Below the pieces are notes generated by a model, which searched no databases, had not been told where the DNA came from, and worked only from the letters and a program-made list of their open reading frames with translations. A stretch of 64,000 nucleotides of DNA from Rhizobiales bacterium NRL2 (GTDB lineage: Bacteria; Pseudomonadota; Alphaproteobacteria; Minwuiales; Minwuiaceae), in the NCBI GenBank assembly GCA_001664005.1, contig CP016093.1:3711031-3775030 (forward strand), in the 5' to 3' direction. This document shows positions 1 through 64,000 of the stretch, piece by piece (position 1 is the first letter of the stretch; each line of letters opens with the position of its first letter). The position numbers and the translations under genes are program-made.

Positions 1-827
1 TCGTCGGGCTGCGGTATCTTCTCGCCGCTGCCCAGCGCCTGCGCCACTTCGCGGATGCCGGCGGCCATCGCCGCAAAGTCGTCCGGCTCCAGGGAGGCGG
101 CGTGATCCGGCCCGGCCATGGTCCGGTCCAGGGTGAGGTGCTTTTCGATCGCCACCGCACCGAGCGCCACCGCCGCCAGCGCCGCCGCGGCGCCCAGCGT
201 GTGATCGGAATAGCCCACCGCCCCGCCATAACGCTCCCGCAAGGTCGTGATCGCCCGCAGGTTGGCCTGCTCGACCGGGGTCGGATAGGCGGAGACGCAA
301 TGAAGGATGGTCAGCCGGTCCCGGACGGGCGCCAGAGCCGCGACGGCCTCGTCGATCTCGGCGAGATCGGCCATGCCCGTCGACAGGATCACGGGCCGTC
401 CATAGGCCGCCACCTGGCGCAGCAGCGGCAGATTGGTGACATCGCCGGAACCGATCTTGAAGCGGTCCACGCCCAGCTCGGCAAGAGTCTCGGCCGATCC
501 GGCATCGAATGGCGTCGACAGGAATTCGATCCCCAGTTCGCCGCAGCAATCGTAGAGCGCGGCGAGCGCCGCCGCGGGCAGGGCGAGACGGCGCAGCATC
601 TCGCGCTGATCGTCGATCCCTGTCGCCCGCTTCTGGTAGGCCGCGGTGGCGGCGTCGGCGGCGACCAGCGCATCCGGATCGAAGGTCTGGAACTTGACCG
701 CGTCGGCGCCGGCGCGGGCGGCCGCGCGCACCAGTTCCAGGGCCAGTTCCGGGTCGCCATTGTGATTGACGCCGGCCTCGGCGATCACGAGGACGTCCGG
801 CGGCGATGCGGTGTCGGCAGCGTTCAT
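1..827 (-). CDS. neuB: NeuB-family N-acylneuraminate (nonulosonate) synthase, 3' end cut by window
   Basis: Condenses a six-carbon amino sugar with phosphoenolpyruvate to make a nonulosonic acid (sialic, legionaminic or pseudaminic) for surface glycans, in the cytoplasm. The complement reads 275 codons from an ATG. Visible family motifs in order are EAGVNHNGD (about residue 17), VKFQTFDPD (44), STPFD (103), KIGSGD (123), LSTGMADL (149), HCVSAYPTP (177), GYSDHT (201) and EKHLTLDR (225): the PEP-binding TIM barrel. The C-terminal SAF (antifreeze-like) domain expected in a roughly 350-residue protein lies off the edge. The barrel alone does not settle which nonulosonate is made. The MarR/monooxygenase operon lies upstream on the same strand and looks unrelated. 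Confidence 0.88.
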   Translation of the reverse strand, partial: MNAADTASPPDVLVIAEAGVNHNGDPELALELVRAAARAGADAVKFQTFDPDALVAADAATAAYQKRATGIDDQREMLRRLALPAAALAALYDCCGELGIEFLSTPFDAGSAETLAELGVDRFKIGSGDVTNLPLLRQVAAYGRPVILSTGMADLAEIDEAVAALAPVRDRLTILHCVSAYPTPVEQANLRAITTLRERYGGAVGYSDHTLGAAAALAAVALGAVAIEKHLTLDRTMAGPDHAASLEPDDFAAMAAGIREVAQALGSGEKIPQPD

Positions 828-858
828 GGCGGCAGGGTTGTGGGCCGCACCGTTCCTG

Positions 859-1317
859 TCAACGCGCCTGTCGATCCATGTTCGCGTAAACCCGCCGCAA
901 CAGGGTCTTGAGCCGCGCCACCTCCTCCGCCCCCAGCCCTTCCAGCGCGCGCGCCTCGTAGTCCATGGCAAGCGGTATGAGCTCGGCGGCGATGCGGCGG
1001 CCGGCGTCGGTCCGGACGACGCGGACCACGCGCTGATCGGCGTCCCTGCGGACGCGCTCCACCAGCCCCTTGCGCTCCATCTGCTGCACCAGCCGGGTCA
1101 GCGTCGAACCCTCGATGGAGGTCGCCTCCGAGAGTTCGCCCATGCGCAGCGGGCCGCGGTCGTTCACCGCCGCCAGCACCCGCCACATCTGCAGGCTGAC
1201 GCCGCGCCGCCGGGTCTCCGCCGAGAAGGCCTCGGCGATGCGGCTGCCGGCGCGGTTCAGCAGATAGGGAAAATAGTCGTCCAGATGCAGGTTCTGGTCC
1301 TGCGCCGCCCGGCTCAT
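859..1317 (-). CDS. MarR-family transcriptional regulator
   Basis: 152-residue winged-helix DNA-binding protein. Residues about 45-110 carry the MarR pattern: LQMWRVLAAV, GELSEATSIEGSTLTRLVQQMERKGLVER, then the wing RRDADQRVVRVVRTDAGRR (given as separate pieces). The ATG overlaps the stop of the upstream flavin monooxygenase by 4 bp (ATGA), so the two are co-transcribed. It probably senses a small aromatic or xenobiotic ligand and controls this two-gene operon. The AT-rich palindromes in front of the monooxygenase gene are the obvious candidate operator. The ligand is unknown. Confidence 0.9.
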   Translation of the reverse strand: MSRAAQDQNLHLDDYFPYLLNRAGSRIAEAFSAETRRRGVSLQMWRVLAAVNDRGPLRMGELSEATSIEGSTLTRLVQQMERKGLVERVRRDADQRVVRVVRTDAGRRIAAELIPLAMDYEARALEGLGAEEVARLKTLLRRVYANMDRQAR

Positions 1318-2393
1318 GCCGCCCGGATCGCCGTGTGGGCGCCCTCGAAGGCCGGCGCGATCTCCTCCATGAAGCGCTGCATCTGCTCCTTGACCATCGA
1401 ATGGGGCTTCTGGCCGTAGTTGAAGTAGAGAATGACCTCCGAGATTCCCGCGGCCTCGACCGCCTTCAGGTCTTCGATGATCTTCTCCCGGCTGCCGACC
1501 AGCACCGATTTCGAGGTCAGCGCCTCCGGTTTCATCTCGTTGAGCAGGCGGACGATCTCGTTGAAGTACTTGTAGGTCGGCGGCGTCTTCGCCGGGTCGG
1601 CGGGAAAGGCGTCGATCAGCGCCTTCTGGAAATAGTTGATCAGCGACTGCCGGCCATAGGCGTCTTCCTCGGGCGTGTCGGCGATGTGGATGAAATAGCT
1701 GCACATGGCCTGACGCGCCGGCCGGTCGTGCTTCTGTTCGCATTCCTCGCGATAGGCCTGCACCGCCTCGGCGAGGCTGCCGTAGACCATCGCCGCGGCG
1801 AAGGGCGCGTAGATGATGTTCCAGTCGCGCCGCGCCGCCAGTTCCATCGACGGACGGGAAAAGCAGGCGACATAGGGCCGGAGCGGATCCTGCACCGGCT
1901 TCGGGCGGACATCGACATCCTCGAAATTGTAGAAGCGGCCCTTGTGGGAGAATTTTCCCTTCTCGGTCCAGCACTTCCAGACCACGTCGAGGCCTTCGGC
2001 GAAGATCTCCGCGCTTTCCTCGAAGGGCGCGCCGAAGGGATCGTATTCCTTGCGGTCATAGCCGCGGCCGGCGGCGAAGTCGACGCGCCCGCCCGACAGC
2101 AGGTCCAGCGTCGCCCAGTCCTCGGCCACCTGGATGGGATTGTGCACCGGCAGCAGCACCACCGCCGGCGCCAGCCGGATGCGTTTCGTCGCGCCGGCGA
2201 CCTGGGCCAGCAGCATGTGCGGGCTGGCGTTGACGCCCAGCAGGTTGAAATGGTGCTCGCCGATCCAGGCGGAATTCAGACCCACCTCCTCGGCGTAGAG
2301 CGACTGTTCGTAGATCTCGCGGATGAACTGCTCGGGGCTCCGCGGATTGTCCGGATAGCGGTTGTCCGAAAGCGTGAAATAGCCGAAGTCCAT
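1314..2393 (-). CDS. LLM-class flavin-dependent oxidoreductase (luciferase-like monooxygenase)
   Basis: 359 residues, the usual length for the bacterial luciferase-like TIM-barrel monooxygenases that use reduced flavin (FMN or F420 type) to oxidise small substrates. Seen: N-terminal FGYFTLSDNRYPDN, SAWIGEHHFN (about 41), RLAPAVVLLPVHNPIQVAEDWA split across 72-93, GGRVDFAAGRGYDRKEYD (about 101), and SREKIIEDLKAVEAAG near the C terminus, typical of the alkanal monooxygenase group. It is the first gene of an operon with the MarR gene. The substrate cannot be read from the sequence. The class is certain; the specific reaction is not. Confidence 0.9.
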   Translation of the reverse strand: MDFGYFTLSDNRYPDNPRSPEQFIREIYEQSLYAEEVGLNSAWIGEHHFNLLGVNASPHMLLAQVAGATKRIRLAPAVVLLPVHNPIQVAEDWATLDLLSGGRVDFAAGRGYDRKEYDPFGAPFEESAEIFAEGLDVVWKCWTEKGKFSHKGRFYNFEDVDVRPKPVQDPLRPYVACFSRPSMELAARRDWNIIYAPFAAAMVYGSLAEAVQAYREECEQKHDRPARQAMCSYFIHIADTPEEDAYGRQSLINYFQKALIDAFPADPAKTPPTYKYFNEIVRLLNEMKPEALTSKSVLVGSREKIIEDLKAVEAAGISEVILYFNYGQKPHSMVKEQMQRFMEEIAPAFEGAHTAIRAA

Positions 2394-2425
2394 GACCCTG
2401 CCTCCCTGTCTCCTGACGCAAGGTA

Positions 2426-2456
2426 ATTTGCAAATACAATAATTGCAAATGCAATT
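2426..2456. promoter_or_regulatory. Candidate MarR operator: two AT-rich palindromes
   Basis: Upstream of the monooxygenase-MarR operon an AT-rich patch contains a perfect 10-bp palindrome, ATTTGCAAAT (2426-2435), and a 16-bp inverted repeat, AATTGC-AAAT-GCAATT (2441-2456). MarR proteins bind such short palindromes and commonly repress their own operon. The link to this MarR is inference from position. Confidence 0.5.
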
Positions 2457-2480
2457 GATGGCGGCAATTGGGGCGGCCGC

Positions 2481-3341
2481 TCAGTCCACGGGTCTGGCGC
2501 GGACGTCTGTCACGGCGTTCCAGCCGCCCGGCGTGCGGGCGAAGACGGTGTCAGCCGGCTCGTGTGTCACCATCATGTGGGTCGCATTGGCATGGACAAG
2601 GCCACCGGCCCCGTCGGCGATCATGCAGTGGCCGGGAAAATAGACCACGTCGCCGCGTTCCAGGCCCTCTGGGCCCTTGGGCACCGGCTTCGCAGCGCCC
2701 AGTTCCCTGGCCTGCATGTCCGAATCGCGCGGCGGCAGGAAACCACAGGCCTGGAAGGCCACCTGCACCAGACCGGAACAGTCGAGCCCCAGGCTGGAGC
2801 GCCCGCCCCACAGATAGGGCGCGCCGAGATTGCGCAGTGCCACGGCGACGACATCGGTCTCCGGCTCGTCCAGCGGGCGAAGATGGTCGGCGATGACGAA
2901 GCGACCGTCGGCCAGGCGTGCGAACCGGCCGGAGACATCCGTCACCGCGACCCGCGCGCCGAGCGTGAGACGCCCGGCGGGCGGCAGCTTGATGCTCGCT
3001 TCTGGAAACAGATGGCTGAGCCGCGACCGCACCATGTGCGTGGGCGTCGGCCCGGCTTCGGCCAGGTCGGTTTCGGCGACGTAGCCGACATAGCCGTCCA
3101 GGGCGCCCTGTGCCCAGGCCCAGCCGGCCTCGGCGGCATAGACGTCGACCGGCTCGCCGTGGAGCAGTTCGGAGATCTGCATGGCGCCGGGGTCGGGCTG
3201 CCGGCGGATCGAGGCGGTTTCGGCCACGACCGTGCGGCGTACGGGATCGGCATAGCGCGGCGCCGAAACGCGCTCTCTCAGATAACCGGCGGCAAGGTCG
3301 GCGCGAAACGGATGACGGCGGCTGTCGAGGCCGTCAGCCAT
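2481..3341 (-). CDS. NlpC/P60-family (C40) peptidase with SH3-like domains
   Basis: 286-residue cell-wall hydrolase of the dipeptidyl-peptidase VI type, cleaving gamma-D-Glu/meso-DAP-type peptide bonds in peptidoglycan fragments. Residues about 38-150 form bacterial SH3-like segments (ASIRRQPD, YVGYVAETDL, GARVAVTDVSGRFARL). The NlpC/P60 domain follows, with PYLWGGRSSLGLDCSGL placing the nucleophile at Cys188, His238 in FPGHCMIADG and a second polar His250 in LVHANATH. No signal peptide is evident, so it may act on recycled muropeptides in the cytoplasm. The start overlaps the upstream MarR gene by 8 bp, implying one transcript. Confidence 0.92.
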   Translation of the reverse strand: MADGLDSRRHPFRADLAAGYLRERVSAPRYADPVRRTVVAETASIRRQPDPGAMQISELLHGEPVDVYAAEAGWAWAQGALDGYVGYVAETDLAEAGPTPTHMVRSRLSHLFPEASIKLPPAGRLTLGARVAVTDVSGRFARLADGRFVIADHLRPLDEPETDVVAVALRNLGAPYLWGGRSSLGLDCSGLVQVAFQACGFLPPRDSDMQARELGAAKPVPKGPEGLERGDVVYFPGHCMIADGAGGLVHANATHMMVTHEPADTVFARTPGGWNAVTDVRARPVD

Positions 3342-3693
3342 AGGACCGCCGATCGTCCTCCTCGGCCGCGCGGACCAGATCCGCGAAAGCGGAAAGGAAG
3401 GCGACGCCGGCGTCCGTGCGCTGCACCAGCACGTTGCGCCGGTCCTCCTCGTCCCGCAGCCGCCGGGTCAGCCCCTTGGACCCCAGGGCGTCGAGTGCGC
3501 GGCTCACCGCAGGCTTGGAAATGTTGAGTGTCTCGGCCAGGCCACGCACCGTGTGAGGGCCGCCGCGCAGGTAGACATTCATCAGGATGGCGAGCTGCCG
3601 TGTCGACAGATCGGGCTCGTCGGATGCGACGAATCCGGTCAGGGCGCTGCACCAGACCGAGAGATTGCCAAGGTTCTGCCCCGTGTCTCCCAT
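3334..3693 (-). CDS. Small MarR-family transcriptional regulator
   Basis: 119-residue winged-helix protein: LSTRQLAILMNVYL, the recognition region TVRGLAETLNISKPAVSRAL, and a wing with RLRDEEDRRNVLVQRTDAG. The ATG chosen (MGDTGQN) has an AAGGGCGG-type ribosome site. An upstream in-frame extension lacks family similarity and would run into the divergent promoter. It ends inside the start of the NlpC/P60 gene. It is divergent from the molybdenum hydroxylase gene across 214 bp, so it may control either or both. Confidence 0.85.
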   Translation of the reverse strand: MGDTGQNLGNLSVWCSALTGFVASDEPDLSTRQLAILMNVYLRGGPHTVRGLAETLNISKPAVSRALDALGSKGLTRRLRDEEDRRNVLVQRTDAGVAFLSAFADLVRAAEEDDRRSYG

Positions 3694-3758
3694 GGTCGCG
3701 CCGCCCTTCCGCCGTTGCCGTTTCGGGGGCGAAGCTGTCACAGGCCCATTGCCCCGGC

Positions 3759-3772
3759 AACTGATTTTAGTT
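3759..3772. promoter_or_regulatory. Inverted repeat in the divergent MarR / CoxL intergenic region
   Basis: AACTGATTTTAGTT has arms AACT/AGTT with one mismatch in the extended arms. It is AT-rich and sits between the divergently transcribed regulator and oxidoreductase genes, where an operator is expected. Assignment is by position only. Confidence 0.3.
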
Positions 3773-3907
3773 CGCAGGCGTACGTTTTCCCGCGCATGGC
3801 AGGTCTGTCCTGATTCGATGCTTGAAATTGAGGCAGACTGCACGGATGGCTCGACCGATCGTGCCTGCGGATGGTTCAATCCGGGACGTTTCAATGGGGG
3901 GAAGCAC

Positions 3908-6166
3908 ATGGCGCGCATCGGCGAGGGCATCGGCCGCAAGGAGGATCTGCGCTTCGTCACCGGCCGAGGCCGCTACACCGCGGACATCGAGGCGCCGGAC
4001 GCATTGCACGCCGTCTTCGTCCGTTCGCCGGTCGCCTTCGGACGAATCGCGGGCATCGACAGCGCCGCCGCCGCGGCCGCGCCGGGCGTCGCCGCGGTGC
4101 TCACGGGCCGGGAAGCGGCGGCGGACGGCCTGGGTCATATCCCCACCGGCGCCCCCGTCACCAACCGCGACGGCAGCCCCATGCATCAGGCGCGGCGGCC
4201 CGTCCTGCCCGAGGCACAGGTCCACCATGTGGGGCAGCCGCTGGCCCTCGTGCTGGCCCGGACCCGGTCCGAGGCCCTGGCCGCGGCGGAGCTGGTCGAG
4301 ATCGACATCGAGGAATCGCCTCCCGCGCTGGAATGCGCCCGCGCGCCCGCGATCCATGACGGCATCCCTGAAAACATGGCGTTCGACTGGGAAGCCGGCG
4401 ACTTCGAGGCCGCATCGGAAGCGGTGGAGAACGCGCCGCACAATGTCCGGATGCGCTTCCACCAGAACCGCATGGTGGGCGGCGCGCTCGAGGGGCTCGC
4501 CACGCTGGCGGAATACGACGCCGGGGCCGGACAGGTCGTGCTGACGGCAGCGACGCAGGGCGCGCACGCGCTCAAGGTCATGCTGACGAAGTTCGCCCTG
4601 AACTGGCCGCGCGAACGCTTGCGCGTGATCGTGCCCGATGTCGGCGGCGGCTTCGGCCCGAAGGGCTTCGTCTATCAGGAGCAGGCGGCGGTGGCCTGGG
4701 CCTGCTGGCGGCTGAAACAGCCCGTACGGTGGGTATCGGAACGCGCCGAGAGCTTCGTCTCGGAGGTCCATGCCCGCGACCAGTTCGTCACCGCCCGGAT
4801 GGGCTTCGATGACGAGGGCCGCATCCTCGCCGTCACCATGGACGTGGACGCCGACATGGGCGCCTTCCTCTCGGGCTTTGCCCCCGGCGTGCCGACCGAC
4901 GGCATGGCGAAGGTGCTGACCGGCCTCTACGACGTGCCGGCGGCGGGACTCAGGGTGCGCGGCTTCTACACCAACACCGTGCCGGTCGACGCCTATCGCG
5001 GCGCGGGCAAGCCGCCGGCGATCTATTGCCTGGAACGGCTGGTCGACCTCGCGGCGGGCGAAATCGGCATGGATCCGGTCGAGATCCGCCGGCGCAATCT
5101 GGTCCGCGCGGCAGCCCTGCCCTACACCACGGCCACGGGGAAGGTGCTCGATGCCGGCGGCGACTACGCCGCGGCGCTGCAATCGACGGCGCAGGCGCTC
5201 GACTGGGACCTGGCCCGCCGGGACGGCGCCATCCGCCGCGGCGTGGGCATCTGCTGCAACCTGCACCCCATCGGCGGCTCGTCGGCGGAGACCAGCCGCG
5301 TGACCGTCTCCGGCGATGGCCGGATCGTGGCCTGGACCGGCACCCAGTCCACCGGCCAGGGCCACGAGACCATTTTCGCCCAGGTGCTGGCCGACCGCCT
5401 CGGCGTGCCGATCGACCGGATCGACGTCCGCCAGGGCGACACGGCGCAACTCCGGCGCGGCGGCGGTACCGGCGGCTCCTCCTCGACCGTGATCTCGGGC
5501 TCGACATTGACGCGGACCGCCGACGAGGTGATCCGGCTGGGCAAGGCGCGCGCGGCGGACCTGCTGGAAGCCTCCGCCACCGACATCGAGTACGCCGGCG
5601 GCCATTTCAGCGTCACCGGCACCGACCGCCGCGTGAGCCTGTTCGACGTGGCCGGCGATGACGGCCTGGAGGCCGAGCAGGACTTCGCCGACCAGGTCTC
5701 GGCCTTCCCCTATGGCGCCGTCGGCGCGGAGGTGGAGATCGACACGGAGACGGGCGCGATCCGGCTCCTGAAGCTCGTCTCCTGCGACGACGCGGGCCGC
5801 ATCATCAATCCGGTGCTGCTGGCCGGCCAGTCCCACGGCGCGCTGGTCCAGGGCGCGGGCCAGGCGCTCTGGGAACACGCCGCTTACGACCTGGAGACGG
5901 GTCAGCTCGTCGCCGGTACCTTCATGGATTACGCCATGCCGCGCGCCGCCGACCTGCCGGCGATCGGTGCGGAATTCATCGAGACGCTCTCGCCCACCAA
6001 TATCCTGGGCGCGCGCGGCATCGGAGAGATGGGCGCCAACGGCGCGCCGGTCGCCATCGCCAACGCTGTCTACGACGCGCTGAAGGGACTGGACGTCACC
6101 GGTCTGGAGCCGCCCTTCACGCCCCATCGCGTATGGCGGGCGATCCGCGCGGCGCAGGCCGGCTAG
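3908..6166 (+). CDS. CoxL/XdhB-type molybdopterin-binding hydroxylase large subunit, no partner subunits nearby
   Basis: 752-residue xanthine dehydrogenase/CO dehydrogenase-family catalytic subunit, which hydroxylates a substrate at a Mo-molybdopterin centre. Motifs: GRGRYTADI near the N terminus, the molybdopterin loop DVGGGFGPKG (about 245), VDAYRGAGKPPA (about 360), GQGHETIFAQVL (about 483), GGTGGSSST, and C-terminal GARGIGEMGANGAPVA with the catalytic-type Glu. The AYRGAG form marks it as not a true CO dehydrogenase, which has AYRCSFR. Start chosen at ATG in MARIGEGIGRKEDLRF, where family homology begins; the longer frame adds about 107 unrelated residues. The FAD (CoxM) and 2Fe-2S (CoxS) subunit genes it normally needs are absent nearby. 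Confidence 0.9.
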   Translation: MARIGEGIGRKEDLRFVTGRGRYTADIEAPDALHAVFVRSPVAFGRIAGIDSAAAAAAPGVAAVLTGREAAADGLGHIPTGAPVTNRDGSPMHQARRPVLPEAQVHHVGQPLALVLARTRSEALAAAELVEIDIEESPPALECARAPAIHDGIPENMAFDWEAGDFEAASEAVENAPHNVRMRFHQNRMVGGALEGLATLAEYDAGAGQVVLTAATQGAHALKVMLTKFALNWPRERLRVIVPDVGGGFGPKGFVYQEQAAVAWACWRLKQPVRWVSERAESFVSEVHARDQFVTARMGFDDEGRILAVTMDVDADMGAFLSGFAPGVPTDGMAKVLTGLYDVPAAGLRVRGFYTNTVPVDAYRGAGKPPAIYCLERLVDLAAGEIGMDPVEIRRRNLVRAAALPYTTATGKVLDAGGDYAAALQSTAQALDWDLARRDGAIRRGVGICCNLHPIGGSSAETSRVTVSGDGRIVAWTGTQSTGQGHETIFAQVLADRLGVPIDRIDVRQGDTAQLRRGGGTGGSSSTVISGSTLTRTADEVIRLGKARAADLLEASATDIEYAGGHFSVTGTDRRVSLFDVAGDDGLEAEQDFADQVSAFPYGAVGAEVEIDTETGAIRLLKLVSCDDAGRIINPVLLAGQSHGALVQGAGQALWEHAAYDLETGQLVAGTFMDYAMPRAADLPAIGAEFIETLSPTNILGARGIGEMGANGAPVAIANAVYDALKGLDVTGLEPPFTPHRVWRAIRAAQAG

Positions 6167-6357
6167 ATCGTTCCGCTGTTTGATTGCACCGCCACCCACT
6201 CGGCGTGTCACCCCCGCCTATGTGCGGGGGTCCGGAGCGGCTTCGCCGCAAGTCGATGATCCAGGCCGGATGCCCGCACAAGGCGGGCATGACACCGTTC
6301 GGGGGTGGGCATGACACCGAAGCTCCCGTGGCGATTCAATCTACCCGAGGATTGCTC
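6163..6357 (-). repeat. MITE-like 195-bp dispersed repeat, copy A
   Basis: The complement of this segment matches copy B (33835-34029) almost base for base over the same 195 bp, differing at scattered positions. Near the ends are inverted sequences, GATTGAATCGCCA and TGGCGG(T)TCAATC. Inside are two GC-rich hairpins (GTCACCCCCGC...GCGGGGGT and ATGCCCGC...GCGGGCAT). The element fills the whole gap between two convergent genes. Both the hydroxylase TAG and the YifB TAG lie on its edges. There is no ORF, so it would be a non-autonomous element. Confidence 0.75.
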
Positions 6358-7871
6358 TAACTCACCGCGCCGCGGCGGCGGTAGGTCAGCGCCTCGGCGA
6401 TGTGGGCGCGGGCGATGGTCTCCGCGCCGGCGAGGTCGGCGATGGTCCGCGCGACGCGGATGACGCGGGTATAGCCGCGGGCCGAGAGTTTCAGCCGTTC
6501 GGCGGCATCTGTGAGCAGGGTCTGGGCCGCGGGTTCCGGCGTCGCGACCTCGGCCAGCGCCTCCCCGTCCACTTCCGCGTTGGTGCGGGCGTCGATGCCG
6601 AGCGTCTCGCCGCGGCAGGCCTGAATGCGCCGCGCCTCGGCGACGCGCCGGGCGACCTCCGCGGAGCCTTCCGCCGCCGGCGGCAGGGTCAGGTCGGCCG
6701 CCGAGACCGCCGGCACGTCGATGGCGAGATCGATGCGGTCGATCAGCGGGCCGGATATCTTCGCCTGATAGTCAGCGGCGCAGCGCGGCGCGCGGCTGCA
6801 GGCGCGCTCGGCGTCATCCAGGTGGCCGCAGCGGCAGGGATTCATGGCGGCGACGAGCTGCACGCGCGCCGGATAGGTGACGTGGGCGTTGGCGCGGGCG
6901 ACGACCGCCTCCGCCGTCTCCAGCGGCTGGCGGAGCGATTCCAGCGCCGGCCGCGGGAACTCCGGCAGTTCGTCCAGGAACAGCACGCCCCGGTGCGCCA
7001 GACTGATTTCCCCCGGGCGGACGCGGAGGCCGCCGCCGACCAGCGCCGGCGTCGACGTCGAATGATGCGGGTTGCGGAACGGCCGGCGGCGGGAGAGCCG
7101 CCCCTCGGCCAGTTCGCCGGCCAGGCTGCGGATCATGGAGACTTCCAGCGCCTCCCCCGCCGAGAGCGGCGGCAGCAGTCCGGGCAGGCGCGCCGCCAGC
7201 ATCGACTTGCCGGAGCCCGGCGGGCCGATCATCAGCATGTTGTGGCCGCCGGCGGCGGCGATCTCCAGGGCGCGTTTGGCGCTCTCCTGGCCCTTGATGT
7301 CGCGCAGGTCCGGGCCGGTGGCGTCGGTCTCCACCGGTCCCGGCTTCGGCGGCTGCAGCACCTGCGCACCCTTGAAGTGGTTGACGATGGCCAGCAGGTC
7401 CGGCGCCGCGACGATGTCGAGATCGCCGGCCCAGGCCGCCTCCCCGCCGCAGGCCGCCGGGCAGATCAGACCCATGCCGCGTTCGGCGGCGGCCACGCCG
7501 GCGGGCAGCACCCCGGCAACCGGCGCGATCTGGCCGTCCAGCGCCAGTTCGCCCAGCGCCATGAAACGCGCCATCTCGTCGGCCGGCAGCACGTCCATCG
7601 CCGTCAGCAGCGCCAGCGCAATGGGCAGGTCGTAATGGCTGCCTTCCTTCGGCAGGTCGGCGGGCGAGAGATTCACGGTGATGCGTTTGGGCGGCAGGCC
7701 GAGTCCGATGGCGTCGAGGGCCGAACGCACCCGCTCCTTGCTCTCCGCCACCGCCTTGTCGGGCAGGCCGACGATGGCCGTCGCCGGCATCTGCGGCGAG
7801 ATCTGCACCTGCACGTCGACGAGACGCGCGCGGAACCCCTGAAAGGCGACTGTGGCGATGCGGGCAACCAT
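6357..7871 (-). CDS. comM: YifB/ComM-family Mg-chelatase-like AAA+ ATPase
   Basis: 504 residues, full length for the family. In Vibrio and relatives ComM is a hexameric helicase promoting branch migration during natural transformation; its role here is inferred. Order: N-terminal Lon-protease-like S5 fold (about 1-165, with GLPDKAVAESKERVRSAL and NLSPADLPKEG), AAA+ core with Walker A MIGPPGSGKSM (about 215), HHSTSTPALVGGG, Walker B region GVLFLDELPEF, a cysteine cluster in MNPCRCGHLDD, and the C-terminal Mg-chelatase domain ending with RGYTRVIRVARTIADL. It is a single gene whose stop codon lies in repeat copy A. Confidence 0.95.
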   Translation of the reverse strand: MVARIATVAFQGFRARLVDVQVQISPQMPATAIVGLPDKAVAESKERVRSALDAIGLGLPPKRITVNLSPADLPKEGSHYDLPIALALLTAMDVLPADEMARFMALGELALDGQIAPVAGVLPAGVAAAERGMGLICPAACGGEAAWAGDLDIVAAPDLLAIVNHFKGAQVLQPPKPGPVETDATGPDLRDIKGQESAKRALEIAAAGGHNMLMIGPPGSGKSMLAARLPGLLPPLSAGEALEVSMIRSLAGELAEGRLSRRRPFRNPHHSTSTPALVGGGLRVRPGEISLAHRGVLFLDELPEFPRPALESLRQPLETAEAVVARANAHVTYPARVQLVAAMNPCRCGHLDDAERACSRAPRCAADYQAKISGPLIDRIDLAIDVPAVSAADLTLPPAAEGSAEVARRVAEARRIQACRGETLGIDARTNAEVDGEALAEVATPEPAAQTLLTDAAERLKLSARGYTRVIRVARTIADLAGAETIARAHIAEALTYRRRGAVS

Positions 7872-7899
7872 GACGGCGGCGATTGTAGGCAGGATGCTT

Positions 7900-8319
7900 T
7901 CAGAACGAAAGCAGAACTTTATCCGGATCTGTCAGCGGCGGCGGATCCACGCCCAGCCAGACGCAGGCCTCGTCCATGGATTCGTAGACATGGGAATCGA
8001 TCGGCAGGTTCCGGTATTCCGCGACCTGGGCGTAGAGCCGGGCGATGGGCAGGTTGTGGCGGTCGTCCATCACCAGCGCGGTGCGGCGGCGTTCGTGGAT
8101 GACCGCCTGTTCCACCAGACCTTCGACGATGTCGCGGATCTCCGGCAGGGTGATCTCGCTCATGTCGGCGTCGCGCAGATCCCAGAGCGTCAGATTGGTC
8201 GGGCAATTGGCTTCCCGCCAACGATTGGCGTCGACAACCTGGGATCCCAGCAGCATGCCGATGCCCGTGAAGATGACGAGATCGTGCCCCGGAAGATGCT
8301 CCAGCGTCAGCTGCCCCAT
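7900..8319 (-). CDS. Small STAS/SpoIIAA-like protein, paralogue 1
   Basis: 139 residues from an ATG preceded by GGGGAG. It shares a recognisable skeleton with two neighbours: hydrophobic strand HDLVIFTGIG, WDLRDADMSEITLPEI (about 59), RRRTALVMDDRHNLPIARLY (about 86), and the C-terminal VYESMDEACVWLGV. The length and beta-strand/helix alternation resemble STAS (SpoIIAA-like) domains; there is no signal peptide or catalytic motif. I infer a regulatory or partner-switch type cytoplasmic protein; no function is assigned. It lies 28 bp from YifB and is transcribed in the same direction, so it may be in that operon. Confidence 0.8.
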   Translation of the reverse strand: MGQLTLEHLPGHDLVIFTGIGMLLGSQVVDANRWREANCPTNLTLWDLRDADMSEITLPEIRDIVEGLVEQAVIHERRRTALVMDDRHNLPIARLYAQVAEYRNLPIDSHVYESMDEACVWLGVDPPPLTDPDKVLLSF

Positions 8320-8429
8320 TTCGGCTCCCCTGGCAGGCAGCCCGCACGCCGTGCGGGCGGCGCATCGTTCTTCATGCAATCGGAGCAGAAACCGGCGCGG
8401 GTTACAATGCAGTGAACGCGCCGGGGTGA

Positions 8430-8828
8430 TCAGCGTCCTTCGGGAAACGGGTTGCCGACGCCCAGCCACGCCCAGGCGGACTCGAGATCGAAGAACACTT
8501 CATAGATCACCGGCGAGTCGCGCGTTTCGGAGAGGGCGTCGAAAAGGCGGGCGAGCAGCATGTCGGCCTCGCTGTCGACCACCAGGGCCGTTCGCGGGTC
8601 CGGCCGGCTGGCCGCGGCCTCACGCGAGCGCGCCGCCACGCGCTTCAGATCCTCGACGTCGAGGCCGCTGAGATCGGCGCGGCGCAGGTCCCAGACGGCG
8701 CGCGGCGTGGCGTGGCGGCCGAAATGCGCATCGCCCGCATCGAGAAAGTCCTCGAACGTGACCCTGCCGCGCATGATGAAGAGGACGACACCGGCGTCGG
8801 CATCATGGCGCGTCTCCACATTCTTCAT
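8430..8828 (-). CDS. Small STAS/SpoIIAA-like protein, paralogue 2
   Basis: 132 residues starting MKNVETRHDADAGVV. It has the same pattern as its two neighbours: GVVLFIMRGRVTFEDFLDA, WDLRRADLSGLDVEDL (about 46), RTALVVDSEADMLLARLFDA (about 79) and the end VFFDLESAWAWLGV. The start codon is where homology with the paralogues begins; the longer frame is discarded. It is transcribed toward paralogue 1 and divergently from the PRC-barrel gene across 243 bp. The function is unknown. The STAS-like fold is inferred from pattern and length only. Confidence 0.8.
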   Translation of the reverse strand: MKNVETRHDADAGVVLFIMRGRVTFEDFLDAGDAHFGRHATPRAVWDLRRADLSGLDVEDLKRVAARSREAAASRPDPRTALVVDSEADMLLARLFDALSETRDSPVIYEVFFDLESAWAWLGVGNPFPEGR

Positions 8829-9071
8829 TCTACCGGCCCCACACTCCAACGAGCCACCGCCGCCATAGTGGCCCATGCGCCGGCGGACGAAAGCGATATC
8901 TGCGAACGAAGTCTCGAACGGATGCGACAGCCTGTCCGGGGGTGGCCCCGGTTGAAGCCGGCCGCCGTGCCGTCGAGGTAGAGGGCGCGAACGAACGATG
9001 CCTCGCGCCGCCGTCCCGAAACGGACGCAGGCGGAGGCCAAGTAGAGTAACGCGAGTAGAGGAACAACAAG

Positions 9072-10730
9072 ATGATCAAGCAACTCCTGGCCGCGACCGC
9101 GCTGGCCACCACACTCGCAACCGTTCCCGCGATTGCGCAGCAGCAGAACCAGAACGAGAACCAGAACCGGACGCCGCAGGCGACGCAGCAGGACCGCGCC
9201 ATGAATCAGGAGGTCCGCCAGTCCGTCCGCGAGATGGAACGCGCCGAGCGGAACCTCCGCCAGGCCGCCGAACGCGGTGTGGAGAAGGGCAGCCCGGAAG
9301 CCCGCGAACTGCAGAAGGAAGCCCGCGCGGCGTTCCAGAACCTGGACCGCGTGCTGGCCCGCATGGAGGGCGGTCAGATCAAGGCGACCGACGCCGAGAT
9401 CGTGGCCCGCGGACGCGCCAATCTGAAACAGACCATGCAGGACATGGAAGACGACATCGACGTGATCATTCTGGCCGACGCCCTGAACGCCGGGCAGCAG
9501 ACGCTGATGCGCGCGTCCGGACAGGACCGCGTGGGCATGAACGGCCGCAAGGGCGGCGCTGAAGTGACTGCCGGCGCGAAGGCCGATGCCGAAGCCGGCC
9601 CGCGCACCGCGGCCGAAGGCGAGGATGCCGAACTGGTGGTGGAGCAGCCGCCCGCGCAGGTCGAGGTCGAACAGACGCCGCCGCGGATCACCGTGGTCGA
9701 TCCGGAGCCCCGGGTGATCGTCGAGCAGGACCGCCCCGAGGTCAGCGTCAACCAGGCCAAGCCCGAGGTGAAGGTGCAGAAGGCGCAGCCCGAGATCGAG
9801 GTTGAGAGCGGCGGCAAGGCCGAGGTCACCATCAAGGAGACCGAACTGCCCGAGGACGTCGCCGTGAAGGCCCAGAACGACGAGGCCGAAACCGAGACCG
9901 AGACGGTGACGGTCGCCGAGCGCACCGAGAAGACGGTCCAGGAAGGCCAGCGCGGCGAGGTCCAGATCCAGCAGGACTCCTCGGAGGTCGAGGTCGAGCC
10001 GGGTGAGGCCGACGTGCAGGTCGTCGAGGGCGATCCCAATGTGACCGTCGAACAGCAGGCGCCCGACGTCGCCGTGAACCAGCCGCGGCCGGAAGTCAGC
10101 GTCGACCAGCCGGCGCCCGAGGTCGAGATCGAGGGCGAGACCGACGCGCAGGTCAGCGTCAGGGAAGCCGACCGTTCGGCAACCGAACAGCAGTCCGGGC
10201 AGCAGGCCATGCAGTCCGGGCAGCAGGCCATGGATCAGAGCGGCCAGACCGGGCAGCAGGAAGAAGAGCTCGAGGTCGCTGTGGTCGAAGGCGACGCCGA
10301 TGCCTCCGTCGAGGGTGGCGCCGGCATGGAGACCGGCATGAGCGATACCGACGCTGAAGCCACTGCCGAGGCCGAGGCCGCAGCGGGCGCCTCCGGCGAC
10401 CGGATGGTCCGCGAAACCGACCGCGCCGCCGAGGGCCGGATCGACGAGTTCAACGAGGAATGGGAACTGGTCGAAGCCGAGGACAATCAGGTCGTCGGCA
10501 TGGACGTCTACTCCTCCCGCGGCGACGAGGTCGGCGAGATCGAACGGGTTCTGCGTGACGAGAACGGCCAGATCGACGAGGTCGTGGTCGAGTTCGGCGG
10601 CTTCCTGGGTCTCGGCGATGAAGAAGTCGTCGTGCCGCAGGACCGCATGCGGATGGAGCCGGGCAATGACCGCGTCATCGTCGAGATGACCGAGGAAGAG
10701 CTCGAGCAGCTTCCCGAATATGTCGGGTGA
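9072..10730 (+). CDS. Secreted PRC-barrel protein with long acidic valine-rich repeat region
   Basis: 552 residues. Residues 1-22 form a signal peptide (MIKQLLAATALATTLATVPA, then IAQ). A Gln/Asn-rich and helical segment runs to about 170. From about 180 to 365 there is a low-complexity, Glu/Val-rich array of roughly ten-residue units of the form P-x-V-x-V-x-Q (for example RPEVSVNQ, RPEVSVDQ, APDVAVNQ) in two blocks separated by a helical acidic linker. The last 90 residues are a PRC barrel (VVGMDVYSSRGDEVGEIERV, GGFLGLGDEEVVVP). The ribosome site is AGAGGA. The protein is very acidic and probably periplasmic or extracellular. PRC barrels bind proteins or act in envelope and RNA contexts; the role here is unknown. 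Confidence 0.85.
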   Translation: MIKQLLAATALATTLATVPAIAQQQNQNENQNRTPQATQQDRAMNQEVRQSVREMERAERNLRQAAERGVEKGSPEARELQKEARAAFQNLDRVLARMEGGQIKATDAEIVARGRANLKQTMQDMEDDIDVIILADALNAGQQTLMRASGQDRVGMNGRKGGAEVTAGAKADAEAGPRTAAEGEDAELVVEQPPAQVEVEQTPPRITVVDPEPRVIVEQDRPEVSVNQAKPEVKVQKAQPEIEVESGGKAEVTIKETELPEDVAVKAQNDEAETETETVTVAERTEKTVQEGQRGEVQIQQDSSEVEVEPGEADVQVVEGDPNVTVEQQAPDVAVNQPRPEVSVDQPAPEVEIEGETDAQVSVREADRSATEQQSGQQAMQSGQQAMDQSGQTGQQEEELEVAVVEGDADASVEGGAGMETGMSDTDAEATAEAEAAAGASGDRMVRETDRAAEGRIDEFNEEWELVEAEDNQVVGMDVYSSRGDEVGEIERVLRDENGQIDEVVVEFGGFLGLGDEEVVVPQDRMRMEPGNDRVIVEMTEEELEQLPEYVG

Positions 10731-10754
10731 TCACCCGCAGTCGGCGTGAAGCCC

Positions 10755-10792
10755 TGGGGCGTCGGGTTCGACCCGGCGGCGCCCCTTTTTTT
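10755..10792 (+). terminator. Rho-independent terminator of the PRC-barrel gene
   Basis: A GGGGC...GCCCC stem-loop with an inner TCGGG-TTCG-ACCCG stem is followed immediately by seven T residues, 25 bp after the stop codon. This is the clearest intrinsic terminator in the window. Confidence 0.85.
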
Positions 10793-10804
10793 CTGCCATG
10801 ACGG

Positions 10805-11230
10805 TCAGCCGGACTTGTCGAAGGCGTTCTCCACGCCGAACCACGCGAAGGCCGGCGGCAGATGGTAGAAGACGCGATGCTCGATCGGCGAACGCCCGGT
10901 TTCGGACAGCGCATCATATACCTTGCCGAGCAGGTAATTGGTCTCGTCCCGCATCACCAGGGCTGTCCGTGGTTCCCGGCGCGCGGCGCTGGCCGCCGCG
11001 GAACGGCGGGAAATTTCCATCAGGTCCGGAACGCTCAACGCATTGAGATCGACGCGGCGGAAATCCCAGATGGCGAAGCGGCAGGTCGGGTGCTCCTGGA
11101 AATGACGCTCCAGCGCTTCGAAGATGGCGGCGGCGGACGTCTGTCCCCAGAGGCGGAACATGACCACGTCGGTCGCCGGGTCGTACCGCGCCTCCACATG
11201 CGCCAGATCGGAACCCATTCCCACACCCAC
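10805..11230 (-). CDS. Small STAS/SpoIIAA-like protein, paralogue 3
   Basis: 141 residues from MGVGMGSDLAHVEA (a start four codons later is equally possible). It shares with paralogues 1 and 2: DVVMFRLWGQ, AIWDFRRVDLNALSVPDL (about 53), RTALVMRDETNYLLGKVYDA (about 88), ALSETGRSP and the C-terminal HRVFYHLPPAFAWFGV. It is closest to paralogue 2, with DALSET(R/G)xSP in common. It converges on the PRC-barrel terminator. No catalytic residues are visible. A role as a regulatory STAS-like protein is inference. Confidence 0.8.
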   Translation of the reverse strand: MGVGMGSDLAHVEARYDPATDVVMFRLWGQTSAAAIFEALERHFQEHPTCRFAIWDFRRVDLNALSVPDLMEISRRSAAASAARREPRTALVMRDETNYLLGKVYDALSETGRSPIEHRVFYHLPPAFAWFGVENAFDKSG

Positions 11231-11331
11231 GGCTTCGGTTGCACAACTGCCCGCAGTCTATCCTCAATGTGGCAATCGTCCCAGCGCGCGGACGCATGGC
11301 TGGTTCACGTCCCCGCGCGGCGCCCGGAGGT

Positions 11332-12090
11332 TCAGTGCGTCGGCGCGGCCGCCAGCATCAGCCGCCGGTTCATCCGGATCATGTCGCGGACCTCCCGCAC
11401 ATAGGCCAGGCCGCGTTCCGAATAGCGCGCCAGTCCGCCGGCGAGCGCGAGCCCCGTGGGTTCCTCCAGCTCCGCGCGGAGGCGCGCCCGCTCCGTGCGG
11501 AGATCGCCATAGGCGGGCTGGGTGTTGATGTTGTGCAGATAGGCCCGGACCGAGCGGTTCACGCTGCCGAAGGTCGCGACCTCATGAGCCTTGCCCGCGG
11601 CGCGGCGCAGCGGGACCAGCCCGCAGCCCTCCCGGAAACACCACTGGCCGAACATGTTGTTGCCCGACCGCGCGAAGCGGGACTGGCCCCAGCCCGACTC
11701 CTTCGCCGCCTGGGCCAGCACCAGGGTGATCGGCACCGTGTCGACGCGGGCTAGCAGTTCGTCCCACTCCCGGCCCGTCCAGTCCACGCCGTAGCGCGCC
11801 GCCGCCTCCTCCACCCAGCCGCCGGACTTCCCCGCCTGGCTCGCCGCCAGCAGGCGCCCGCGCAGCTTGGCAATGCGCGCGTTCTCGGCGCGGACGATGG
11901 GCCGCAAGGTGTCGAAGAAGATCCGCTTCCGGGTCACCGCATCGATATCGGGCGGATAGAGTATGTCGGCGGCCACGATCACCGGCGCGCCGTGGCCCTC
12001 GTCCAGCGTGGCGTAGTGGCGCTGGGCGCTCCACAGCGACATGACGGCGACGAACAGGCCGAGCGCGATGAGACAGGTCGAGTTTCGCAT
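11332..12090 (-). CDS. Bax-like glucosaminidase-domain protein, membrane-anchored
   Basis: 252 residues from MRNSTCLIALGLFVAVMSLW, whose N-terminal hydrophobic stretch is a signal anchor; an ATG eight codons upstream is an alternative. The C-terminal half is a Bax/FlgJ-type N-acetylglucosaminidase domain cleaving peptidoglycan glycan strands: VPITLVLAQAAKESGWGQSR with the probable catalytic Glu in AKESGWG, SGNNMFGQWCF, then YLHNINTQPAYGDLR. Family members are periplasmic. It lies just downstream of gshA on the same strand, 41 bp away, so they may be co-transcribed. Confidence 0.88.
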   Translation of the reverse strand: MRNSTCLIALGLFVAVMSLWSAQRHYATLDEGHGAPVIVAADILYPPDIDAVTRKRIFFDTLRPIVRAENARIAKLRGRLLAASQAGKSGGWVEEAAARYGVDWTGREWDELLARVDTVPITLVLAQAAKESGWGQSRFARSGNNMFGQWCFREGCGLVPLRRAAGKAHEVATFGSVNRSVRAYLHNINTQPAYGDLRTERARLRAELEEPTGLALAGGLARYSERGLAYVREVRDMIRMNRRLMLAAAPTH

Positions 12091-12131
12091 GGGGACCGAC
12101 CATCCGGCGGGCATGCGGCGGAATCAAGGCC

Positions 12132-13517
12132 TCAGTATGCGTACTCGGTGAATACGCGGTTGATGTCGCCGCCCCAGGGGCCTTCGTATTTCTGCAGCAG
12201 TTCCTGGGCCAGCGAGCGGTTGTCGTCGACGAGCTGGCGCAGGGTGCCGAGGAAGTGGCGCTCGTCCTGGCCCATGGAATCGTTCGTCGCCCGCGCCTGG
12301 AGTCCCTTGTCGGCGATGCAGAGCATGTCAGCGGCGAGGTCGCGCACGGTGCGCCCATCCGGGCTCGGCGCGTCGAAGCCCAGCTTCGGCACCTCGGCGC
12401 GGAGGCGATCCACATCGGCCGGCGTCCATCCCTTGATCAAATCGAGCGCCGCGTTCTGCGCCCGCTCGTCATAGAGCAGACCGACCCAGAGCGCCGGCAG
12501 GGCGCAGATCCGGGCCCACGGGCCGCCGTCGGCACCGCGCATCTCCAGGAACTTCTTCATCCGCACTTCGGTGAAGATGGTCGTCAGATGGTTGTCCCAG
12601 TCCTTCATCGTCGGCTTCTCGCCGGGCCGGGCCGGCAGGCGGCCGTCGAGGAAGTCGCGGAAGGACTGCCCCGCCGCGTTCACGTACTGCCCGTCGCGGT
12701 GGATGAAGTACATCGGCACGTCGAGGGCGTAGTCGACATAGCGCTCGAAGCCGAAACCGTCCTCGAAGACGAAGGGCAGGTTGCCGCAGCGCTCCGGATC
12801 TGTGTCGGTCCAGACCTGGCTGCGCAGGCTGAGCAGTCCGCCGGGCTTGCCCTCCTTGAACGGCGAGGCGGCGAACAGCGCCGTCGCCACCGGCTGCAGC
12901 GCCATGCCGATCCGGAACTTCTCGCGCATGTCGGCTTCGGAGCCGAAGTCCAGGTTCACCTGGATGGTGCAGGTGCGGTACATCATGTCGAGGCCCAGAT
13001 TGCCCTTCGTCGGCATGTAGGCCTTCATGATGTCGTAGCGGGCCTTCGGCATGGTGTCGAAGTCCTCGCGCCGCCCGGTCGGGTGGAAGCCGAGGCCCAG
13101 GAAGCCGACGCCGATCTCGGCGGCGACCTCCTTCACCTGGGCCAGGTGCGTGTTCACCTCAGCACAGGTCTCGTGCAGCGTCTTCAGCGGCGCGCCGGAG
13201 AGCTCGAACTGCCCGCCCGGCTCCAGGCTGATGGTCTGACCGTCCATGTGCAGGGCGATGACATAGCCGCCCTCGACGATCGGCTCCCAGCCAAATCGGG
13301 CCAGGCCGTCGAACATGGCCTTCACGCCCTTCGGGCCCTCATAGGGAATGGGCTGCAGCGTCTCCAGATCGAAGCCGAACTTCTCGTGCTCCGTGCCGAT
13401 CCGCCAGTTCTCGCGCGGCTTCGACCCGCTCTCGATATAGGCCACGAGCTGATCGCGGCTCTCGACCACGGTGGTGGAGAGGGTTCGCCCCTCCTCCGAA
13501 TCGATCATGGTCGACAT
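12132..13517 (-). CDS. gshA: Glutamate-cysteine ligase, plant/alphaproteobacterial type
   Basis: 461 residues. First step of glutathione synthesis: ATP-dependent ligation of glutamate to cysteine, in the cytoplasm. Visible hallmarks: IGTEHEKFGFD (about 41), ISLEPGGQFELSGAP (about 97), GLGFHPTGRREDFDTMPKARY, MYRTCTIQVNLDF and PALWVGLLYD. This is the class 3 ligase shared by plants and alphaproteobacteria, normally redox-regulated in plants. It follows rsmE by 62 bp on the same strand, the common alphaproteobacterial order. An AGGTTCG-C-CGAACCT inverted repeat lies in that gap. Confidence 0.96.
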   Translation of the reverse strand: MSTMIDSEEGRTLSTTVVESRDQLVAYIESGSKPRENWRIGTEHEKFGFDLETLQPIPYEGPKGVKAMFDGLARFGWEPIVEGGYVIALHMDGQTISLEPGGQFELSGAPLKTLHETCAEVNTHLAQVKEVAAEIGVGFLGLGFHPTGRREDFDTMPKARYDIMKAYMPTKGNLGLDMMYRTCTIQVNLDFGSEADMREKFRIGMALQPVATALFAASPFKEGKPGGLLSLRSQVWTDTDPERCGNLPFVFEDGFGFERYVDYALDVPMYFIHRDGQYVNAAGQSFRDFLDGRLPARPGEKPTMKDWDNHLTTIFTEVRMKKFLEMRGADGGPWARICALPALWVGLLYDERAQNAALDLIKGWTPADVDRLRAEVPKLGFDAPSPDGRTVRDLAADMLCIADKGLQARATNDSMGQDERHFLGTLRQLVDDNRSLAQELLQKYEGPWGGDINRVFTEYAY

Positions 13518-13540
13518 GTATGGCTCCGTCTTGGCTCCCC

Positions 13541-13555
13541 AGGTTCGCCGAACCT
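13541..13555. promoter_or_regulatory. Perfect 7-bp inverted repeat upstream of gshA
   Basis: AGGTTCG-C-CGAACCT is 24 bp in front of the gshA start, between rsmE and gshA. It could be an operator or a small mRNA hairpin. No T-tract follows, so it is not a terminator. Confidence 0.35.
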
Positions 13556-13579
13556 AGGGCGGATTCGTGAAAAAAGGAA

Positions 13580-14341
13580 TCAGGGCGCATCGTCGCTCTG
13601 GCCGCCGTCGCCTCCCCGCCAGTCGCCGAGATGCGCCTGCCAGAGCGCGAGCGCGGCGAAGCAGGCGGTATCGGCGCGCAGCAGCCGGGGCCCCAGGCTG
13701 ACCGGCAGCGCCTGCGGCAGGGCCCGGACCAGGTCCTGTTCCGCCGGTGCGAAGCCGCCTTCCGGCCCGATCAGCACCGCCCATCTGCCGCCCGGTTCCG
13801 CCGCCGCCAAAGCCCGCGCGACCGGCGCGGCGCCGGCGCGTTCGTCGGCATAGAGCAGCCGCCGGTCCGCCGGCCAGCGGGCGATCGCGTCGCCGAGAGG
13901 CTCGGGCTCGCGCACCAGCGGCAGGGTCAGCCGCTCGCACTGCTCGGCCGCCTCGACGGCGTTGGCCTGAAGCCGTTCGACATTGACGCGGGCGACCACC
14001 GTGCGCTCGGTCAGCACGGGCCGGATCTCGGCGCAGCCCAGTTCCGACGCCTTCTCGGCGATGGCGTCGACGCGGCGGCCCTTGATCGGCGCGAACAGCA
14101 GCCAGAGATCGGGTTCCACCGCCTGGCGCCTGAGGTGCTCGCCGACGGACAGCGTCATGCGGTTCTTCGAGACCTGATCGACCGCCGCGCGCCACTCGCC
14201 GTCGCGGCCGTTGAACAGCTTCACCGCCGCGCCCGCGCCCAGCCGCATGACATTGCGCAGATAGTGCGCCTGGTGCTTCTGCAGTTCGATCTCGACGCCG
14301 GGGCCGAGATCGGCGTCCACATGCAGTCGGGGTTCGGTCAT
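13580..14341 (-). CDS. rsmE: 16S rRNA (uracil-1498-N3)-methyltransferase
   Basis: 253-residue SPOUT-class methyltransferase that modifies U1498 of 16S rRNA using S-adenosylmethionine. Seen: N-terminal PUA-like region with HQAHYLRNVMRLGAG, LLFAPIKGRRVDAIAEKASELG (about 90), TERTVVAR, EQCERLTLPLV, and the C-terminal trefoil knot with VLIGPEGGFAPAEQD and LGPRLLRADTA. The chosen ATG (MTEPRLHV) has a GGAAGGA ribosome site; the longer frame lacks homology. It is first in a probable operon with gshA and divergent from the crotonase gene. Confidence 0.95.
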   Translation of the reverse strand: MTEPRLHVDADLGPGVEIELQKHQAHYLRNVMRLGAGAAVKLFNGRDGEWRAAVDQVSKNRMTLSVGEHLRRQAVEPDLWLLFAPIKGRRVDAIAEKASELGCAEIRPVLTERTVVARVNVERLQANAVEAAEQCERLTLPLVREPEPLGDAIARWPADRRLLYADERAGAAPVARALAAAEPGGRWAVLIGPEGGFAPAEQDLVRALPQALPVSLGPRLLRADTACFAALALWQAHLGDWRGGDGGQSDDAP

Positions 14342-14526
14342 CGGCTGTCCTTCCGGGGGAGCGTTCGTCATCGAATAGGCCGCGACGCCGGACGGCGCAA
14401 CCGGGGCGGCGGGGCATGCACTGACGCTGGCGCATGGCTCCATCACAGGCAGACACTGTGAAATTGCCTCCGTCCGCCCTATTATCGGGGGCAGAGCAAG
14501 TTCACGCTGGATCTGGGAGGAATCCG

Positions 14527-15339
14527 ATGAGTGCAGCCGCCGAGGCCGCGACCCCGAACGAGGACATCCTGCTGCGGGAGGACCGCGGCGGGATCGCCTG
14601 GATCACCCTCAACCGCCCCAACGCCTTCAACAGCCTGTCGCGCCCGCTGATCGCGCGGCTGCAGGAGGAGCTGGACCGCATGGCCGACGACCCGTCGGTG
14701 CGGGTCATCGTGCTCGCCGGCGCGGGCCGGGGCTTCTGCGCCGGCCACGACCTGCGGGAAGTGCGCGGCAACCAGGACAACCAGCCCTTCATCAAGGAAC
14801 TGGTCGGCGCCTGCTCCAACATGATGCAGACGATCGTCCATCACCCGAAGCCGGTGATCGCACGCGTGCACGGCATCGCCACCGCCGCAGGCTGCCAGCT
14901 GGTGGCCAGCTGCGACCTCGCCATCGCCGAGGACGGCGCGCGCTTCGCGACGCCGGGCGTCAATATCGGCCTGTTCTGCCATACGCCAATGGTGGCGCTG
15001 TCGCGCAACGTCTCGCGCAAGCACGCCATGGAGATGCTGCTGACCGGGGAGATGATGGAGGCCGACGACGCCGTCCGCTTCGGCCTGATCAACCGCGCCG
15101 TCCCGGCCGGGAAGCTGGACGAGGCGGTGATGGAGATGGCGGGCCGGATCGCCTCCAAGTCCTCCTACACGCTGAAGATCGGCAAGCGCGCCTTCTACGA
15201 CCAGCTGGAACAGCCGGACCTGAAGAGCGCCTATGACCACGCCTCTATCACCATGGTGGAGAACATGGCCGCGCGCGACGCCGCCGAGGGCATCCAGGCC
15301 TTCATCGACAAGCGCGAGCCCCAGTGGGAGGACCGCTGA
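14527..15339 (+). CDS. Enoyl-CoA hydratase/isomerase-family protein, ECHDC3-like, lacking both catalytic glutamates
   Basis: 270-residue crotonase-fold protein from an ATG after GGGAGGAATCCG. The oxyanion-hole segments are present (GAGRGFCAGHDLREV, about 74). At the two hydratase glutamates the sequence has Gln (TAAGCQLVASCDLAIA) and Gly (FATPGVNIGLFCHTP). Those two segments match the mammalian ECHDC3 subgroup, for which ordinary hydratase activity is doubtful. It probably acts on acyl-CoA, but the reaction is unknown. It is followed 4 bp later by a CoA-binding protein gene, so they are co-transcribed. Confidence 0.9.
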   Translation: MSAAAEAATPNEDILLREDRGGIAWITLNRPNAFNSLSRPLIARLQEELDRMADDPSVRVIVLAGAGRGFCAGHDLREVRGNQDNQPFIKELVGACSNMMQTIVHHPKPVIARVHGIATAAGCQLVASCDLAIAEDGARFATPGVNIGLFCHTPMVALSRNVSRKHAMEMLLTGEMMEADDAVRFGLINRAVPAGKLDEAVMEMAGRIASKSSYTLKIGKRAFYDQLEQPDLKSAYDHASITMVENMAARDAAEGIQAFIDKREPQWEDR

Positions 15340-15343
15340 GGCC

Positions 15344-15856
15344 ATGGCCGACACCGCAGCCCCCGCCACGCCGGACGAAGTCTATCCGGACGACGAGATC
15401 CGCCGCGTCCTGCGCGATACGAAGACCATCGCCATGGTCGGCGCCTCGGCCAACTGGAACCGGCCCAGCTATTTCGCCATGAAGTACCTGCAGGCGAAGG
15501 GCTACCGCGTCATCCCGGTGAACCCGAAAGAGGCGGCGGCGGGCAACGAGATCCTGGGCGAGAAGGCCGTGGCCTCGCTGGCCGAGATCGGCGTACCCGT
15601 CGACATGGTCGACTGCTTCCGCAATTCGGACGCCATCCCGCCCATCGCCGACGACGCCATCGGCATCGGCGCGAAGACGCTCTGGCTGCAGCTCGGCGTG
15701 CGCCATGACGGCGCGGCGGAGAAGGCCCGCGCCGCCGGGCTCACCGTGATCCAGAACCGCTGCCCGAAGATCGAGTACGGCCGCCTCTCGGGCGAGATCG
15801 GCTGGATGGGCGTCAACACCGGCGTCATCTCGTCGAGGCGGAGCCGGCGGGTGTAG
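15344..15856 (+). CDS. CoA-binding (Rossmann) domain protein, YccU-like
   Basis: 170-residue protein with a single CoA_binding domain resembling the N-terminal half of succinyl-CoA ligase alpha. Seen: DEIRRVLRDTKTIAMVGAS, RPSYFAMKYLQAKGYRVIPVNP, EILGEKAVASLAEIGVPVDMVD and VIQNRCPKIEYGRL near the end. Such small proteins bind CoA or acyl-CoA but lack the ligase half; some bacterial relatives affect stress survival. It sits between the ECHDC3-like gene and a carboxymuconolactone-decarboxylase-family gene, probably one operon. Confidence 0.9.
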   Translation: MADTAAPATPDEVYPDDEIRRVLRDTKTIAMVGASANWNRPSYFAMKYLQAKGYRVIPVNPKEAAAGNEILGEKAVASLAEIGVPVDMVDCFRNSDAIPPIADDAIGIGAKTLWLQLGVRHDGAAEKARAAGLTVIQNRCPKIEYGRLSGEIGWMGVNTGVISSRRSRRV

Positions 15857-15897
15857 CCCGCAGCTCCATCGCGGCGGGCCAAGGGGAGGAAACCGCC

Positions 15898-16443
15898 ATG
15901 AAACACGACCGCATCGTCGAACCCGTCAGCCTGCGGAACGCGGAGCCGGAGGCCCGCGCCGTCCTTGATCGCCTCCGCAAGGACTGGGCGAAGGTGCCCG
16001 TCTCCTTCGCCTTCATGGCCGCCCAGCCGAAGGCGCTCGACGCCTTCGCCACCTACGCGAAGGAAGTCATCTACAACGGCCCGCTGGACCCGAAGATCCG
16101 CGAACTCGCCTATCTCCGCACGGCGCAGCTCGCCGGCTGCAGGCTCTGCGTCGCCAATCACACGGCGGCGGCGCGGGACGCCGGCGTCGAGGACGCGAAG
16201 ATCGAGAACATCGACCGTTCCGCCGACAGCGGCGCCTTCAGCGATCTCGAGAAAGCCGTGCTGCGCTTCGCCGAGCACGTGGCGTCGAAACCGGGCAAGG
16301 CGCCCGCCGACCTGCTGGCGGAACTGCACGCAGGGCTCGGCAATGACGGCGTGGTGGCGCTGACCCAGGTGATCGGCCTCGCCAACCTGTTCTCGCGCTT
16401 CAACAACGCGCTGCACACCTATTCGGACGCCGATATCGGGTAG
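15898..16443 (+). CDS. Carboxymuconolactone decarboxylase/AhpD-family protein
   Basis: 181 residues. AhpD-like all-helical fold with the redox motif in LAGCRLCVANHTAAARDAG (CxxC plus His, about residues 81-90), suggesting alkylhydroperoxidase-type or thiol chemistry rather than true decarboxylation. Other landmarks: MAAQPKALDAFATYAKEV, LDPKIRELAYLRTAQLA and LTQVIGLANLFSRFNN. It comes 41 bp after the CoA-binding gene with a GGGGAGGAAACC ribosome site. The substrate is unknown. Confidence 0.88.
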   Translation: MKHDRIVEPVSLRNAEPEARAVLDRLRKDWAKVPVSFAFMAAQPKALDAFATYAKEVIYNGPLDPKIRELAYLRTAQLAGCRLCVANHTAAARDAGVEDAKIENIDRSADSGAFSDLEKAVLRFAEHVASKPGKAPADLLAELHAGLGNDGVVALTQVIGLANLFSRFNNALHTYSDADIG

Positions 16444-16454
16444 CCGGGGCGTTT

Positions 16455-16486
16455 CTTGCCACACAGTATAATTACCGTGTGGCAAG
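16455..16486. promoter_or_regulatory. Perfect 10-bp inverted repeat enclosing TATAAT, upstream of the sulfhydrylase gene
   Basis: CTTGCCACAC, a 12-nt spacer, then GTGTGGCAAG. The spacer holds TATAAT (16467-16472). It starts 11 bp after the preceding stop and about 80 bp before the sulfhydrylase ATG. No T-run follows, so it is more likely an operator over a promoter than a terminator. The regulator is not identified. Confidence 0.55.
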
Positions 16487-16564
16487 GTCGTTCCAACCCG
16501 CCGCATTGCGCTTTGCCCCCTGCCCCGCCATGCTCCGGGCGTCGGCAATCGGGGGAGGGACGGC

Positions 16565-17854
16565 ATGAGCGGACAGAAGAGCGACTACGGCTTCGAGACC
16601 ATCGCGATCCACGCGGGCGCGGCGCCGGACCCGACCACCGGCGCGCGGGTGACGCCGATCTACCAGACGACCTCCTACGTCTTCGAGGACGTCGACCAGG
16701 CGGCAAGCCTGTTCAACCTGCAGACCTTCGGCAATATCTACTCGAGGCTCACCAACCCGACCGTCTCGGTGCTGGAGGAGCGGGTGGCGACCATGGAGGG
16801 CGGCGCGGCCGGCCTCGCCGTCGCCTCGGGCCACGCGGCACAGATGGTGCTGATGTTCTCGCTCATGGAGCCGGGCGACGAGTTCATCGCCTCGACCAAG
16901 CTCTATGGCGGCTCCATCACCCAGTTCGGCGTCAGCTTCAAGAAGATGGGCTGGACCTGCCACTTCGCCGATCCCGACGACCCCGACAGCTTCAAACCGC
17001 TGATCAACGAGAAGACGAAGGCGATCTTCATCGAGAGCGCGTCGAACCCGGGCGGCGTCATCGCCGATATCGAAGCGTTCGCGAAGATCGCCCATGACGC
17101 GGGCCTGCCCCTGATCGTCGACAACACCTGCGCAACGCCCTGGGGCTGCCGTCCGATCGAGTGGGGCGCGGATGTGGTCGTGCACTCGGCGACCAAGTAC
17201 CTGGGCGGCCACGGTAACTCGGTGGGCGGCGTGATCGTGGAGAGTGGCGAGTTCGACTGGTCGGCCAGCGGAAAATTTCCCGCCATCGCCGCGCCCTGCG
17301 AGGCCTATCACGGGCTGAACTTCCACGAGACCTTCGGCCGCTTCGCGCTGACCGCCTATGGCCGCGCAGTGGCGCTGCGCGATCTCGGCCCCGCGCTCAG
17401 TCCGTTCAACGCCTTCCTGCTGCTCACGGGCATCGAGACCCTGCCGCTGCGCATGGAGCGCCACGGCCAGAACGCCATCAGGGTCGCCGAATATCTCGCC
17501 GCCCACGACAAGGTGTCCTGGGTCAGCTTCGCCGGCCTGCCCGGCAGCCGCTACAATGCGCTGCAGAAGAAATACCTGCCGAAGGGCGCGCCGCCGCTGT
17601 TCACCTTCGGGCTCAAGGGCGGCTTCGACGCCGGCGTGAAGCTGGTGGAGAGCGTCAACATCCTCTCCCACCTCGCCAACATCGGCGACACGCGGAGCCT
17701 GATCCTGCACCCGGCGTCGACCACGCACCGCCAGCTCACCGAGGAACAGCAGGAGGCCGCCGGCGCCGGTCCCGACGTGGTGCGGCTCTCGGTCGGCATC
17801 GAGACCGTCGAGGACATCATCGCCGATCTGGATCAGGGGCTGGCTCAACTGTAG
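16565..17854 (+). CDS. metY: O-acetylhomoserine sulfhydrylase (Cys/Met metabolism PLP enzyme)
   Basis: 429 residues. PLP-dependent replacement of the acetyl group of O-acetylhomoserine by sulfide or a thiol to make homocysteine. Seen: FETIAIHAGAAPDPTTGARV at the start, YSRLTNPTV, GGAAGLAVASGHAAQ, DNTCATPWGCRPIEWGADVV, the PLP-lysine region HSATKYLGGHGN (Lys about 200), and LHPASTTHRQLTEEQ. The length and the GHAAQ/FSLM features fit MetY rather than MetB or MetZ. It is probably controlled through the inverted repeat upstream. Confidence 0.92.
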   Translation: MSGQKSDYGFETIAIHAGAAPDPTTGARVTPIYQTTSYVFEDVDQAASLFNLQTFGNIYSRLTNPTVSVLEERVATMEGGAAGLAVASGHAAQMVLMFSLMEPGDEFIASTKLYGGSITQFGVSFKKMGWTCHFADPDDPDSFKPLINEKTKAIFIESASNPGGVIADIEAFAKIAHDAGLPLIVDNTCATPWGCRPIEWGADVVVHSATKYLGGHGNSVGGVIVESGEFDWSASGKFPAIAAPCEAYHGLNFHETFGRFALTAYGRAVALRDLGPALSPFNAFLLLTGIETLPLRMERHGQNAIRVAEYLAAHDKVSWVSFAGLPGSRYNALQKKYLPKGAPPLFTFGLKGGFDAGVKLVESVNILSHLANIGDTRSLILHPASTTHRQLTEEQQEAAGAGPDVVRLSVGIETVEDIIADLDQGLAQL

Positions 17855-17900
17855 CCGGCTACACCTGGGCCCTGCGTCATTGCCCGGTTCCGGATTACCC

Positions 17901-17972
17901 GCCCCGGGACTCGATCCCGGGGCTCAGCACGATATCGCCGCCCCACTGGGTCCCGCGATCAAGTCACGGGAC
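17901..17972. repeat. Paired 23-bp hyphenated palindromes (family 2, pair 1)
   Basis: GCCCCGGGACTCGATCCCGGGGC at 17901 and GTCCCGCGATCAAGTCACGGGAC at 17950. They are two hairpins of the same design in opposite orientation, 26 bp apart, in the gap between convergent genes. Equivalent pairs occur near 31.5, 47.5 and 55.1 kb with different but complementary arm sequences. Confidence 0.6.
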
Positions 17973-18051
17973 CGGCAGGTGTTGTCGTCGCGTGTCTCCT
18001 TGAGGACGGCGGGCTGGCCGGCCCTACCATCCCCAGCCCGCCTGTGCCGTC

Positions 18052-18843
18052 TCACCCGCCCCTTGCCACGAAATACGGATTCTCGAAACCGGGCTTGCCG
18101 TAGCGGAGCGGCTGGCCGACTTCGCCGGACACGTCGCCGCCCGCGATAACCTGGATCTTGCCGCCCGCTGCCATCAGCACGGCGTGGCCTGCGGCGATGT
18201 CCCATTCCATGGTGCGGCCGAGCCGGGGGTACATGTCGGCCTGGCCCTCGGCCACCCGGCAGAGCTTCAGCGAGGAACCCGCGGAGACCAGTTCCAGCAC
18301 CGGCACGTCCTTCAGATAGTCGTCCGTCGCCTGGTCGCGGTGGGAACGGCTGGCGACGACGACGAAACCGTCATGATCGGCGGGCCGCACCGTGATCGGC
18401 TCCGGCTCGCCCCCGACCGCGCGCCGCCAGGCCGCGCCCGGCCAGGCGCCCCAGTAGGTCTGGCCCAGCGCCGGCAGGTGCACCGCGCCGGCCACCGGCT
18501 CGGTCTGCTCGATCAGGGCGATGTTGACCGTGAATTCGCCATTGCGGTTGATGAATTCCTTCGTGCCGTCCAGCGGATCGACGAGGAAGAAGCGCCCCCC
18601 GGCGATATCCGGCACCTCGCCGGCGGCGACCGCTTCCTCGGCGACCACGGGGATGCCGGTCCCCAGCGCCGCCAGCCGCTCCAGGATCAGCGCTTCCGCC
18701 TTCTCGTCGGCGTCGGTGACGGGCGAACTGTCGTCCTTGGAGCGGGTCTCGAAATCGGAATTGTAGATATCGAGGATGAGCCGTCCGGCCTCCTCGGTGA
18801 TGTCGGCGAGTTGCCGCGCCAGTTCCGCCCGGTCGATGATCAT
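18052..18843 (-). CDS. cysQ: 3'(2'),5'-bisphosphate nucleotidase
   Basis: 263-residue inositol-monophosphatase-superfamily enzyme. CysQ dephosphorylates PAP, the by-product of sulfate assimilation, with Mg2+. Motifs: SPVTDADEKAE (about 40), the metal site DPLDGTKEFINRNGEFTVNI (about 93) and the C-terminal MEWDIAAGHAVLMAAGG. Its ATG shares one base with the stop of the preceding SDR gene (TGATG), so the two are co-transcribed. Opposite to it lies the sulfhydrylase, consistent with a sulfur-metabolism neighbourhood. Confidence 0.94.
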   Translation of the reverse strand: MIIDRAELARQLADITEEAGRLILDIYNSDFETRSKDDSSPVTDADEKAEALILERLAALGTGIPVVAEEAVAAGEVPDIAGGRFFLVDPLDGTKEFINRNGEFTVNIALIEQTEPVAGAVHLPALGQTYWGAWPGAAWRRAVGGEPEPITVRPADHDGFVVVASRSHRDQATDDYLKDVPVLELVSAGSSLKLCRVAEGQADMYPRLGRTMEWDIAAGHAVLMAAGGKIQVIAGGDVSGEVGQPLRYGKPGFENPYFVARGG

Positions 18844-19589
18844 CAGCGTCCCCCCGCCACGTCCACCAGCGCGCCGTTCACATAGGACGAATCCTCCGAC
18901 ATCAGCCAGAGCGCGGCCTTCGCCACCTCCTCGGCGCTGCCGGCGCGCTTCATCGGCACGCTGTCCTTGAACCGTTCCACCCGGTCCGCCGCGCCGGCGC
19001 TGGCATGAATTTCGGTGTCGATCAGGCCCGGCCGGATCGCGTTCACGCGAATCCCCTGATCGCCCAGTTCCTTCGCCATGCCGATGGTCATGGAATCCAT
19101 CGCGCCCTTGGAGGCGGCGTAGTCGATGAACTCGCCCGGCGAGCCGAGACGGGCCGCAGCCGAGGACATGTTGACGATCACGCCGCCCTTGCCGTCATGG
19201 GCGGTCGACATGCGCAGCACGGCCTCGCGGACGCAGAGGAAAGCGCCGGTGACGTTGACGGCCAGCATGCGGTTGATGCGCTCGGCGTCCAGTTCCTCGA
19301 CCTTGCCGACCTTGCCGACGATGCCGGCATTGTTGACCAGCGCGGTGATGGTGCCGAGTTCCTGGTCGACCAGGCGGAACATGGACTTCACATCCGACTC
19401 CTGCGCCACATCGGCGCCGCAGATGATGGCCTTGCCGCCGGCGGCCTCGACCAGCTCCGCCACGTTCTGCGCGGCCTCGCGGTCGCTCTGGTAGTTGACG
19501 CAGACCGAATAGCCGGCCTTGCCGGCCAGCCGGCAGATCTCGGCGCCGATACCGCGGCTGCCGCCGGTGACGATCACAACTCCGGCCAT
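18843..19589 (-). CDS. SDR-family NAD(P)-dependent oxidoreductase
   Basis: 248-residue classical short-chain dehydrogenase. Cofactor loop VTGGSRGIGAEICRLAG (TGxxxGxG), NNAGIVGKVG, a catalytic Ser region VNMSSAAARLG, and Tyr-Lys in YAASKGAMDS; the C terminus is YVNGALVDVAGGR. The start is the ATG just before the Rossmann motif; the longer frame is spurious. Resembles glucose-1-dehydrogenase or 3-oxoacyl-ACP-reductase types; the substrate is unknown. It is translationally coupled to cysQ downstream. Confidence 0.92.
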   Translation of the reverse strand: MAGVVIVTGGSRGIGAEICRLAGKAGYSVCVNYQSDREAAQNVAELVEAAGGKAIICGADVAQESDVKSMFRLVDQELGTITALVNNAGIVGKVGKVEELDAERINRMLAVNVTGAFLCVREAVLRMSTAHDGKGGVIVNMSSAAARLGSPGEFIDYAASKGAMDSMTIGMAKELGDQGIRVNAIRPGLIDTEIHASAGAADRVERFKDSVPMKRAGSAEEVAKAALWLMSEDSSYVNGALVDVAGGR

Positions 19590-19684
19590 TCGCTCCCCTC
19601 CATGCAACGGGCGTCGGAGCAAATCACCGCCCCCGGTGGCGGTCAAGGCTGGCCGAGCGGGCGCGAACGCGCCACATTCGGGCA

Positions 19685-20560
19685 ATGCCGGAAACGCCCG
19701 CATATCTCGTCCGTCCCGATCCCGGGGACGTCCGCCTGACCCGGCGCATGGCCGGCGTCGACCATGCCGGTCAGCCGGTGGCGCAGGACGTGACCGTGGA
19801 GCGGGCGCTGACGCTGTTCCTCAACGGCCAGGAAATCGTCACCATGATGACGATCGGCGACTATCCCGACTGTCTGGCCGTCGGCTACCTGCTGAACCAG
19901 AACATGCTGAAGCCCGACGACGAGATCCGCAGTCTCGAGGTCGACGACGACAAGGGCCACATCTTCGTCCGTACCGCACGCCGCACCGATTTCGAGTTCA
20001 AGCTGAAGAAGCGGACATTGACCTCCGGCTGCGCCCAGGGCACCGCCTTCGGCGACGTCATGGAGAAGTTCGACAAGGTGCGCCTGCCGGCCGATGCCGA
20101 ACTGCGCACCTCCTGGCTCTACGCCCTGACGAAATCGATCAACACCACGCCGTCGCTCTACCTGCAGGCAGGCGCGATCCACGGTTGCGTGCTGTGCGAA
20201 CGGGACCGGCCGCTGATCTACATGGAGGACGTCGGCCGCCACAACGCCGTCGACAAGATCGCCGGTTACATGCGCCTCAACGATATCGGGTCGATCGGCA
20301 AGCTGTTCTACACAACGGGACGGCTGACCTCGGAAATGGTCATCAAGACCGTGCAGATGGAAATCCCGATCCTGATCTCGCGCTCCGGCTTCACGGCCTC
20401 TGGCGTCGAGCTGGCGCGGCGCGCTGGCCTGACCCTCATCGGGCGGGCGAAGGGAAAGCGGTTCGTCTGCCTCGCCGGCGAGGAACGGATCGTCTTCGAC
20501 AGCGATCCGGACGCGGTGGCCGACGAACCCGATAAGCTGAACCGCAAGGGCGCCCGGTGA
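19685..20560 (+). CDS. fdhD: Formate dehydrogenase accessory sulfurtransferase FdhD-family, atypical cysteines
   Basis: 291 residues. FdhD moves sulfur from IscS to the molybdenum cofactor of formate dehydrogenase. Seen: FLNGQEIVTMMTIGDYPDCL, VGYLLNQNM, the family signature MEDVGRHNAVDKIAGYMRL (about 181) and SEMVIKTVQMEIPILISRS. The usual CxxC loop is reduced to one cysteine (TLTSGCAQGTAFG), while a different CxxC occurs later in HGCVLCERD. Its stop overlaps the GTG start of mobA, so both serve molybdenum cofactor maturation. The CoxL-type Mo hydroxylase lies 14 kb away. Confidence 0.9.
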   Translation: MPETPAYLVRPDPGDVRLTRRMAGVDHAGQPVAQDVTVERALTLFLNGQEIVTMMTIGDYPDCLAVGYLLNQNMLKPDDEIRSLEVDDDKGHIFVRTARRTDFEFKLKKRTLTSGCAQGTAFGDVMEKFDKVRLPADAELRTSWLYALTKSINTTPSLYLQAGAIHGCVLCERDRPLIYMEDVGRHNAVDKIAGYMRLNDIGSIGKLFYTTGRLTSEMVIKTVQMEIPILISRSGFTASGVELARRAGLTLIGRAKGKRFVCLAGEERIVFDSDPDAVADEPDKLNRKGAR

Positions 20561-21159
20561 AGCCCGTCGGCGTCATCCTGGCCGGCGGGCTGGCGCGGCG
20601 CATGGGCGGCGGCCAGAAGGCGTTGCTGGGGCTGGGCGGACGCCCGCTGGTCGCGCACGCCATCGCCCGGCTGACGCCACAGGTCGCGGCGCTGGCGCTC
20701 AACGTGAATGCGGAAATGGCCGCCTATGAGCGCTTCGGACTGCCACTGGTCGCCGACACGGTGCCCGGTTTCGCGGGGCCGCTGGCCGGCATCCTGGCCG
20801 GCATGGACTGGGCCGCCGGGGCGCATCCCGAGGCCAGCCTCCTGCTCTCGGCGCCGACCGACGCGCCGTTCCTGCCCGACGACATGGCCGCGCGCCTGGG
20901 CGCGGCATTGACCGACGAAGGGGCGGCGGTCGCCGTCTGCGCCAGCGGCGGCCGCCATCACCCGGTGGCGGCGCTCTGGCGGATGGACCTGCGTGAACCC
21001 CTCCGAGAGGCGCTGACGGCGCGGGACATCCGCAAGATCGACCGCTTCACCGCCGAACACCGCGTCGCCATGGTCGAGTGGCCGGCGACACCGTCGGACC
21101 CGTTCTTCAACGTCAACCGGCCCGAGGATCTGGCGCGCGCCGAGGCACTTTTGGGGTGA
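20557..21159 (+). CDS. mobA: Molybdenum cofactor guanylyltransferase
   Basis: 200 residues from a GTG start that overlaps the fdhD stop (GTGA). Transfers GMP from GTP to molybdopterin to form the bis-MGD cofactor needed by formate dehydrogenase-type enzymes. Seen: nucleotidyltransferase start VGVILAGGLARRMGGGQKALL, PLVADTVPGFAGPLAGILAGM, LLSAPTDAPFLPDDM and VNRPEDLARAE at the end. Normal length. It is translationally coupled to fdhD. Confidence 0.94.
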   Translation: MKPVGVILAGGLARRMGGGQKALLGLGGRPLVAHAIARLTPQVAALALNVNAEMAAYERFGLPLVADTVPGFAGPLAGILAGMDWAAGAHPEASLLLSAPTDAPFLPDDMAARLGAALTDEGAAVAVCASGGRHHPVAALWRMDLREPLREALTARDIRKIDRFTAEHRVAMVEWPATPSDPFFNVNRPEDLARAEALLG

Positions 21160-21180
21160 CCGGCGAGGCCCCGTTGGGCT

Positions 21181-22005
21181 ATGCCGCAGGCGACAGTTTC
21201 ACCCGAGACGGATAGTGCCTTCATGTCCTCCGATCCGGACGCCCCGCCGGTCAATATCTGCACCCTGAAATGGGGCGACCGCTACGGTCCCGACTTCGTC
21301 AACCGGCTCTACGGCGCGGTCCAGCGTAACCTGACGCGGCCTTTCCGCTTCCTGTGCTTCACCGACGACGGGGCGGGGCTCAGGCCCGAGGTCGAGGCCC
21401 ATCCGCTGCCGCCGATCGAGCTGCCCGCAAGCCACCAGCGCACGACCTGGCTGAAGCTGGGGCTGTTCATGGACGGGCTGGCGGACATGCAGGGCGACTG
21501 CATGTTCCTCGATCTGGACCTGCTGATCGTCGACAATATCGACTGCTTCTTCGACTACATGCCGGGCAAGCGCTGCATCATCCACAACTGGGTGCTCGGT
21601 CATCACGTCTTCAAGAAGCGCCCGGACGTCGGCAATTCATCCGTGTTCCGCTGGCGGGCGGGCACGACGCAGTTCATCGTCGACAAGTTCTACGCCGAGG
21701 CCGAATGGGCGATGGCCAACTTCAAGCCGCCGCAGACCTATCTGACCTACGGGCTGGGCGAGAAGCACTGGTGGCCCGAGGCATGGGTCCGCAGCTTCAA
21801 GCGCCACGCGATCCCGCCCTTCCCGCTCAATCTGGTGCAGGCGCCGAAGATGCCGGCGGACACGAAGATTCTCGTCTTCCACGGCCGGCCGGATCCCGAC
21901 GAGGCCCTGAGCGGCTATGATGCGAAGCGCCTGCATCGCCGCACGCGGCCCGCGCCCTGGATCGCCGACTACTGGGACGATCCGGAGGATCGGCCGGGCC
22001 GATGA
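21181..22005 (+). CDS. Putative glycosyltransferase (GT-A/GT8-like fold)
   Basis: 274 residues; MSSDPDAPP at codon 15 is an alternative start. NICTLKWGDRYGPDFVNRLY and FRFLCFTDD resemble the start of small hexosyltransferases. A DxD-type metal/sugar-nucleotide motif is visible in MFLDLDLLIVDNID (about 103), and LVFHGRPDPDEAL near the end recalls the conserved C-terminal His of GT8-like enzymes. I infer transfer of a sugar from a nucleotide donor to a cell-surface or protein acceptor. It overlaps the next gene by ATGA, and the FkbM partner is often found in glycan clusters. Confidence 0.7.
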   Translation: MPQATVSPETDSAFMSSDPDAPPVNICTLKWGDRYGPDFVNRLYGAVQRNLTRPFRFLCFTDDGAGLRPEVEAHPLPPIELPASHQRTTWLKLGLFMDGLADMQGDCMFLDLDLLIVDNIDCFFDYMPGKRCIIHNWVLGHHVFKKRPDVGNSSVFRWRAGTTQFIVDKFYAEAEWAMANFKPPQTYLTYGLGEKHWWPEAWVRSFKRHAIPPFPLNLVQAPKMPADTKILVFHGRPDPDEALSGYDAKRLHRRTRPAPWIADYWDDPEDRPGR

Positions 22006-22787
22006 TCCGCCGCCTGAAACGCCGCCTGGGCATCCGCTTCTCGACCAAGGCGCTGAAGCGCAACCCCGGCGTCTACCTGCGCCAGTTGCTGCGCCGTCAC
22101 CGCAGCTTCCCGGACCTGGTGGCCGGACTGGCGGCAACCCGGCCGGTCGCCATCGTCCAGGTCGGCGCCAATGACGGATCGTCCAACGACCCGCTGGGCG
22201 AGATGATCCTGCACCGGCCGGAACGCGTTTCCAGGGCGCTGCTGATCGAGCCGCAGCAATCGGCTTTCAAACGGCTCGCCGCGCGCTATGCCAAAGCGCC
22301 CCACGTCACCTGCCTGAACGCCGCCATCGACCGGGAGCCAGGCGAACGGGCGATCTATTCCATGGACATGGCGGCGGCGAGCGAAAGGCTGGGCAGGCGG
22401 ATCTCCGACGGTCTGGCGTCGTTCTCGCGTCCGCATCTGGAAAACGCATTCCGGAATGCCGACCCGGCGATTTCCGACGCCGAACTGGATCAGCTGATCA
22501 CGGAAACGCCGGTCCCGGTCACGACGATCCGGCAGGCGATGGAGACCGCCGGCATGAGAGACGCGGACGTGCTGCTGGTCGACACCGAAGGTTTCGACGC
22601 CGAGATCATGGCCATGGCCCTGGAAGCCGGCCTCAGACCGGCGCTGCTACAGTTCGAGCACGCCCACCTGGACGCCGCGACGCGGCGCGCGCTGGCCGGC
22701 CGTCTGCGACGGGAAGGCTACCGGCTCTGGGCCAGCCACCTGGACATGTGGGGTCAGCGCGTCGGGACGGGCACGTCGCCGCGGTAG
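22002..22787 (+). CDS. FkbM-family methyltransferase
   Basis: 261 residues. SAM-dependent O-methyltransferase of the FkbM type, frequent in polysaccharide loci where it methylates sugars. Seen: basic N terminus MIRRLKRRLGIRFS, SAM loop VAIVQVGANDGSSNDPLG (about 48), RALLIEPQQSAFKRLAARYA, and the FkbM signature DVLLVDTEGFDAEIM (about 189). It is translationally coupled to the glycosyltransferase upstream. Its 3' end overlaps the convergent dehydrogenase gene by 34 bp. Confidence 0.88.
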   Translation: MIRRLKRRLGIRFSTKALKRNPGVYLRQLLRRHRSFPDLVAGLAATRPVAIVQVGANDGSSNDPLGEMILHRPERVSRALLIEPQQSAFKRLAARYAKAPHVTCLNAAIDREPGERAIYSMDMAAASERLGRRISDGLASFSRPHLENAFRNADPAISDAELDQLITETPVPVTTIRQAMETAGMRDADVLLVDTEGFDAEIMAMALEAGLRPALLQFEHAHLDAATRRALAGRLRREGYRLWASHLDMWGQRVGTGTSPR

Positions 22788-23641
22788 TCGTAGAAGCCGC
22801 GGTTGGCCTTGCGGCCCAGCCAGCCGGCCTCGACATACTTCACCAGCAGCGGGCACGGGCGGTACTTGGTGTCCGCCAGACCGTCATAGAGCACCTGCAT
22901 GACCGACAGGCAGGTATCCAGGCCGATGAAATCCGCCAGTTCCAGCGGCCCCATCGGATGGTTCGCCCCCAGCTTCATCGCCGTGTCGATGGCGTCGACC
23001 GAGCCCACGCCTTCGTAGAGGGTGTAGACCGCCTCGTTGATCATCGGCAGCAGGATGCGGTTGACGATGAAGGCCGGAAAGTCCTCCGCCGCCGTCGAGG
23101 TCTTGCCGAGGTTTTTCACGACCTCGCGAACCGCATTGAAGGTCGTGTCCTCGGTGGCGATGCCGCGGATCAGCTCCACCAGCTTCATCATCGGCACCGG
23201 GTTCATGAAGTGCATGCCCATGAACCGCTCGGGCCGGTCGGTGATCGAGGCCAGCCGCGTGATCGAGATCGAGGAGGTGTTGGAGGCGATCAGCGTCTCC
23301 GGCCCCAGATGCTCGGTCAGCTTCTGGAAGATGCTCTTCTTGAGCGCCTCGTCCTCGGTCGCCGCCTCGATCACCAGATCGGCCTTGCCGACCTCGGCGA
23401 GCTCCAGCGTTGGCCGGATCCGGGCCAGGGTGTCAGCCCGGTCGACGTCGGAGATCTTGTTGCGCGCGGCCTGGCGGGCCAGATTGCCCTCGATGGTTTC
23501 CAGCGCCGCATCCAGCCGCCCCTGGTCGATGTCGTTGAGTATGACGTCGTAGCCGGCGAGCGCGCAAACGTGCGCGATGCCGTTGCCCATCTGACCGGCG
23601 CCGATGATGCCGATCGAACGGATTGAGGCGGTATCGCTCAT
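22754..23641 (-). CDS. 3-hydroxybutyryl-CoA dehydrogenase (3-hydroxyacyl-CoA dehydrogenase)
   Basis: 295 residues. NAD(P)-dependent oxidoreduction of 3-hydroxybutyryl-CoA and acetoacetyl-CoA in fatty-acid or PHB metabolism. Rossmann motif IGAGQMGNGIAHVCALAG (about 13), the catalytic His region RFMGMHFMNPVPMMKLVE (about 137), and the C-terminal helical domain with NHPMGPLELADFIGLD. It is third in the operon etfB-etfA-hbd, 41 bp after etfA, which fits electron transfer from acyl-CoA oxidation. Confidence 0.95.
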   Translation of the reverse strand: MSDTASIRSIGIIGAGQMGNGIAHVCALAGYDVILNDIDQGRLDAALETIEGNLARQAARNKISDVDRADTLARIRPTLELAEVGKADLVIEAATEDEALKKSIFQKLTEHLGPETLIASNTSSISITRLASITDRPERFMGMHFMNPVPMMKLVELIRGIATEDTTFNAVREVVKNLGKTSTAAEDFPAFIVNRILLPMINEAVYTLYEGVGSVDAIDTAMKLGANHPMGPLELADFIGLDTCLSVMQVLYDGLADTKYRPCPLLVKYVEAGWLGRKANRGFYDYRGDVPVPTR

Positions 23642-23682
23642 TCTTCAGACTTTCCCACTTGCGGACGGGATGCGGCGACCGG

Positions 23683-24612
23683 TCAAAGCTTCGATTCGAG
23701 CTCCGGCACCGCCTGGAAGAGGTCCGCCACGAGGCCGTAGTCGGCAACCTGGAAGATCGGCGCTTCCTCGTCCTTGTTGATGGCGACGATGACCTTGGAG
23801 TCCTTCATGCCCGCCAGATGCTGGATCGCGCCGGAGATGCCGACGGCGATGTAGAGTTCCGGCGCGACGACCTTGCCGGTCTGACCGACCTGCATGTCGT
23901 TCGGCACGAAGCCGGCGTCGACCGCGGCGCGGCTGGCGCCCACGGCGGCGCCCAGCTTGTCGGCCACCTTGTAGAGCATCTCGAAGTTCTCGCCGTTCTG
24001 CATGCCGCGGCCGCCCGAGACGACGATCTTGGCCGTGGCGAGATCCGGGCGATCGGATTCGGAGAGGCGCTCGCCGACGAAGGACGACAGGCCCGGATCG
24101 TCGGCCGCCGCGATCTGCTCGACGCTGGCCGATCCGCCCTCGGCCTCAGCCTTGGCGAAGGTGGTGGTGCGCACGGTGATGACCTTGATCCCGTCGGAGG
24201 ACTGCACGGTCGCCATGGCGTTGCCGGCGTAGATCGGCCGCACGAAGGTATCGGCGCTTTCGACCTCGACGATGTCGGAGATCTGCTGGACGTCCAGCAG
24301 CGCGGCGACCCGCGGCAGGATGTTCTTGCCGGAGGTGGTGGACGGCGCGACGATGTGGCCGTAGTCGCCGGCCAAGCTGACGATCAGCGCCGCCCGGTTC
24401 TCGGCCAGCGAATGCTCCAGCCCGGCGTCGTCGGCGTGCAGCACCTTGCCGACGCCCGCGACCTTGGCCGCGGCCTCGGCGACGCCGCCCGCATTGTGGC
24501 CCATGACCAGCACGGTGACGTCGCTGTCCATCGCCTTCGCGGCGGTGACGGTGGCCAGGGTGGCCGGATTGAGTTCGTTGTTGTCGTGTTCGGCGATAAC
24601 GAGAACAGCCAT
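23683..24612 (-). CDS. etfA: Electron transfer flavoprotein alpha subunit
   Basis: 309 residues, full length. With EtfB it forms the FAD/AMP heterodimer that takes electrons from acyl-CoA dehydrogenases to ETF-quinone oxidoreductase. FAD-domain hallmarks: [20 protein letters not shown] (about 188), [40 protein letters not shown] and [13 protein letters not shown]. Its ATG shares one base with the etfB stop (TGATG), so expression is coupled. Confidence 0.97.
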
Positions 24613-25361
24613 CAGATCACCCCCGCTTCGTTCTTCAGCTTGTCGACCAGCTCGTCGATGCTCTCGACCTTGACGCCGCCCTGGCGCTTCGCCGGCTCGT
24701 TGACCTTCAGCGTCTTCAGCCGCGGCGCGATGTCGATACCCAGATCTTCAGGCGTCTTCGTGTCGATCGGCTTCTTCTTCGCCTTCATGATGTTCGGCAG
24801 GCTGGCGTAGCGGGGCTCGTTGAGCCGCAGGTCGGTGGTCACGATCATCGGCATCTTCAGCTTGATCGTCTGCAGGCCGCCGTCGACCTCGCGGGTGACC
24901 TCGGCCTCGCCGCCCTCGATCTTGACCTCGGAGGCGAAGGTGCCCTGCGCCCAGCCCAGCAGCGCGGCCAGCATCTGACCGGTCTGGTTGCTGTCGTCAT
25001 CGATCGCCTGCTTGCCGAGAATCACCAGGTCGGGCTTCTCCTCGTCCACCAGCGCCTTCAGGATCTTGGCCACCGCGAGCGGCTGCACCTCGTCGTCCGA
25101 TTTCACCAGGATGCCACGGTCCGCGCCCATGGCGAGGGCGGTGCGGATCGTCTCCTGGGCCTGTTGCACGCCGATGGAGACCGCGACGACCTCCTCCGCC
25201 GTGCCGGCCTCCTTCAGACGGACCGCTTCCTCGACGGCGATTTCGTCGAAGGGGTTCATGGACATCTTGACGTTGGCGAGTTCTACCCCGCTCTGATCGG
25301 CCTTCACGCGCACCTTGACGTTGTAGTCAACGACGCGCTTGACAGCGACGAGTACCTTCAT
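24612..25361 (-). CDS. etfB: Electron transfer flavoprotein beta subunit
   Basis: 249 residues. AMP-binding subunit of ETF. Seen: [38 protein letters not shown] (about 36), [20 protein letters not shown] (about 115), and the ETF-beta signature region [20 protein letters not shown] with [19 protein letters not shown]. It is first gene of etfB-etfA-hbd, with the promoter presumably in the 230-bp gap upstream. Confidence 0.97.
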
Positions 25362-25592
25362 CTCCCGACATCTCCAGGGTGCATCCCACGGTAATTACGG
25401 CGCGAGACATTCTTGGGTGTCTTGTCGTCCCGCCCGGAGCTAAAAAAACCATCCGCGGCGAAGGCGCAACCCCCCGGGATGGTGCGGCGCACAATAGTTG
25501 GGCGGTTTTGGGCTGTCAACGAACCGTCACGGACGGCCCGGCGGCATATCCGCCCAGGCCGCGGAACCATGCGCCCGGCGGCGTTTCCGGTT

Positions 25593-25835
25593 TCAGTTCT
25601 GACGGTCCCCGCCGGCGGCCATCATCTGGAGCATGTCCCGGAGCGCGTCGGAAGCCGCGGTGCCGAGACTGGTCTGCATGGCCTGCATGAGCGTGGCCAT
25701 CACCGCCGCCGAGAAGACCTCCCGGCCGAGCCCGGCCTCGGTGCATTCCTCCAGCGCCGCGTCCAGGTGCCGCGTCACGATCTCGGCGGCCTGGGACAAC
25801 TGGCCCTGCACCTGCTCGTCGGGAAGCTCGTCCAT
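25593..25835 (-). CDS. Small helical hypothetical protein
   Basis: 80 residues from an ATG with an AGGAGA ribosome site nine bases upstream. Sequence MDELPDEQVQGQLSQAAEIV, a helical middle with GLGREVFSAAVMATLMQAM, and DMLQMMAAGG at the end. No motif is recognised and there is no signal peptide. The good ribosome site and coding-like amino acid mix support it as a real gene. It lies alone upstream of etfB on the same strand. Confidence 0.65.
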   Translation of the reverse strand: MDELPDEQVQGQLSQAAEIVTRHLDAALEECTEAGLGREVFSAAVMATLMQAMQTSLGTAASDALRDMLQMMAAGGDRQN

Positions 25836-26113
25836 CGGTTCGGTTCTCCTGGAATGCAACGCGGCCGCCCGCCCTGCGAGCCGCCCTGCCGGGACCATCG
25901 CAAAGGGCCGCGGGACGCGCAAGCGCGCCGTGCGGGCTCATCCCGGCCCCTCGCGAGGCCTTCGATTTCGTGGCATAATACCCATATCAGGCCGGATCGC
26001 ATGTGCAGGTGGGGTTATCGCCCTTGGAACCATACGCACGCGCGGATCGCCGCCAGAACCGGCCGACCAGGCCGGCGGCGCGCGTGAAGTTGTGAAAGCA
26101 ATAGGGGCCAAGA

Positions 26114-26938
26114 ATGACGAACAAGAACGGCCACTGGTCGCCCGACGACATCGCCTGGGAACAGTTCGACCCTTCCCGGGTGGATTCCGACATACTGGCG
26201 GTGATCCGCGCCGCCAGCCTGGTCGAACGCAATTCAGCCGACTACGTCGCCTATCTGAAGCGGGTCATCTCCGACGATCCGGAATTCCGCGCCGCCGCCG
26301 AGCAGTGGGGCCACGAGGAGCACCAGCACGGCATCGTGCTGGGACGCTGGGCGGAGATGGCGGATCCGGACTTCGACTTCGAGACCGCCTTCCGCCGCTT
26401 CACCGACGGCTATCGCATTCCCCTCGACGCCGAGGCGTCGGTGCGCGGCTCCCGGGCCGGCGAGATGGTCGCCCGCTGCGTCGTGGAGGCGGGCACGAGC
26501 TCGTTCTACGCCGCGCTGCGCGACGCCACCGACGAGCCCGTGCTGAAGGACATCTGCGACCGTATCTCGAAGGACGAGATCCGCCACTACCGGATGTTCC
26601 AGGACTATTTCCAGCGCTACCAGGAGCGCGAGCACCTGGGCCGTCCGCGCCGGGCCTGGATCGCGGCCACGCGCTTCCTGGAGGCGGAGGACGACGAACT
26701 CTCCTTCGCCTATTACTGCGCCAACATGCCGCCCGAGGAGGAGTACGACCGCTCCGAGGCGGGCCGGGCCTACGCGCGCACGGCGCTGGGCTGCTACCGG
26801 CGCGATCACCTGGGCAAGGCGGTCAAGCTGATCCTGAAGGCCGCCGGCCTGCCGCCGCACGGACGGCTGGGCGACCTCGCCTTCCAGGCGACCTGGCTGT
26901 TCCTGAAGGTCCGCACCAGGGGACAGCTCGCCGCCTGA
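26114..26938 (+). CDS. Ferritin-like di-iron-fold protein
   Basis: 274 residues. A four-helix bundle with spaced di-iron ligands is visible: SLVERNSADYVAYL, WGHEEHQHGIVLGRW (about 76), VVEAGTSSFYAAL (about 136) and SKDEIRHYRMFQDYF (about 163), the rubrerythrin/desaturase-like E...ExxH pattern. A basic C-terminal region follows (RTRGQLAA). Likely an iron-dependent oxygenase, oxidase or storage protein; the substrate is unknown. It is a single-gene unit with the preceding 278 bp as promoter region. Confidence 0.8.
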   Translation: MTNKNGHWSPDDIAWEQFDPSRVDSDILAVIRAASLVERNSADYVAYLKRVISDDPEFRAAAEQWGHEEHQHGIVLGRWAEMADPDFDFETAFRRFTDGYRIPLDAEASVRGSRAGEMVARCVVEAGTSSFYAALRDATDEPVLKDICDRISKDEIRHYRMFQDYFQRYQEREHLGRPRRAWIAATRFLEAEDDELSFAYYCANMPPEEEYDRSEAGRAYARTALGCYRRDHLGKAVKLILKAAGLPPHGRLGDLAFQATWLFLKVRTRGQLAA

Positions 26939-26947
26939 GGCAGACGT

Positions 26948-27775
26948 TCAGCCTTCGCCGGGCCAGCCCCACCAGCGCCGGAACGCCGCGCCCATGACCA
27001 GTTCCAGGTCAGCGCCCTTCAGCCAGTCCATCTCCTCGGTGAACAGCGTCACGCATTCCCGCCAGGAGCACGGCATCTTGGAGATGTCCGTACCCCAGAA
27101 CATGCGCTCCGGCCCGAAGGCCTCGAAGATCCGGCGCAGATAGTCCTGCATGATCGGGAAGGGATAGGCCTCGCCCGAATAGCCCGGCGCGCCCGTGGCC
27201 TTGACCGCGACATTGGGATGGCGCGCGAGTTCCAGCAGTTGCGGCATGTGTTCCATCGCCGCGTGGTCCTTCAGCTTCGTGAAGCCCCCGCGCCCGCCCA
27301 GATGGTCGATGGTGAGCCTCAGACCGGGGTGCCGCGCCGCCACCTCGCCGAACTCGGCCAGCGTATCGGTCGCCAGCACCGCGACGGGCACGCCGGCCTC
27401 TTCCGCCGCCCGCCAGAGCCAGCCATGGCGGTCCTCCCGCAGCGCCGCGACCGCGTCGTCCCCCATGAAGACGTAGCGCAGCCCGAGCACGCCGGGCGCG
27501 TCGCGCACGGCGGCGATCTTCGCCGGCGTCGCCGGATCGTCCAGCTTCAGCGTCTTCATCATGGCGAAGCGGCCCGGATGGTCCGCGATGGCCCGCGCCG
27601 CCATGTCGTATGAGCCGGGATCCCAGCCCGGCGGGTGGATGACGGCGGCGTCGACGCCCGCCTCGTCCATCAGCACGATGGCCTGTTCCGCGTCGAAGCG
27701 GGTCACCTGCCAGTGCGCGTCGTTGACCGGCAGGCCGCTGCCCCAGATGTGGATCTGCGCGTCGACGATCTCCAT
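26948..27775 (-). CDS. Amidohydrolase-2 family metal-dependent hydrolase
   Basis: 275 residues. TIM-barrel metal hydrolase or decarboxylase of the amidohydrolase-2 group: MEIVDAQIHIWGSG at the N terminus (the usual first pair of histidines is reduced to one), HPPGWDPGSYDMAARAIADH, RLTIDHLGGRGG (about 155), and the end strand MFWGTDISKMPCSWRECV. Relatives act on lactones or aromatic carboxylates. It immediately follows the atypical SDR gene (TGA then ATG with no gap), so both belong to one catabolic operon. Confidence 0.88.
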   Translation of the reverse strand: MEIVDAQIHIWGSGLPVNDAHWQVTRFDAEQAIVLMDEAGVDAAVIHPPGWDPGSYDMAARAIADHPGRFAMMKTLKLDDPATPAKIAAVRDAPGVLGLRYVFMGDDAVAALREDRHGWLWRAAEEAGVPVAVLATDTLAEFGEVAARHPGLRLTIDHLGGRGGFTKLKDHAAMEHMPQLLELARHPNVAVKATGAPGYSGEAYPFPIMQDYLRRIFEAFGPERMFWGTDISKMPCSWRECVTLFTEEMDWLKGADLELVMGAAFRRWWGWPGEG

Positions 27776-28612
27776 TCAGCAGCTCGGCTTCTGCGGGAAG
27801 GGCGTGAGCTGGATCTCGTGGCTCCAGCAGGACCGGTCCTGGCCATGCAGGTACCAGAAGGCCTCGGCGATCTTCTCGGGATTTATGACGATGTCGGGAT
27901 TGTCGCGCGCCTTGGGCAGGGCGCGGGTGCCGGGCGAATCGATCAGCCCGTCGATCACCACATTGGCGACGTGCACGCCGTGCTCGGAATATTCCTCGGT
28001 CAGCACCTGGGAGAGCGTGCGCATCATCACGCGCGGATAGTAGAGGCTCTCGCCGGTGTGGCGCTTGCGCCCGCGCAGCGAGGCGGCGTTGTTGGAGAAC
28101 AGGAAGCTGCCCCGTCCCCGCGCCCGCATGGCCGGCAGCACCTCCTTCGCCACCAGGAACGGGCCGCGGCAGGAGACGGCCATGGCGGTGTCGAAGATGG
28201 CTGTCGGCATGTTCTCCAGCAGCTCCATCTCCTTCGGCAGTTCCCGCCCGTCCGGATAGCCGGCGTTGTAGATCAGGATCTCCGGGTCGCCCCATTCGGC
28301 GCGGATGCGCGCGAAGGCGCTGGCGATGCTCTCGTCCCGGGAAAGATCCATCTCCACGACCGAGACCGCGCCGCCCTGGCCGCGGATGGTCTCCGCCAGG
28401 TCGTCGGCGTTGGCGGCGGTCCGCGTGGTGAGGATCACGTGGCAGCCCTCGGTGGCGAACTTCTGGGCCACCGCCCCGCCGACGCCATAGCGCGCGAATT
28501 CGGGCAGGGCGGAATCGTCGACCTCGTGGCCGTGGATCAGCTTCGTCATGTGGCCGTCGCGGCGCCACTTGGTCGTCGCGCCGACGATCACGGCGATGGG
28601 TTTCTCGGTCAT
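27776..28612 (-). CDS. Divergent SDR-family protein with insertion in the cofactor loop
   Basis: 278 residues. The Rossmann start MTEKPIAVIVGATTKWRRDG continues into an insertion of roughly 26 residues before the second half of the glycine loop, ARYGVGGAVAQKFATEG. Downstream features are recognisably SDR: VILTTRTAANADDLAETI, VVEMDLSRDE, ILIYNAGY and SFLFSNNAASLRG. The catalytic YxxxK is not intact: the segment is SLYYPRVMMRTL, with no lysine. It may therefore not be a classical dehydrogenase. It is coupled with the amidohydrolase downstream. A LysR remnant lies divergent on its 5' side. Confidence 0.8.
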   Translation of the reverse strand: MTEKPIAVIVGATTKWRRDGHMTKLIHGHEVDDSALPEFARYGVGGAVAQKFATEGCHVILTTRTAANADDLAETIRGQGGAVSVVEMDLSRDESIASAFARIRAEWGDPEILIYNAGYPDGRELPKEMELLENMPTAIFDTAMAVSCRGPFLVAKEVLPAMRARGRGSFLFSNNAASLRGRKRHTGESLYYPRVMMRTLSQVLTEEYSEHGVHVANVVIDGLIDSPGTRALPKARDNPDIVINPEKIAEAFWYLHGQDRSCWSHEIQLTPFPQKPSC

Positions 28613-28662
28613 GGAACAGCCCTCCCTGCCCCGGAGTGTGCGTGGAGCGCACGCAAATTCAA

Positions 28663-28884
28663 AGGCCCGACCTTGGCGGCCCGGTCGGCTACGCCAACCG
28701 CCTGCACGTGGAGGCCTCGCCGCTCCGCGACCGGTTGCAGGTCCTGCCGCCGCCCGCGCCGGTCAACGCCCGGAACTTCCAGATGACCTGACGCCGCCGC
28801 AACGAGGCGGATTCAGGGCTGCTCTGGCTCAAGGGCCTGATCCGCGAGACGCTGGCGGAAAGACGGGCGGAACTGGGGGTTTGA
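28663..28884 (+). pseudogene. Remnant of a LysR-family regulator (C-terminal end, with nonsense codon)
   Basis: One frame reads the end of a LysR effector domain: VGYANRLHVEASPLRDR, QVLPPPAPVNARNFQMT, then TGA where Trp is expected, then RRRNEADSGLLWLKGLIRET and AERRAELGV before a second stop. The pattern ...lpPp.lp...qm-W-h.R...dp.l.WLr..i is the usual LysR C terminus. The first three quarters of the gene are absent. The position, divergent from the SDR-amidohydrolase operon, is where a LysR activator of that operon would sit. Confidence 0.55.
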
Positions 28885-28908
28885 GGGGTGGAGGTTTGGT
28901 GCGCCTCG

Positions 28909-29004
28909 GAGGAGATAAGTTCGAACCTCCTGATTCAGGTGCTGGACGGCTGCAGCGTCATGCTCCGCGCCTTACCCGACGAAACCAGTTTATCCGACCC
29001 TTAA
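28909..29004 (+). pseudogene. Possible N-terminal fragment of a DNA methyltransferase
   Basis: The frame reads SSNLLIQVLDGCSVMLRALP then DETSLSDP and a stop. It resembles the first motif of N4/N6 DNA methyltransferases (xxLIQGDCLxVLRxLPDESVDxxVTDPPY), broken off before the catalytic PPY. It is only about 30 residues, so the match is tentative. It would fit debris of an integrated element beside the tRNA-Arg islet. Confidence 0.3.
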
Positions 29005-29440
29005 GCGGTAAATGACGGTGATGTTGCTGCCAAGCTATTAGCAAAGCTTCCTGCGAATTACGCATTCCGCAAGATGTGTATTGTACTACAACACCATCTT
29101 GGCAAGGGGTGGGTGCCGCCCCCCGTTGCATCCCCCCTGCCTGTAGCGCTTCCCGGGCATCGAGCCAATCCAGCGCCAGAGAATCGTCTTGCCGTTTCAT
29201 CACGCGCATACTCAGGTCGGTGCACCACCACTTTGGGGGAACCTCTAAGCTCCCACGAAGACCTCCATGGCTCTCCCGAGAAGCCAAAGGGCGTTCCTGT
29301 CCCTTGGAACCCTGGCCAACCCTCCGCCGATTGAATGCCGCCAGCGTTTCTCCACAAATCATCAATACCGTGAACAAACCACGACAGGTTCCTTCAAAAA
29401 TGGTAGAATCCGCATCTGTCAAACCTAGAGAACCAAATTT
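29005..29440. other. Gene-free edge of the AT-rich islet
   Basis: About 430 bp with intermediate base composition. Open frames on both strands show no family resemblance and conflicting frames. I see no promoter I can defend beyond a TAGAAT hexamer about 40 bp before the next gene. It separates decayed gene fragments on the left from the intact AT-rich gene on the right. Confidence 0.5.
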
Positions 29441-31147
29441 ATGCCAAGCTACACTCACACCAAACTAATTAAGCAAATAGAGCAGCTTGATGATCTCCCG
29501 TCGGAGCCAGGAACTCTAAGTACGTGGGTTCAAGCTGGTCAGCACCTACAATTTCTTCAGAATAACGCAACTTCAGACGAAATTGTGATCTACGGATCTG
29601 GTCCTTATTCATTCGTATATTCTATTGTTGTTCCCAATAAACAGTTGGTCTCGGACCCCCTGGAAGACCTCCTTAGTTGGAGCTGTAATCCATACACTAG
29701 TATCGCTAGCTATGTTTATGGCGGTGGTCGCGAGGACGTTTGGATTGAACGCGAGGAGACTACTCGTGGTTCAAAAGCGCTTAATGAAGGCAGGGACCTT
29801 ATTTTTGGACGTACATTTGAAGGTTGGACCGGCAGTGACCGCGACTATTTTGAAGTCAGCCAAGAATATTCCCATCTAGCGGGAATTCACTGGCGCCCAG
29901 AATACAAAGCTTATTGCAGGTTTGATGAAAACGGTGACATTCAACACGTCGTATCGATCTCTGTACGAGACGATAATGATGTCTCACTTGTTTCTTTTGA
30001 ATGGAAGACATTAGAAATGTATCTAGCAATAGCAGACTGCAGCCTAGTGAGAATGTTTGATTTTACTCTACTAAATAGAAAGTCGTTCTCAGGCTGGCCC
30101 GACGGCCCGGAGCAAATTATTCGCGAGTCAAATGATTTTCTGTACCGTCAAAAAATCTCGGGTAATAGTACGTATACGAGAGGTGTTCAAATCATCAAGA
30201 TTCGGCGTGCCGCTGAAGAAATTATGCTAGAATTTAAAAATAGTGGCGTGCGAGAGAGCAATGAGAATTATGTTGAGTTTATCGCGGAAGACTGGCGCAA
30301 TGGCCGAGTTACTAGAATTTCTACAAACCCAATGGCTACAACAAATTATTTTGTGGCAAAGGAAAATAATCTCCCATTTGAACTATCACCAGCCTTCTTT
30401 CGACCAGAAGTACTTTCAAAGTATAAAACGGATCGGGAAAAATATACGTTGGGTGAGCGCGATATACGCTGTCGATCATCGTGGCATCTTAGGGGATATG
30501 ACGTAAATAAAGCAGGACAGGTACACGCATATATTTGTGATCTTCAGAAGCTGCCATATTCAGAACAGCTCCATTGGCTCGTTTACAATGAGGCTCCAAA
30601 AGAAAGCATATCAGAGCGTGCATTCACAAATGATTTTAAAGGCCAATTCGTTACCTACACCCCTCCAAGGGAAGCTGTGCTGTCTATACTGCGGCGCTGG
30701 AAAGATAGACGTACAGAATGGTGGAGACTTCGTGACAAGACTCTTTTAGATAGAGCAAACCCTCCCCTCACATCGAGTAAGGACGAGTGGGGAGATGCAA
30801 TGATGGACTTATCAAAGCTTGTGACTGAAGGATTCATCATTAAATTTATTCGGAAAAAACTAGATGATTTGTCTATTGATTATGACAACAAGGAAATGAG
30901 TATTGTATTGCTAGAGAAGTATTTAAATAGCCGTCTTGATTCAAGTGAAATTGTTCAGCTTACCGGACTAAGAACAATTCAATCAATCCGTACAAAAATA
31001 AAGGGGCATGCAAGCGGTCGAGAAAGTGAACGCATCGCTAAAGAGGCAATATCGTCTTTTAGTAGTTTTGCAAAACATTTCGATCATATTTGCGAGATGT
31101 TGGCTATCGAACTGGAAATGATAGATCGCGAATTTTCAGATAATTAA
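29441..31147 (+). CDS. Unrecognised 568-residue protein in an AT-rich islet beside tRNA-Arg
   Basis: I do not recognise the family. The gene is strikingly AT-rich (two 60-bp lines I counted were 45% and 27% GC), with AT-ending codons unlike its neighbours, which indicates transfer. No signal peptide or membrane segment. The N-terminal half is beta-rich (DEIVIYGSGPYSFVYSIVVP, EYSHLAGIHWRPEYKAY). A conserved-looking middle carries RSSWHLRGYD, VHAYICDLQKLPYSEQLHWL and VYNEAP (about 348-385). The C-terminal 150 residues are helical and charged (RRWKDRRTEWWRLRDKTLL, then a segment ending AKHFDHICEMLAIELEMID). It is a lone cargo gene at a tRNA. Defence or mobile-element function is possible, not shown. 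Confidence 0.85.
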   Translation: MPSYTHTKLIKQIEQLDDLPSEPGTLSTWVQAGQHLQFLQNNATSDEIVIYGSGPYSFVYSIVVPNKQLVSDPLEDLLSWSCNPYTSIASYVYGGGREDVWIEREETTRGSKALNEGRDLIFGRTFEGWTGSDRDYFEVSQEYSHLAGIHWRPEYKAYCRFDENGDIQHVVSISVRDDNDVSLVSFEWKTLEMYLAIADCSLVRMFDFTLLNRKSFSGWPDGPEQIIRESNDFLYRQKISGNSTYTRGVQIIKIRRAAEEIMLEFKNSGVRESNENYVEFIAEDWRNGRVTRISTNPMATTNYFVAKENNLPFELSPAFFRPEVLSKYKTDREKYTLGERDIRCRSSWHLRGYDVNKAGQVHAYICDLQKLPYSEQLHWLVYNEAPKESISERAFTNDFKGQFVTYTPPREAVLSILRRWKDRRTEWWRLRDKTLLDRANPPLTSSKDEWGDAMMDLSKLVTEGFIIKFIRKKLDDLSIDYDNKEMSIVLLEKYLNSRLDSSEIVQLTGLRTIQSIRTKIKGHASGRESERIAKEAISSFSSFAKHFDHICEMLAIELEMIDREFSDN

Positions 31148-31187
31148 GTGAGCGACCTCAGTACTTTTTTCGCCAAAATGTATTAAG

Positions 31188-31200
31188 GGGCTTCGCCCCT
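31188..31200. terminator. Short GGGGC-TTC-GCCCC hairpin after the 568-residue gene
   Basis: A five-bp GC stem with a three-base loop, about 40 bp after the stop codon, without a proper T-tract. It could end the transcript weakly. A much longer hairpin follows directly. Confidence 0.35.
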
Positions 31201-31205
31201 CGCGT

Positions 31206-31266
31206 GCGCAAGGAATCCGAACGTCTCCCCGCTATGCGGGGTCCCTCGTTCGGAGCCTCCTTGCGC
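31206..31266. repeat. Long imperfect hairpin at the right edge of the islet
   Basis: Nested arms: GCGCAAGGA...TCCTTGCGC outside, TCCGAACG...CGTTCGGA in the middle and CCCC-GCTATGC-GGGG at the tip. It is a 61-nt structure with three matched stems. It lies between the AT-rich gene and the tRNA. It may be a terminator, a REP-like element or a recombination structure. Confidence 0.6.
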
Positions 31267-31364
31267 TTGCTACCCCCATCCTCGCCGGAAGGCAAGGTTG
31301 CGTGTGCAACCCACAAGAACAGTTAGAACCAGCTGGAACGCCTCTTCTGTTCTGGTGGGGTAAA

Positions 31365-31441
31365 TGGTGCGCCCTGCAGGACTCGAACCTGCGACCCCAA
31401 GCTTAGAAGGCTCGTGCTCTATCCAGCTGAGCTAAGGGCGC
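31365..31441 (-). tRNA. tRNA-Arg (anticodon TCT)
   Basis: Complement folds as a 77-nt tRNA: acceptor GCGCCCT/AGGGCGC, D-arm AGCTCAGCTGGATAGAGC, anticodon loop CCTTCTAAG giving TCT, T-arm GCAGGTTCGAACCTGC, with an encoded CCA. Its 3' end faces the AT-rich islet, the usual integration side for tRNA-targeting elements. Confidence 0.97.
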
Positions 31442-31771
31442 TCCGGGCCGGACTATAGCGATTCACGGCCGCCCCCGCGCGGGGGAAATCGACGCGCCCG
31501 GGCGCAGGCGCGCCGAGGTCCAGCCCCGGGTTCCCGGCCCGTCCCGGGACTTGATCCCGGGACCCACAACGGAGGCGCTGTCGGACTGGGCCCCGGGGTC
31601 GAGCCCCGGGGCGCGTCAAGGAGGGTGGCACTCAGAAAGGCGCGAGCCGACCATGCGAACTGCCCTCGGGCAACCACCCGAGGGTCCCTCGCGCGCCAAC
31701 CGGTACGCCCTCCCCCCACCTCCCGCAGCCTGCTATAGTCGGGGCAACATCCGTCACCGGGGAGGCGCGCG
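31442..31771. other. GC-rich intergenic region with palindromes
   Basis: 330 bp with no supportable gene. It contains one of the paired palindromes and several shorter CCCGGG-type inverted repeats. The last 30 bp hold the ribosome site (GGGGAGG) of the following dioxygenase gene. Confidence 0.6.
31541..31612. repeat. Paired 23-bp hyphenated palindromes (family 2, pair 2)
   Basis: GTCCCGGGACTTGATCCCGGGAC (31541-31563) and GCCCCGGGGTCGAGCCCCGGGGC (about 31590-31612). They have the same two-hairpin layout as the other pairs: first core CTTGA, second core TCGAG in inverted sense, 26 bp apart. Confidence 0.6.
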
Positions 31772-32569
31772 ATGAAACTCACCGACGAACAGCTGAGGCA
31801 ATTCGACGAGCTGGGCTATGTGATGCTGCCGGACGTCTTCGGCCAGGACGAGATGGACGCCGTCACCGCCGACCTGCCGCGCATCTACGGGCTGGAGCGC
31901 GAGGAGGTCTGGCGCGAGAGCACCGGCGCCGTGCGCACCGCCTTCGCCGCGCACCGCTATTCCGAGCCCTTCGACCTGATCGGCCGCCATCCGCGGCTGG
32001 TCGAGCCGGTCCGCCAGCTGCTCGGCGGCGACGTCTACATCCACCAGTACAAGATCAACGCCAAGGCGGCCTTCGACGGCGACGTCTGGCAGTGGCACCA
32101 GGACTATGGCACCTGGGCGCGCGACGACGGCATGCCCGAGCCGCGCGCCATGAACATCGCGCTGTTCCTGGACGACGTGACCGAGTTCAACGGCCCGCTC
32201 TGGATCATTCCGGGCAGCCACAGGGAAGGCGTGCTGGAGGCCGGCCATGACCTGAAGACGACGTCCTACCCGCTGTGGACCCTGGACAAGGCGACCATCA
32301 CCCGGCTGGCCAGGGAACGCGGTATCTTCTCCGCCAAGGGGAAGGCGGGCTCGGTGCTGATGTTCCATTCCAACATCGTCCACGCCAGCAGCCCGAACAT
32401 CGGGCCGTGGGGGCGGACGATCGTCTATCTCTCGCTCTGCCACGTCGACAATCACATCCGCGAATTCAAGCGGCCGGAATGGATCGCGCACCGCGACTTT
32501 ACGGCGATCGAGACGGCCGACGACGACTGCCTGCTGAAACTCCCGGGTGCCACGGTGGCGGCCGAGTGA
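31772..32569 (+). CDS. Phytanoyl-CoA dioxygenase (PhyH)-family protein
   Basis: 265 residues. Fe(II)/2-oxoglutarate-dependent hydroxylase fold. The iron facial triad is visible as HxD in WQWHQDYGTWARDDG (about 107) and the distal His in FHSNIVHASSPNIGPWG (about 203), with a downstream Arg (GRTIVYLSLC) for 2-oxoglutarate. N-terminal LRQFDELGYVMLPDVF is typical of PhyH proteins. The substrate is unknown. Its stop overlaps the GTG start of the amidase gene, so the two form one unit. Confidence 0.92.
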   Translation: MKLTDEQLRQFDELGYVMLPDVFGQDEMDAVTADLPRIYGLEREEVWRESTGAVRTAFAAHRYSEPFDLIGRHPRLVEPVRQLLGGDVYIHQYKINAKAAFDGDVWQWHQDYGTWARDDGMPEPRAMNIALFLDDVTEFNGPLWIIPGSHREGVLEAGHDLKTTSYPLWTLDKATITRLARERGIFSAKGKAGSVLMFHSNIVHASSPNIGPWGRTIVYLSLCHVDNHIREFKRPEWIAHRDFTAIETADDDCLLKLPGATVAAE

Positions 32570-33747
32570 ACGCCGGGCCGGTCGAGGGCTTCATCGAGCG
32601 GCTGGAACGGCCGGCGACGGGCGCGGGGCCGCTGAACGGCCTGAGCTTCGGGCTGAAGGATCTCTACGACATCCGGGGCCGGACCGCCGGCTGCGGCAAC
32701 CCCGACTGGGCGCGGACGCACGAACCGGCAGCGGCCGACGCGCCGGTGCTGCAGGCGCTGCTGGACGCGGGCGCGGCGCTGGCCGGAGTCACCCACACCG
32801 ACGAGCTGGCCTACAGCCTGAACGGCGAGAACCATCACTACGGCACACCCGCCAACCCTGCCGCGCCGGCGCGGATTCCCGGCGGCTCGTCGTCGGGCTC
32901 GGCCTCGGTGACGGCGGCGGGGCTGGCGGATTTCGCCATCGGCTCCGACACCGGCGGCTCGGTGCGCGTGCCGGCGGCCTATTGCGGGCTGTTCGGCATC
33001 CGCACCACCCACGGGCGGATCAGCCTGGCCGGCTGCATGCCGCTGGCGCCGAGCTACGACACCTGCGGCTGGTTCGCGCGCGACGCGGCGATGCTGGCGC
33101 GGGTCGGCCGGGTGCTGCTGGACCAGAAGACCCCCGATGCGCCGCAGCCACGCTGGCTGATCGACCCGGCGCTGTTCCGGCTGTGCGACGACGAGACCGC
33201 GGCGGCGCTGGAGGCCGCGGCCGGCATGCTGGGCGGCACCGGCGTGGTCCCGGCCAAGGCCGACACGGGCTTCGACCCGGAAAGCTGGAAGGAGGCCTTC
33301 CGCATCCTGCAGGCGGCGGAGATCTGGCGCGTCCACGGCGACTGGGTCACGGCCACGCAGCCCGAATTCGGCCCCGGCGTACGCGACCGCTTCCGGATGG
33401 CGGAGAGCATCACCGAAGCGGAGGTCGCCGGGGTCCGGCCGGTGCGCGACCGTGTGCGGCGGACCATGACGGACCTGCTGGGCCGCGACGGGGTGCTGCT
33501 GGCGCCGACTGCGCCGGGCCCGGCGCCGGTGCGCGGCTGGGACCCGGCGCTGCTGGACGACTTCCGCTACCGCATCATCGCCCTGACCGCGCTCGCCGGC
33601 CATGCCGGGCTGCCGCAGGTGACGATCCCGGCGGGGCTGTCGGGCGGCGCGCCGGTCGGGCTCTCGCTCATCGGCCCGCGCGACGGCGACGCCATGCTGC
33701 TGGCGCTGGCGGAACGGCTCTCCGAGGCGTTGCTGACGGCGGCCTGA
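32566..33747 (+). CDS. Amidase-signature family hydrolase
   Basis: 393 residues from a GTG that overlaps the dioxygenase stop by GTGA. Ser-cisSer-Lys amidase: the Lys in LSFGLKDLYDIRG (about 28), and the serine pair in IPGGSSSGSASVTAAGLADF (about 104) with SDTGGSVRVPAAYCGLFG following. The C terminus has LPQVTIPAGLSGGAPVGLSLIG. Likely hydrolyses a small amide; not GatA, since it is short and not with gatCB. The PhyH partner suggests a two-step catabolic or modifying pair. Confidence 0.92.
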   Translation: MNAGPVEGFIERLERPATGAGPLNGLSFGLKDLYDIRGRTAGCGNPDWARTHEPAAADAPVLQALLDAGAALAGVTHTDELAYSLNGENHHYGTPANPAAPARIPGGSSSGSASVTAAGLADFAIGSDTGGSVRVPAAYCGLFGIRTTHGRISLAGCMPLAPSYDTCGWFARDAAMLARVGRVLLDQKTPDAPQPRWLIDPALFRLCDDETAAALEAAAGMLGGTGVVPAKADTGFDPESWKEAFRILQAAEIWRVHGDWVTATQPEFGPGVRDRFRMAESITEAEVAGVRPVRDRVRRTMTDLLGRDGVLLAPTAPGPAPVRGWDPALLDDFRYRIIALTALAGHAGLPQVTIPAGLSGGAPVGLSLIGPRDGDAMLLALAERLSEALLTAA

Positions 33748-33834
33748 GGGCCGGCATCGCAACGGCGTCCTTGCCCGGTTCAGCAGGCGCGCGGGCCGGC
33801 CATGCCAACCCCCGCGCGCCCGTTCCGCTTCCTG

Positions 33835-34029
33835 GAGCAGTCCTCGGTAAGATTGAATCGCCAGTGAAGCTTCGGTGTCATGCCCGCCTCCGAACAGCGT
33901 CATGCCCGCCTTGTGCGGGCATCCGGCCCGAGATCACGACTTGCGGCGAAGCCGCTCCGGACCCCCGCACAGAGGCGGGGGTGACACGCTGAGTGAGTGG
34001 CGGTTCAATCAAACATCGGAACGATCTAG
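33835..34029 (+). repeat. MITE-like 195-bp dispersed repeat, copy B
   Basis: Same 195-bp length as copy A and about nine in ten bases identical to its complement. Begins GAGCAGTCCTCGG, then AGATTGAATCGCCA. Ends TGGCGGTTCAATCAAACA and a CTAG that supplies the stop codon of the convergent complex I gene. Internal hairpins use GCCCGC/GCGGGC and CCCCCGC/GCGGGGG arms. Confidence 0.75.
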
Positions 34030-34319
34030 AGAACTCGCTTGTAGGCGAAGTTGTCGGCGTAGGCGCGGAGCTTCATCTTGCGCTCGCGCGGCTCGAAGAC
34101 CTGGGCGTCGATGCCGTGCTTTTCGGCGTAGGCGACCGCCTCTTCCCTGGTCTCGAAGTCCAGGCGCACCTGGCTCTGGGTATCGGCGAGCGACGTCCAG
34201 CCCATCAGCGGGTCGGGATGGCGGGCGGTGTCGGCCCGGAACTCCAGCCGCCAGTTCTTCGTGTTGGCCCGGCCGGACTGCATCGCGGTCTTGGTCGGTT
34301 TGAAAATGCGTGCGCTCAT
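34026..34319 (-). CDS. ETC complex I subunit (NDUFS4/18-kDa-like accessory protein)
   Basis: 97 residues, the normal size for the alphaproteobacterial homologue of the mitochondrial complex I accessory subunit NDUFS4. Seen: ARIFKPTKTAMQSGRANTKN, WRLEF, DPLMGWTSLADTQSQVRLDF, EEAVAYAEKHGIDAQVFEP and AYADNFAYKRVL. The second ATG (MSARIF) has the better ribosome-site spacing. It lies directly downstream of tRNA-Pro on the same strand. Its TAG stop falls in repeat copy B. Confidence 0.93.
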   Translation of the reverse strand: MSARIFKPTKTAMQSGRANTKNWRLEFRADTARHPDPLMGWTSLADTQSQVRLDFETREEAVAYAEKHGIDAQVFEPRERKMKLRAYADNFAYKRVL

Positions 34320-34343
34320 CGTCATGCCCTTCGAATGCCCGCC

Positions 34344-34420
34344 TGGTCGGGGCGATTGGATTCGAACCAACGACCTCCGGTACCCAAAACCGGTGCGCTA
34401 CCAGACTGCGCTACGCCCCG
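34344..34420 (-). tRNA. tRNA-Pro (anticodon TGG)
   Basis: Complement folds as a 77-nt tRNA: acceptor CGGGGCG/CGCCCCG, anticodon loop TTTTGGGTA giving TGG, T-arm TTGGTTCGAATCCAA, encoded CCA. It is 25 bp upstream of the complex I subunit gene and may share its transcript. Confidence 0.97.
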
Positions 34421-34473
34421 GACACAGACAGCTTCCAGATAGCCGAGCCCCCGGGACGGCGCAAGCGCCACGG

Positions 34474-34917
34474 TCAGTCGAGATTGCCGAAGACCTCGTG
34501 ACGCACCGTGTCTCCGACCTGGATCTCGAGCTGACGGGCGAGGCCGCCATTGATCTCCAGCACAGCCAGGATCTCGCCCTTCGACGGGATCGCGGTTTCG
34601 TCGTGCGGCCGCGCCTGAGGATGGATATGGGTGATCTCCCCGCTTTCGTCGATGAAGATCAGGTCCAGGGGGATCAGCGTGTTCTTCATCCAGAAGCTGA
34701 CACGCTGCGGCTTGCCGAAGTCGAACAGCATGCCATGCGCGTCTTCCAGCATCGGACGGAACATCAGCCCGCGGCTGCGTTCGCGGGCGCTGTCGGCAAC
34801 CTCCACCATCAGGTGCCGGTCGCCGCTGACGGTCTGCACGATGAGCGGCGATCGGTACTCGTCGGCCGCCGCCCCGAAGGCGAACACGACGAACAGCACG
34901 GCCAGAAATCTACGCAA
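34474..34917 (-). CDS. DUF192-family exported protein
   Basis: 147 residues with a signal peptide (MRRFLAVLFVVFAFGAAADE). The DUF192 barrel shows VEVADSARERSRGLMFRPML (about 39), MLFDFGKPQRVSFWMKNTL (about 63), PLDLIFIDESGEITHIHPQA and AVLEINGGLA. It is probably periplasmic; the molecular function is unestablished for the family. Its start overlaps the end of the histone-deacetylase-like gene by 8 bp, so they share a transcript. Confidence 0.92.
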   Translation of the reverse strand: MRRFLAVLFVVFAFGAAADEYRSPLIVQTVSGDRHLMVEVADSARERSRGLMFRPMLEDAHGMLFDFGKPQRVSFWMKNTLIPLDLIFIDESGEITHIHPQARPHDETAIPSKGEILAVLEINGGLARQLEIQVGDTVRHEVFGNLD

Positions 34918-36004
34918 GGGCGGTCTCCTTCGGTCGGGGGCCGTCGGCGGGCAGCGGATCGGCCAGCGTCGTGAACCAGTGCTCCGGCGGATTGCGCCCG
35001 GCGGCGCGCCGCCAGCTCAGTCCGCGAAGCACGGCTTCTGCACCTTCGGGCAGGCGGCTCGGCCGGGCATAGCCGGCGATCACGCCCCAGATGCCCGTCC
35101 AGCAGCGGGCCACGGACCAGGGATTGTAACCCCCGCCGCCCAGCACGATCATCTTTTCCGCGGCACGGTCCAGTTGCCGGACCGCACGCCACAAGGCCCG
35201 GTTGGAGAGCTCCAGGCGGCTCAGCGGATCGTCGGCCAGGGCGTCGGCGCCTGCCTGGACGATCACCACCTGCGGATCGAACGCCCGCACGCGGGGCAGG
35301 GCGCCGGTTTCGAAAGCGGCGCGGAACGCGGCGTCGCCGGCGCCCCTGGGCAAAGCAAGATTGACCGTGGTCGCGTCGTGGCGCTGCTCGGTCGCGGCGT
35401 CATGCGGCCAGCGCCCGTGCTCGTGCAGGGAGACCGTCAGCACCGACGGATCGGCGTGCAGCGCATCCTCGACTCCGTCGCAGTGATGGGCGTCGAGATC
35501 AACATAGGCGATGCGCTTCACGCCCCGGTCCTTCAGCCTGAGGATGCACAGCACCGGATCGTTGAAGAAGCAGAAGCCCGACGCCCGGTCGGGACGCCCG
35601 TGATGGGTGCCGCCGGCCGGGGTGTATATCCGGTCGGCGCGGTCGCCCGCGATCAGCTCCGCGGCCAGCAGGCTCGCCCCGGCGGCGGTGGCCGGCCGGC
35701 GGAAGACCTCGCCGAAGACCGGGTTCTCCAGCCGGCCGATATTGTAGCGCTCGCGCAGCTCCGCGTCAGCGCGCTGTTCGCGCTCGGCGCGCTGCACCGC
35801 GGCGACATAGGCCGGATCGTGAAAGCGGCAGAGTTCATCGACCGTGGCGGTCGGGCTGTCGAGATAAGCGTCCTCGGGCAGCCAGTGCAGCGCCCGCGCC
35901 AGGTCCATCACCGTGGAGACGCGCGGGATGGCGAGCGGGTGGCGCCGGCCGTAGCGCGAGGCGCGGTAGATCTCGCTGCCGATGAAGTAGGTGCGCGCCC
36001 TCAT
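34910..36004 (-). CDS. Histone deacetylase/AcuC-family zinc deacetylase
   Basis: 364 residues. Arginase-deacetylase fold that removes acetyl groups from lysines or small acetylated amines. Active-site segments: PAGGTHHGRPDRASGFCFFN (about 139), Zn ligands in YVDLDAHHCDGVEDAL (about 174), and VLGGGGYNPWSVARCW (about 305). The start at MRARTYFIGSEIYRAS fits the family N terminus. Relatives include AcuC of acetoin catabolism and acetylpolyamine amidohydrolases. It is divergent from the TPP-riboswitch operon and overlaps the DUF192 gene downstream. Confidence 0.93.
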   Translation of the reverse strand: MRARTYFIGSEIYRASRYGRRHPLAIPRVSTVMDLARALHWLPEDAYLDSPTATVDELCRFHDPAYVAAVQRAEREQRADAELRERYNIGRLENPVFGEVFRRPATAAGASLLAAELIAGDRADRIYTPAGGTHHGRPDRASGFCFFNDPVLCILRLKDRGVKRIAYVDLDAHHCDGVEDALHADPSVLTVSLHEHGRWPHDAATEQRHDATTVNLALPRGAGDAAFRAAFETGALPRVRAFDPQVVIVQAGADALADDPLSRLELSNRALWRAVRQLDRAAEKMIVLGGGGYNPWSVARCWTGIWGVIAGYARPSRLPEGAEAVLRGLSWRRAAGRNPPEHWFTTLADPLPADGPRPKETALA

Positions 36005-36069
36005 GCTGCCCCGTGACGAAACTGAAACCGGCTCGACTTCGATCGCATCTTTCCTATGATGGCGCAATC

Positions 36070-36176
36070 CGGGGGAGCCGCAAGGGCGCGGCTGAGAGGT
36101 TCCGAGAACGCGACGGAACGACCCCTTGAACCTGATCCGGACAGACGGCCATGCCGTCCATGCCGGCGTAGGGAAG
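36070..36176 (+). promoter_or_regulatory. TPP (thiamine pyrophosphate) riboswitch
   Basis: The THI-box elements are in order: GGGGGAGCC, the conserved GGCTGAGAGG, GACCCCTTGAACCTGAT, an extra variable stem (GACGGCCATGCCGTC), then the closing ATGCCGGCGTAGGGAAGG. It ends about 12 bp before the ABC ATPase start. When TPP is bound it should shut off the thiZXY-like transporter, so uptake occurs only under thiamine starvation. Confidence 0.97.
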
Positions 36177-36187
36177 GAAAGGTTCCG

Positions 36188-36940
36188 ATGGCCTCTGGCC
36201 ACACGCCCCGGGGCGCCGCGCCCGGGCTGGCGATACGCGATGTAGGCGTCGCCTATGGCGGCCGCCCCATACTCGACAGGCTGGATCTCGACCTGGCGGG
36301 CGCCGAGACGACCGTGCTGCTGGGTATGAGCGGCGTCGGCAAGTCGACCCTGCTGCGCCGCATCGCCGGCCTGCTCGACGGCCCGGGCGCGATCCTGGCC
36401 CATGACGGCCAGCCGCTGGCCGGACGGATCGCCTTCATGGCCCAGTCGGACCTGCTGCTGCCCTGGCTCACGGTGGCCGGGAATGTCGCCCTGGGCCACC
36501 GGCTGCGCGGCACACAACCCGACCCCGAGCGCATCGGCGAGATGCTGGCGACCGTCGGCCTGGCCGACGCGGCGGCGAAGCGGCCGGCGCAGCTCTCGGG
36601 CGGCATGCGCCAGCGGGCGGCGCTGGCCCGCACCCTGATGGAGGACCGGCCGGTCGTCCTGGTGGACGAACCCTATTCGGCCGTCGACGCCCTGACCCGG
36701 CTGCGGCTGCAGGACCTGGGACTGCGGCTTCTCGCCGGCCGCACCGTCGTGATGGTGACTCACGAGCCGTTCGAGGCCATCCGCCTGGCGGACCGGATCA
36801 TCGTCCTCGCCGGCGCGCCCGCGCGGCCTGTTCTGGATATCCGCCCCGAAAGCGGCAAACCCCGCGCGCCCGACAGCGTCGAGGCGCAGACGCTGTGGCG
36901 GCAAATCGTCGAGGCGCTGGGCGTGGAGCGGGCGGCATGA
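36188..36940 (+). CDS. thiZ: ABC transporter ATPase, thiamine-precursor uptake (ThiZ-like)
   Basis: 250 residues. NitT/TauT-type ABC ATPase: Walker A VLLGMSGVGKSTLLRRIAG (about 52), Q-loop FMAQSDLLLPWLTV, signature QLSGGMRQRAALARTL (about 137), Walker B VVLVDEPYSAVDALTR and the switch His in MVTHEPFEA. The ATG is right after the TPP riboswitch, which identifies the cargo class as a thiamine precursor such as HMP or formylaminopyrimidine. Its stop overlaps the permease start (ATGA). Confidence 0.92.
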   Translation: MASGHTPRGAAPGLAIRDVGVAYGGRPILDRLDLDLAGAETTVLLGMSGVGKSTLLRRIAGLLDGPGAILAHDGQPLAGRIAFMAQSDLLLPWLTVAGNVALGHRLRGTQPDPERIGEMLATVGLADAAAKRPAQLSGGMRQRAALARTLMEDRPVVLVDEPYSAVDALTRLRLQDLGLRLLAGRTVVMVTHEPFEAIRLADRIIVLAGAPARPVLDIRPESGKPRAPDSVEAQTLWRQIVEALGVERAA

Positions 36941-37710
36941 AGCCTCTGGCCAGCGCCCTGCTGACCCTTGCCGTGCTGGTCGCGGCCTGGGCGCTCTATG
37001 TCGATCTGTCGGGCATCGAGCCCTTCCTGTTGCCGGGACCGCTGCGCGTGATGGAGACCCTGCTCGCCCGCCACGCCCTGATCCTGGAGCATCTCGGCAC
37101 GACGGCGCTGGAGATCGTACTCGGCCTCTTGCTGGGCACGGCGATCGGCTGCGCCTCGGCATTGCTGGTGCACAGCCTGCCGCTGGCGCGCCGCTTCGGT
37201 CTGCCGGTGCTGATCGCCTCCCAGGCGTTGCCGGTCTTCGCCCTGGCGCCGCTGCTGGTGCTCTGGCTCGGCTACGGCATCTGGTCGAAGGTCGCCATGG
37301 CCACGCTGATCATCTTCTTTCCCGTCACCACCGCATTCCTGGACGGCCTGCGCCGTACGGATCCCGGCTGGATCGAACTGGCGCGGACCATGGACGCAGG
37401 CCGGCTGGCGCTGATCTGGCGCATCCGCATCCCGGCCGCGCTGCCGGCGCTCGGCTCCGGCCTCAGGGTGGCGGCCGGCGTTGCGCCCATCGGCGCGGTG
37501 GTCGGCGAATGGGTCGGCTCCAGCGCCGGCCTCGGTTACCTGATGCTGCACGCCAATGCGCGGATGCAGATCGACCTGATGTTTGCCGCGTTGTTCGTGC
37601 TCGCGCTCTTCGCCGTGCTGCTCTGGCTCGCGGTCGACCGCCTGCTGCGCCTCGCCCTGCCCTGGCAGCCCGACAGCTTCGCTTCCGATCAAGGAGAACC
37701 GAAACGATGA
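36937..37710 (+). CDS. thiX: ABC transporter permease, thiamine-precursor uptake (ThiX-like)
   Basis: 257 residues, about six membrane segments, starting with ALLTLAVLVAAWALYVDL. The coupling loop to the ATPase is visible as DGLRRTDPGWIELARTMDAG (about 145), followed by IRIPAALPALGSGLRVAAG, typical of NitT/TauT permeases. It overlaps both neighbours by ATGA and is therefore tightly coupled between ATPase and binding protein, all under the TPP riboswitch. Confidence 0.93.
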   Translation: MKPLASALLTLAVLVAAWALYVDLSGIEPFLLPGPLRVMETLLARHALILEHLGTTALEIVLGLLLGTAIGCASALLVHSLPLARRFGLPVLIASQALPVFALAPLLVLWLGYGIWSKVAMATLIIFFPVTTAFLDGLRRTDPGWIELARTMDAGRLALIWRIRIPAALPALGSGLRVAAGVAPIGAVVGEWVGSSAGLGYLMLHANARMQIDLMFAALFVLALFAVLLWLAVDRLLRLALPWQPDSFASDQGEPKR

Positions 37711-38642
37711 AACGCCTGATCCTCGCCGCCTGCGCCGCCCTGGCACTCTCGACCGGGGCGGCCAGCGCCCAGAAAATGACCGTGCTGCTGGACTGGTTCG
37801 TCAATCCCGATCACGGCCCGCTCTACGTGGCGCAGGCGCTGGGCGAGTTCGAGAAGCGCGGCCTCGAGGTCGAGTTCATCGCCCCCGCGGATCCCAACGA
37901 CCCGCCCAAGCTGGTGGCCGCGAAGCAGGCGGAAATCGCCATCTCCTATCAGCCGCAGCTGCACCTGCAGGTCGACCAGGGCCTGCCGCTGAGGCGCATC
38001 GGCACGCTGGTGGCGACCCCGCTCAACGCGCTGGTGGTGCTGGCCGACGGGCCCATCCGGTCTATCGCGGATCTCAAGGGGCGCAAGGTCGGCTTCTCCG
38101 TGGGCGGCTTCGAGGACGCGATGCTCTCGGCCATGCTCACGCGCCACGGCCTGACGATGGACGACATCAAGCTGGTGAACGTGAACTTCTCGCTCTCGCC
38201 CTCGCTGATCTCCGGCCAGGTCGACGCGGTGATCGGCGCCTTCCGCAATTTCGAGCTCAACCAGATGGACATCGTCGGCCGCCCCGGCCGCGCCTTCTAT
38301 GTCGAGGCCGAAGGCGTACCGGCCTATGACGAGCTGATCCTGGTGGCCCACGAGGCGACGCTGGACGACCCGCGCTATCTGGCGTTCCTCGAGGCCATCG
38401 AGGCCGCGGTCCAGTACATGGTCAACGAACCGGAGGAAGCCTGGGCGCTGTTCCTGCAGCAGAACCCGGACCTGGACGACGAACTCAACCGCCGCGCCTG
38501 GGCCGACACGCTGCCCCGCTTCGCGCTGCGTCCGCGGGCGCTGGACCGCCGCCGCTACGACGAGTTCGCGAAGTTCCTGAAGCACCAGGGCCTGATCGGG
38601 GAAGCGAAACCGGCCGAGGCCTATGCGGTGGAGCTGCGGTAG
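37707..38642 (+). CDS. thiY: Periplasmic substrate-binding protein for thiamine precursor (ThiY-like)
   Basis: 311 residues with signal peptide MKRLILAACAALALSTGAAS. NMT1/THI5-like fold: MTVLLDWFVNPDHGPLYVAQ (about 24), EFIAPADPNDPPKLVAAKQA, EIAISYQPQLHLQVDQGLPL, GRKVGFSVGGFEDAMLSAML. These resemble N-formyl-4-amino-5-aminomethyl-2-methylpyrimidine-binding proteins. It is the last gene of the riboswitch operon. It is translationally coupled to the permease. Confidence 0.93.
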   Translation: MKRLILAACAALALSTGAASAQKMTVLLDWFVNPDHGPLYVAQALGEFEKRGLEVEFIAPADPNDPPKLVAAKQAEIAISYQPQLHLQVDQGLPLRRIGTLVATPLNALVVLADGPIRSIADLKGRKVGFSVGGFEDAMLSAMLTRHGLTMDDIKLVNVNFSLSPSLISGQVDAVIGAFRNFELNQMDIVGRPGRAFYVEAEGVPAYDELILVAHEATLDDPRYLAFLEAIEAAVQYMVNEPEEAWALFLQQNPDLDDELNRRAWADTLPRFALRPRALDRRRYDEFAKFLKHQGLIGEAKPAEAYAVELR

Positions 38643-38656
38643 CCTCCCGCGCCCAG

Positions 38657-38741
38657 GACGGGCCGCAAGGCCCGATCCGGGGTCCATGCCTGAGCCCTGG
38701 CGCAGACGCGGCGCGGCCGGATGGGCTCAGGCGTGGGTCCC
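38657..38741. repeat. Inverted repeats downstream of the thiamine-transporter operon
   Basis: A CGGGCC-GCAA-GGCCCG hairpin is followed by GCCTGAGCCC (38688) and its perfect 10-bp inverted match GGGCTCAGGC (38723), with flanking GGTCC/GGGTCCC also pairing. The structure sits between convergent genes and could terminate both without a T-tract. Confidence 0.45.
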
Positions 38742-38784
38742 GCGCCGCCGCTCATGCGCCGCGCAGGACTCGGCACCGGGCAAG

Positions 38785-39435
38785 CTACGCTCTCAGATCA
38801 ATACCCACGATCGCTTCCAGCTCGCCCAGGGCCTGCTCCGGGCCGGCGACCTTGATCGTCTGCATGCCGAGCTGGCGCGCCGGTTTCAGGTTGACGCCGA
38901 GATCGTCGAGATAGACGGCCGCTTCGGCCGCCACGCCCAGCTCGCCCAGGGCATGCTGGTAGATCTTCGGGTCCGGCTTGCGCACGCCGACCTTGGAGCT
39001 TTCCACGATCAGCTCGAAACGGGACATGACATCGGCTACCGCCGCCGCGGTTTCCTCGTCGGCCGAAATGCCGGGGCCCTGACCGGCGCGGACATTGTTG
39101 GTGATGCAGGCACAGCGGATGCCGTGCGCCAGGATGCGATCCAGGGCGCGGACCATCTCCGGGCGCACCGTGCCGGAAAGCAGCGCGACGATTTCCTTGC
39201 CGCGGACCTCGTGACCGGCGGCGGCGGCTTCGGCCAGAAAGGCCTCGTCGAACTCGTCCAGGGAGATTTCGGAGCGCTCGAAGCGCGCCCAGGCGTTGGC
39301 ATCGGGATTCGTGGCGTTGATCGTGCGGATGAAATCCTTCGGCAGGCCGCGCTCCGTCTCGAACGTCGCGAACCGGTCGAAGGGGCTGGTGGTGAACACG
39401 CCCCCGAAATCCCAGATCACCGCCTCGATGCCCAT
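38785..39435 (-). CDS. HAD-superfamily hydrolase (class IA)
   Basis: 216 residues. First motif IEAVIWDFGGVFTTSP with the nucleophile Asp9, the DFGGV form seen in the epoxide-hydrolase N-terminal phosphatase type; CACITNNVRAGQG is motif II; SSKVGVRKPDPKIYQHAL carries the motif III Lys; and VYLDDLGVNLKPARQLGM is motif IV. Phosphatase or dehalogenase activity on an unknown small substrate. It comes 5 bp after the DUF1491 gene on the same strand. Confidence 0.9.
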   Translation of the reverse strand: MGIEAVIWDFGGVFTTSPFDRFATFETERGLPKDFIRTINATNPDANAWARFERSEISLDEFDEAFLAEAAAAGHEVRGKEIVALLSGTVRPEMVRALDRILAHGIRCACITNNVRAGQGPGISADEETAAAVADVMSRFELIVESSKVGVRKPDPKIYQHALGELGVAAEAAVYLDDLGVNLKPARQLGMQTIKVAGPEQALGELEAIVGIDLRA

Positions 39436-39440
39436 ACGCC

Positions 39441-39782
39441 TCAGTCCTCCCCTTCGACGGGCTCGGCGAGGAAATGCCGGCCCTGCTGATCCTCCACCTC
39501 GACGACCCAGAGGTCCGGGTCCGTCGCCAGGCGGCGGCGAATATAGCTTTCCGCATCCGCGTCGGATACCGCCTCCGGACCGGTGGATTTCATCCAGATC
39601 CGCTCCCCGTCCATATAGCCGGGCGAAAGCACCATGCGGCCGCCTTCGGGCCGCTCGATCTTGAGCAGCACGCTGCCCGCCTCCTCATGACCCCGCTGGA
39701 CGAGATAGGCGAACCCGCCATGCAGACGCACTGTCTTCATGTAGGCCGAGACCCAGATGTCGGCGCGCAGGCGCGGCGTCAT
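39441..39782 (-). CDS. DUF1491-family protein
   Basis: 113 residues, the exact size of this alphaproteobacterial family of unknown function. Recognised by MTPRLRADIWVSAYMKTVRL, YLVQRGHEEAGSVLLKIERP, GERIWMKSTGPE and the RRRLATDPDLWVVEVED end. Probably a small cytoplasmic protein. It is first in a two-gene operon with the HAD hydrolase and divergent from the amidase gene. Confidence 0.9.
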   Translation of the reverse strand: MTPRLRADIWVSAYMKTVRLHGGFAYLVQRGHEEAGSVLLKIERPEGGRMVLSPGYMDGERIWMKSTGPEAVSDADAESYIRRRLATDPDLWVVEVEDQQGRHFLAEPVEGED

Positions 39783-39872
39783 CGAATCCGCCTGCGATGG
39801 ACAGACACGCCACGCGGCGGCATGCTTCCGGGCAACGGATGAAGCCGGACGGTTCTGGGGAGGGCGACGATC

Positions 39873-41327
39873 ATGGCGGATATCGAATACCGGGGCGCGA
39901 AGCAGCTTGTCGAGGCCATGCGTGCCAAAGAATTCGGTTCGGGCGAACTGCTGGACCACTATCTGGGGCGCGTCGAGGCCCATAACGGGACGATCAACGC
40001 CGTCGTCGCCACCGATATCGAGGCGGCGCGGGCAAGGGCGGAAGCCGCGGACGCGGCCACCGCGCGCGGCGAGAGCTGGGGACCGCTGCACGGCCTGCCC
40101 ATCACGATCAAGGATACCTTCGAGGTCGTCGGCATGCCCTGCACCGCCGGCGCGCCGGAACTGAAGGACCATGTGCCGGCACGTCACGCCACCTCGGTGG
40201 AGCGGCTGATCGAGGCCGGCGCCATCGTCTACGGCAAGACCAACACGCCGATCTGGGCGGGCGACCTGCAGAGCTACAACGACGTCTACGGCACGACCAA
40301 CAATCCCTGGGACCTGGGCCGCGCGCCGGGCGGATCGTCGGGCGGGTCGGCGGCGTCGCTGGCATCCGGGTTCACCGCACTGGAACTCGGCTCCGACATC
40401 GGCGGTTCGATCCGCAATCCGGCCCATTTCTGCGGGGTCACGGGCCTGAAGCCCAGCTTTGGTATCGTCCCGATCCGCGGCCACATCCCCGGCCCGCCCG
40501 GCAATCTGAGCGGCGCGGACATCGGCGTGGCCGGCCCCCTGGCGCGCAATGTCGAGGACCTGGAGCTGGCGCTTGACGTGCTGGCCGGCGCTGACGAGTT
40601 CGACGCGCCCGGCTGGAAGCTCGACCTGGCGAAACCGCGGCGGGAGCGCGTCGCGGACTATCGCGTCGCCGTCTGGTCGGACGATGCCTTCTGCGAGGTC
40701 GACCGGGAGATCGCGGCCCTGATCGAACAGGCCGGCGACGCCCTGGCCAGCGCTGGCGCCACGGTCGCCCGCGACGCACGGCCGGATATCGATATGGCGG
40801 AGAGCCACGAGATCTACTACTCGCTGCTGGCGGGCGAACTGGGCGCGGGTCTGCCGGAAGGGCTGCGCCGCCGGCTGCGCGACAGCCCGCCCGATGCGGA
40901 CGACAACTCTCACGCCGGCATCTTCGCGCGCGCCGCGGTGATGGACCACGCCGCCTGGATCGCGCTGAACGAGCGCCGCGCCCGGCTGCGGGAGGTCTGG
41001 CGGCAGTTCTTCGGCGAGCACGACGTGCTGCTCTGTCCGGTGATGCCGCGCTCGGCGATCCCCCACGACCATTCGAAGGACTTCCAGGGCCGCAAGGTGA
41101 CCATCAACGGCAAGTCCCGCGACTACACGGACATGATCGTCTGGTGCGGCATGACCTGCGGCGCCTACCTGCCGGCTGCGGTGGTGCCGATCGGGATGAC
41201 AAGCGAGGGTCTGCCCGTCGGCGTCCAGATCGTCGCCAACTTCCTGGAGGACCGCACGGCGCTGGACGTGGCCCGCCATCTGGAGGCGGCTCTGGGCGGC
41301 TTCCGGCGGCCGCCGATGTTCGCGTGA
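39873..41327 (+). CDS. Amidase-signature family hydrolase
   Basis: 484 residues. Catalytic Lys in HGLPITIKDTFEVVGMPCTA (about 79), and Ser-cisSer-Ser in PGGSSGGSAASLASGFTALE (about 152) with GSDIGGSIRNPAHFCGVTGL. C-terminal CGAYLPAAVVPIGMTSEGLP is typical of plant/bacterial acylamidases. Full length for a stand-alone amidase; the substrate is unknown. It is not adjacent to GatB or GatC. It is a paralogue by family, not a close copy, of the amidase 7 kb upstream. Confidence 0.92.
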   Translation: MADIEYRGAKQLVEAMRAKEFGSGELLDHYLGRVEAHNGTINAVVATDIEAARARAEAADAATARGESWGPLHGLPITIKDTFEVVGMPCTAGAPELKDHVPARHATSVERLIEAGAIVYGKTNTPIWAGDLQSYNDVYGTTNNPWDLGRAPGGSSGGSAASLASGFTALELGSDIGGSIRNPAHFCGVTGLKPSFGIVPIRGHIPGPPGNLSGADIGVAGPLARNVEDLELALDVLAGADEFDAPGWKLDLAKPRRERVADYRVAVWSDDAFCEVDREIAALIEQAGDALASAGATVARDARPDIDMAESHEIYYSLLAGELGAGLPEGLRRRLRDSPPDADDNSHAGIFARAAVMDHAAWIALNERRARLREVWRQFFGEHDVLLCPVMPRSAIPHDHSKDFQGRKVTINGKSRDYTDMIVWCGMTCGAYLPAAVVPIGMTSEGLPVGVQIVANFLEDRTALDVARHLEAALGGFRRPPMFA

Positions 41328-41499
41328 GAACCGCCATCCCGGGCGGCGGCGGTCAAGGCGGCGCGACCGTGCCGCCTCCCTGCCCATGATTTACGGTTCA
41401 TCAAGTCTTTACCGCTAGATTGCGGATGGTCGGGGCGTGGCAAAGCGCGCGCCGGCCAGGGCAGATCGTGCGGATACCGCGCCAGCGGCAGGAGCGGAC

Positions 41500-42129
41500 G
41501 TGAAATTTCTCGACCTCAGCATGCTGAAGATCATGCTCATTGACGACAATCGTCACATGAGATCGCTGCTGACGCAGATCCTGCGGTCGATCGGCGTGCG
41601 CGAGATCGTCCAGGCCGAGGACGGAGCGAGCGGTTTCCAGCTGCTCCACAAGACCCGCTACGACATCGTCATCGTCGACCACCAGATGGCGCCGATCACC
41701 GGCACCGAATTCACCCGCCTGGTCCGGGTCAGCGAGGACAGCCCGAACCCGTTCGTGCCGATCCTGATGATCACCGGCTACGCCGACAAGCACACCATCA
41801 TCAACGCCACCAACGCCGGCGTGAACGATATCGTCGTCAAACCCGTGTCCGCCAAGGTCGTCTCGACGCGCCTGGCCGACCTCATCCTGAATCCGAAGAA
41901 TTTCGTGCGTACCAAGGACTATTTCGGACCCGACCGCCGCGAGGGCGGCGGCATTGTACCCACCGGCGGCATCGGCATCCTGGCCATGGAAAGCCTGGCC
42001 GACACCGGCGAACGCCGGCGCGCCGTGGATCGGCTGGACAGCCTGGCCACAGACCAGATCGAAGCGGAAATGTTGGCGGCCGACCGGCCCGACGACGACG
42101 ATTCCATGATCCGGACGGCGGGAGGCTGA
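41500..42129 (+). CDS. Response-regulator receiver protein (first of a tandem pair)
   Basis: 209 residues from a GTG (VKFLDLSMLKIML) with AGGAG six bases upstream; an ATG 21 codons earlier is possible but has no such site. Receiver domain about 10-125: acidic pair IDDN, phosphoacceptor Asp in DIVIVDHQMAPITG, Thr in MITGYADKH and Lys in VVKPVS. The tail holds FVRTKDYFGPDRREG and an acidic disordered end; no DNA-binding output domain. It is followed one base later by a second receiver gene with the same tail motif. Confidence 0.9.
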   Translation: MKFLDLSMLKIMLIDDNRHMRSLLTQILRSIGVREIVQAEDGASGFQLLHKTRYDIVIVDHQMAPITGTEFTRLVRVSEDSPNPFVPILMITGYADKHTIINATNAGVNDIVVKPVSAKVVSTRLADLILNPKNFVRTKDYFGPDRREGGGIVPTGGIGILAMESLADTGERRRAVDRLDSLATDQIEAEMLAADRPDDDDSMIRTAGG

Positions 42130-42130
42130 G

Positions 42131-42667
42131 ATGGCCAGACGCGGCATGCTCGACCTCTCCAACCTGTCGATGCTGATCGTCGACGACAACAAGCCCACGC
42201 GGACCATGCTGAGCCGCATGCTCCGCAGCATGGGCGTGCGCGACATCTTCGAGGCGGAAACCGCGGAGCAGGCGCTGGCCGACATGCGCGGCGCCCTGCC
42301 CGACATCCTGCTGCTGGATCACAGGATGGAGGGCATGGACGGCATCAGCCTGGCCAGGTTCCTGCGCACCGCAGGCGACTCGCCCAACCCCTACCTGCCC
42401 ATCATCATGGTTTCGGCGCACAGCGAACAGAAGAACGTCGTCGCCGCCCGCGAGGCCGGCATCAACGAGTATGTCGCCAAACCGGTCTCCGTCGCGATCC
42501 TGGCCGACCGGCTGAGCGCGGTGATCGAACGCGCCCGTCCCTTCGTGAAGACCGAGGACTATTTCGGACCCGACCGCCGCCGCCGCAGGAATCCGCCGGA
42601 GGACGCGCCCCGCCGCCGCGCTTCCGACCGGGAGGCCGTCGAGGTGGAGGACGAGGACGCCGCCTGA
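42131..42667 (+). CDS. Response-regulator receiver protein (second of a tandem pair)
   Basis: 178 residues. Receiver: MLDLSNLSMLIVDDNKPTRT, phosphoacceptor in DILLLDHRMEGMDG, VSAHSEQKNV and the Lys in YVAKPVSVAI. It ends FVKTEDYFGPDRRRRRNPP plus a basic-then-acidic tail, matching the tail of its upstream neighbour, so the pair arose by duplication. No output domain and no histidine kinase nearby; a phosphorelay partner must be encoded elsewhere. It lies ahead of glnD but with a separate start. Confidence 0.92.
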   Translation: MARRGMLDLSNLSMLIVDDNKPTRTMLSRMLRSMGVRDIFEAETAEQALADMRGALPDILLLDHRMEGMDGISLARFLRTAGDSPNPYLPIIMVSAHSEQKNVVAAREAGINEYVAKPVSVAILADRLSAVIERARPFVKTEDYFGPDRRRRRNPPEDAPRRRASDREAVEVEDEDAA

Positions 42668-42714
42668 CCGGCGGCCGATCCCGCACCGCCCTGTCAATCC
42701 GCCGGCGCTTTGCT

Positions 42715-45489
42715 ATGTTTCCGGCCATGGAGCAGCTCAAGAACAAGCGCGAGATCATCGACCGCCGGAGCATCGGCGCCGATCTGCGCCGTCTGGCCGA
42801 AACGCACGAGGGCGACGGTCTGCGCCAGGCCGTGTTCGAACGCCTGCGCGACGCCCTGGCCGAGGGCCGCCAGACGATCGAGCAGCGGTTCCTGGAGGGC
42901 GAGCCGGGCGATGTGGCCGCGCGCGCCATGTCCTATCTGGTCGACCAGATCATCACCATGCTCTACGACCACGCCGTCGAGGATGTCTTTGCGGCAGCCA
43001 ATCCGACCGACGGCGAACAACTCTCGGTCGTCGCCGTCGGCGGCTACGGCCGGGGGCAGATGGCGCCGTTCTCCGACGTCGATCTGCTGTTCCTGATGCC
43101 CTACAAGCAGACCGCCTGGTCGGAGAGCGTGATCGAGTACATGCTCTACATGCTCTGGGACCTGAAGCTGAAGGTCGGGCACGCCAGCCGCACCGTCGAC
43201 GACTGCATCCGCATGGCGAAGCAGGACACGACCATCCGCACGGCCCTGCTGGAAGCCCGCTACGTCTATGGCAACCAGCCCCTCTACACCGAGTTGAAAC
43301 GCCGCTTCCAGAAGGACGTCGTCGCCGGTTCCGGCATCGATTACGTCGAGCTGAAACTGGCCGAACGCGACGAGCGCCACCAGCGCTTCGGCGATTCCCG
43401 CTATGTCAACGAGCCCAACCTGAAGGAGGGCAAGGGAGGCATGCGGGACCTCCATACGCTGTTCTGGGTCGCCAAGTATCTCTACCAGGTCGACCGGGTC
43501 TCGGAACTGGTCGAGAAAGGCGTCATCAGCCAGGGCGAATACCGCAAGTTCGTCAAGGCCGAGCGCTTCCTGTGGACGGTGCGTTTCCACCTGCACCTGC
43601 TCGCCAACCGGCCCGAGGAGCGGCTGACCTTCGACGTCCAGACCAACCTGGCGAAGCGGCTCGGCTATACCGATCATGCCGGCGCGCAGGCCATCGAGCG
43701 GTTCATGAAACACTACCTGCTGACCGCGCGGGATGTCGGCGACCTGACCCGGGTGATCTGCACCGCGATCGAACAGGAGAACCAGCGCAAGCCGTTGCTG
43801 CGCCTGCCGCGGCTGGGGCTCAGGACGCGCGAGATCGACGGTTTCGTGGCCGAGGGCGGCCGGCTTGACGTGACCGACAAGGAGCAGTTCGCGGAGAAAC
43901 CGGCGGACATGGTCCGGATCTTCCGCGTGGCCCAACACGAAGATCTGGACATCCACCCCAATGCGCTCCGGCTGATGCGCCGTCACCGCAAGAAGATCAC
44001 CCGGCCGGTGCGCCAGGATCCGGTCGCCAACCGCGCCTTCATGGATATCCTGACCGGCGACAATGAGCCGGAAATCCATCTCCGGCGCATGAACGAGGCC
44101 GGAGTGCTGGGTCAGTTCATCACCGATTTCGGCCGCGTCGTCGCCCAGACGCAGCACGACATGTACCACCACTACACCGTCGACGAGCACACCATCCGCG
44201 CCGTCGGCCTGCTCTGGCAGATCGAGCAGGGCAAGCTGAAGCAGGACCACCCGCTCTCGGCCGAGATCATTCACAAGGTGTTGTCGCGCGAAGTGCTCTA
44301 CGTTGCGGTCTTCCTGCACGACATCGCCAAGGGCCGCGGCGGCGACCACTCCGTGCTCGGCGAGCGCGTGGCCAAGAAGCTCTGCCCCAGGCTCGGCATG
44401 AGCGCGGCGGAGACCGAGACGGTCGCCTGGCTGGTGCGCTGGCACCTGCTGATGTCGGCGACCGCCTTCAAGCGCGACCTAGCCGACCCGAAGACCATCG
44501 CCGATTTTGTCGGCGCAGTGCAGAGTCCGGAGCGGCTGCGGCTGCTGCTGGTGCTGACCGTCGCCGACATCCGCGCCGTCGGTCCCGGGGTATGGAACGG
44601 CTGGAAGGGTCAGTTGCTGCGCGACCTCTACTACCGCGCCGAGGACGCCATGTCCGGCGACATGATCGGCCGCGCCTCCCGCGAGCGGATCAAGCAGGCG
44701 CGCCAGAATCTGGCCGAGCGGCTGAAGGACTGGCCGACCAGGCAGCTCGACAGCCATCTGGAGCGCTTCTACGACGGCTATTGGCTGGGTCTGGATATCG
44801 AGACCCAGGCTTGGCACGCGGAGATCATGCGCCGCGCCGACGAGCAGAAGAAGCATATCGAGATCGAGGCCCGATCCGACAAGTTCAAGGCGATGACGGA
44901 GATCGTCATCTACGCTACCGACCATCCGGGGCTGTTCGCGCGCATCGCCGGCGCCATGGCGGTGGCCGGCGTCAACATCGTCGACGCGCGCATCTTCACC
45001 ACCCATGACGGGATGGCCGTCGACAGCTTCATCGTCCAGGACGCCGAGGAAGGGCCGCTTACCGATCCCGAGCGGCTGGAGAAGATGAAGAGCGCCATCC
45101 GCAAGACCCTTTCGGGCGAGATGCGGCCGACGCGGGTCATCGCCGACCGCAAACCGAACTACGCCCAGCGGACCCAGATCTTCACCGTGGAGCCGGTGGT
45201 CTTCATCGACAACAACGCCTCCAACACGTGGACAGTGATCGAGGTCAATGGCCGCGACCGGCTGGGGTTCGTCCACGACGTGGCCTGGGCGCTGTTCGAC
45301 CTCTCGCTGAACCTCGGCCGGGCCCGGATCGCCACCTATGGCGAGCGCGCCGTCGACGTCTTCTACGTCCGCGACATGTTCGGTCTGAAGGTCGAGGACC
45401 GCGCGAAGCAGGAGCGCATCCGCCGCCGCCTGACCGAGGCGATCCAGCCCCCGACGCCGGCCCGGGGCGGCGGCAGCAAGGCCGCCTGA
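42715..45489 (+). CDS. glnD: Bifunctional PII uridylyltransferase/uridylyl-removing enzyme
   Basis: 924 residues, full length. Senses glutamine and uridylylates or deuridylylates PII. Order: nucleotidyltransferase domain with VAVGGYGRGQMAPFSDVDLL (about 104-125), GlnD linker KGGMRDLHTLFWVAKYL (about 240), HD domain with DMYHHYTVDEHTIRAV (about 483) and FLHDIAKGRGGDHS (about 536), and two C-terminal ACT domains starting near IYATDHPGLFARIAGAMAVA (about 736) and EVNGRDRLGFVHDVAWALF. It is a key nitrogen regulator, transcribed after the receiver pair. Confidence 0.98.
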   Translation: MFPAMEQLKNKREIIDRRSIGADLRRLAETHEGDGLRQAVFERLRDALAEGRQTIEQRFLEGEPGDVAARAMSYLVDQIITMLYDHAVEDVFAAANPTDGEQLSVVAVGGYGRGQMAPFSDVDLLFLMPYKQTAWSESVIEYMLYMLWDLKLKVGHASRTVDDCIRMAKQDTTIRTALLEARYVYGNQPLYTELKRRFQKDVVAGSGIDYVELKLAERDERHQRFGDSRYVNEPNLKEGKGGMRDLHTLFWVAKYLYQVDRVSELVEKGVISQGEYRKFVKAERFLWTVRFHLHLLANRPEERLTFDVQTNLAKRLGYTDHAGAQAIERFMKHYLLTARDVGDLTRVICTAIEQENQRKPLLRLPRLGLRTREIDGFVAEGGRLDVTDKEQFAEKPADMVRIFRVAQHEDLDIHPNALRLMRRHRKKITRPVRQDPVANRAFMDILTGDNEPEIHLRRMNEAGVLGQFITDFGRVVAQTQHDMYHHYTVDEHTIRAVGLLWQIEQGKLKQDHPLSAEIIHKVLSREVLYVAVFLHDIAKGRGGDHSVLGERVAKKLCPRLGMSAAETETVAWLVRWHLLMSATAFKRDLADPKTIADFVGAVQSPERLRLLLVLTVADIRAVGPGVWNGWKGQLLRDLYYRAEDAMSGDMIGRASRERIKQARQNLAERLKDWPTRQLDSHLERFYDGYWLGLDIETQAWHAEIMRRADEQKKHIEIEARSDKFKAMTEIVIYATDHPGLFARIAGAMAVAGVNIVDARIFTTHDGMAVDSFIVQDAEEGPLTDPERLEKMKSAIRKTLSGEMRPTRVIADRKPNYAQRTQIFTVEPVVFIDNNASNTWTVIEVNGRDRLGFVHDVAWALFDLSLNLGRARIATYGERAVDVFYVRDMFGLKVEDRAKQERIRRRLTEAIQPPTPARGGGSKAA

Positions 45490-45660
45490 CGGACATCCCC
45501 GGCATTTCTCGAGGTCACTGGACATCATGCCCGGACAGCGAGACATTGGCCGGGTCATGCAGATGCGGATCAAGCAGCAGAAGTGGTGGCCGCCGGGCGC
45601 GTGAGGCCAGACGCCTCCCGCGAACCCCTGGACGCCACCTTTCCGCAAACGAGCCCCGTC

Positions 45661-46767
45661 ATGACCGATTTCGCCTTCGCGCTGGAGCCCGACGGGCTTC
45701 TGCTTCGTTCACCCGATGGAGCCAGCCGCCGCCTCCCCTGGCTCTGGCTGCGCGACAACGAACCCGCCGCCTTTCACCCCGTCACCCAGGAACGCAGCTT
45801 CGACCTGCTGTCGGTGCCGCCGGACATCCGCCCCGAAAGGGCGGAGATCCGCGGCGGCGAGATCCTGATCCACTGGCCGGACCTGCCCGGTCCCCGCGCC
45901 TATCGACTGGACTGGCTGCTGGCCCGGGCGCCGGGCCGCCGCCGGCCGGACCCGGCCGACATCGCGCCGGTGGCTTGGGCGAACGATCACGCAGTGGCGC
46001 GCTTCGAGGCGGCGGCGCTCGCCGGCGATGAAGGCCTGGGCCGGATGCTGTCGCAATTGAAGCGCAACGGCCTGGTCGTGATCGGCGGGCTGGACGGCGA
46101 CGAGGACGGCATGGCGCTGGGGCGGCGCATCGGCTTTCTGCGCGAGACGAATTTCGGCGTCATCTTCGAGGTGATCTCCCGGCCCGATCCCAACAACCAG
46201 GCCTACACGCACGACGAACTGGGCCTGCACACGGACCTGCCCAACCAGCATCTGGTGCCCGGCTACCAGTTCCTGCACTGTCTGGCCAACGAGGCCACGG
46301 GCGGCGATTCCGTCTTCGCCGACGGTTTCCGTATCCTGGAGGATCTGCGCGCCGCGGCGCCGGCGGCCTGCCGGCTGCTGGCCGAGGTCGACGTTCCCTT
46401 CCGCTTCCGCGACCGCGAGACCGACCTGCGCATCCGTCGGCCGCTGGTGGAGCCGGACGCCGCCGGCCGTCCCGTCAGGCTGGCGTTCAATCCGGGAATC
46501 CTGGACATTGTCGACATGGAACCCGGGATCGTCGGCGACTGGTATCGCGCCTACCGCAGCCTGAAGGCGCTGGTGGAAAGCCATTCCTGCCGGCTGCAGG
46601 TGAGGCTGAAGTCCGGCGAGATGGCGGTGTTCGACAACTCGCGCATCCTGCACGGCCGCACGGCGTTCGATCCGAACACCGGCCGGCGGCGGCTGCGCGG
46701 CTATTACGTCGACCGCGGCGAACTGGACAGCCGCATCCGCGTCCTGCACGGCGCGCAGTTCGAATGA
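45661..46767 (+). CDS. TauD/gamma-butyrobetaine hydroxylase-like 2OG-Fe(II) dioxygenase
   Basis: 368 residues from MTDFAFALEPDGL. An N-terminal DUF971-like domain (RRLPWLWLRDNEPAAFHP, IRGGEILIHWPD) is joined to a TauD/TfdA dioxygenase domain: iron ligands HTDL in DELGLHTDLPNQHLVPGY (about 184) and the distal His in VFDNSRILHGRTAFDP (about 324), with an Arg after it. This is the gamma-butyrobetaine or trimethyllysine hydroxylase architecture, so a quaternary-amine substrate is likely. Its stop overlaps the metallopeptidase start (ATGA). Confidence 0.93.
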   Translation: MTDFAFALEPDGLLLRSPDGASRRLPWLWLRDNEPAAFHPVTQERSFDLLSVPPDIRPERAEIRGGEILIHWPDLPGPRAYRLDWLLARAPGRRRPDPADIAPVAWANDHAVARFEAAALAGDEGLGRMLSQLKRNGLVVIGGLDGDEDGMALGRRIGFLRETNFGVIFEVISRPDPNNQAYTHDELGLHTDLPNQHLVPGYQFLHCLANEATGGDSVFADGFRILEDLRAAAPAACRLLAEVDVPFRFRDRETDLRIRRPLVEPDAAGRPVRLAFNPGILDIVDMEPGIVGDWYRAYRSLKALVESHSCRLQVRLKSGEMAVFDNSRILHGRTAFDPNTGRRRLRGYYVDRGELDSRIRVLHGAQFE

Positions 46768-47444
46768 GGCCGCTGCCCGCCGATCTGCGGGTCGTCCGCC
46801 ATGGCCGCGCGCGGCGGATCAAGCTCAGGCTGGACAGCGTCGACGGCGCACCCGTGCTCGTCCTGCCGCCCGGCGTGTCCCGCCGCTCCGGCGAGGCCTT
46901 CGTGCGCCAGAATCTGGACTGGCTGGCCGAAAGGCGCGCCGCGCGCCCTGCGGCACTCCCGTTCCGCGACGGGCTGGAAATCCCCTTCCAGGACGACCGG
47001 CTGGCCATCGTGCACAGGGCCGATGGCCGCTTCGGCGTCCGCCGCAACGGGGCGCTGCTGGAAGTCGCCGGCGGGGGCGAACACCTCAACCGCCGGGTGA
47101 CCGACTGGCTGAAGGCCGAGGCCCGGCGGCGGCTGGGCGCAGCGAGCCGCGGCTACGCCGAAGAGATCGGCGTCCGGATCGCGCGGCTTCGGATCGCCGA
47201 CCAGAAGAGCCGCTGGGGAAGCTGTTCGGCGCGGGCGGTACTCTCCTTCAACTGGCGTCTGGTGCTGGCGCCGGCGACGGTGCTCGATTTCGTCGCCGCC
47301 CACGAGACGGCGCACCTGAAGGAAATGAATCACGGGCCGCGTTTCCACGCCCTGGTGGCGCGGCTGCACCCGGACCCAGAGGGCGCGGACGCCTGGCTGA
47401 AGGCGCACGGCGCCTCGCTGCGCATCTGGGGCCGGGCCGAGTAG
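46764..47444 (+). CDS. YgjP-like (DUF45) zinc metallopeptidase
   Basis: 226 residues. SprT/YgjP-type: N-terminal VRHGRARRIKLRLDSVDGAP, and the zinc motif VAAHETAHLKEMNHGPRFH with HETAH plus third His (about 179-196). RIADQKSRWGSCSARAVLSF is the usual family strand before the motif. Cytoplasmic, function poorly known. It is translationally coupled with the upstream dioxygenase, an unusual pairing that is probably transcriptional convenience. Confidence 0.92.
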   Translation: MRPLPADLRVVRHGRARRIKLRLDSVDGAPVLVLPPGVSRRSGEAFVRQNLDWLAERRAARPAALPFRDGLEIPFQDDRLAIVHRADGRFGVRRNGALLEVAGGGEHLNRRVTDWLKAEARRRLGAASRGYAEEIGVRIARLRIADQKSRWGSCSARAVLSFNWRLVLAPATVLDFVAAHETAHLKEMNHGPRFHALVARLHPDPEGADAWLKAHGASLRIWGRAE

Positions 47445-47509
47445 GCCGTTCCACAGGCTCACCCGATGGACCTCGACATCCAGCGAAAGAAAATCCCGCA
47501 CTCCCTGGC

Positions 47510-47576
47510 GTCCTGGGGCTCGACCCCAGGACCCAGTGCAGCCGCCTCGCTGGGCCCTTGGATCAAGTCCAAGGGC
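47510..47576. repeat. Paired 23-bp hyphenated palindromes (family 2, pair 3)
   Basis: GTCCTGGGGCTCGACCCCAGGAC (47510-47532) and GCCCTTGGATCAAGTCCAAGGGC (47554-47576). They have the same layout and spacing (21 bp) as the other pairs but different arm bases, each change matched in the opposite arm. They fill the gap between convergent genes. Confidence 0.65.
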
Positions 47577-47647
47577 GCCAGGTCGATTGCCCTTTCGTCA
47601 TTCCGGGACGGCGACGGAAGAGCCAGTTCAGCTGCAGCGCGGCCGGT

Positions 47648-48778
47648 TCAGATGCAGACGCACCTCAGCGGGTCGAAGCCGTTGAAGCCGTTGGAGGCGT
47701 AGGTCGCCGTGTAGGCGCCGGTCGATTCGATCATCACCGTCTCGCCGATCTCGATCGAGACCGGCAGCAGGTACGGCTCCTTCTCGTACATCACGTCGAC
47801 CGAGTCGCAGGTCGGCCCCGCCAGCACCACCGGCGCCAGTTCCTCGCCGTCATGGTCGGTGCGGATCGGATAGCGGATGGCCTCGTCGATGGTCTCGGCC
47901 AGGCCGCCGAACTTGCCGATGTCGAGATAGACCCAGCGCACGGGATCGTCGTCGTCCTTCTTCGAGATCAGCACGATCTCGGAGCGGATGATGCCCGCGT
48001 CGCCGACCAGGCCGCGGCCCGGCTCAATGATGGTCTGCGGGATGCGGTTGCCGAAGTGGCGCTTCAGCGAGCCGGTGATCGCCTGGCCGTACATCTCCAC
48101 CTGGGGCACGTCGCGAAGATAGCGGGCGGGGAAGCCCCCGCCCAGGTTGACCATCTTCATCTCGATGCCCTGCTCGCCGAGCTGGCGGAACAGGTCCGCG
48201 CAGGTCGCAAGCGCACCGTCCCACATGCCCGGATTGGGCTGCTGGGAACCGACATGGAAGGCCAGGCCATGGGCCTCGAGACCCAGCTCGTGCGCGCGGC
48301 GCATCAGCCGGCCGGCCATGGCCGGCGCGCAGCCGAACTTCTTCGACAGGGGCCAGTCGGCGCCCTCGCCGTCGCAGAGCAGGCGGCAGACCACGCGGCT
48401 GCCCGGCGCCACGCGGGCGATCTTCTCCAGCTCGGCGTCGCAGTCGAAGGCGAACTGCCGCACACCCAGGTCGAAGGCCGTGGCGATGTCGCGCTCGCGC
48501 TTGATGGTGTTGGAGTAGCTGACCCGGTCCGGCGTCGCGCCGGCGGCCAGGGCCATGCGGATCTCGGCCACCGAGGCCGCGTCGAAGCAGCTCCCCAGCC
48601 CGGCCAGCAGCTCCAGGATCGCCGGCGCCGGGTTCGCCTTGATGGCGTAGAACACCCGCGTGTCCGGCATGGCGTGCGCGAACGCCTGATAGTTGTCGCG
48701 CACCCGCTCCAGATCCATCACCAGGCACGGCGCCTCATGGGCCGTGCGCTCCAGATAATCGTGAATCCGCTGTGTCAT
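47648..48778 (-). CDS. Ornithine/lysine decarboxylase, alanine-racemase fold
   Basis: 376 residues from MTQRIHDYLERTAHE. PLP enzyme making putrescine from ornithine (or cadaverine from lysine). PLP Lys in RVFYAIKANPAPAILELLAG (about 48), GLAFHVGSQQPNPGMW, NLGGGFPARY, EPGRGLVGDAG, and the C-terminal catalytic Cys in AGPTCDSVDVMYEK (about 323). Eukaryotic-type ODC fold as usual in alphaproteobacteria. It lies 98 bp downstream of speE on the same strand; together with SpeD it completes spermidine synthesis. Confidence 0.94.
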   Translation of the reverse strand: MTQRIHDYLERTAHEAPCLVMDLERVRDNYQAFAHAMPDTRVFYAIKANPAPAILELLAGLGSCFDAASVAEIRMALAAGATPDRVSYSNTIKRERDIATAFDLGVRQFAFDCDAELEKIARVAPGSRVVCRLLCDGEGADWPLSKKFGCAPAMAGRLMRRAHELGLEAHGLAFHVGSQQPNPGMWDGALATCADLFRQLGEQGIEMKMVNLGGGFPARYLRDVPQVEMYGQAITGSLKRHFGNRIPQTIIEPGRGLVGDAGIIRSEIVLISKKDDDDPVRWVYLDIGKFGGLAETIDEAIRYPIRTDHDGEELAPVVLAGPTCDSVDVMYEKEPYLLPVSIEIGETVMIESTGAYTATYASNGFNGFDPLRCVCI

Positions 48779-48876
48779 TGCAGACCCCCGAACCTTTCCA
48801 TAAAGAAGCCGACCGGCGTGCCGGCGGCCGGGCGATACCCGCCCTTGAACCAACAACTCAGGCTGTCACTGGCGGC

Positions 48877-49731
48877 TCAGGCCGCGTCGAGCAGTTCCTG
48901 GACGTAACCCGGCAGGGCGAAGGCCGCCCTGTGTACCTCCGGGGTGTAGTAACGCGTGGAAAGCCCCGCCTTCCGGTACCGGTCGGCAAGGGTCTCGACG
49001 GCGACCCGGCGCAGCGACGTGTCGTCCGTGCCGAATCCGAAGGCCATGGGGCCGCCGACATAGGTCGGCACCGTGGCCAGATAACATGTGCGGTCGGCAA
49101 ACAGCTGACCGAAGGCGCGCATGGTGCCGGTGAGTTCCGCACCCTGCAGGAACGGCACGCCGTTCTGCGTCACCAGCACCCCGCCGGGGTTCAGGCGCCG
49201 CCGGGCGTGACCGTAGAAGTGGTCGGTGAACAGCACCTCGCCCGGCCCGACCGGATCGGTGGAATCGACGATGATCACGTCGAATGTCCGCTCCGTATCG
49301 CGCACGAACTCGGCCCCGTCCGCGATCACCAGCTCCAGCCGCGGATCGTCGAAGGCCCCGTCGGAGACCTTCGGCAGGTACTCCTGCGAGAAGGTCACGA
49401 CGCCCTCGTCGATCTCGACCATGGTCACCCGCTCGACGGAGCGATGCCGCACGACTTCGCGCAGCATGCCGCCGTCGCCGCCGCCGACGATCAGCACCGA
49501 GCGGACCTCGCCATGGGCCAGCAGCGGCACATGGGTCAGCATCTCGTGGTAGATGAACTCGTCGGCTTCCGTGACCTGGGTCACGCCGTCGAGCGCCAGC
49601 ATGCGGCCGAACTTCGGGTTCTCGTAGAGCACGAGATCCTGCTGCCCGACCGGCCGGCGGTACAGAACGCGGTCTGCCCGGAAGGACGATCGAAGGCCGT
49701 CATGCAGCGCTTCGGTCACCCATTCGGTCAT
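48877..49731 (-). CDS. speE: Spermidine synthase
   Basis: 284 residues. Transfers aminopropyl from decarboxylated SAM to putrescine. Seen: YENPKFGRMLALDGVTQVTE, DEFIYHEMLTHVPLLAHGEV, the nucleotide motif SVLIVGGGDGGMLREVVRH (about 79), VEIDEGVVTFSQEYLP, and catalytic Asp in FDVIIVDSTDPVGPGEVLF (about 150). Its ATG overlaps the speD stop (ATGA), so the decarboxylase and synthase are made together. Confidence 0.97.
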   Translation of the reverse strand: MTEWVTEALHDGLRSSFRADRVLYRRPVGQQDLVLYENPKFGRMLALDGVTQVTEADEFIYHEMLTHVPLLAHGEVRSVLIVGGGDGGMLREVVRHRSVERVTMVEIDEGVVTFSQEYLPKVSDGAFDDPRLELVIADGAEFVRDTERTFDVIIVDSTDPVGPGEVLFTDHFYGHARRRLNPGGVLVTQNGVPFLQGAELTGTMRAFGQLFADRTCYLATVPTYVGGPMAFGFGTDDTSLRRVAVETLADRYRKAGLSTRYYTPEVHRAAFALPGYVQELLDAA

Positions 49732-50174
49732 CCCACCATGCCCTTCCCGCGGCGGATTTCCGCGACCTCGACCATGCCCGCACGGAACGCCTTCTTCAGC
49801 ACCGGCACGGCCTTCTGCGGCTCGGCGTCGCCGCACATGAAGACGTCGAGCGCGGCATAGCCGTATTCCGGCCAGGAATGGATCGAGATGTGGCTCTCCG
49901 CCAGGATCGCAACGCCCGACACGCCGCCATTGGGCGTGAAGTGATGCAGGTCGATCGACAGCAGCGTCGCGCCGGCCGCCTCGACGCAGGCCCGAAGGGT
50001 CTTGTCGATGTGCTTGATGTCGTCCAGGCCCTCGGCCTCGCGGACGTCGATCAGCAGATGCGTGCCGGCGAAGCACTCGCCGTCGCGCACGATGAAGAAA
50101 TCCTTGCGCGCCTCGTCGGCGCGGTCGTCGAGATCCAGGCCCTCGTCCAGAACCTGAGAGGTCGTGAAGTCCAT
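49728..50174 (-). CDS. speD: S-adenosylmethionine decarboxylase proenzyme
   Basis: 148 residues, the short bacterial SpeH/SpeD class. Self-cleaves to create a pyruvoyl group. The processing site is visible in ILAESHISIHSWPEYGYAAL (Glu/Ser at about 93-94), with GTHLLIDVREAEGLDD before it and DVFMCGDAEPQKA after. It provides decarboxylated SAM to SpeE, with which it is translationally coupled. A structured leader of about 250 nt precedes it. Confidence 0.96.
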   Translation of the reverse strand: MDFTTSQVLDEGLDLDDRADEARKDFFIVRDGECFAGTHLLIDVREAEGLDDIKHIDKTLRACVEAAGATLLSIDLHHFTPNGGVSGVAILAESHISIHSWPEYGYAALDVFMCGDAEPQKAVPVLKKAFRAGMVEVAEIRRGKGMVG

Positions 50175-50263
50175 ATGCGGGGTCCCCCTTGACGCAAATG
50201 ACAGTGAGCCACGGCCCGGGGGTTGACGGGCGGTGGCCGGCGTATGGTCCAGCAGGTGGAGAT

Positions 50264-50280
50264 GCTCAGCGGAACTGAGC
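50264..50280 (-). promoter_or_regulatory. Perfect 6-bp hairpin in the speD leader (proximal)
   Basis: GCTCAG-TTCCG-CTGAGC on the speD strand, about 90 nt before the speD start and just after the candidate leader ORF stop. It may be an attenuator stem or an element of a structured leader. Confidence 0.45.
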
Positions 50281-50285
50281 GGCGG

Positions 50286-50369
50286 TTATCCCGATACCGG
50301 GCCTTGTGCCGCCTCTGACTTCAGCGAAGTCAGGTCTGTCGTCGCATGAACGGCATAGCATTTCTCCAT
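50286..50369 (-). CDS. Candidate 27-residue leader peptide upstream of speD
   Basis: Too short for normal gene calling. The minus strand reads MEKCYAVHATTDLTSLKSEA then AQGPVSG and stop, with a purine-rich GGGGGCTG just before the ATG. It lies inside the long untranslated leader of speD, and the distal hairpin is within its codons, the arrangement of translational-attenuation leaders. Polyamine or SAM sensing would be the logical role, by analogy with other polyamine leaders such as speFL. There is no direct evidence that it is translated. Confidence 0.35.
   Translation of the reverse strand: MEKCYAVHATTDLTSLKSEAAQGPVSG
50315..50333 (-). promoter_or_regulatory. Perfect 8-bp hairpin in the speD leader (distal)
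   Basis: CTGACTTC-GCT-GAAGTCAG on the speD strand, lying within the candidate leader ORF. Together with the proximal stem it could form alternating structures that respond to ribosome position. Confidence 0.45.
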
Positions 50370-50603
50370 CAGCCCCCGGCCCCAGCGGCCAGGCACATTC
50401 AAAGCCAAACAGAGACGCTCACGCCGTGACCGAGTCCCATCTAAGGGAAGCCCGTGCGATTGCGTTCGAAAGCGCGATCTAATGGTCCGCGGGTCCGCTG
50501 TCAAGACGGTTACGTTCGCAATTGCAAAAAGATAAGGTGCCGCCTTTCGCGTGCGGCCCGCCAGGCGCGGCCACGGTCCCGGACAACACGGCTGGAGGGA
50601 AAC

Positions 50604-51677
50604 TTGGGCGAACTAGCGAGGCGTCATTTCGAACGTCAGGGCGAGGCCTGCGGGCGGCTCGGCTCGCCCTTCATGGCCCGCCTGCTGCCGCTGGCGGCGG
50701 CCCGGCTGACGCCGGAGACGGACCTCGGCCGCGCGGTGCTCGACTGGCCGGACGAACGCATGTTCGAGGACGCGCTGTCGCTGCGCTTCGCCGGCGCGCT
50801 GCACGCCCTGGTGCTGTCGGGCCGGGCGCCGGAGCTGGCCGATCACTACCCGCCCCGCGCGGCCGCGGAAGCCGGGGACGACGACGCCCTGTGGGCGGCG
50901 GTCGAGGCGGCGATGGCCGGCTATGGCGACTTCCTGGGCGAGTTCCTGCGCCACCCGCCGCAGACCAACGAGACGGCCCGCGCGGCGGCCCTGATGCTGG
51001 GTTTCCAGGACGCGGCGCGGCGCGGCGGGCGGCCGTTGCACATGCTGGAGATCGGCGCCAGCGCCGGACTCAACCAGAACTGGGACCGCTTCCGCTACGA
51101 CCTGGGCGGCGCCGGCTGGGGACCGGCGGACTCCGCCGTCCGGCTGGCCCCCGAATGGCGCGGGCCGCCGCCCGCCCTGGGGCCGGTGGAGATCGCCGCC
51201 AGCTTCGCCTGCGACCTGCGCCCCCTCGACGTCCGCGACCCGGCGCAGATGCTGCGGCTCCGCGCCTATGTCTGGCCGGACCAGCAGCCGCGGCTGCAGC
51301 GCCTGGATGGCGCCATCGAGATCGCGAAGGCGCGCGCCACCCGCGTCGCCCGCGCCGACGCCGTCGACTGGATCGGGGCCAGCCTGCAGCGCCGGCCGAA
51401 GGACCGCACGACGGTGATCTTCCATTCGATCTTCTGGCAGTACCTGCCGCACGAGAGCCAGCAGGCGCTGCGCTCGGCCATCGAGGTCACGGGCGACCTG
51501 GCCGAGGCGGACGCGCCGCTCGCCTGGGTCCGGATGGAGCCCTGGCGCGAGGATCCCTGGAAGGCGGCGCTCTACGTCAACCTGTGGCCCGGCGGGGAGA
51601 CGCGGGTGCTCGCGCACTGCGACTATCACGGCCGCTGGATCGAGCCCCTGGAGGAAGCCACGGGCGCCGCCGCCTGA
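50604..51677 (+). CDS. DUF2332-family protein
   Basis: 357 residues. The start chosen is TTG (LGELARRHFERQGEACGRLG) with GGAGGG seven bases upstream, where family similarity begins; an ATG much further upstream adds unrelated sequence. Landmarks: LRFAGALHALVLSGRAPELA, NETARAAALMLGF, MLEIGASAGLNQNWDRFRY (about 150), VIFHSIFWQYLP and the C-terminal WPGGETRVLAHCDYHGRWIE. EIGASAG is like a methyltransferase loop, but no activity is established. Cytoplasmic. Divergent from speD. Confidence 0.88.
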   Translation: MGELARRHFERQGEACGRLGSPFMARLLPLAAARLTPETDLGRAVLDWPDERMFEDALSLRFAGALHALVLSGRAPELADHYPPRAAAEAGDDDALWAAVEAAMAGYGDFLGEFLRHPPQTNETARAAALMLGFQDAARRGGRPLHMLEIGASAGLNQNWDRFRYDLGGAGWGPADSAVRLAPEWRGPPPALGPVEIAASFACDLRPLDVRDPAQMLRLRAYVWPDQQPRLQRLDGAIEIAKARATRVARADAVDWIGASLQRRPKDRTTVIFHSIFWQYLPHESQQALRSAIEVTGDLAEADAPLAWVRMEPWREDPWKAALYVNLWPGGETRVLAHCDYHGRWIEPLEEATGAAA

Positions 51678-51791
51678 GGCCCCGATCAGGCCCGCCCGCC
51701 CGCGCGCCGGCCGGTCCGAGGGGTCCAACGCCACGATTGCACGGCGTCGCGCTTTCCGCTATTTCGTGGGGCCGCGCCGCAACGCGCCAGC

Positions 51792-51868
<77 letters not shown>

Positions 51869-52051
51869 ATGTTTTCAAAGGATTACTGGAAATGACCAGC
51901 CCTTTGTTCTTTTCGGGTAAGCGCAGGGTAAGCAAGGCGAGCACGGACTTGCCAGGTGCGATGCCGCTGCCCTCGCCCCACGCGACGCTTTCTCTATCTG
52001 TTGGACCGGCTCACGGGCGACGTGAATACCATTTAAGGTAGGCCATTTGAG

Positions 52052-52645
52052 ATGTTTAGACGTCATCGCGACAGGTCGGACTTAATCGCTGCATATCAAG
52101 AGTACGGAGCGTCAATTCGGCAGGCAAAGAAAGATCAATGGGCTGGTATTTACTATTCACTACTTATTTTTTCCGCCATTATCGCCTATATGCATCAAAA
52201 TTCTACTGCTGCATGCGGATATTATGAACCGTTACCCTGGATTGTCTGGATATCTTATTTGTTTGTTATCATCTTTTCCATATTCAATCTGTGGAACTTG
52301 CATTATAACATCATGCTATATCGCAAACGAGCGGGATGCGTAGGGCGTTTTATGAGTACAGAATTTCGCAAGATTGTCGCGTCGGATGATATCGAAAATA
52401 TTTCAAGGGGCCATGAATTTCCATTCTTGTTTTCTATGTTTTTACTATTTACGGGATGGTTCGCTTTCAAAGAATTGGGCATCAAAATATACTTGTCAAA
52501 AAGTGATTTCTATATTGACGGCAATGACTGGTTTTCATTTACAGTTCTTATTTTGGGCGGATTGCTCGGATGGGTCGCCGCTAAATATTTCTGCGGCGGC
52601 AGGCGGCTCGCCTCCAAACCAAAGAGTGGAGGTAAATCCGTATAG
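52052..52645 (+). CDS. Unrecognised four-helix membrane protein in an AT-rich islet
   Basis: 197 residues, family not recognised. Cytoplasmic-looking basic N terminus (MFRRHRDRSDLIAAYQEYGA), then four hydrophobic segments at about 30-47 (GIYYSLLIFSAIIAYM), 63-84 (WIVWISYLFVIIFSIFNLW), 126-142 (FLFSMFLLFTGWFAF) and 164-183 (FTVLILGGLLGWVAAKYF). A helical loop between TM2 and TM3 and a basic tail (GGRRLASKPKSGGKSV) complete it. The DNA is clearly more AT-rich than the flanks, indicating transfer. It is the first gene after tRNA-Arg(CCG). No partner with known function. Confidence 0.8.
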   Translation: MFRRHRDRSDLIAAYQEYGASIRQAKKDQWAGIYYSLLIFSAIIAYMHQNSTAACGYYEPLPWIVWISYLFVIIFSIFNLWNLHYNIMLYRKRAGCVGRFMSTEFRKIVASDDIENISRGHEFPFLFSMFLLFTGWFAFKELGIKIYLSKSDFYIDGNDWFSFTVLILGGLLGWVAAKYFCGGRRLASKPKSGGKSV

Positions 52646-53051
52646 AAACTTGATTCGCAAATGCAACTCTACAATCTATATTTAGATTCTCTCGGCTGCG
52701 TATTCGGCATGCTAATTTACTCCCACCAACAACCTGGGCTTCACCAATACATTGTTGAAGACTCTTGGCTACGCCACCGTCATTGTCAGGCCCAACGCAT
52801 CAGTAATCAGCTAAGCGATGAGCTTGGTGACGAAGAATTGCGGCCTCCTCGGCTACGAAGTGCGAAAAGAATGTGGGAATTCGACACCGCCATGACGCTT
52901 TTCGTTGTTCCGCAGGCCGAGTCACTCAGTCCGTCCTGCCGCATTTCCTAAATCTGAAGGCAACATTCACGCAAATCGCAATTTGATTTTCTGTGACTGC
53001 TGGGCTTGAAAGATTGATCTTATAAATAAAAATCAAACTATTCTACTGACT
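52646..53051. other. Gap inside the second AT-rich islet
   Basis: About 400 bp between two convergent membrane-protein genes. A 96-codon open frame at 52661-52951 has no convincing amino-acid pattern. Another frame reads NNLGFTNTLLKTLGYATVIV before a stop, which may be the trace of a dead gene. The last 60 bp are very AT-rich. No repeat matching the tRNA 3' end was found. Confidence 0.4.
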
Positions 53052-53519
53052 CTACCAGTCGAAAGGAAATTTCCGCGATTCAGGCGCTTTGTTTAAATTT
53101 TTTCGAGGTCGTGCTTTAGGTGATGAGTCGAGAGCTTGTTTTTTCATCATTTTTTCTAATTTTTTTCCAATATACAGACTCATTAATAATTCCGTAGCTA
53201 AAAATAGAAAGACAATCAAATTAATCCAGCCCCAGGTTTCATAGTGAAATTCAATCGGAACAAACGGCTGATAGAGGACAACGATGATTGCGTGTGCTAT
53301 GCACAATGAACCGAATCGCCCCGTCATCTGGACGAGCTGCCAAGCCCAGAGCACCGCAGCCACCGACACGAAAATGCGCATCAGCGTGAAATACCCGTCC
53401 GGCATATCGGGCGAATCTGGAAATCTTCCCATATCAAAGCCGTGATAACTAAAAAAACTATCTACGACTACGATACCGATCATCACTATTGAAATTATTC
53501 GAAACGAAAATGTGAGCAT
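53052..53519 (-). CDS. DUF6804-like small membrane protein in the AT-rich islet
   Basis: 155 residues from ATG (MLTFSFRIISIVMIGIVVVD), preceded by GAGG; a GTG 14 codons upstream is an alternative. Four hydrophobic segments: about 4-22, YFTLMRIFVSVAAVLWAWQL, SLCIAHAIIVVLYQPFVPIE, and WINLIVFLFLATELLMSLYI, then a Lys-rich tail. The middle pattern (YxxLR..., LYQPFVPIEF, W..I) resembles DUF6804 proteins, which have LFNPiiPi-h followed by W. Function unknown. AT-rich, so acquired with its neighbour. Confidence 0.7.
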   Translation of the reverse strand: MLTFSFRIISIVMIGIVVVDSFFSYHGFDMGRFPDSPDMPDGYFTLMRIFVSVAAVLWAWQLVQMTGRFGSLCIAHAIIVVLYQPFVPIEFHYETWGWINLIVFLFLATELLMSLYIGKKLEKMMKKQALDSSPKARPRKNLNKAPESRKFPFDW

Positions 53520-53578
53520 CCTGTCCTCAATTTTTGCCAGCCTGTTCACAAAAACAATCACGTGCCAAACTAGCGACC

Positions 53579-53815
53579 CTACTCACACCGGTACGTGACC
53601 GTGCCGTCCAGGGCGTTGTCGGGGACCAGGCGGGCGGTCTTGCCGTACTCGGCGCAGTGCTCGGCCGCGCGCGCCGCGGTTTCCTTGTCCTGCCAGAGCG
53701 CGATCTCGTCGAAGCGAACGAATTCGCTGTTGCCGAATTCCGGTTCCGGGTGGCCGCAGGCGGCGAGCCCGGCGGCGACGGCCGCCAGCGCGGCGATGGT
53801 GATGACGCGGTTCAT
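53579..53815 (-). CDS. Small putative lipoprotein
   Basis: 78 residues. Signal peptide with a lipobox: MNRVITIAALAAVAAGLAAC, Cys20 being the lipidation site. The mature part has FVRFDEIALWQDKETAARAA, HCAEYGKTARLVPD and TVTYRCE. GC-rich, so it marks the resumption of normal chromosome after the islet. Envelope-localised, role unknown. I do not recognise a family beyond the lipoprotein signal. Confidence 0.75.
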   Translation of the reverse strand: MNRVITIAALAAVAAGLAACGHPEPEFGNSEFVRFDEIALWQDKETAARAAEHCAEYGKTARLVPDNALDGTVTYRCE

Positions 53816-53887
53816 GCTGCCCCTCTCCTGTCGTTCGTGTCCCCCGAAGCTAACCCGGCGCGGGCGGTCGGGAAAGCCGCGCGCCTC

Positions 53888-54370
53888 TCAGGCCCCCTTG
53901 GCCGCCTGCCAGCGGTCGAGAATGCCGCGGGCGTCGTTCCGCGCCGGGTCGAGCGCCTCGTCATGGTTGTCGCGCACGGCCGTCAGCTCGACGACATAGC
54001 CGTTGGGATCGCGGAAATAGATCGAATCGATGAAGCCGTGATCGGAGATGCCGCGCGTCTCGATGCCGGCGGCGCGGCCTTTCGCCATCATCGGCTCCAG
54101 CACCTCCCGCGGCACCTTCAGCGCGATGTGCAGATCGAAATCGTGCTGGTCCTTGAACTCGAAGGGCTGCTCCGGCGCCTCGAAGAAGGCGAGGCAGGAG
54201 CCATCCTCCATCCGGAAGAAGGTGTGCAGCACGTCCGCCGAGCGGCCCGTCTGGGTGCGCTCGATCCAGAGCGAGCCGACCAGCGGCAGGCCCAGGAAAT
54301 CCTCGTAGAAGGCGCGGGTCTCCTCGGAGTCGCGGCAGCGCCAGGCGTTGTGGTGCAGGCCCTGGATCAT
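53888..54370 (-). CDS. VOC-superfamily (glyoxalase/dioxygenase fold) protein
   Basis: 160 residues from MIQGLHHNAWRCRDSEETRA. One vicinal-oxygen-chelate domain pair: metal-ligand His in GLHHNAWRC, FYEDFLGLPLVGS, DFDLHIALKVPREVLEPMMA, and IDSIYFRDPNGYVVELTAV with the end Glu. Could be a glyoxalase, dioxygenase or resistance protein; the substrate is not inferable. Single gene, divergent from the PagL-like gene. Confidence 0.9.
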   Translation of the reverse strand: MIQGLHHNAWRCRDSEETRAFYEDFLGLPLVGSLWIERTQTGRSADVLHTFFRMEDGSCLAFFEAPEQPFEFKDQHDFDLHIALKVPREVLEPMMAKGRAAGIETRGISDHGFIDSIYFRDPNGYVVELTAVRDNHDEALDPARNDARGILDRWQAAKGA

Positions 54371-54510
54371 CGTCGGTCCCTCCGTTCGCTGCGTCGGACT
54401 GTCCGCCCATGATACCGCGTTCCGCCCCGGCGGGACAGGACCGAGGCGGCGGTTCCCCCCGCCGAGCCCGTGCCCTATCATCGCAAACTGTCAGGTAGTG
54501 GAGACGCGCG

Positions 54511-55068
54511 TTGCATCGACTGGCCCCATCCTGCGCCGCGGCGCTCGCCTGCCTGGGCTGGACAGCCGCGCAGCCCGCGGCGGCGGACCCGCCGTCCGAT
54601 GGCATAATCCACGAGGCGAAGATCGGCCTGCTGCACCACGACACGGGCGGCCTGTGGAGCGGCTTCCGCCGCGAGGACGGGCTGGATATCAGCCTGGAGC
54701 TGCAGTTCTCGCCCCACTGGGAGGTGCTCGGCGGGCGGCTGCGGCCTGCGCTGGGCGCCACCATCAACACCGCCGGCGACACCTCCAAGGCCTATCTCGA
54801 CGCCCGCTGGCAGTACGATTTCGAGGCCGGACCCTTCGTCGCCTTCGGCCTCGGCGCGGCAGTCCACAACGGCGATCTCGCGCCGCGGAGCGCCGACCGC
54901 AAGGCGCTGGGCTCGCGGGTGCTGTTCCACATCCCCCTGGAGATCGGTTTCCGCTTCGCCGGCCGCCACAGCGTCTCGGCCTATTTCGATCATGTTTCCA
55001 ACGGCTTCCTCGCCGACTTCAACGAGGGCCAGGACACCATCGGCGTGCGCTACGGCATCCGGTTCTAG
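54511..55068 (+). CDS. PagL-like lipid A 3-O-deacylase (acyloxyacyl hydrolase)
   Basis: 185 residues from a TTG start with GGAG seven bases upstream. Signal peptide (LHRLAPSCAAALACLGWTAA), then an outer-membrane beta-barrel ending in Phe (TIGVRYGIRF). The PagL active-site signature is visible in SAYFDHVSNGFLADFNEGQD, with catalytic His-Ser. Removes the 3-hydroxyacyl chain from lipid A in the outer membrane. It is a single gene whose TAG stop borders the third repeat element. Confidence 0.85.
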   Translation: MHRLAPSCAAALACLGWTAAQPAAADPPSDGIIHEAKIGLLHHDTGGLWSGFRREDGLDISLELQFSPHWEVLGGRLRPALGATINTAGDTSKAYLDARWQYDFEAGPFVAFGLGAAVHNGDLAPRSADRKALGSRVLFHIPLEIGFRFAGRHSVSAYFDHVSNGFLADFNEGQDTIGVRYGIRF

Positions 55069-55080
55069 GGCGTTCCGCCA

Positions 55081-55225
55081 GAGCAATCCTCGGCTGGATA
55101 GAATCTATTGAAGTCCTCGGGCTTGACCCGAGGACCCGTGTCGTGGCGCGGACAAGCGCACAGGCCCTCGGATCAAGTCCGAGGGCGCCAATGCTGAGCG
55201 GTTCATTCAAACACGACCGCTCCGG
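55081..55225 (+). repeat. MITE-like dispersed repeat, copy C (with different inner hairpins)
   Basis: The ends match copies A and B: GAGCAATCCTCGG then GATAGAATCTATTGAAG on the left, and GAGCGGTTCATTCAAACACG on the right. The interior is the family-2 palindrome pair GTCCTCGGGCTTGACCCGAGGAC (55113) and GCCCTCGGATCAAGTCCGAGGGC (55164), not the CCCGC hairpins of A and B. It follows the deacylase stop codon by 12 bp. Confidence 0.6.
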
Positions 55226-55337
55226 GCCGCGGGCGAGACGGCGCGCGGGAAAATTTCCGCACGCCCCTTCACGAATCCTCAACCGATACCAGATATGGGC
55301 GTCTTCCGGCTTCCCCTCCAGCTTCGAGTGTCCCGCC

Positions 55338-55520
55338 ATGTCCGATACCGGAACCCGTTCCGACCGCGCCGCCCGCGTCGAGGCGATCCTCTCCCAGGGC
55401 GTCATCCTGACGCTCGCCGCCGGCGTGCTGGCGCTGTTCGTCCTGGGCCTCGACGGCGGCAAGCCGCATGCGCCCGCCGCCCCCGCCCCGTCCGGCGCGA
55501 CGGCGCCCGACCGCGGCTAG
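55338..55520 (+). CDS. Possible small single-pass membrane protein
   Basis: 60 residues: MSDTGTRSDRAARVEAILSQ, a hydrophobic stretch GVILTLAAGVLALFVLGLD, then a Pro/Ala-rich tail. The ribosome site is weak. Its stop overlaps the stop of the convergent App1-type gene (CTAG serves both strands). Plausible but unproven; no family recognised. Confidence 0.45.
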   Translation: MSDTGTRSDRAARVEAILSQGVILTLAAGVLALFVLGLDGGKPHAPAAPAPSGATAPDRG

Positions 55521-56629
55521 TCCGCAGCCGCCGGCGCCGGCTTCATCCCGCCTTCGGCCGCCTTTTCCGCCAGCACGTCCTGCAGGTCGGCCTCCGAGAT
55601 CAGGCCGAGCCCGGCGGCGTGGCGCGCCATCTCGAAGCTGTCGTCGGCGAGGACCAGCGGACTGTGGCCGTCCGCGTCCAGGCGGCGGGCCAGTTCCTCG
55701 ACCGCGCGGTCGCGCTTCGGGCGGGTGACGTCGCGGATGTAGACCGCCGCGACCCGGCCGGGATGGTCGCGCACGATGCGGGCGTAGATCTCCGGATCGT
55801 GCTGGCCGCTGTCGCCGATCAGCACCACGCGGTAGTCGGGGTAGATCGCCAGCATGGCCTCGATCAGGCCGCGCTTGTGATCGACGGCGCGGCGCGGCAG
55901 GGGCCGCTGCAGCGTCAGGCCCCAGTCGCGCAGGAACAGCACCGGCCCTTCGGGGATCCGGTGCAGGCGGAAGAAGGTCTCCAGCACCTCGTAGAGGCTC
56001 CAGGGCCCGCGCGAGACATAGACCATCGGGTTGCGCTCCTCGCCCGAGGGTCCGCGGTGCAGCGCCTGATAGAAGGCGGCGACGCCGGGAAAGGCGGTTC
56101 GGCTCTCAGCGCCGGCGACGAACAGCCGCCAGAGCATGGCCAGGGTGTTGCCGACGCCGGTGAACATCACCGTGTCGTCGATGTCGCTGATCACCAGATG
56201 CCGCGCGGCGGGCGGCGGCACGAAGACATGCGCCTCGTCTTCGACCGTCTCCCCCCTGTGGTTCAGGGAAAGCTTCATGGCGTGCCACATCCCGTCCCGC
56301 GGCAGCGGCCGGGCGGGCTTCAGCCGCACCGCGAAGAAGCCGGACCGGTCGGCAGTAACCCGCGCCGTGGCGCCGGCGAACCGGGCCTCGAGTTCGGCAT
56401 GGCGGTAGCCGCGGCGCAGGAAGCGGCGCAGCACGTCGACCAGATCGCGGCTGGCCGGGTCGGACCGTTCCCCCAGCCCGAAGGGCGGCTGGCGCAGGAC
56501 GCGGCCCAGCACCATGACCTCCCCGCCATTGCCGCAGCCGCGCCAGGCCTGGATGACGGGACCGCCGCGCCCCCCGCTGGTCCGCGCGGGCCGCGCGAGG
56601 CGGCGGATCAGACGGCGGAGCGCGCTCAT
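55517..56629 (-). CDS. App1-type phosphatase-domain protein (DUF2183)
   Basis: 370 residues from MSALRRLIRRLARPARTSGG. The C-terminal phosphatase domain shows the HAD-like motif HLVISDIDDTVMFTGVGNTL (about 165), PMVYVSRGPWSLYEVLETFF, LPRRAVDHKRGLIEAMLAIY, and VVLIGDSGQHDPEIYARIVR (about 277). Homologous to the yeast App1 phosphatidate phosphatase catalytic part; in bacteria the substrate is not established. The N-terminal 150 residues are a beta-rich accessory region (GGEVMVLGRVLRQPPFG). Confidence 0.92.
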   Translation of the reverse strand: MSALRRLIRRLARPARTSGGRGGPVIQAWRGCGNGGEVMVLGRVLRQPPFGLGERSDPASRDLVDVLRRFLRRGYRHAELEARFAGATARVTADRSGFFAVRLKPARPLPRDGMWHAMKLSLNHRGETVEDEAHVFVPPPAARHLVISDIDDTVMFTGVGNTLAMLWRLFVAGAESRTAFPGVAAFYQALHRGPSGEERNPMVYVSRGPWSLYEVLETFFRLHRIPEGPVLFLRDWGLTLQRPLPRRAVDHKRGLIEAMLAIYPDYRVVLIGDSGQHDPEIYARIVRDHPGRVAAVYIRDVTRPKRDRAVEELARRLDADGHSPLVLADDSFEMARHAAGLGLISEADLQDVLAEKAAEGGMKPAPAAAD

Positions 56630-56784
56630 GGACGGCCGGTCCTGCGGGTGGCAGCGACGATCGCGGGCCTGCGGTGAATGGTTCGGACCATTGATTCCAG
56701 CTAGGCGGCCGGCGCGCCGTTGCAATGCCCCCGGGGCCGATGCGCCGCATGGCGCGGGCGCGGAGGCAACGCTATTGGCGGGCC

Positions 56785-57723
56785 ATGGAGCCCATCGTCA
56801 ACATCGTCCTGCCGGTCTTCGCCATCGTCGCCGCGGGCTATCTCTGCGGCCGGCGCGGCCTGCTGGGCGACGACAGTTCGCGCGCACTCAACAGCTTCGT
56901 CTACTGGGTGGCGCTGCCGGCGCTGCTGTTCCGCGCCATGGCGACCGTGGACCTGGACAGCATCCACGAGCCCGATTTCCTGTTGGGTTTCGCGGGCGCG
57001 ATCATCCTTCTCTGGACGGCTTCCATCCTGGTGGCGAAGTTCGTCTTCGGGCGCAGCCTGGCGGAGGCCGCGCTCCACGGCATGAACGGCGTCTACGGCA
57101 ATACCGGCTACATGGGCATTCCGCTGGCCATCGCCGCCTGGGGCGAGGCGGCGGCGCTGCCGGCGATCATGGCGACGGTGATCGCCGCGCTCATCGTCGG
57201 CGTGGCCATCTTCCTGATCGAGGCCGGCGGCCGCGGCGCGGCAAGTCCCGGCCGGGTGGCGCTGACCGCCGCCGGCGCGGTGGTGAAGAACCCGATGATC
57301 GCCGCGCCGGTGCTGGGGCTTCTCTGGGCCGCCGGCCGGCTCGATCTGCCGGTTCCCGTGGACGCCTTCACCGGCATCCCGGGCGCGGCGGCCGGACCCT
57401 GCGCGCTGTTCGCCATCGGGCTGTTCATGGTCGGCAAGCCGACCAGCGAGGGGCGCATCGAGGTCGGCGTCATGACCGCCACCAAGCTGCTGGTCCAGCC
57501 GGCGCTGACGGCGGTTCTGGTCTTCCTCGTCTTCCCTGCCGATCCGCTCTGGGCCAAGGTCGCGGTGCTGATGGCGGCGCTGCCGACGGGCGCGGGCAGC
57601 TTCGTGCTGGCGCAGGCCTACGGGATCTACGTGCTGCGCACGTCCTCCGTGATCCTGGCCAGCACGGTGCTGTCGGTGGCGACGGTCTCCGTCATCTTCC
57701 TCTGCTTTCCGCCTGGCGTCTGA
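56785..57723 (+). CDS. AEC-family (auxin efflux carrier) transporter
   Basis: 312 residues from MEPIVNIVLPVFAIVAAGYL. Ten hydrophobic segments in two halves. Family signatures: LNSFVYWVALPALLFRAMA (about 36), NGVYGNTGYMGIPLAIAAWG (about 100), CALFAIGLFMVGKPTSEG, and the end KVAVLMAALPTGAGSFVLAQ. Secondary transporter of small organic acids or similar anions in the inner membrane. Single gene; substrate unknown. Confidence 0.93.
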   Translation: MEPIVNIVLPVFAIVAAGYLCGRRGLLGDDSSRALNSFVYWVALPALLFRAMATVDLDSIHEPDFLLGFAGAIILLWTASILVAKFVFGRSLAEAALHGMNGVYGNTGYMGIPLAIAAWGEAAALPAIMATVIAALIVGVAIFLIEAGGRGAASPGRVALTAAGAVVKNPMIAAPVLGLLWAAGRLDLPVPVDAFTGIPGAAAGPCALFAIGLFMVGKPTSEGRIEVGVMTATKLLVQPALTAVLVFLVFPADPLWAKVAVLMAALPTGAGSFVLAQAYGIYVLRTSSVILASTVLSVATVSVIFLCFPPGV

Positions 57724-57732
57724 ACCGGCCGG

Positions 57733-58356
57733 TCAGTAGGAAAGCGCCGCCGCGCGGCGCAGATAGCCGCCGCCAGACAACGCGCCCAGCATGAAATGGG
57801 CGACATCGGCGCGGGAGACCTTCAACTGCAGCCGGTCCGCCGCCGAGAGCGCGCCGTGACGGTAGTCGCCGGTGAGATCGCCGTCGGTGAAGGCGCCCGG
57901 CCGCACCAGGGTCCAGTCGAGATCGCTCTCGCGCACCGCCTGCTCCTGCGTCTGATGGTCGGCATAGGCCGCCCGCAGCAGCAGGCCGAACATGATCCGC
58001 TTCCAGAAGAAGTTCAGCAGGTGACGGCTGTCCCCCGCGCCGAGCGTGGAAAGGCAGACCAGCCGCTTCGGGCCGTGCCGTTCCATGGCGGCAATGATGT
58101 TGCGGGTCCCCGCCGCGCGCACATTGCCGTGCCGGCCGGCGCCCAGGGCGACCACCACCGCATCCTGGCCATGCACCGCGCGGGCCACGGCCTCCGCATC
58201 CAGCACGTCGCTCAGTTGGTGGACGAGATTCGGGTTCTCCGGTTCGCGCGCCGGCGCCGTGCGCTGGAAGGCGGTGACGCGATGCCCTTCGGCCAGGGCC
58301 TGGCGGACGACGTGACGGCCGATCGAGCCGGTGGCGCCGAAGACGATGATGTTCAT
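57733..58356 (-). CDS. NAD(P)-binding atypical SDR
   Basis: 207 residues from MNIIVFGATGSIGRHVVRQA. Short atypical SDR of the NmrA/YwnB type: GATGSIG cofactor loop, VVVALGAGRHGNVRAAGTRN, RLVCLSTLGAGDSR, DLDWTLVRPGAFTDGDLTGD. Possibly a quinone or flavin-type reductase or redox sensor. It is divergent from the TetR gene, with twin operator palindromes between them, so it is the probable regulated target. Confidence 0.9.
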   Translation of the reverse strand: MNIIVFGATGSIGRHVVRQALAEGHRVTAFQRTAPAREPENPNLVHQLSDVLDAEAVARAVHGQDAVVVALGAGRHGNVRAAGTRNIIAAMERHGPKRLVCLSTLGAGDSRHLLNFFWKRIMFGLLLRAAYADHQTQEQAVRESDLDWTLVRPGAFTDGDLTGDYRHGALSAADRLQLKVSRADVAHFMLGALSGGGYLRRAAALSY

Positions 58357-58379
58357 TTTCCTGCTCCATGTCCGGTCAC

Positions 58380-58409
58380 TTGACACTGTGTCAATTGACA
58401 TCGTGTCAA
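58380..58409. promoter_or_regulatory. Twin 15-bp palindromic operators between the SDR and TetR genes
   Basis: TTGACAC-T-GTGTCAA (58380-58394) abuts TTGACAT-C-GTGTCAA (58395-58409). The first has perfect 7-bp arms, the second 6 of 7. Both contain TTGACA, a perfect sigma-70 -35 hexamer, on both strands, so a bound TetR dimer would block both divergent promoters. This is a textbook operator arrangement for the adjacent TetR regulator. Confidence 0.85.
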
Positions 58410-58428
58410 TTAGAGATGACTTTACAGC

Positions 58429-59022
58429 ATGTCAAGTCCCGATCCCGACACGAAGACCCGGATATTCCGGGCCGCGATCGAGCTGCTGGAAAGCGGCGAG
58501 ACCGCCAGGCTGCGCATGGCCGACATCGCCCGGAAGGCGGGCGTCTCGCGCCAGGCGCTCTATCTCCACTTCGACAGCCGCGCCGACCTGCTGGTGGCGG
58601 CGACGCGCTTCCAGGACGAGGAGAAGGGCACGGCACGGCGTCTTGCCCCCAGCCGCACGGCGCAGACCGGCGCCGAACGGCTGGACGCCTTCGTCGCCGC
58701 CTGGACGGCCTACATTCCGGAGGTCTATCCGGCGGCGCGGGCGCTGCTGGCGATCTACGAGTCAGACCCCGAGGCGGCCGCGGCGTGGGACCAGCGAATG
58801 GCGGACATGAAGGAAGGCTGCGCCGCGGCCATCGGGGCGCTGGCGCGCGACGGCATGCTTTCGCCGGGTTTCACGGCGGACGCGGCAACGGACATGCTCT
58901 GGATCCTGCTGTCCGTACGGAACTGGGAACTGCTGGTGCTCAGGAGCGGCTGGTCGCAGCCGACCTATGAGGCGACCCTGCTGGCCAGCGCGCGCAAGCT
59001 GTTCGTGGCGGGACCGGAGTGA
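58429..59022 (+). CDS. TetR-family transcriptional regulator
   Basis: 197 residues. N-terminal HTH: FRAAIELLESGETARLRMAD then IARKAGVSRQALYLHFDSRA (about 30-50). The C-terminal ligand domain is helical with no recognised pocket. It is divergent from the SDR gene over 72 bp holding two adjoining palindromes 19 bp from its ATG, so autoregulation and control of the SDR are likely. The ligand is unknown. Confidence 0.92.
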   Translation: MSSPDPDTKTRIFRAAIELLESGETARLRMADIARKAGVSRQALYLHFDSRADLLVAATRFQDEEKGTARRLAPSRTAQTGAERLDAFVAAWTAYIPEVYPAARALLAIYESDPEAAAAWDQRMADMKEGCAAAIGALARDGMLSPGFTADAATDMLWILLSVRNWELLVLRSGWSQPTYEATLLASARKLFVAGPE

Positions 59023-59042
59023 CGGGCAGGGCCGGCAGACCC

Positions 59043-60035
59043 TCAGTCGGCGTGGATCGCGAGCACCGACGGCATCCCCTCGCCGAGCTTCAACCACTCG
59101 GCCGACGCAGAGACCCGCCAGAGCTCGCCGTTGTCGGTGCCGACCAGCACGCCACCCGGACGTTCCGGATCGGTGGTGAGGCCGTGAAAGTTCGGCGCGG
59201 AAGGCGTATGGGCTTCGTCGCAGAGCGAGCGCCAGCTCCCGCCGCCGTCCTCGGAGCGGTAGAGCATGGCCCCCGCTCCGCCTTCGTCCCTGTAGTGGGA
59301 GAACGCCGTCGGCGCGCTGGCCACCGTCAGCGCCACGCCGCCGCGGCCGTCGACGCACATGGGCCGGGCATAGCGCGGCGTGATGCCCTTCCAGGCATAG
59401 GCCCAGTTCCGCCCGCCATCGTCGGAGCGGAAGACGCCGGCATTGCCCTCCACCATCTCCGCAATGCCGTCGAAGCGGCCATAGCCGGTTGAGGCGTAGA
59501 CGACGCCCGGCTGTGCCGGATCCGCGAACATCATGTGCAGATCCGGATTGCCGCCGGGCATGACGAGGTTCCAGCTCCGGCCGCGGTCCTCGCTCAGCAT
59601 GATGCCGCCGACCTCGACGCCCACGGCGATCCGCTGCGGGTCGTCCGGATCGACGACGATGGCCCGCGCCCGGCCGGGCAGCGGCGGATCGATCGGCACG
59701 CACCAGCGCGCCGCCTCCGGCGATTGCGTGAAGCTCTCGATTTCGGACCAGCTTTCGCCGCCATCCTCGCTGCGGAACAGGCCCGCCGGCTGGGTGCCGG
59801 CGTAGATCGCGCCGTCACCGGCCTGGCGGATCTGCCAGATTTCCCTGTCCGCCAGCGCCGCGCAGCGCCAGCTCCCGCCGTCGTCATCGGAGATCCACAG
59901 GCCTTCCCCGGTGCCGGCCATCAGCCGGCCGCCGGCGCGGACAATGTCGCGCACGCCGCGCGCCGTGAGCGTCTGGACCGGCGCCCCGCCATTGATCCGG
60001 AAGATGCCCCTGCTGGTTCCCGCCAGAATGTCCAT
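59043..60035 (-). CDS. BNR/Asp-box beta-propeller protein
   Basis: 330 residues of repeated blades with Asp-box motifs S-x-D-x-G-x-x-W: WISDDDGGSWR, FRSEDGGESWSE, LSEDRGRSWNLV, FRSDDGGRNWAY and YRSEDGGGSWRS. DPDDPQRIAVGVEVGG and DPAQPGVVYASTG are the inter-blade strands. Similar to sialidase/photosystem-assembly (YCF48-like) propellers, but with no signal peptide and no sialidase Arg triad evident, so likely cytoplasmic binding rather than glycosidase. Stand-alone gene, divergent from gmd. Confidence 0.88.
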   Translation of the reverse strand: MDILAGTSRGIFRINGGAPVQTLTARGVRDIVRAGGRLMAGTGEGLWISDDDGGSWRCAALADREIWQIRQAGDGAIYAGTQPAGLFRSEDGGESWSEIESFTQSPEAARWCVPIDPPLPGRARAIVVDPDDPQRIAVGVEVGGIMLSEDRGRSWNLVMPGGNPDLHMMFADPAQPGVVYASTGYGRFDGIAEMVEGNAGVFRSDDGGRNWAYAWKGITPRYARPMCVDGRGGVALTVASAPTAFSHYRDEGGAGAMLYRSEDGGGSWRSLCDEAHTPSAPNFHGLTTDPERPGGVLVGTDNGELWRVSASAEWLKLGEGMPSVLAIHAD

Positions 60036-60155
60036 GACCGCTCTCCCCTTGATTGCCGCCGCGGCCCATCATAGCAGAGCGGCGCGCGCTCTGGATTATT
60101 TGCGCCGCGCGTGGCATCACGCGCGCTCGACCGAGCGCAGAAAGGCAGACGGCAG

Positions 60156-61205
60156 ATGACCGACATCCGGCGGGCCCTGATCACCGGCATCACGGGGCAG
60201 GACGGCTCCTACCTGGCGGAGCTGCTGCTGGCCAAGGGCTACGAGGTCCACGGCATCGTCCGGCGCGCGTCGACCTTCACCACCGAGCGCATCGACCACA
60301 TCTACCAGGATCCGCACGAAAGCCATCTGAGACTGAAGCTGCACTATGGCGACCTCTCCGACGGCACGGGACTCAGGCGTGTCCTCGAGATGGCGCGGCC
60401 CGACGAGGTCTACAATCTGGGCGCCCAGAGCCATGTCCGCGTGAGCTTCGATCAGCCCGAATACACCGCCGACATTGTCGGCACCGGCACGCTGCGGCTG
60501 CTGGAGGCTCTGCGCGACTACACCCAGAACACCGGCCGGCAGGTGAAGCTCTACCAGGCCGGCAGCTCGGAAATGTTCGGCGCCGCGCCGCCGCCGCAGG
60601 GCGAGACGACGGCCTTCTATCCGCGCAGTCCCTATGCCGTCGGCAAGGTCGCCGGCTACTGGTTCTCGGTGAACTACCGCGAGGCTTACGGCCTTTTCGT
60701 GGCCAACGGCATTCTCTTCAACCACGAGAGCCCGCGCCGCGGCGAGACCTTCGTCACGCGCAAGATCACGCGCGCTGTCGGACGCATCAAGATGGGCCTG
60801 CAGGACAAGCTGTTCCTCGGCAATCTGAACGCGAAGCGCGACTGGGGCTTCGCCGGCGACTTCGTCGAGGGCATGTGGCGGATGCTGCAGCAGGACGAGC
60901 CGGACGATTATGTCCTCGCCACCGGCGAGGCGCATTCGGTGCGCGAATTCCTGGATCTCGCCTTCGCCCATGCCGGCCTGGCGCCCGAGGCGCATGTGGA
61001 GTTCGATCCGCGCTATCTGCGGCCGACCGAGGTCGACCACCTTTTGGGCGATCCGTCGAAGGCGCGGGAGAAGCTGGGCTGGACGCCGAAGGTCGGCTTC
61101 GAGGAACTGGTGCGCATGATGGTCGACAACGACATGGAGCTGGCGCGGCGGGAACGGACACTGAAGGACGCCGGCCACCTGGTGTCGACCCAGGCGGAGC
61201 GCTGA
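60156..61205 (+). CDS. gmd: GDP-mannose 4,6-dehydratase
   Basis: 349 residues. First step from GDP-mannose to GDP-L-fucose. Start at [20 protein letters not shown]. Seen: cofactor loop [38 protein letters not shown] (about 42), [34 protein letters not shown], catalytic [30 protein letters not shown] and [19 protein letters not shown]. It lies 2 bp before fcl, so the two make GDP-fucose as a unit. Confidence 0.97.
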
Positions 61206-61207
61206 AC

Positions 61208-62167
61208 ATGACCGCTCCCGGCAGGGACGATCCGATCTACGTCGCCGGCCACCGCGGCCTTGTCGGCTCGGCGGTGCTGCGCGATCTGGAGGCCGCGGGC
61301 TACGGCAACCTCATCACCCGCACCTCGGGGGAACTGGACCTGCGCGAGCAGCAGGCCGTGCGCGACTTCTTCGGCACCGAGAAGCCGGCCTGGGTGGTCT
61401 GCGCGGCGGCGAAGGTCGGCGGCATCGTCGCCAACAACGACTATCCGGGCGAGTTCATCCACGACAACCTCGCCATTCAGACCAACGTCATCGAGAACTG
61501 CCGCGCGGCCGGCGTGCAGAAGCTGATCTATCTCGGCTCCACCTGCATCTATCCGAAGATGGCGCCCCAGCCAATCCGGGAGGAGCATCTGCTGACCGGC
61601 CCGCTGGAGCCGACCAACGAGGCCTACGCCATCGCCAAGATCGCCGGGCTGAAGATGTGTGAGGCCTACCGCAAGCAGTACGGCCTGCAGTCGGTCACGC
61701 TGATGGCAACCAATCTCTACGGACCCGGCGACAATTTCGACCTGGAACGCAGTCACGTCATCCCGGCGCTGATGCGCAAGGCCCACGAGGCGAAGCTGGC
61801 CAGCGCGGCGGCGATGGAGGTCTGGGGCACCGGCAGCCCGCTCCGCGAATTTCTCCATGTCGACGACATGGCCGCGGCCGTGCGCTTCTGCCTGGAGAAC
61901 GACGTGCCCCATTCCATGGTCAATGTCGGCACCGGCGACGAGATCTCGATCGCCGGTCTGACCCGGCTGATCTGCGAGGTGGTGGGATTCGAGGGCGAAT
62001 TGCGCTTCGACACGACGAAGCCCGACGGCACGCCGCGCAAGCTGGCCGACTCCTCGCGGTTGCGGGAACTCGGCTGGCGCCCGGCGACCGGCCTGCGCGA
62101 GGGGCTGGCGGCAACCTATGACTGGATGCTGAACACCGCCGACCTGCGCCTCAGCGCCAGCGCCTGA
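61208..62167 (+). CDS. fcl: GDP-L-fucose synthase
   Basis: 319 residues. Epimerase-reductase finishing GDP-L-fucose. IYVAGHRGLVGSAVLRDLEA (about 10), AAKVGGIVANNDYPGEFIHD, LGSTCIYPKMAPQPIREEHL, catalytic YAIAKIAGLKMCEAYRKQYG (about 142), TNLYGPGDNFDLERSHVIPA. Full length. It follows gmd and overlaps the convergent fucosyltransferase by 17 bp, which ties donor synthesis to its use. Confidence 0.97.
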   Translation: MTAPGRDDPIYVAGHRGLVGSAVLRDLEAAGYGNLITRTSGELDLREQQAVRDFFGTEKPAWVVCAAAKVGGIVANNDYPGEFIHDNLAIQTNVIENCRAAGVQKLIYLGSTCIYPKMAPQPIREEHLLTGPLEPTNEAYAIAKIAGLKMCEAYRKQYGLQSVTLMATNLYGPGDNFDLERSHVIPALMRKAHEAKLASAAAMEVWGTGSPLREFLHVDDMAAAVRFCLENDVPHSMVNVGTGDEISIAGLTRLICEVVGFEGELRFDTTKPDGTPRKLADSSRLRELGWRPATGLREGLAATYDWMLNTADLRLSASA

Positions 62168-63164
62168 TATTGGCGCGCCGCCAGCGCGACTTCCCCAGCA
62201 TGTAGCGGAGCAGCGCCGCCGGCTGCCTGCGGAACAGCATGTGACGGCTGAGGATCTCGGGCCGGCCCGGGCCGGCCGGCAGGTCGGCGGCGCTCTCGAC
62301 CACCTCGCCGACGAAGTTCGGAATGGTCCACTCTTCCATCACGCGCCGCCGCGCCTCGACGATCGCCGGCAGGCGCCGTTCATATTCGCCCGCCGCCATC
62401 GCTTTCCGGATGACCGCCGCGGCGCCCGCCGGATCGTCGATGTCGATGGGGATGAAGCTTTCGGGCGGGAAGTAATCCCCGGCATTGGGACAGCCGGCGT
62501 AGAACGGCAGGCAATAGCCGAGAAAGGCGTCGGAGAGCTTCTCCGTCCAGTGATGGGGGCCGATGTGGTTCTCGACGGCGACGTGGTAGCGGGAGACATC
62601 CAGCGCCTCCGCCTTCTTCTCCACCGGCCGGAAGTGACGTCCGTAGTGCTCCATGTCCGGCACTGCCTTCGACAGCGCCTCCAGGAAGACGTAACGGCGG
62701 TAGTTGAGCGTGTGCTTCGCCTGCTTGGGGGACATGAAGGTGGAGAGCCCGATGGTCTTCTCCGGCGGGGCGGGGTGGCGCGCCGCATCCGCCACGCCGC
62801 CATAGTACCAGATGCCGACCGGGGGCATGTCGCGCCGGCCCGGATGGGCGAGGGCCGACGGTTCGTGACTGGTCAGCACGTGGGCGAACTGCGCCAGGTA
62901 GTCGGGACCGTAATAGCGGATCGACGACGGCTCGTAGGTCATCAGGATGGTATTCGACGGCGGGCAAGCGAGAACCTCGCGGTTGAGGCTCAGCTTCTCG
63001 CCGCTGCGGCGCGGCAGGTCGTCATAGACAACGAACCAGTCATAGTCCCGCGCCGCCGGGTCGAGGACGAACTCATGGCCGGGATAGCGCCGCGGCAGGT
63101 CGGTGAAATGCGCCGGCTCGAGGCGATTCTTGGCGACGATCTTGATGCGGACGCTGCGTGACAT
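62151..63164 (-). CDS. GT10-family alpha-fucosyltransferase-like glycosyltransferase
   Basis: 337 residues. Family 10 signature: FVVYDDLPRRSGEKLSLNRE near the N terminus, then VAVENHIGPHHWTEKLSDAF (about 196), YCLPFYAGCPNAGDYFPPES and FIPIDIDDPAGAAAVI, the GDP-fucose-binding E-N...TEK...P..G..N pattern of alpha-1,3-fucosyltransferases. It probably transfers fucose to a surface glycan in the cytoplasm. Convergent with gmd-fcl, which make its donor. The C terminus is basic (KSRWRRANIRRWR), perhaps a membrane contact. Confidence 0.88.
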   Translation of the reverse strand: MSRSVRIKIVAKNRLEPAHFTDLPRRYPGHEFVLDPAARDYDWFVVYDDLPRRSGEKLSLNREVLACPPSNTILMTYEPSSIRYYGPDYLAQFAHVLTSHEPSALAHPGRRDMPPVGIWYYGGVADAARHPAPPEKTIGLSTFMSPKQAKHTLNYRRYVFLEALSKAVPDMEHYGRHFRPVEKKAEALDVSRYHVAVENHIGPHHWTEKLSDAFLGYCLPFYAGCPNAGDYFPPESFIPIDIDDPAGAAAVIRKAMAAGEYERRLPAIVEARRRVMEEWTIPNFVGEVVESAADLPAGPGRPEILSRHMLFRRQPAALLRYMLGKSRWRRANIRRWR

Positions 63165-63365
63165 GCGGGGAACTCGGGCCGGCCGGGACAGGGCCCGTTG
63201 TCATAGAACAAGATCGCGACCGTTGGAACAGGCCGGCGCCTGCCGGAGGCCCAAGCATGCGCGACCGGTACAGGTCCCGATTCGTGAACGTGCCTTCAGT
63301 CAAATATTAACGTATTGTTTACTTCAAGATCGCAGAGTCCAGAACGGGTAGGCGTGATCAACAAG

Positions 63366-64000
63366 ATGCATGATAAATCAAGGGATACCACGCCCGGTTC
63401 GGTAAGTGCTGCATCGCCGGTCCAGTACGGCGCCACCGAATACGCGGCAATACGGAAACTCACGCTGGTTTTTCGGGACAGCGAGCTCGAGTCCCGTTTT
63501 CGCCACGAACAGCTTCAGCGTTCCCTGCCCGTCATCCGCCTGGCGCTGTTCTGCGGCATCGTCCTCTATGCCCTGTTCGGTGTTCTCGACTGGTACCTGA
63601 TCGAGCGCAATCTCGACATCGTGCTGGCGATCCGCTTCTGTTTCGGCATCGGTCTGATGTCGATCTTCGTGGGTCTCACCTATTCCCGGCGCTTCCTCGA
63701 CTACGCCCAGATCGTCCTGTCGCTGGCCATGCTCTCGGCGGGACTCGCCATCGTCGCCATGACCGCGATCATCGACAGGCCGGCGGCGGAGACCTACTAC
63801 GCCGGGCTGATCATGGTGATCATCTACGCCGCGACGCTGGTGCGCATACGTTTCGTGCACGTCATCGCGGTCTCCCTGATCATCGCCGCCGCCTACTTCG
63901 CCGTGGCGACGCTGATCAACCCCATCCCCCGATGGGCGCTGGTCAGCAACATGTTCTTCCTCACGATGACCGTCGGCGTGGGCATCTTCGCCTCCTACGC
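63366..64000 (+). CDS. Multi-TM N-terminal sensor region, truncated by window end
   Basis: No stop before the window edge: 211 codons visible from ATG (MHDKSRDTTPGSVSAASPVQ); a GTG four codons upstream is an alternative. After LTLVFRDSELESRFRHEQLQ come six hydrophobic segments (IRLALFCGIVLYALFGVLDW, AIRFCFGIGLMSIFVGLTYS, IVLSLAMLSAGLAIVAMTAI, YYAGLIMVIIYAATLVRI, HVIAVSLIIAAAYFAVATLI, MFFLTMTVGVGIFAS). This layout is common at the N terminus of membrane adenylate cyclases, GGDEF proteins and kinases. The output domain lies beyond the window, so the class is inference. Upstream is an AT-rich promoter-like 60 bp. Confidence 0.75.
   Translation, partial: MHDKSRDTTPGSVSAASPVQYGATEYAAIRKLTLVFRDSELESRFRHEQLQRSLPVIRLALFCGIVLYALFGVLDWYLIERNLDIVLAIRFCFGIGLMSIFVGLTYSRRFLDYAQIVLSLAMLSAGLAIVAMTAIIDRPAAETYYAGLIMVIIYAATLVRIRFVHVIAVSLIIAAAYFAVATLINPIPRWALVSNMFFLTMTVGVGIFASY

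Follow-up and report, generated by a model that had tools for sequence, protein, structure and literature searches.

A lone AT-rich gene in a tRNA-Arg(TCT) slot

The window analysed here is a stretch of 64,000 nucleotides of the Rhizobiales bacterium NRL2 genome (contig CP016093.1). The features that concern this study are collected in Table 1. At their centre is a single intact AT-rich gene, exactly where the first-pass annotation had placed it, which opens with ATG and has no internal stop in its 568 codons. Its GC content is 0.421 (GC3 0.37) against 0.678 for the rest of the window. The claim that base use here is unlike everything around it stands to the extent that 0/589 tiles of equal length outside the gene are as AT-rich, the lowest of them (at 51901) having a GC content of 0.446, but it has to be tempered for a second, smaller AT-rich stretch at about 52.0-53.5 kb. 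A scan for promoters and terminators gave nothing better than shuffled sequence.

Table 1. Positions of the gene, its domains and the surrounding elements within the window
Feature	Position	Strand	Basis
Putative sensor-HEPN defence gene, 568 aa	29441..31147	+	ORF list, composition, homologues
Core of the N-terminal domain (residues 23-212), matched to the C-terminal sensor of Avs2/Avs3	29507..30076	+	hhalign, VIA-align
Middle region, residues 263-404	30227..30652	+	conservation: E375, W379, N383, P386
Helical bundle at the C terminus (residues 405-568), putative HEPN RNase	30653..31144	+	AF2, VIA-align
RX5H motif, R517 to H523 (RTKIKGH)	30989..31009	+	alignment conservation
tRNA-Arg(TCT), integration hotspot	31365..31441	-	ARAGORN; 3' end at 31365
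Variable slot, SDR-gene flank to 3' end of tRNA-Arg(TCT)	28749..31361		comparison with genome G004
Decayed gene remnant, end of a LysR-type regulator by eye	28676..28885		congener homology
9-base copy of tRNA-Arg 3' end (TGGTGCGCC), possible att remnant (weak)	28897..28905	+	repeat search

The second AT-rich stretch (51868-53600, GC 0.41-0.48) lies directly behind tRNA-Arg(CCG) at 51792-51868 and holds two short ORFs, 52052-52645 on the plus strand and 53052-53561 on the minus strand, which look membrane-protein-like by eye. It is another tRNA-Arg hotspot in the same window.

With the tRNA-Arg(TCT) gene read from the minus strand, its 3' end is the one nearer the AT-rich gene, and the position ascribed to the gene on first inspection is thus confirmed. 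In the closest genome (G004, locus L031) the flanks are 94-97% identical; the homology stops at 28748, resumes at 31362, and the contents between these points differ. In G004 the slot spans about 2.6 kb, and its only gene, likewise AT-rich but a different one (L031 7272-9290), encodes a 672-residue protein that matches the PADLOC models Old (E 5.9e-58), AriA (5.2e-41) and also GajA, and the Pfam models AAA_15 and OLD-like_TOPRIM, both above cut-off. This OLD-family nuclease, with its AAA ATPase and TOPRIM parts, is unrelated to the window protein, although both are lone and AT-rich. An identical tRNA slot thus contains, in the two genomes, single genes with no relation to each other, one being of a recognised defence type, and the slot swaps its cargo. 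A different cargo at the tRNA site in a close relative is what is expected of an island gene, and it is found here; the slot provides a clean natural case of one lone gene exchanged for another. The gene is foreign and horizontally acquired, a statement that rests solely on window composition and on the sister slot.

The borders of the slot are less informative. The decayed gene fragments reported beside the gene are borne out only in part: one remnant is 80% identical to a stretch in one congener (G006) and 73% to a stretch in another (G002), but the remainder up to 29440 is without identification. The 9-base copy of the tRNA end was equalled by 31 of 2000 shuffles, which makes it weak evidence for an att site, and the sister slot of G004 has no such repeat. 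No integrase is present among the ORFs of the slot itself. Nested inverted repeats can be seen by eye at 31185-31300, between the stop codon and the tRNA. The stretch 31148-31362 is single copy in each of seven genomes of the genus, which rules it out as a dispersed repeat.

A scattered family without a library model

The window protein has no match at cut-off in Pfam, NCBIfam, PADLOC or PHROGs (the last used for this protein only). With the 5027 models of PADLOC 2.0.0 it gave no match at E values up to 10, and the same collection matched neither 15 family members nor a further 10. Pfam produced no useful match for the homologues, scanned as seven proteins and then as 15 members, and NCBIfam none at cut-off for ten. 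Marginal matches were put down to chance. In NCBIfam, SAR1012_fam reached 17.5 bits over 12 residues (E 0.0025), where its cut-off is 40; the others were CBP_BcsR, RCF1-5-like_lid and DUF7511 (E 0.14-0.2), HutF_N in one family member (E 0.08) and NikR models in a Halobaculum copy (E 0.022 and 0.061). A sequence search of the PDB also returned nothing useful.

The distribution of the family is sparse but wide. As a single query the window protein found a match in its own genome only and had none in 95 other relatives searched, six congeners included; the vertical inheritance that would have spoken against the suggested defence role was not seen. A profile search placed the family in 11 of 398 Pseudomonadota genomes, its own genome counted. 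Plasmid matches came from nine records, including Pseudomonas, Rhodococcus and Halobaculum, and a query from a second subgroup matched 16 plasmid records (Shinella, Agrobacterium, Rhizobium, Fusobacteria and others). A relative with 44% identity is present in a Caldilineaceae MAG, and 13/5426 E. coli genomes carry a copy whose DNA is about 79% identical to that of a related gene. No match was found for two query proteins in 50,697 phage records. Amongst predicted viral contigs the single window protein gave none and the subgroup alignments some; a family member on one of these contigs (L053 5846-8371) has about 300 additional N-terminal residues of unknown kind.

Forty relatives from distant phyla, several of them bacterial together with the haloarchaea, were aligned with the window protein, although not all are independent. 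The 41 rows include two near-identical pairs (L049/L050 and L051/L052) and three partial sequences (L033, L035 and L040), the latter being left out of the N-domain profile (38 rows). Not aligned were duplicate plasmid hits (H2, H7), a fragment (L009), further plasmid hits (H29-H31, H33-H38) and three contigs (L066-L068). Three of the E. coli copies were viewed and one was aligned, leaving out 12 of the 13.

The C-terminal bundle and its RX4-5H motif

An AlphaFold2 model built from 15 alignment rows (mean pLDDT 73.3) agrees with the beta-rich N-terminal half and the helical C terminus that had been proposed from the letters alone, the C terminus appearing as a helical bundle. Blocks of ten residues from residue 411 on have a pLDDT of 70-92. 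A model from the single sequence (pLDDT 33.6) was discarded. The best solved match for the C-terminal domain in VIA-align is the HEPN protein 2hsb, with residues 421-567 superimposed at Z 5.9 (114 aligned, rmsd 4.0). This is below the VIA-align level that is safe for helical bundles; vinculin tails come next, at 4.3, and the HEPN toxin RnlA is listed at Z 3.6.

The fold match is not decisive alone. Among the 41 aligned sequences R517 and H523 are the sole positions that never vary, and their spacing is RX5H or RX4H. In the model the motif covers the last part of helix 508-520 and the loop after it. The catalytic motif of HEPN RNases is RX4-6H, in which the histidine and sometimes the arginine have been found necessary, and the associated acidic motif is Ex3[KR] (both from PMC3710099). 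The family spacing of 4 or 5 fulfils the former; by eye, the acidic motif takes the form E/D-x4-K/R in most rows, as against Ex3[KR]. Fold and motif taken together, the C-terminal domain is likely to be HEPN. Ribonuclease activity and dimerisation are inferences.

The middle region, between this bundle and the N-terminal domain, gave no match, and the VIA-align comparison barely tests it.

The N-terminal domain and the sensor of Avs2 and Avs3

The best VIA-align match pairs model residues 10-257 with residues 1838-2077 of Avs3 (8dgc_B, Z 10.9, 182 residues, rmsd 4.3), the structure in question being Avs3 bound to phage terminase. Other fold searches were less telling. In Foldseek against the PDB no match was significant: the best row for Avs3 had E 0.32, a probability of 0.60 and TM 0.21, and the top rows were efflux pumps with probabilities below 0.1, which were regarded as spurious. 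In addition, the BFVD search returned nothing at E <= 0.001. The housekeeping fold that such searches might have uncovered, and that would have counted against the original suggestion, did not appear; the best matches are the Avs sensor region and the HEPN bundle.

Independently of the model, profiles were compared with hhalign, using the last 330 residues of 11 Avs3 and 18 Avs2 proteins. This set includes near-identical rows (for example L128-L130), and some frames may end short. Two of its members (L120, L121) bear the RefSeq name Avs3a, and the PADLOC models for Avs proteins include PDLC02163 and PDLC02165 (Avs2), PDLC02167 (Avs3a) and PDLC02170 (Avs5). Each round consisted of nine N-domain and six control pairings. 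The family N-domain matched the combined Avs2 and Avs3 profile with a probability of 89.9 (P 1.7e-6, 164 columns, residues 23-212 of the window protein); P was 9.1e-6 against Avs3 alone and 7e-4 against Avs2 alone, and the best value in an earlier round with 12 Avs sequences was 5.2e-4. Block-shuffle nulls gave 0/150 in each of six sets (three pairings at two block sizes, three sets having 12-column blocks). As controls, the middle domain gave P 0.044-0.29, the C-terminal domain 0.12-0.69 and reversed profiles 0.13-0.72. Single subgroups are weaker (1.4e-4 to 0.093), that of the window protein having P 0.001 against Avs2 and Avs3 together and 0.093 against Avs3.

An HMM of the Avs2/3 sensor was run over 3124 ORFs at E <= 0.01. 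Apart from ORFs of the loci collected as Avs, only family members matched; these were five distinct genes (E 9e-4 to 4e-3), and the window protein was not among them. In the reverse search, made with the HMM of the family N-domain, none of the Avs ORFs reached E <= 0.01. Since HMM matches run in one direction only and the remaining signal is structural or profile-to-profile, the link to Avs is a distant one. An Avs-type sensor domain is nevertheless indicated, but at the N terminus, and with the reservations that the reverse search is empty and the window's own subgroup weaker. From the profile-profile and model matches we infer that the N-domain shares ancestry with the Avs2/Avs3 sensor.

It could be argued that the resemblance to Avs reflects no more than a general beta-rich fold, and that the family is a distant ApeA-type branch of the HEPN proteins with no phage sensor in common with Avs. 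The outline is the same: ApeA-NTD1, as portrayed in PMC3710099, comprises about 300 residues of mostly beta strands with conserved aromatics, is fused to HEPN and occurs in restriction-modification operons. A general fold does not sit easily with a colinear profile match to Avs2/3 that has clean nulls. Nor did Pfam, where ApeA models should presumably be present, give a useful match in any of 15 members, and an ApeA-type origin is unlikely, though it retains some weight.

Neighbours of the homologues

If the family serves defence, its copies may be expected to keep the company of defence genes, and a tally of neighbours had been suggested as a check. Twenty-seven loci were viewed. Known or candidate defence genes are present at nine of these, counting the window through the Old gene of the sister slot, and integrase, recombinase or prophage DNA at a further seven, whilst neither is clear at the remaining 11. 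The count was made by eye, has no background for comparison and leaves some neighbours unscanned (those of L037-L041 were read by eye only), so it is a description and not a test of enrichment. Together with the Old-like gene of the sister slot it supports the suggestion of anti-phage defence, originally offered from context only; defence itself is unmeasured.

The defence neighbours are diverse. In one type I restriction-modification operon the family gene lies inside hsdR...hsdM-hsdS (L064). Elsewhere it is accompanied by type I restriction and methyltransferase genes with FRG/PDC-S15 (L002), a restriction endonuclease with FRG (L058), a methyltransferase about 7 kb away with GIY-YIG (L059), PDC-S02 (L034), or SIR2-like and HNH genes, tRNA-Met and an integrase recognised by eye (L032). 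Of the two other such loci, one has a CBASS cluster (L003) and one is in E. coli; both are taken up below. Amongst the mobile loci, one has, at a tRNA-Arg(TCT) gene as in the window, an integrase recognised by eye (L033), one has the family gene directly after GmtY, GmtZ and GmtX (L004), one has P2-like late genes by eye (L065), and four have other integrase, recombinase or prophage DNA (L038, L041, L062, L063). Where neither category is clear, the surroundings include IS elements with a RAMP gene about 11.5 kb away (L006), toxin-antitoxin genes (L007, L060), a DUF262 gene about 5 kb away (L008), a weak Upx-like neighbour (L035) and thiC, identified by eye (L037, L040); L005, L036, L039 and L061 make up the rest.

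The two copies beside thiC belong to different bacterial families of the window's class and may mark a second insertion hotspot. At L036 (7855-9156, genome G325) the start of a DUF5677 gene overlaps the final bases of the family member, an operon-like arrangement.

These surroundings bear on two further readings. One is that the protein is a HEPN toxin, acting as a toxin or addiction module in the upkeep or competition of mobile elements and not in phage defence. The family is often carried on plasmids and integrative elements, and HEPN domains are common as toxins (PMC3710099). However, no small partner gene was seen to be conserved: the window gene has its slot to itself, and the neighbours vary between the viewed loci. 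A sensor-like N-terminal domain of 260 residues is also unusual for HEPN toxins, and a role of this kind seems improbable. In the other reading the N-domain binds a small molecule or nucleic acid, and the protein carries out the response of a signalling system, for instance a neighbouring CBASS. It draws on the single homologue that clusters with SAVED, CD-NTase, ThiF and Mov34/JAB genes. CBASS is found at only 1/27 viewed loci, however, many copies have unrelated neighbours, and SAVED and CARF models matched none of the scanned members, leaving a signalling role with little to recommend it.

An ordinary, vertically inherited gene with an unknown housekeeping role has nothing in its favour beyond an intact reading frame, and is rejected because the slot in the sister genome holds another gene, the more so as the gene was not found in six congeners searched and has a GC of 0.42 in a 0.68 window.

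A possible one-protein receptor and its relation to known systems

The preferred reading, to which we give a probability of roughly 0.7, is that the gene is cargo of a tRNA-Arg hotspot and that its product is a one-protein effector of abortive infection, a HEPN ribonuclease under the control of an Avs-type sensor. The enzymatic activity, the RNA target and the phage trigger are inferred. In such a scheme the N-terminal Avs2/3-type sensor would bind a protein that the phage produces as it infects the cell; the large terminase subunit heads the candidates for this trigger, which is a guess from ancestry. The bound sensor would then switch on the C-terminal HEPN domain, probably dimeric, and this domain may cut host RNA, phage RNA or both by means of R517 and H523; the cleavage would stop the infected cell. 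The data themselves establish the gene and its foreign composition, the slot used by an Old-like gene in the sister genome, a scattered family that is often found in mobile or defence DNA, the invariant RX4-5H, and the resemblance of the N-domain to the Avs2/3 sensor region. With no activity or phage assay, the RNase activity, dimerisation, phage trigger and cell shutdown are inferred.

A more specific proposal can be made, but only tentatively, and the balance is at present somewhat against it. The family may have arisen as an Avs ‘sensor cap’, detached from the STAND NTPase and repeats and wired instead to a HEPN domain, so that it reads the same conserved phage part, the large terminase subunit, but answers by cleaving RNA and not DNA; as part of the same conjecture, this widespread unnamed family would be a minimal, one-protein pattern-recognition receptor. 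If this is right, bacterial pattern recognition does not need an NLR-like NTPase machine, since a sensor alone can gate an RNase. The sensor would be a portable module, which would explain how small defence genes cover many phages, and the family would offer a simple two-domain system for learning how recognition of a phage protein switches on a HEPN enzyme.

Avs2 is reported to use a C-terminal sensor to recognise its target, and the target of Avs families 1-3 to be the large terminase subunit (PMC12724215, after Gao et al.); PMC12931631 has Avs1-Avs4 recognising terminase, portal or another phage protein. Residues 23-212 of the family are colinear with the C-terminal end of Avs2/Avs3, but the sensor is at the N terminus, no STAND NTPase, repeat array or N-terminal nuclease was found, and the window protein has 568 residues whereas the Avs frames collected have about 1300-2180. 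Since Pfam, NCBIfam and PADLOC gave no NTPase match in the window protein or in the homologues scanned, this is not an Avs protein or system, though it may work like a stripped-down one.

With the HEPN abortive-infection ribonucleases (AbiD/F/J, ApeA, RnlA and others) the family shares the C-terminal bundle and the invariant RX4-5H. It matches none of their models, however, and neither its N-terminal nor its middle domain could be linked to a domain described in the text of PMC3710099 consulted. Similar in layout is DS-11, one of the systems from DefensePredictor (PMC13092281), which is likewise a single protein with a regulatory domain and a HEPN domain. Its protection is lost when the HEPN catalytic residues are mutated, but it carries a CBS domain, unlike the family. 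HEPN domains are present in 4/31 additional systems validated in that study, and, in the absence of a sequence comparison, a relative of the family could be among the other three.

The two modules are each of a known kind, and it is their combination that is unnamed in the libraries searched. It appears in no library model scanned, and no mention of it was found in the literature so far as this was accessible. No papers were returned for the accessions of the E. coli and P. aeruginosa copies or of two E. coli neighbours, nor for Avs3, HEPN and terminase together. The literature searched was of open licence only and without supplements, so the family is not shown to be unpublished, and no such claim is made.

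The E. coli copies of the family allow direct testing. The copy at L055 (8536-10233, WP_047632990) lies in an island with an IntA integrase at ssrA, together with a NACHT protein that has an Avs1b-like stretch. The N-terminal stretch of the NACHT protein resembles CBASS endonuclease effectors, and the adjoining region (L055 1-8437) also encodes a large protein, part of which resembles Upx very weakly (E 0.028), and an unmatched protein of 482 residues. This cluster beside the homologue is possibly one defence operon.
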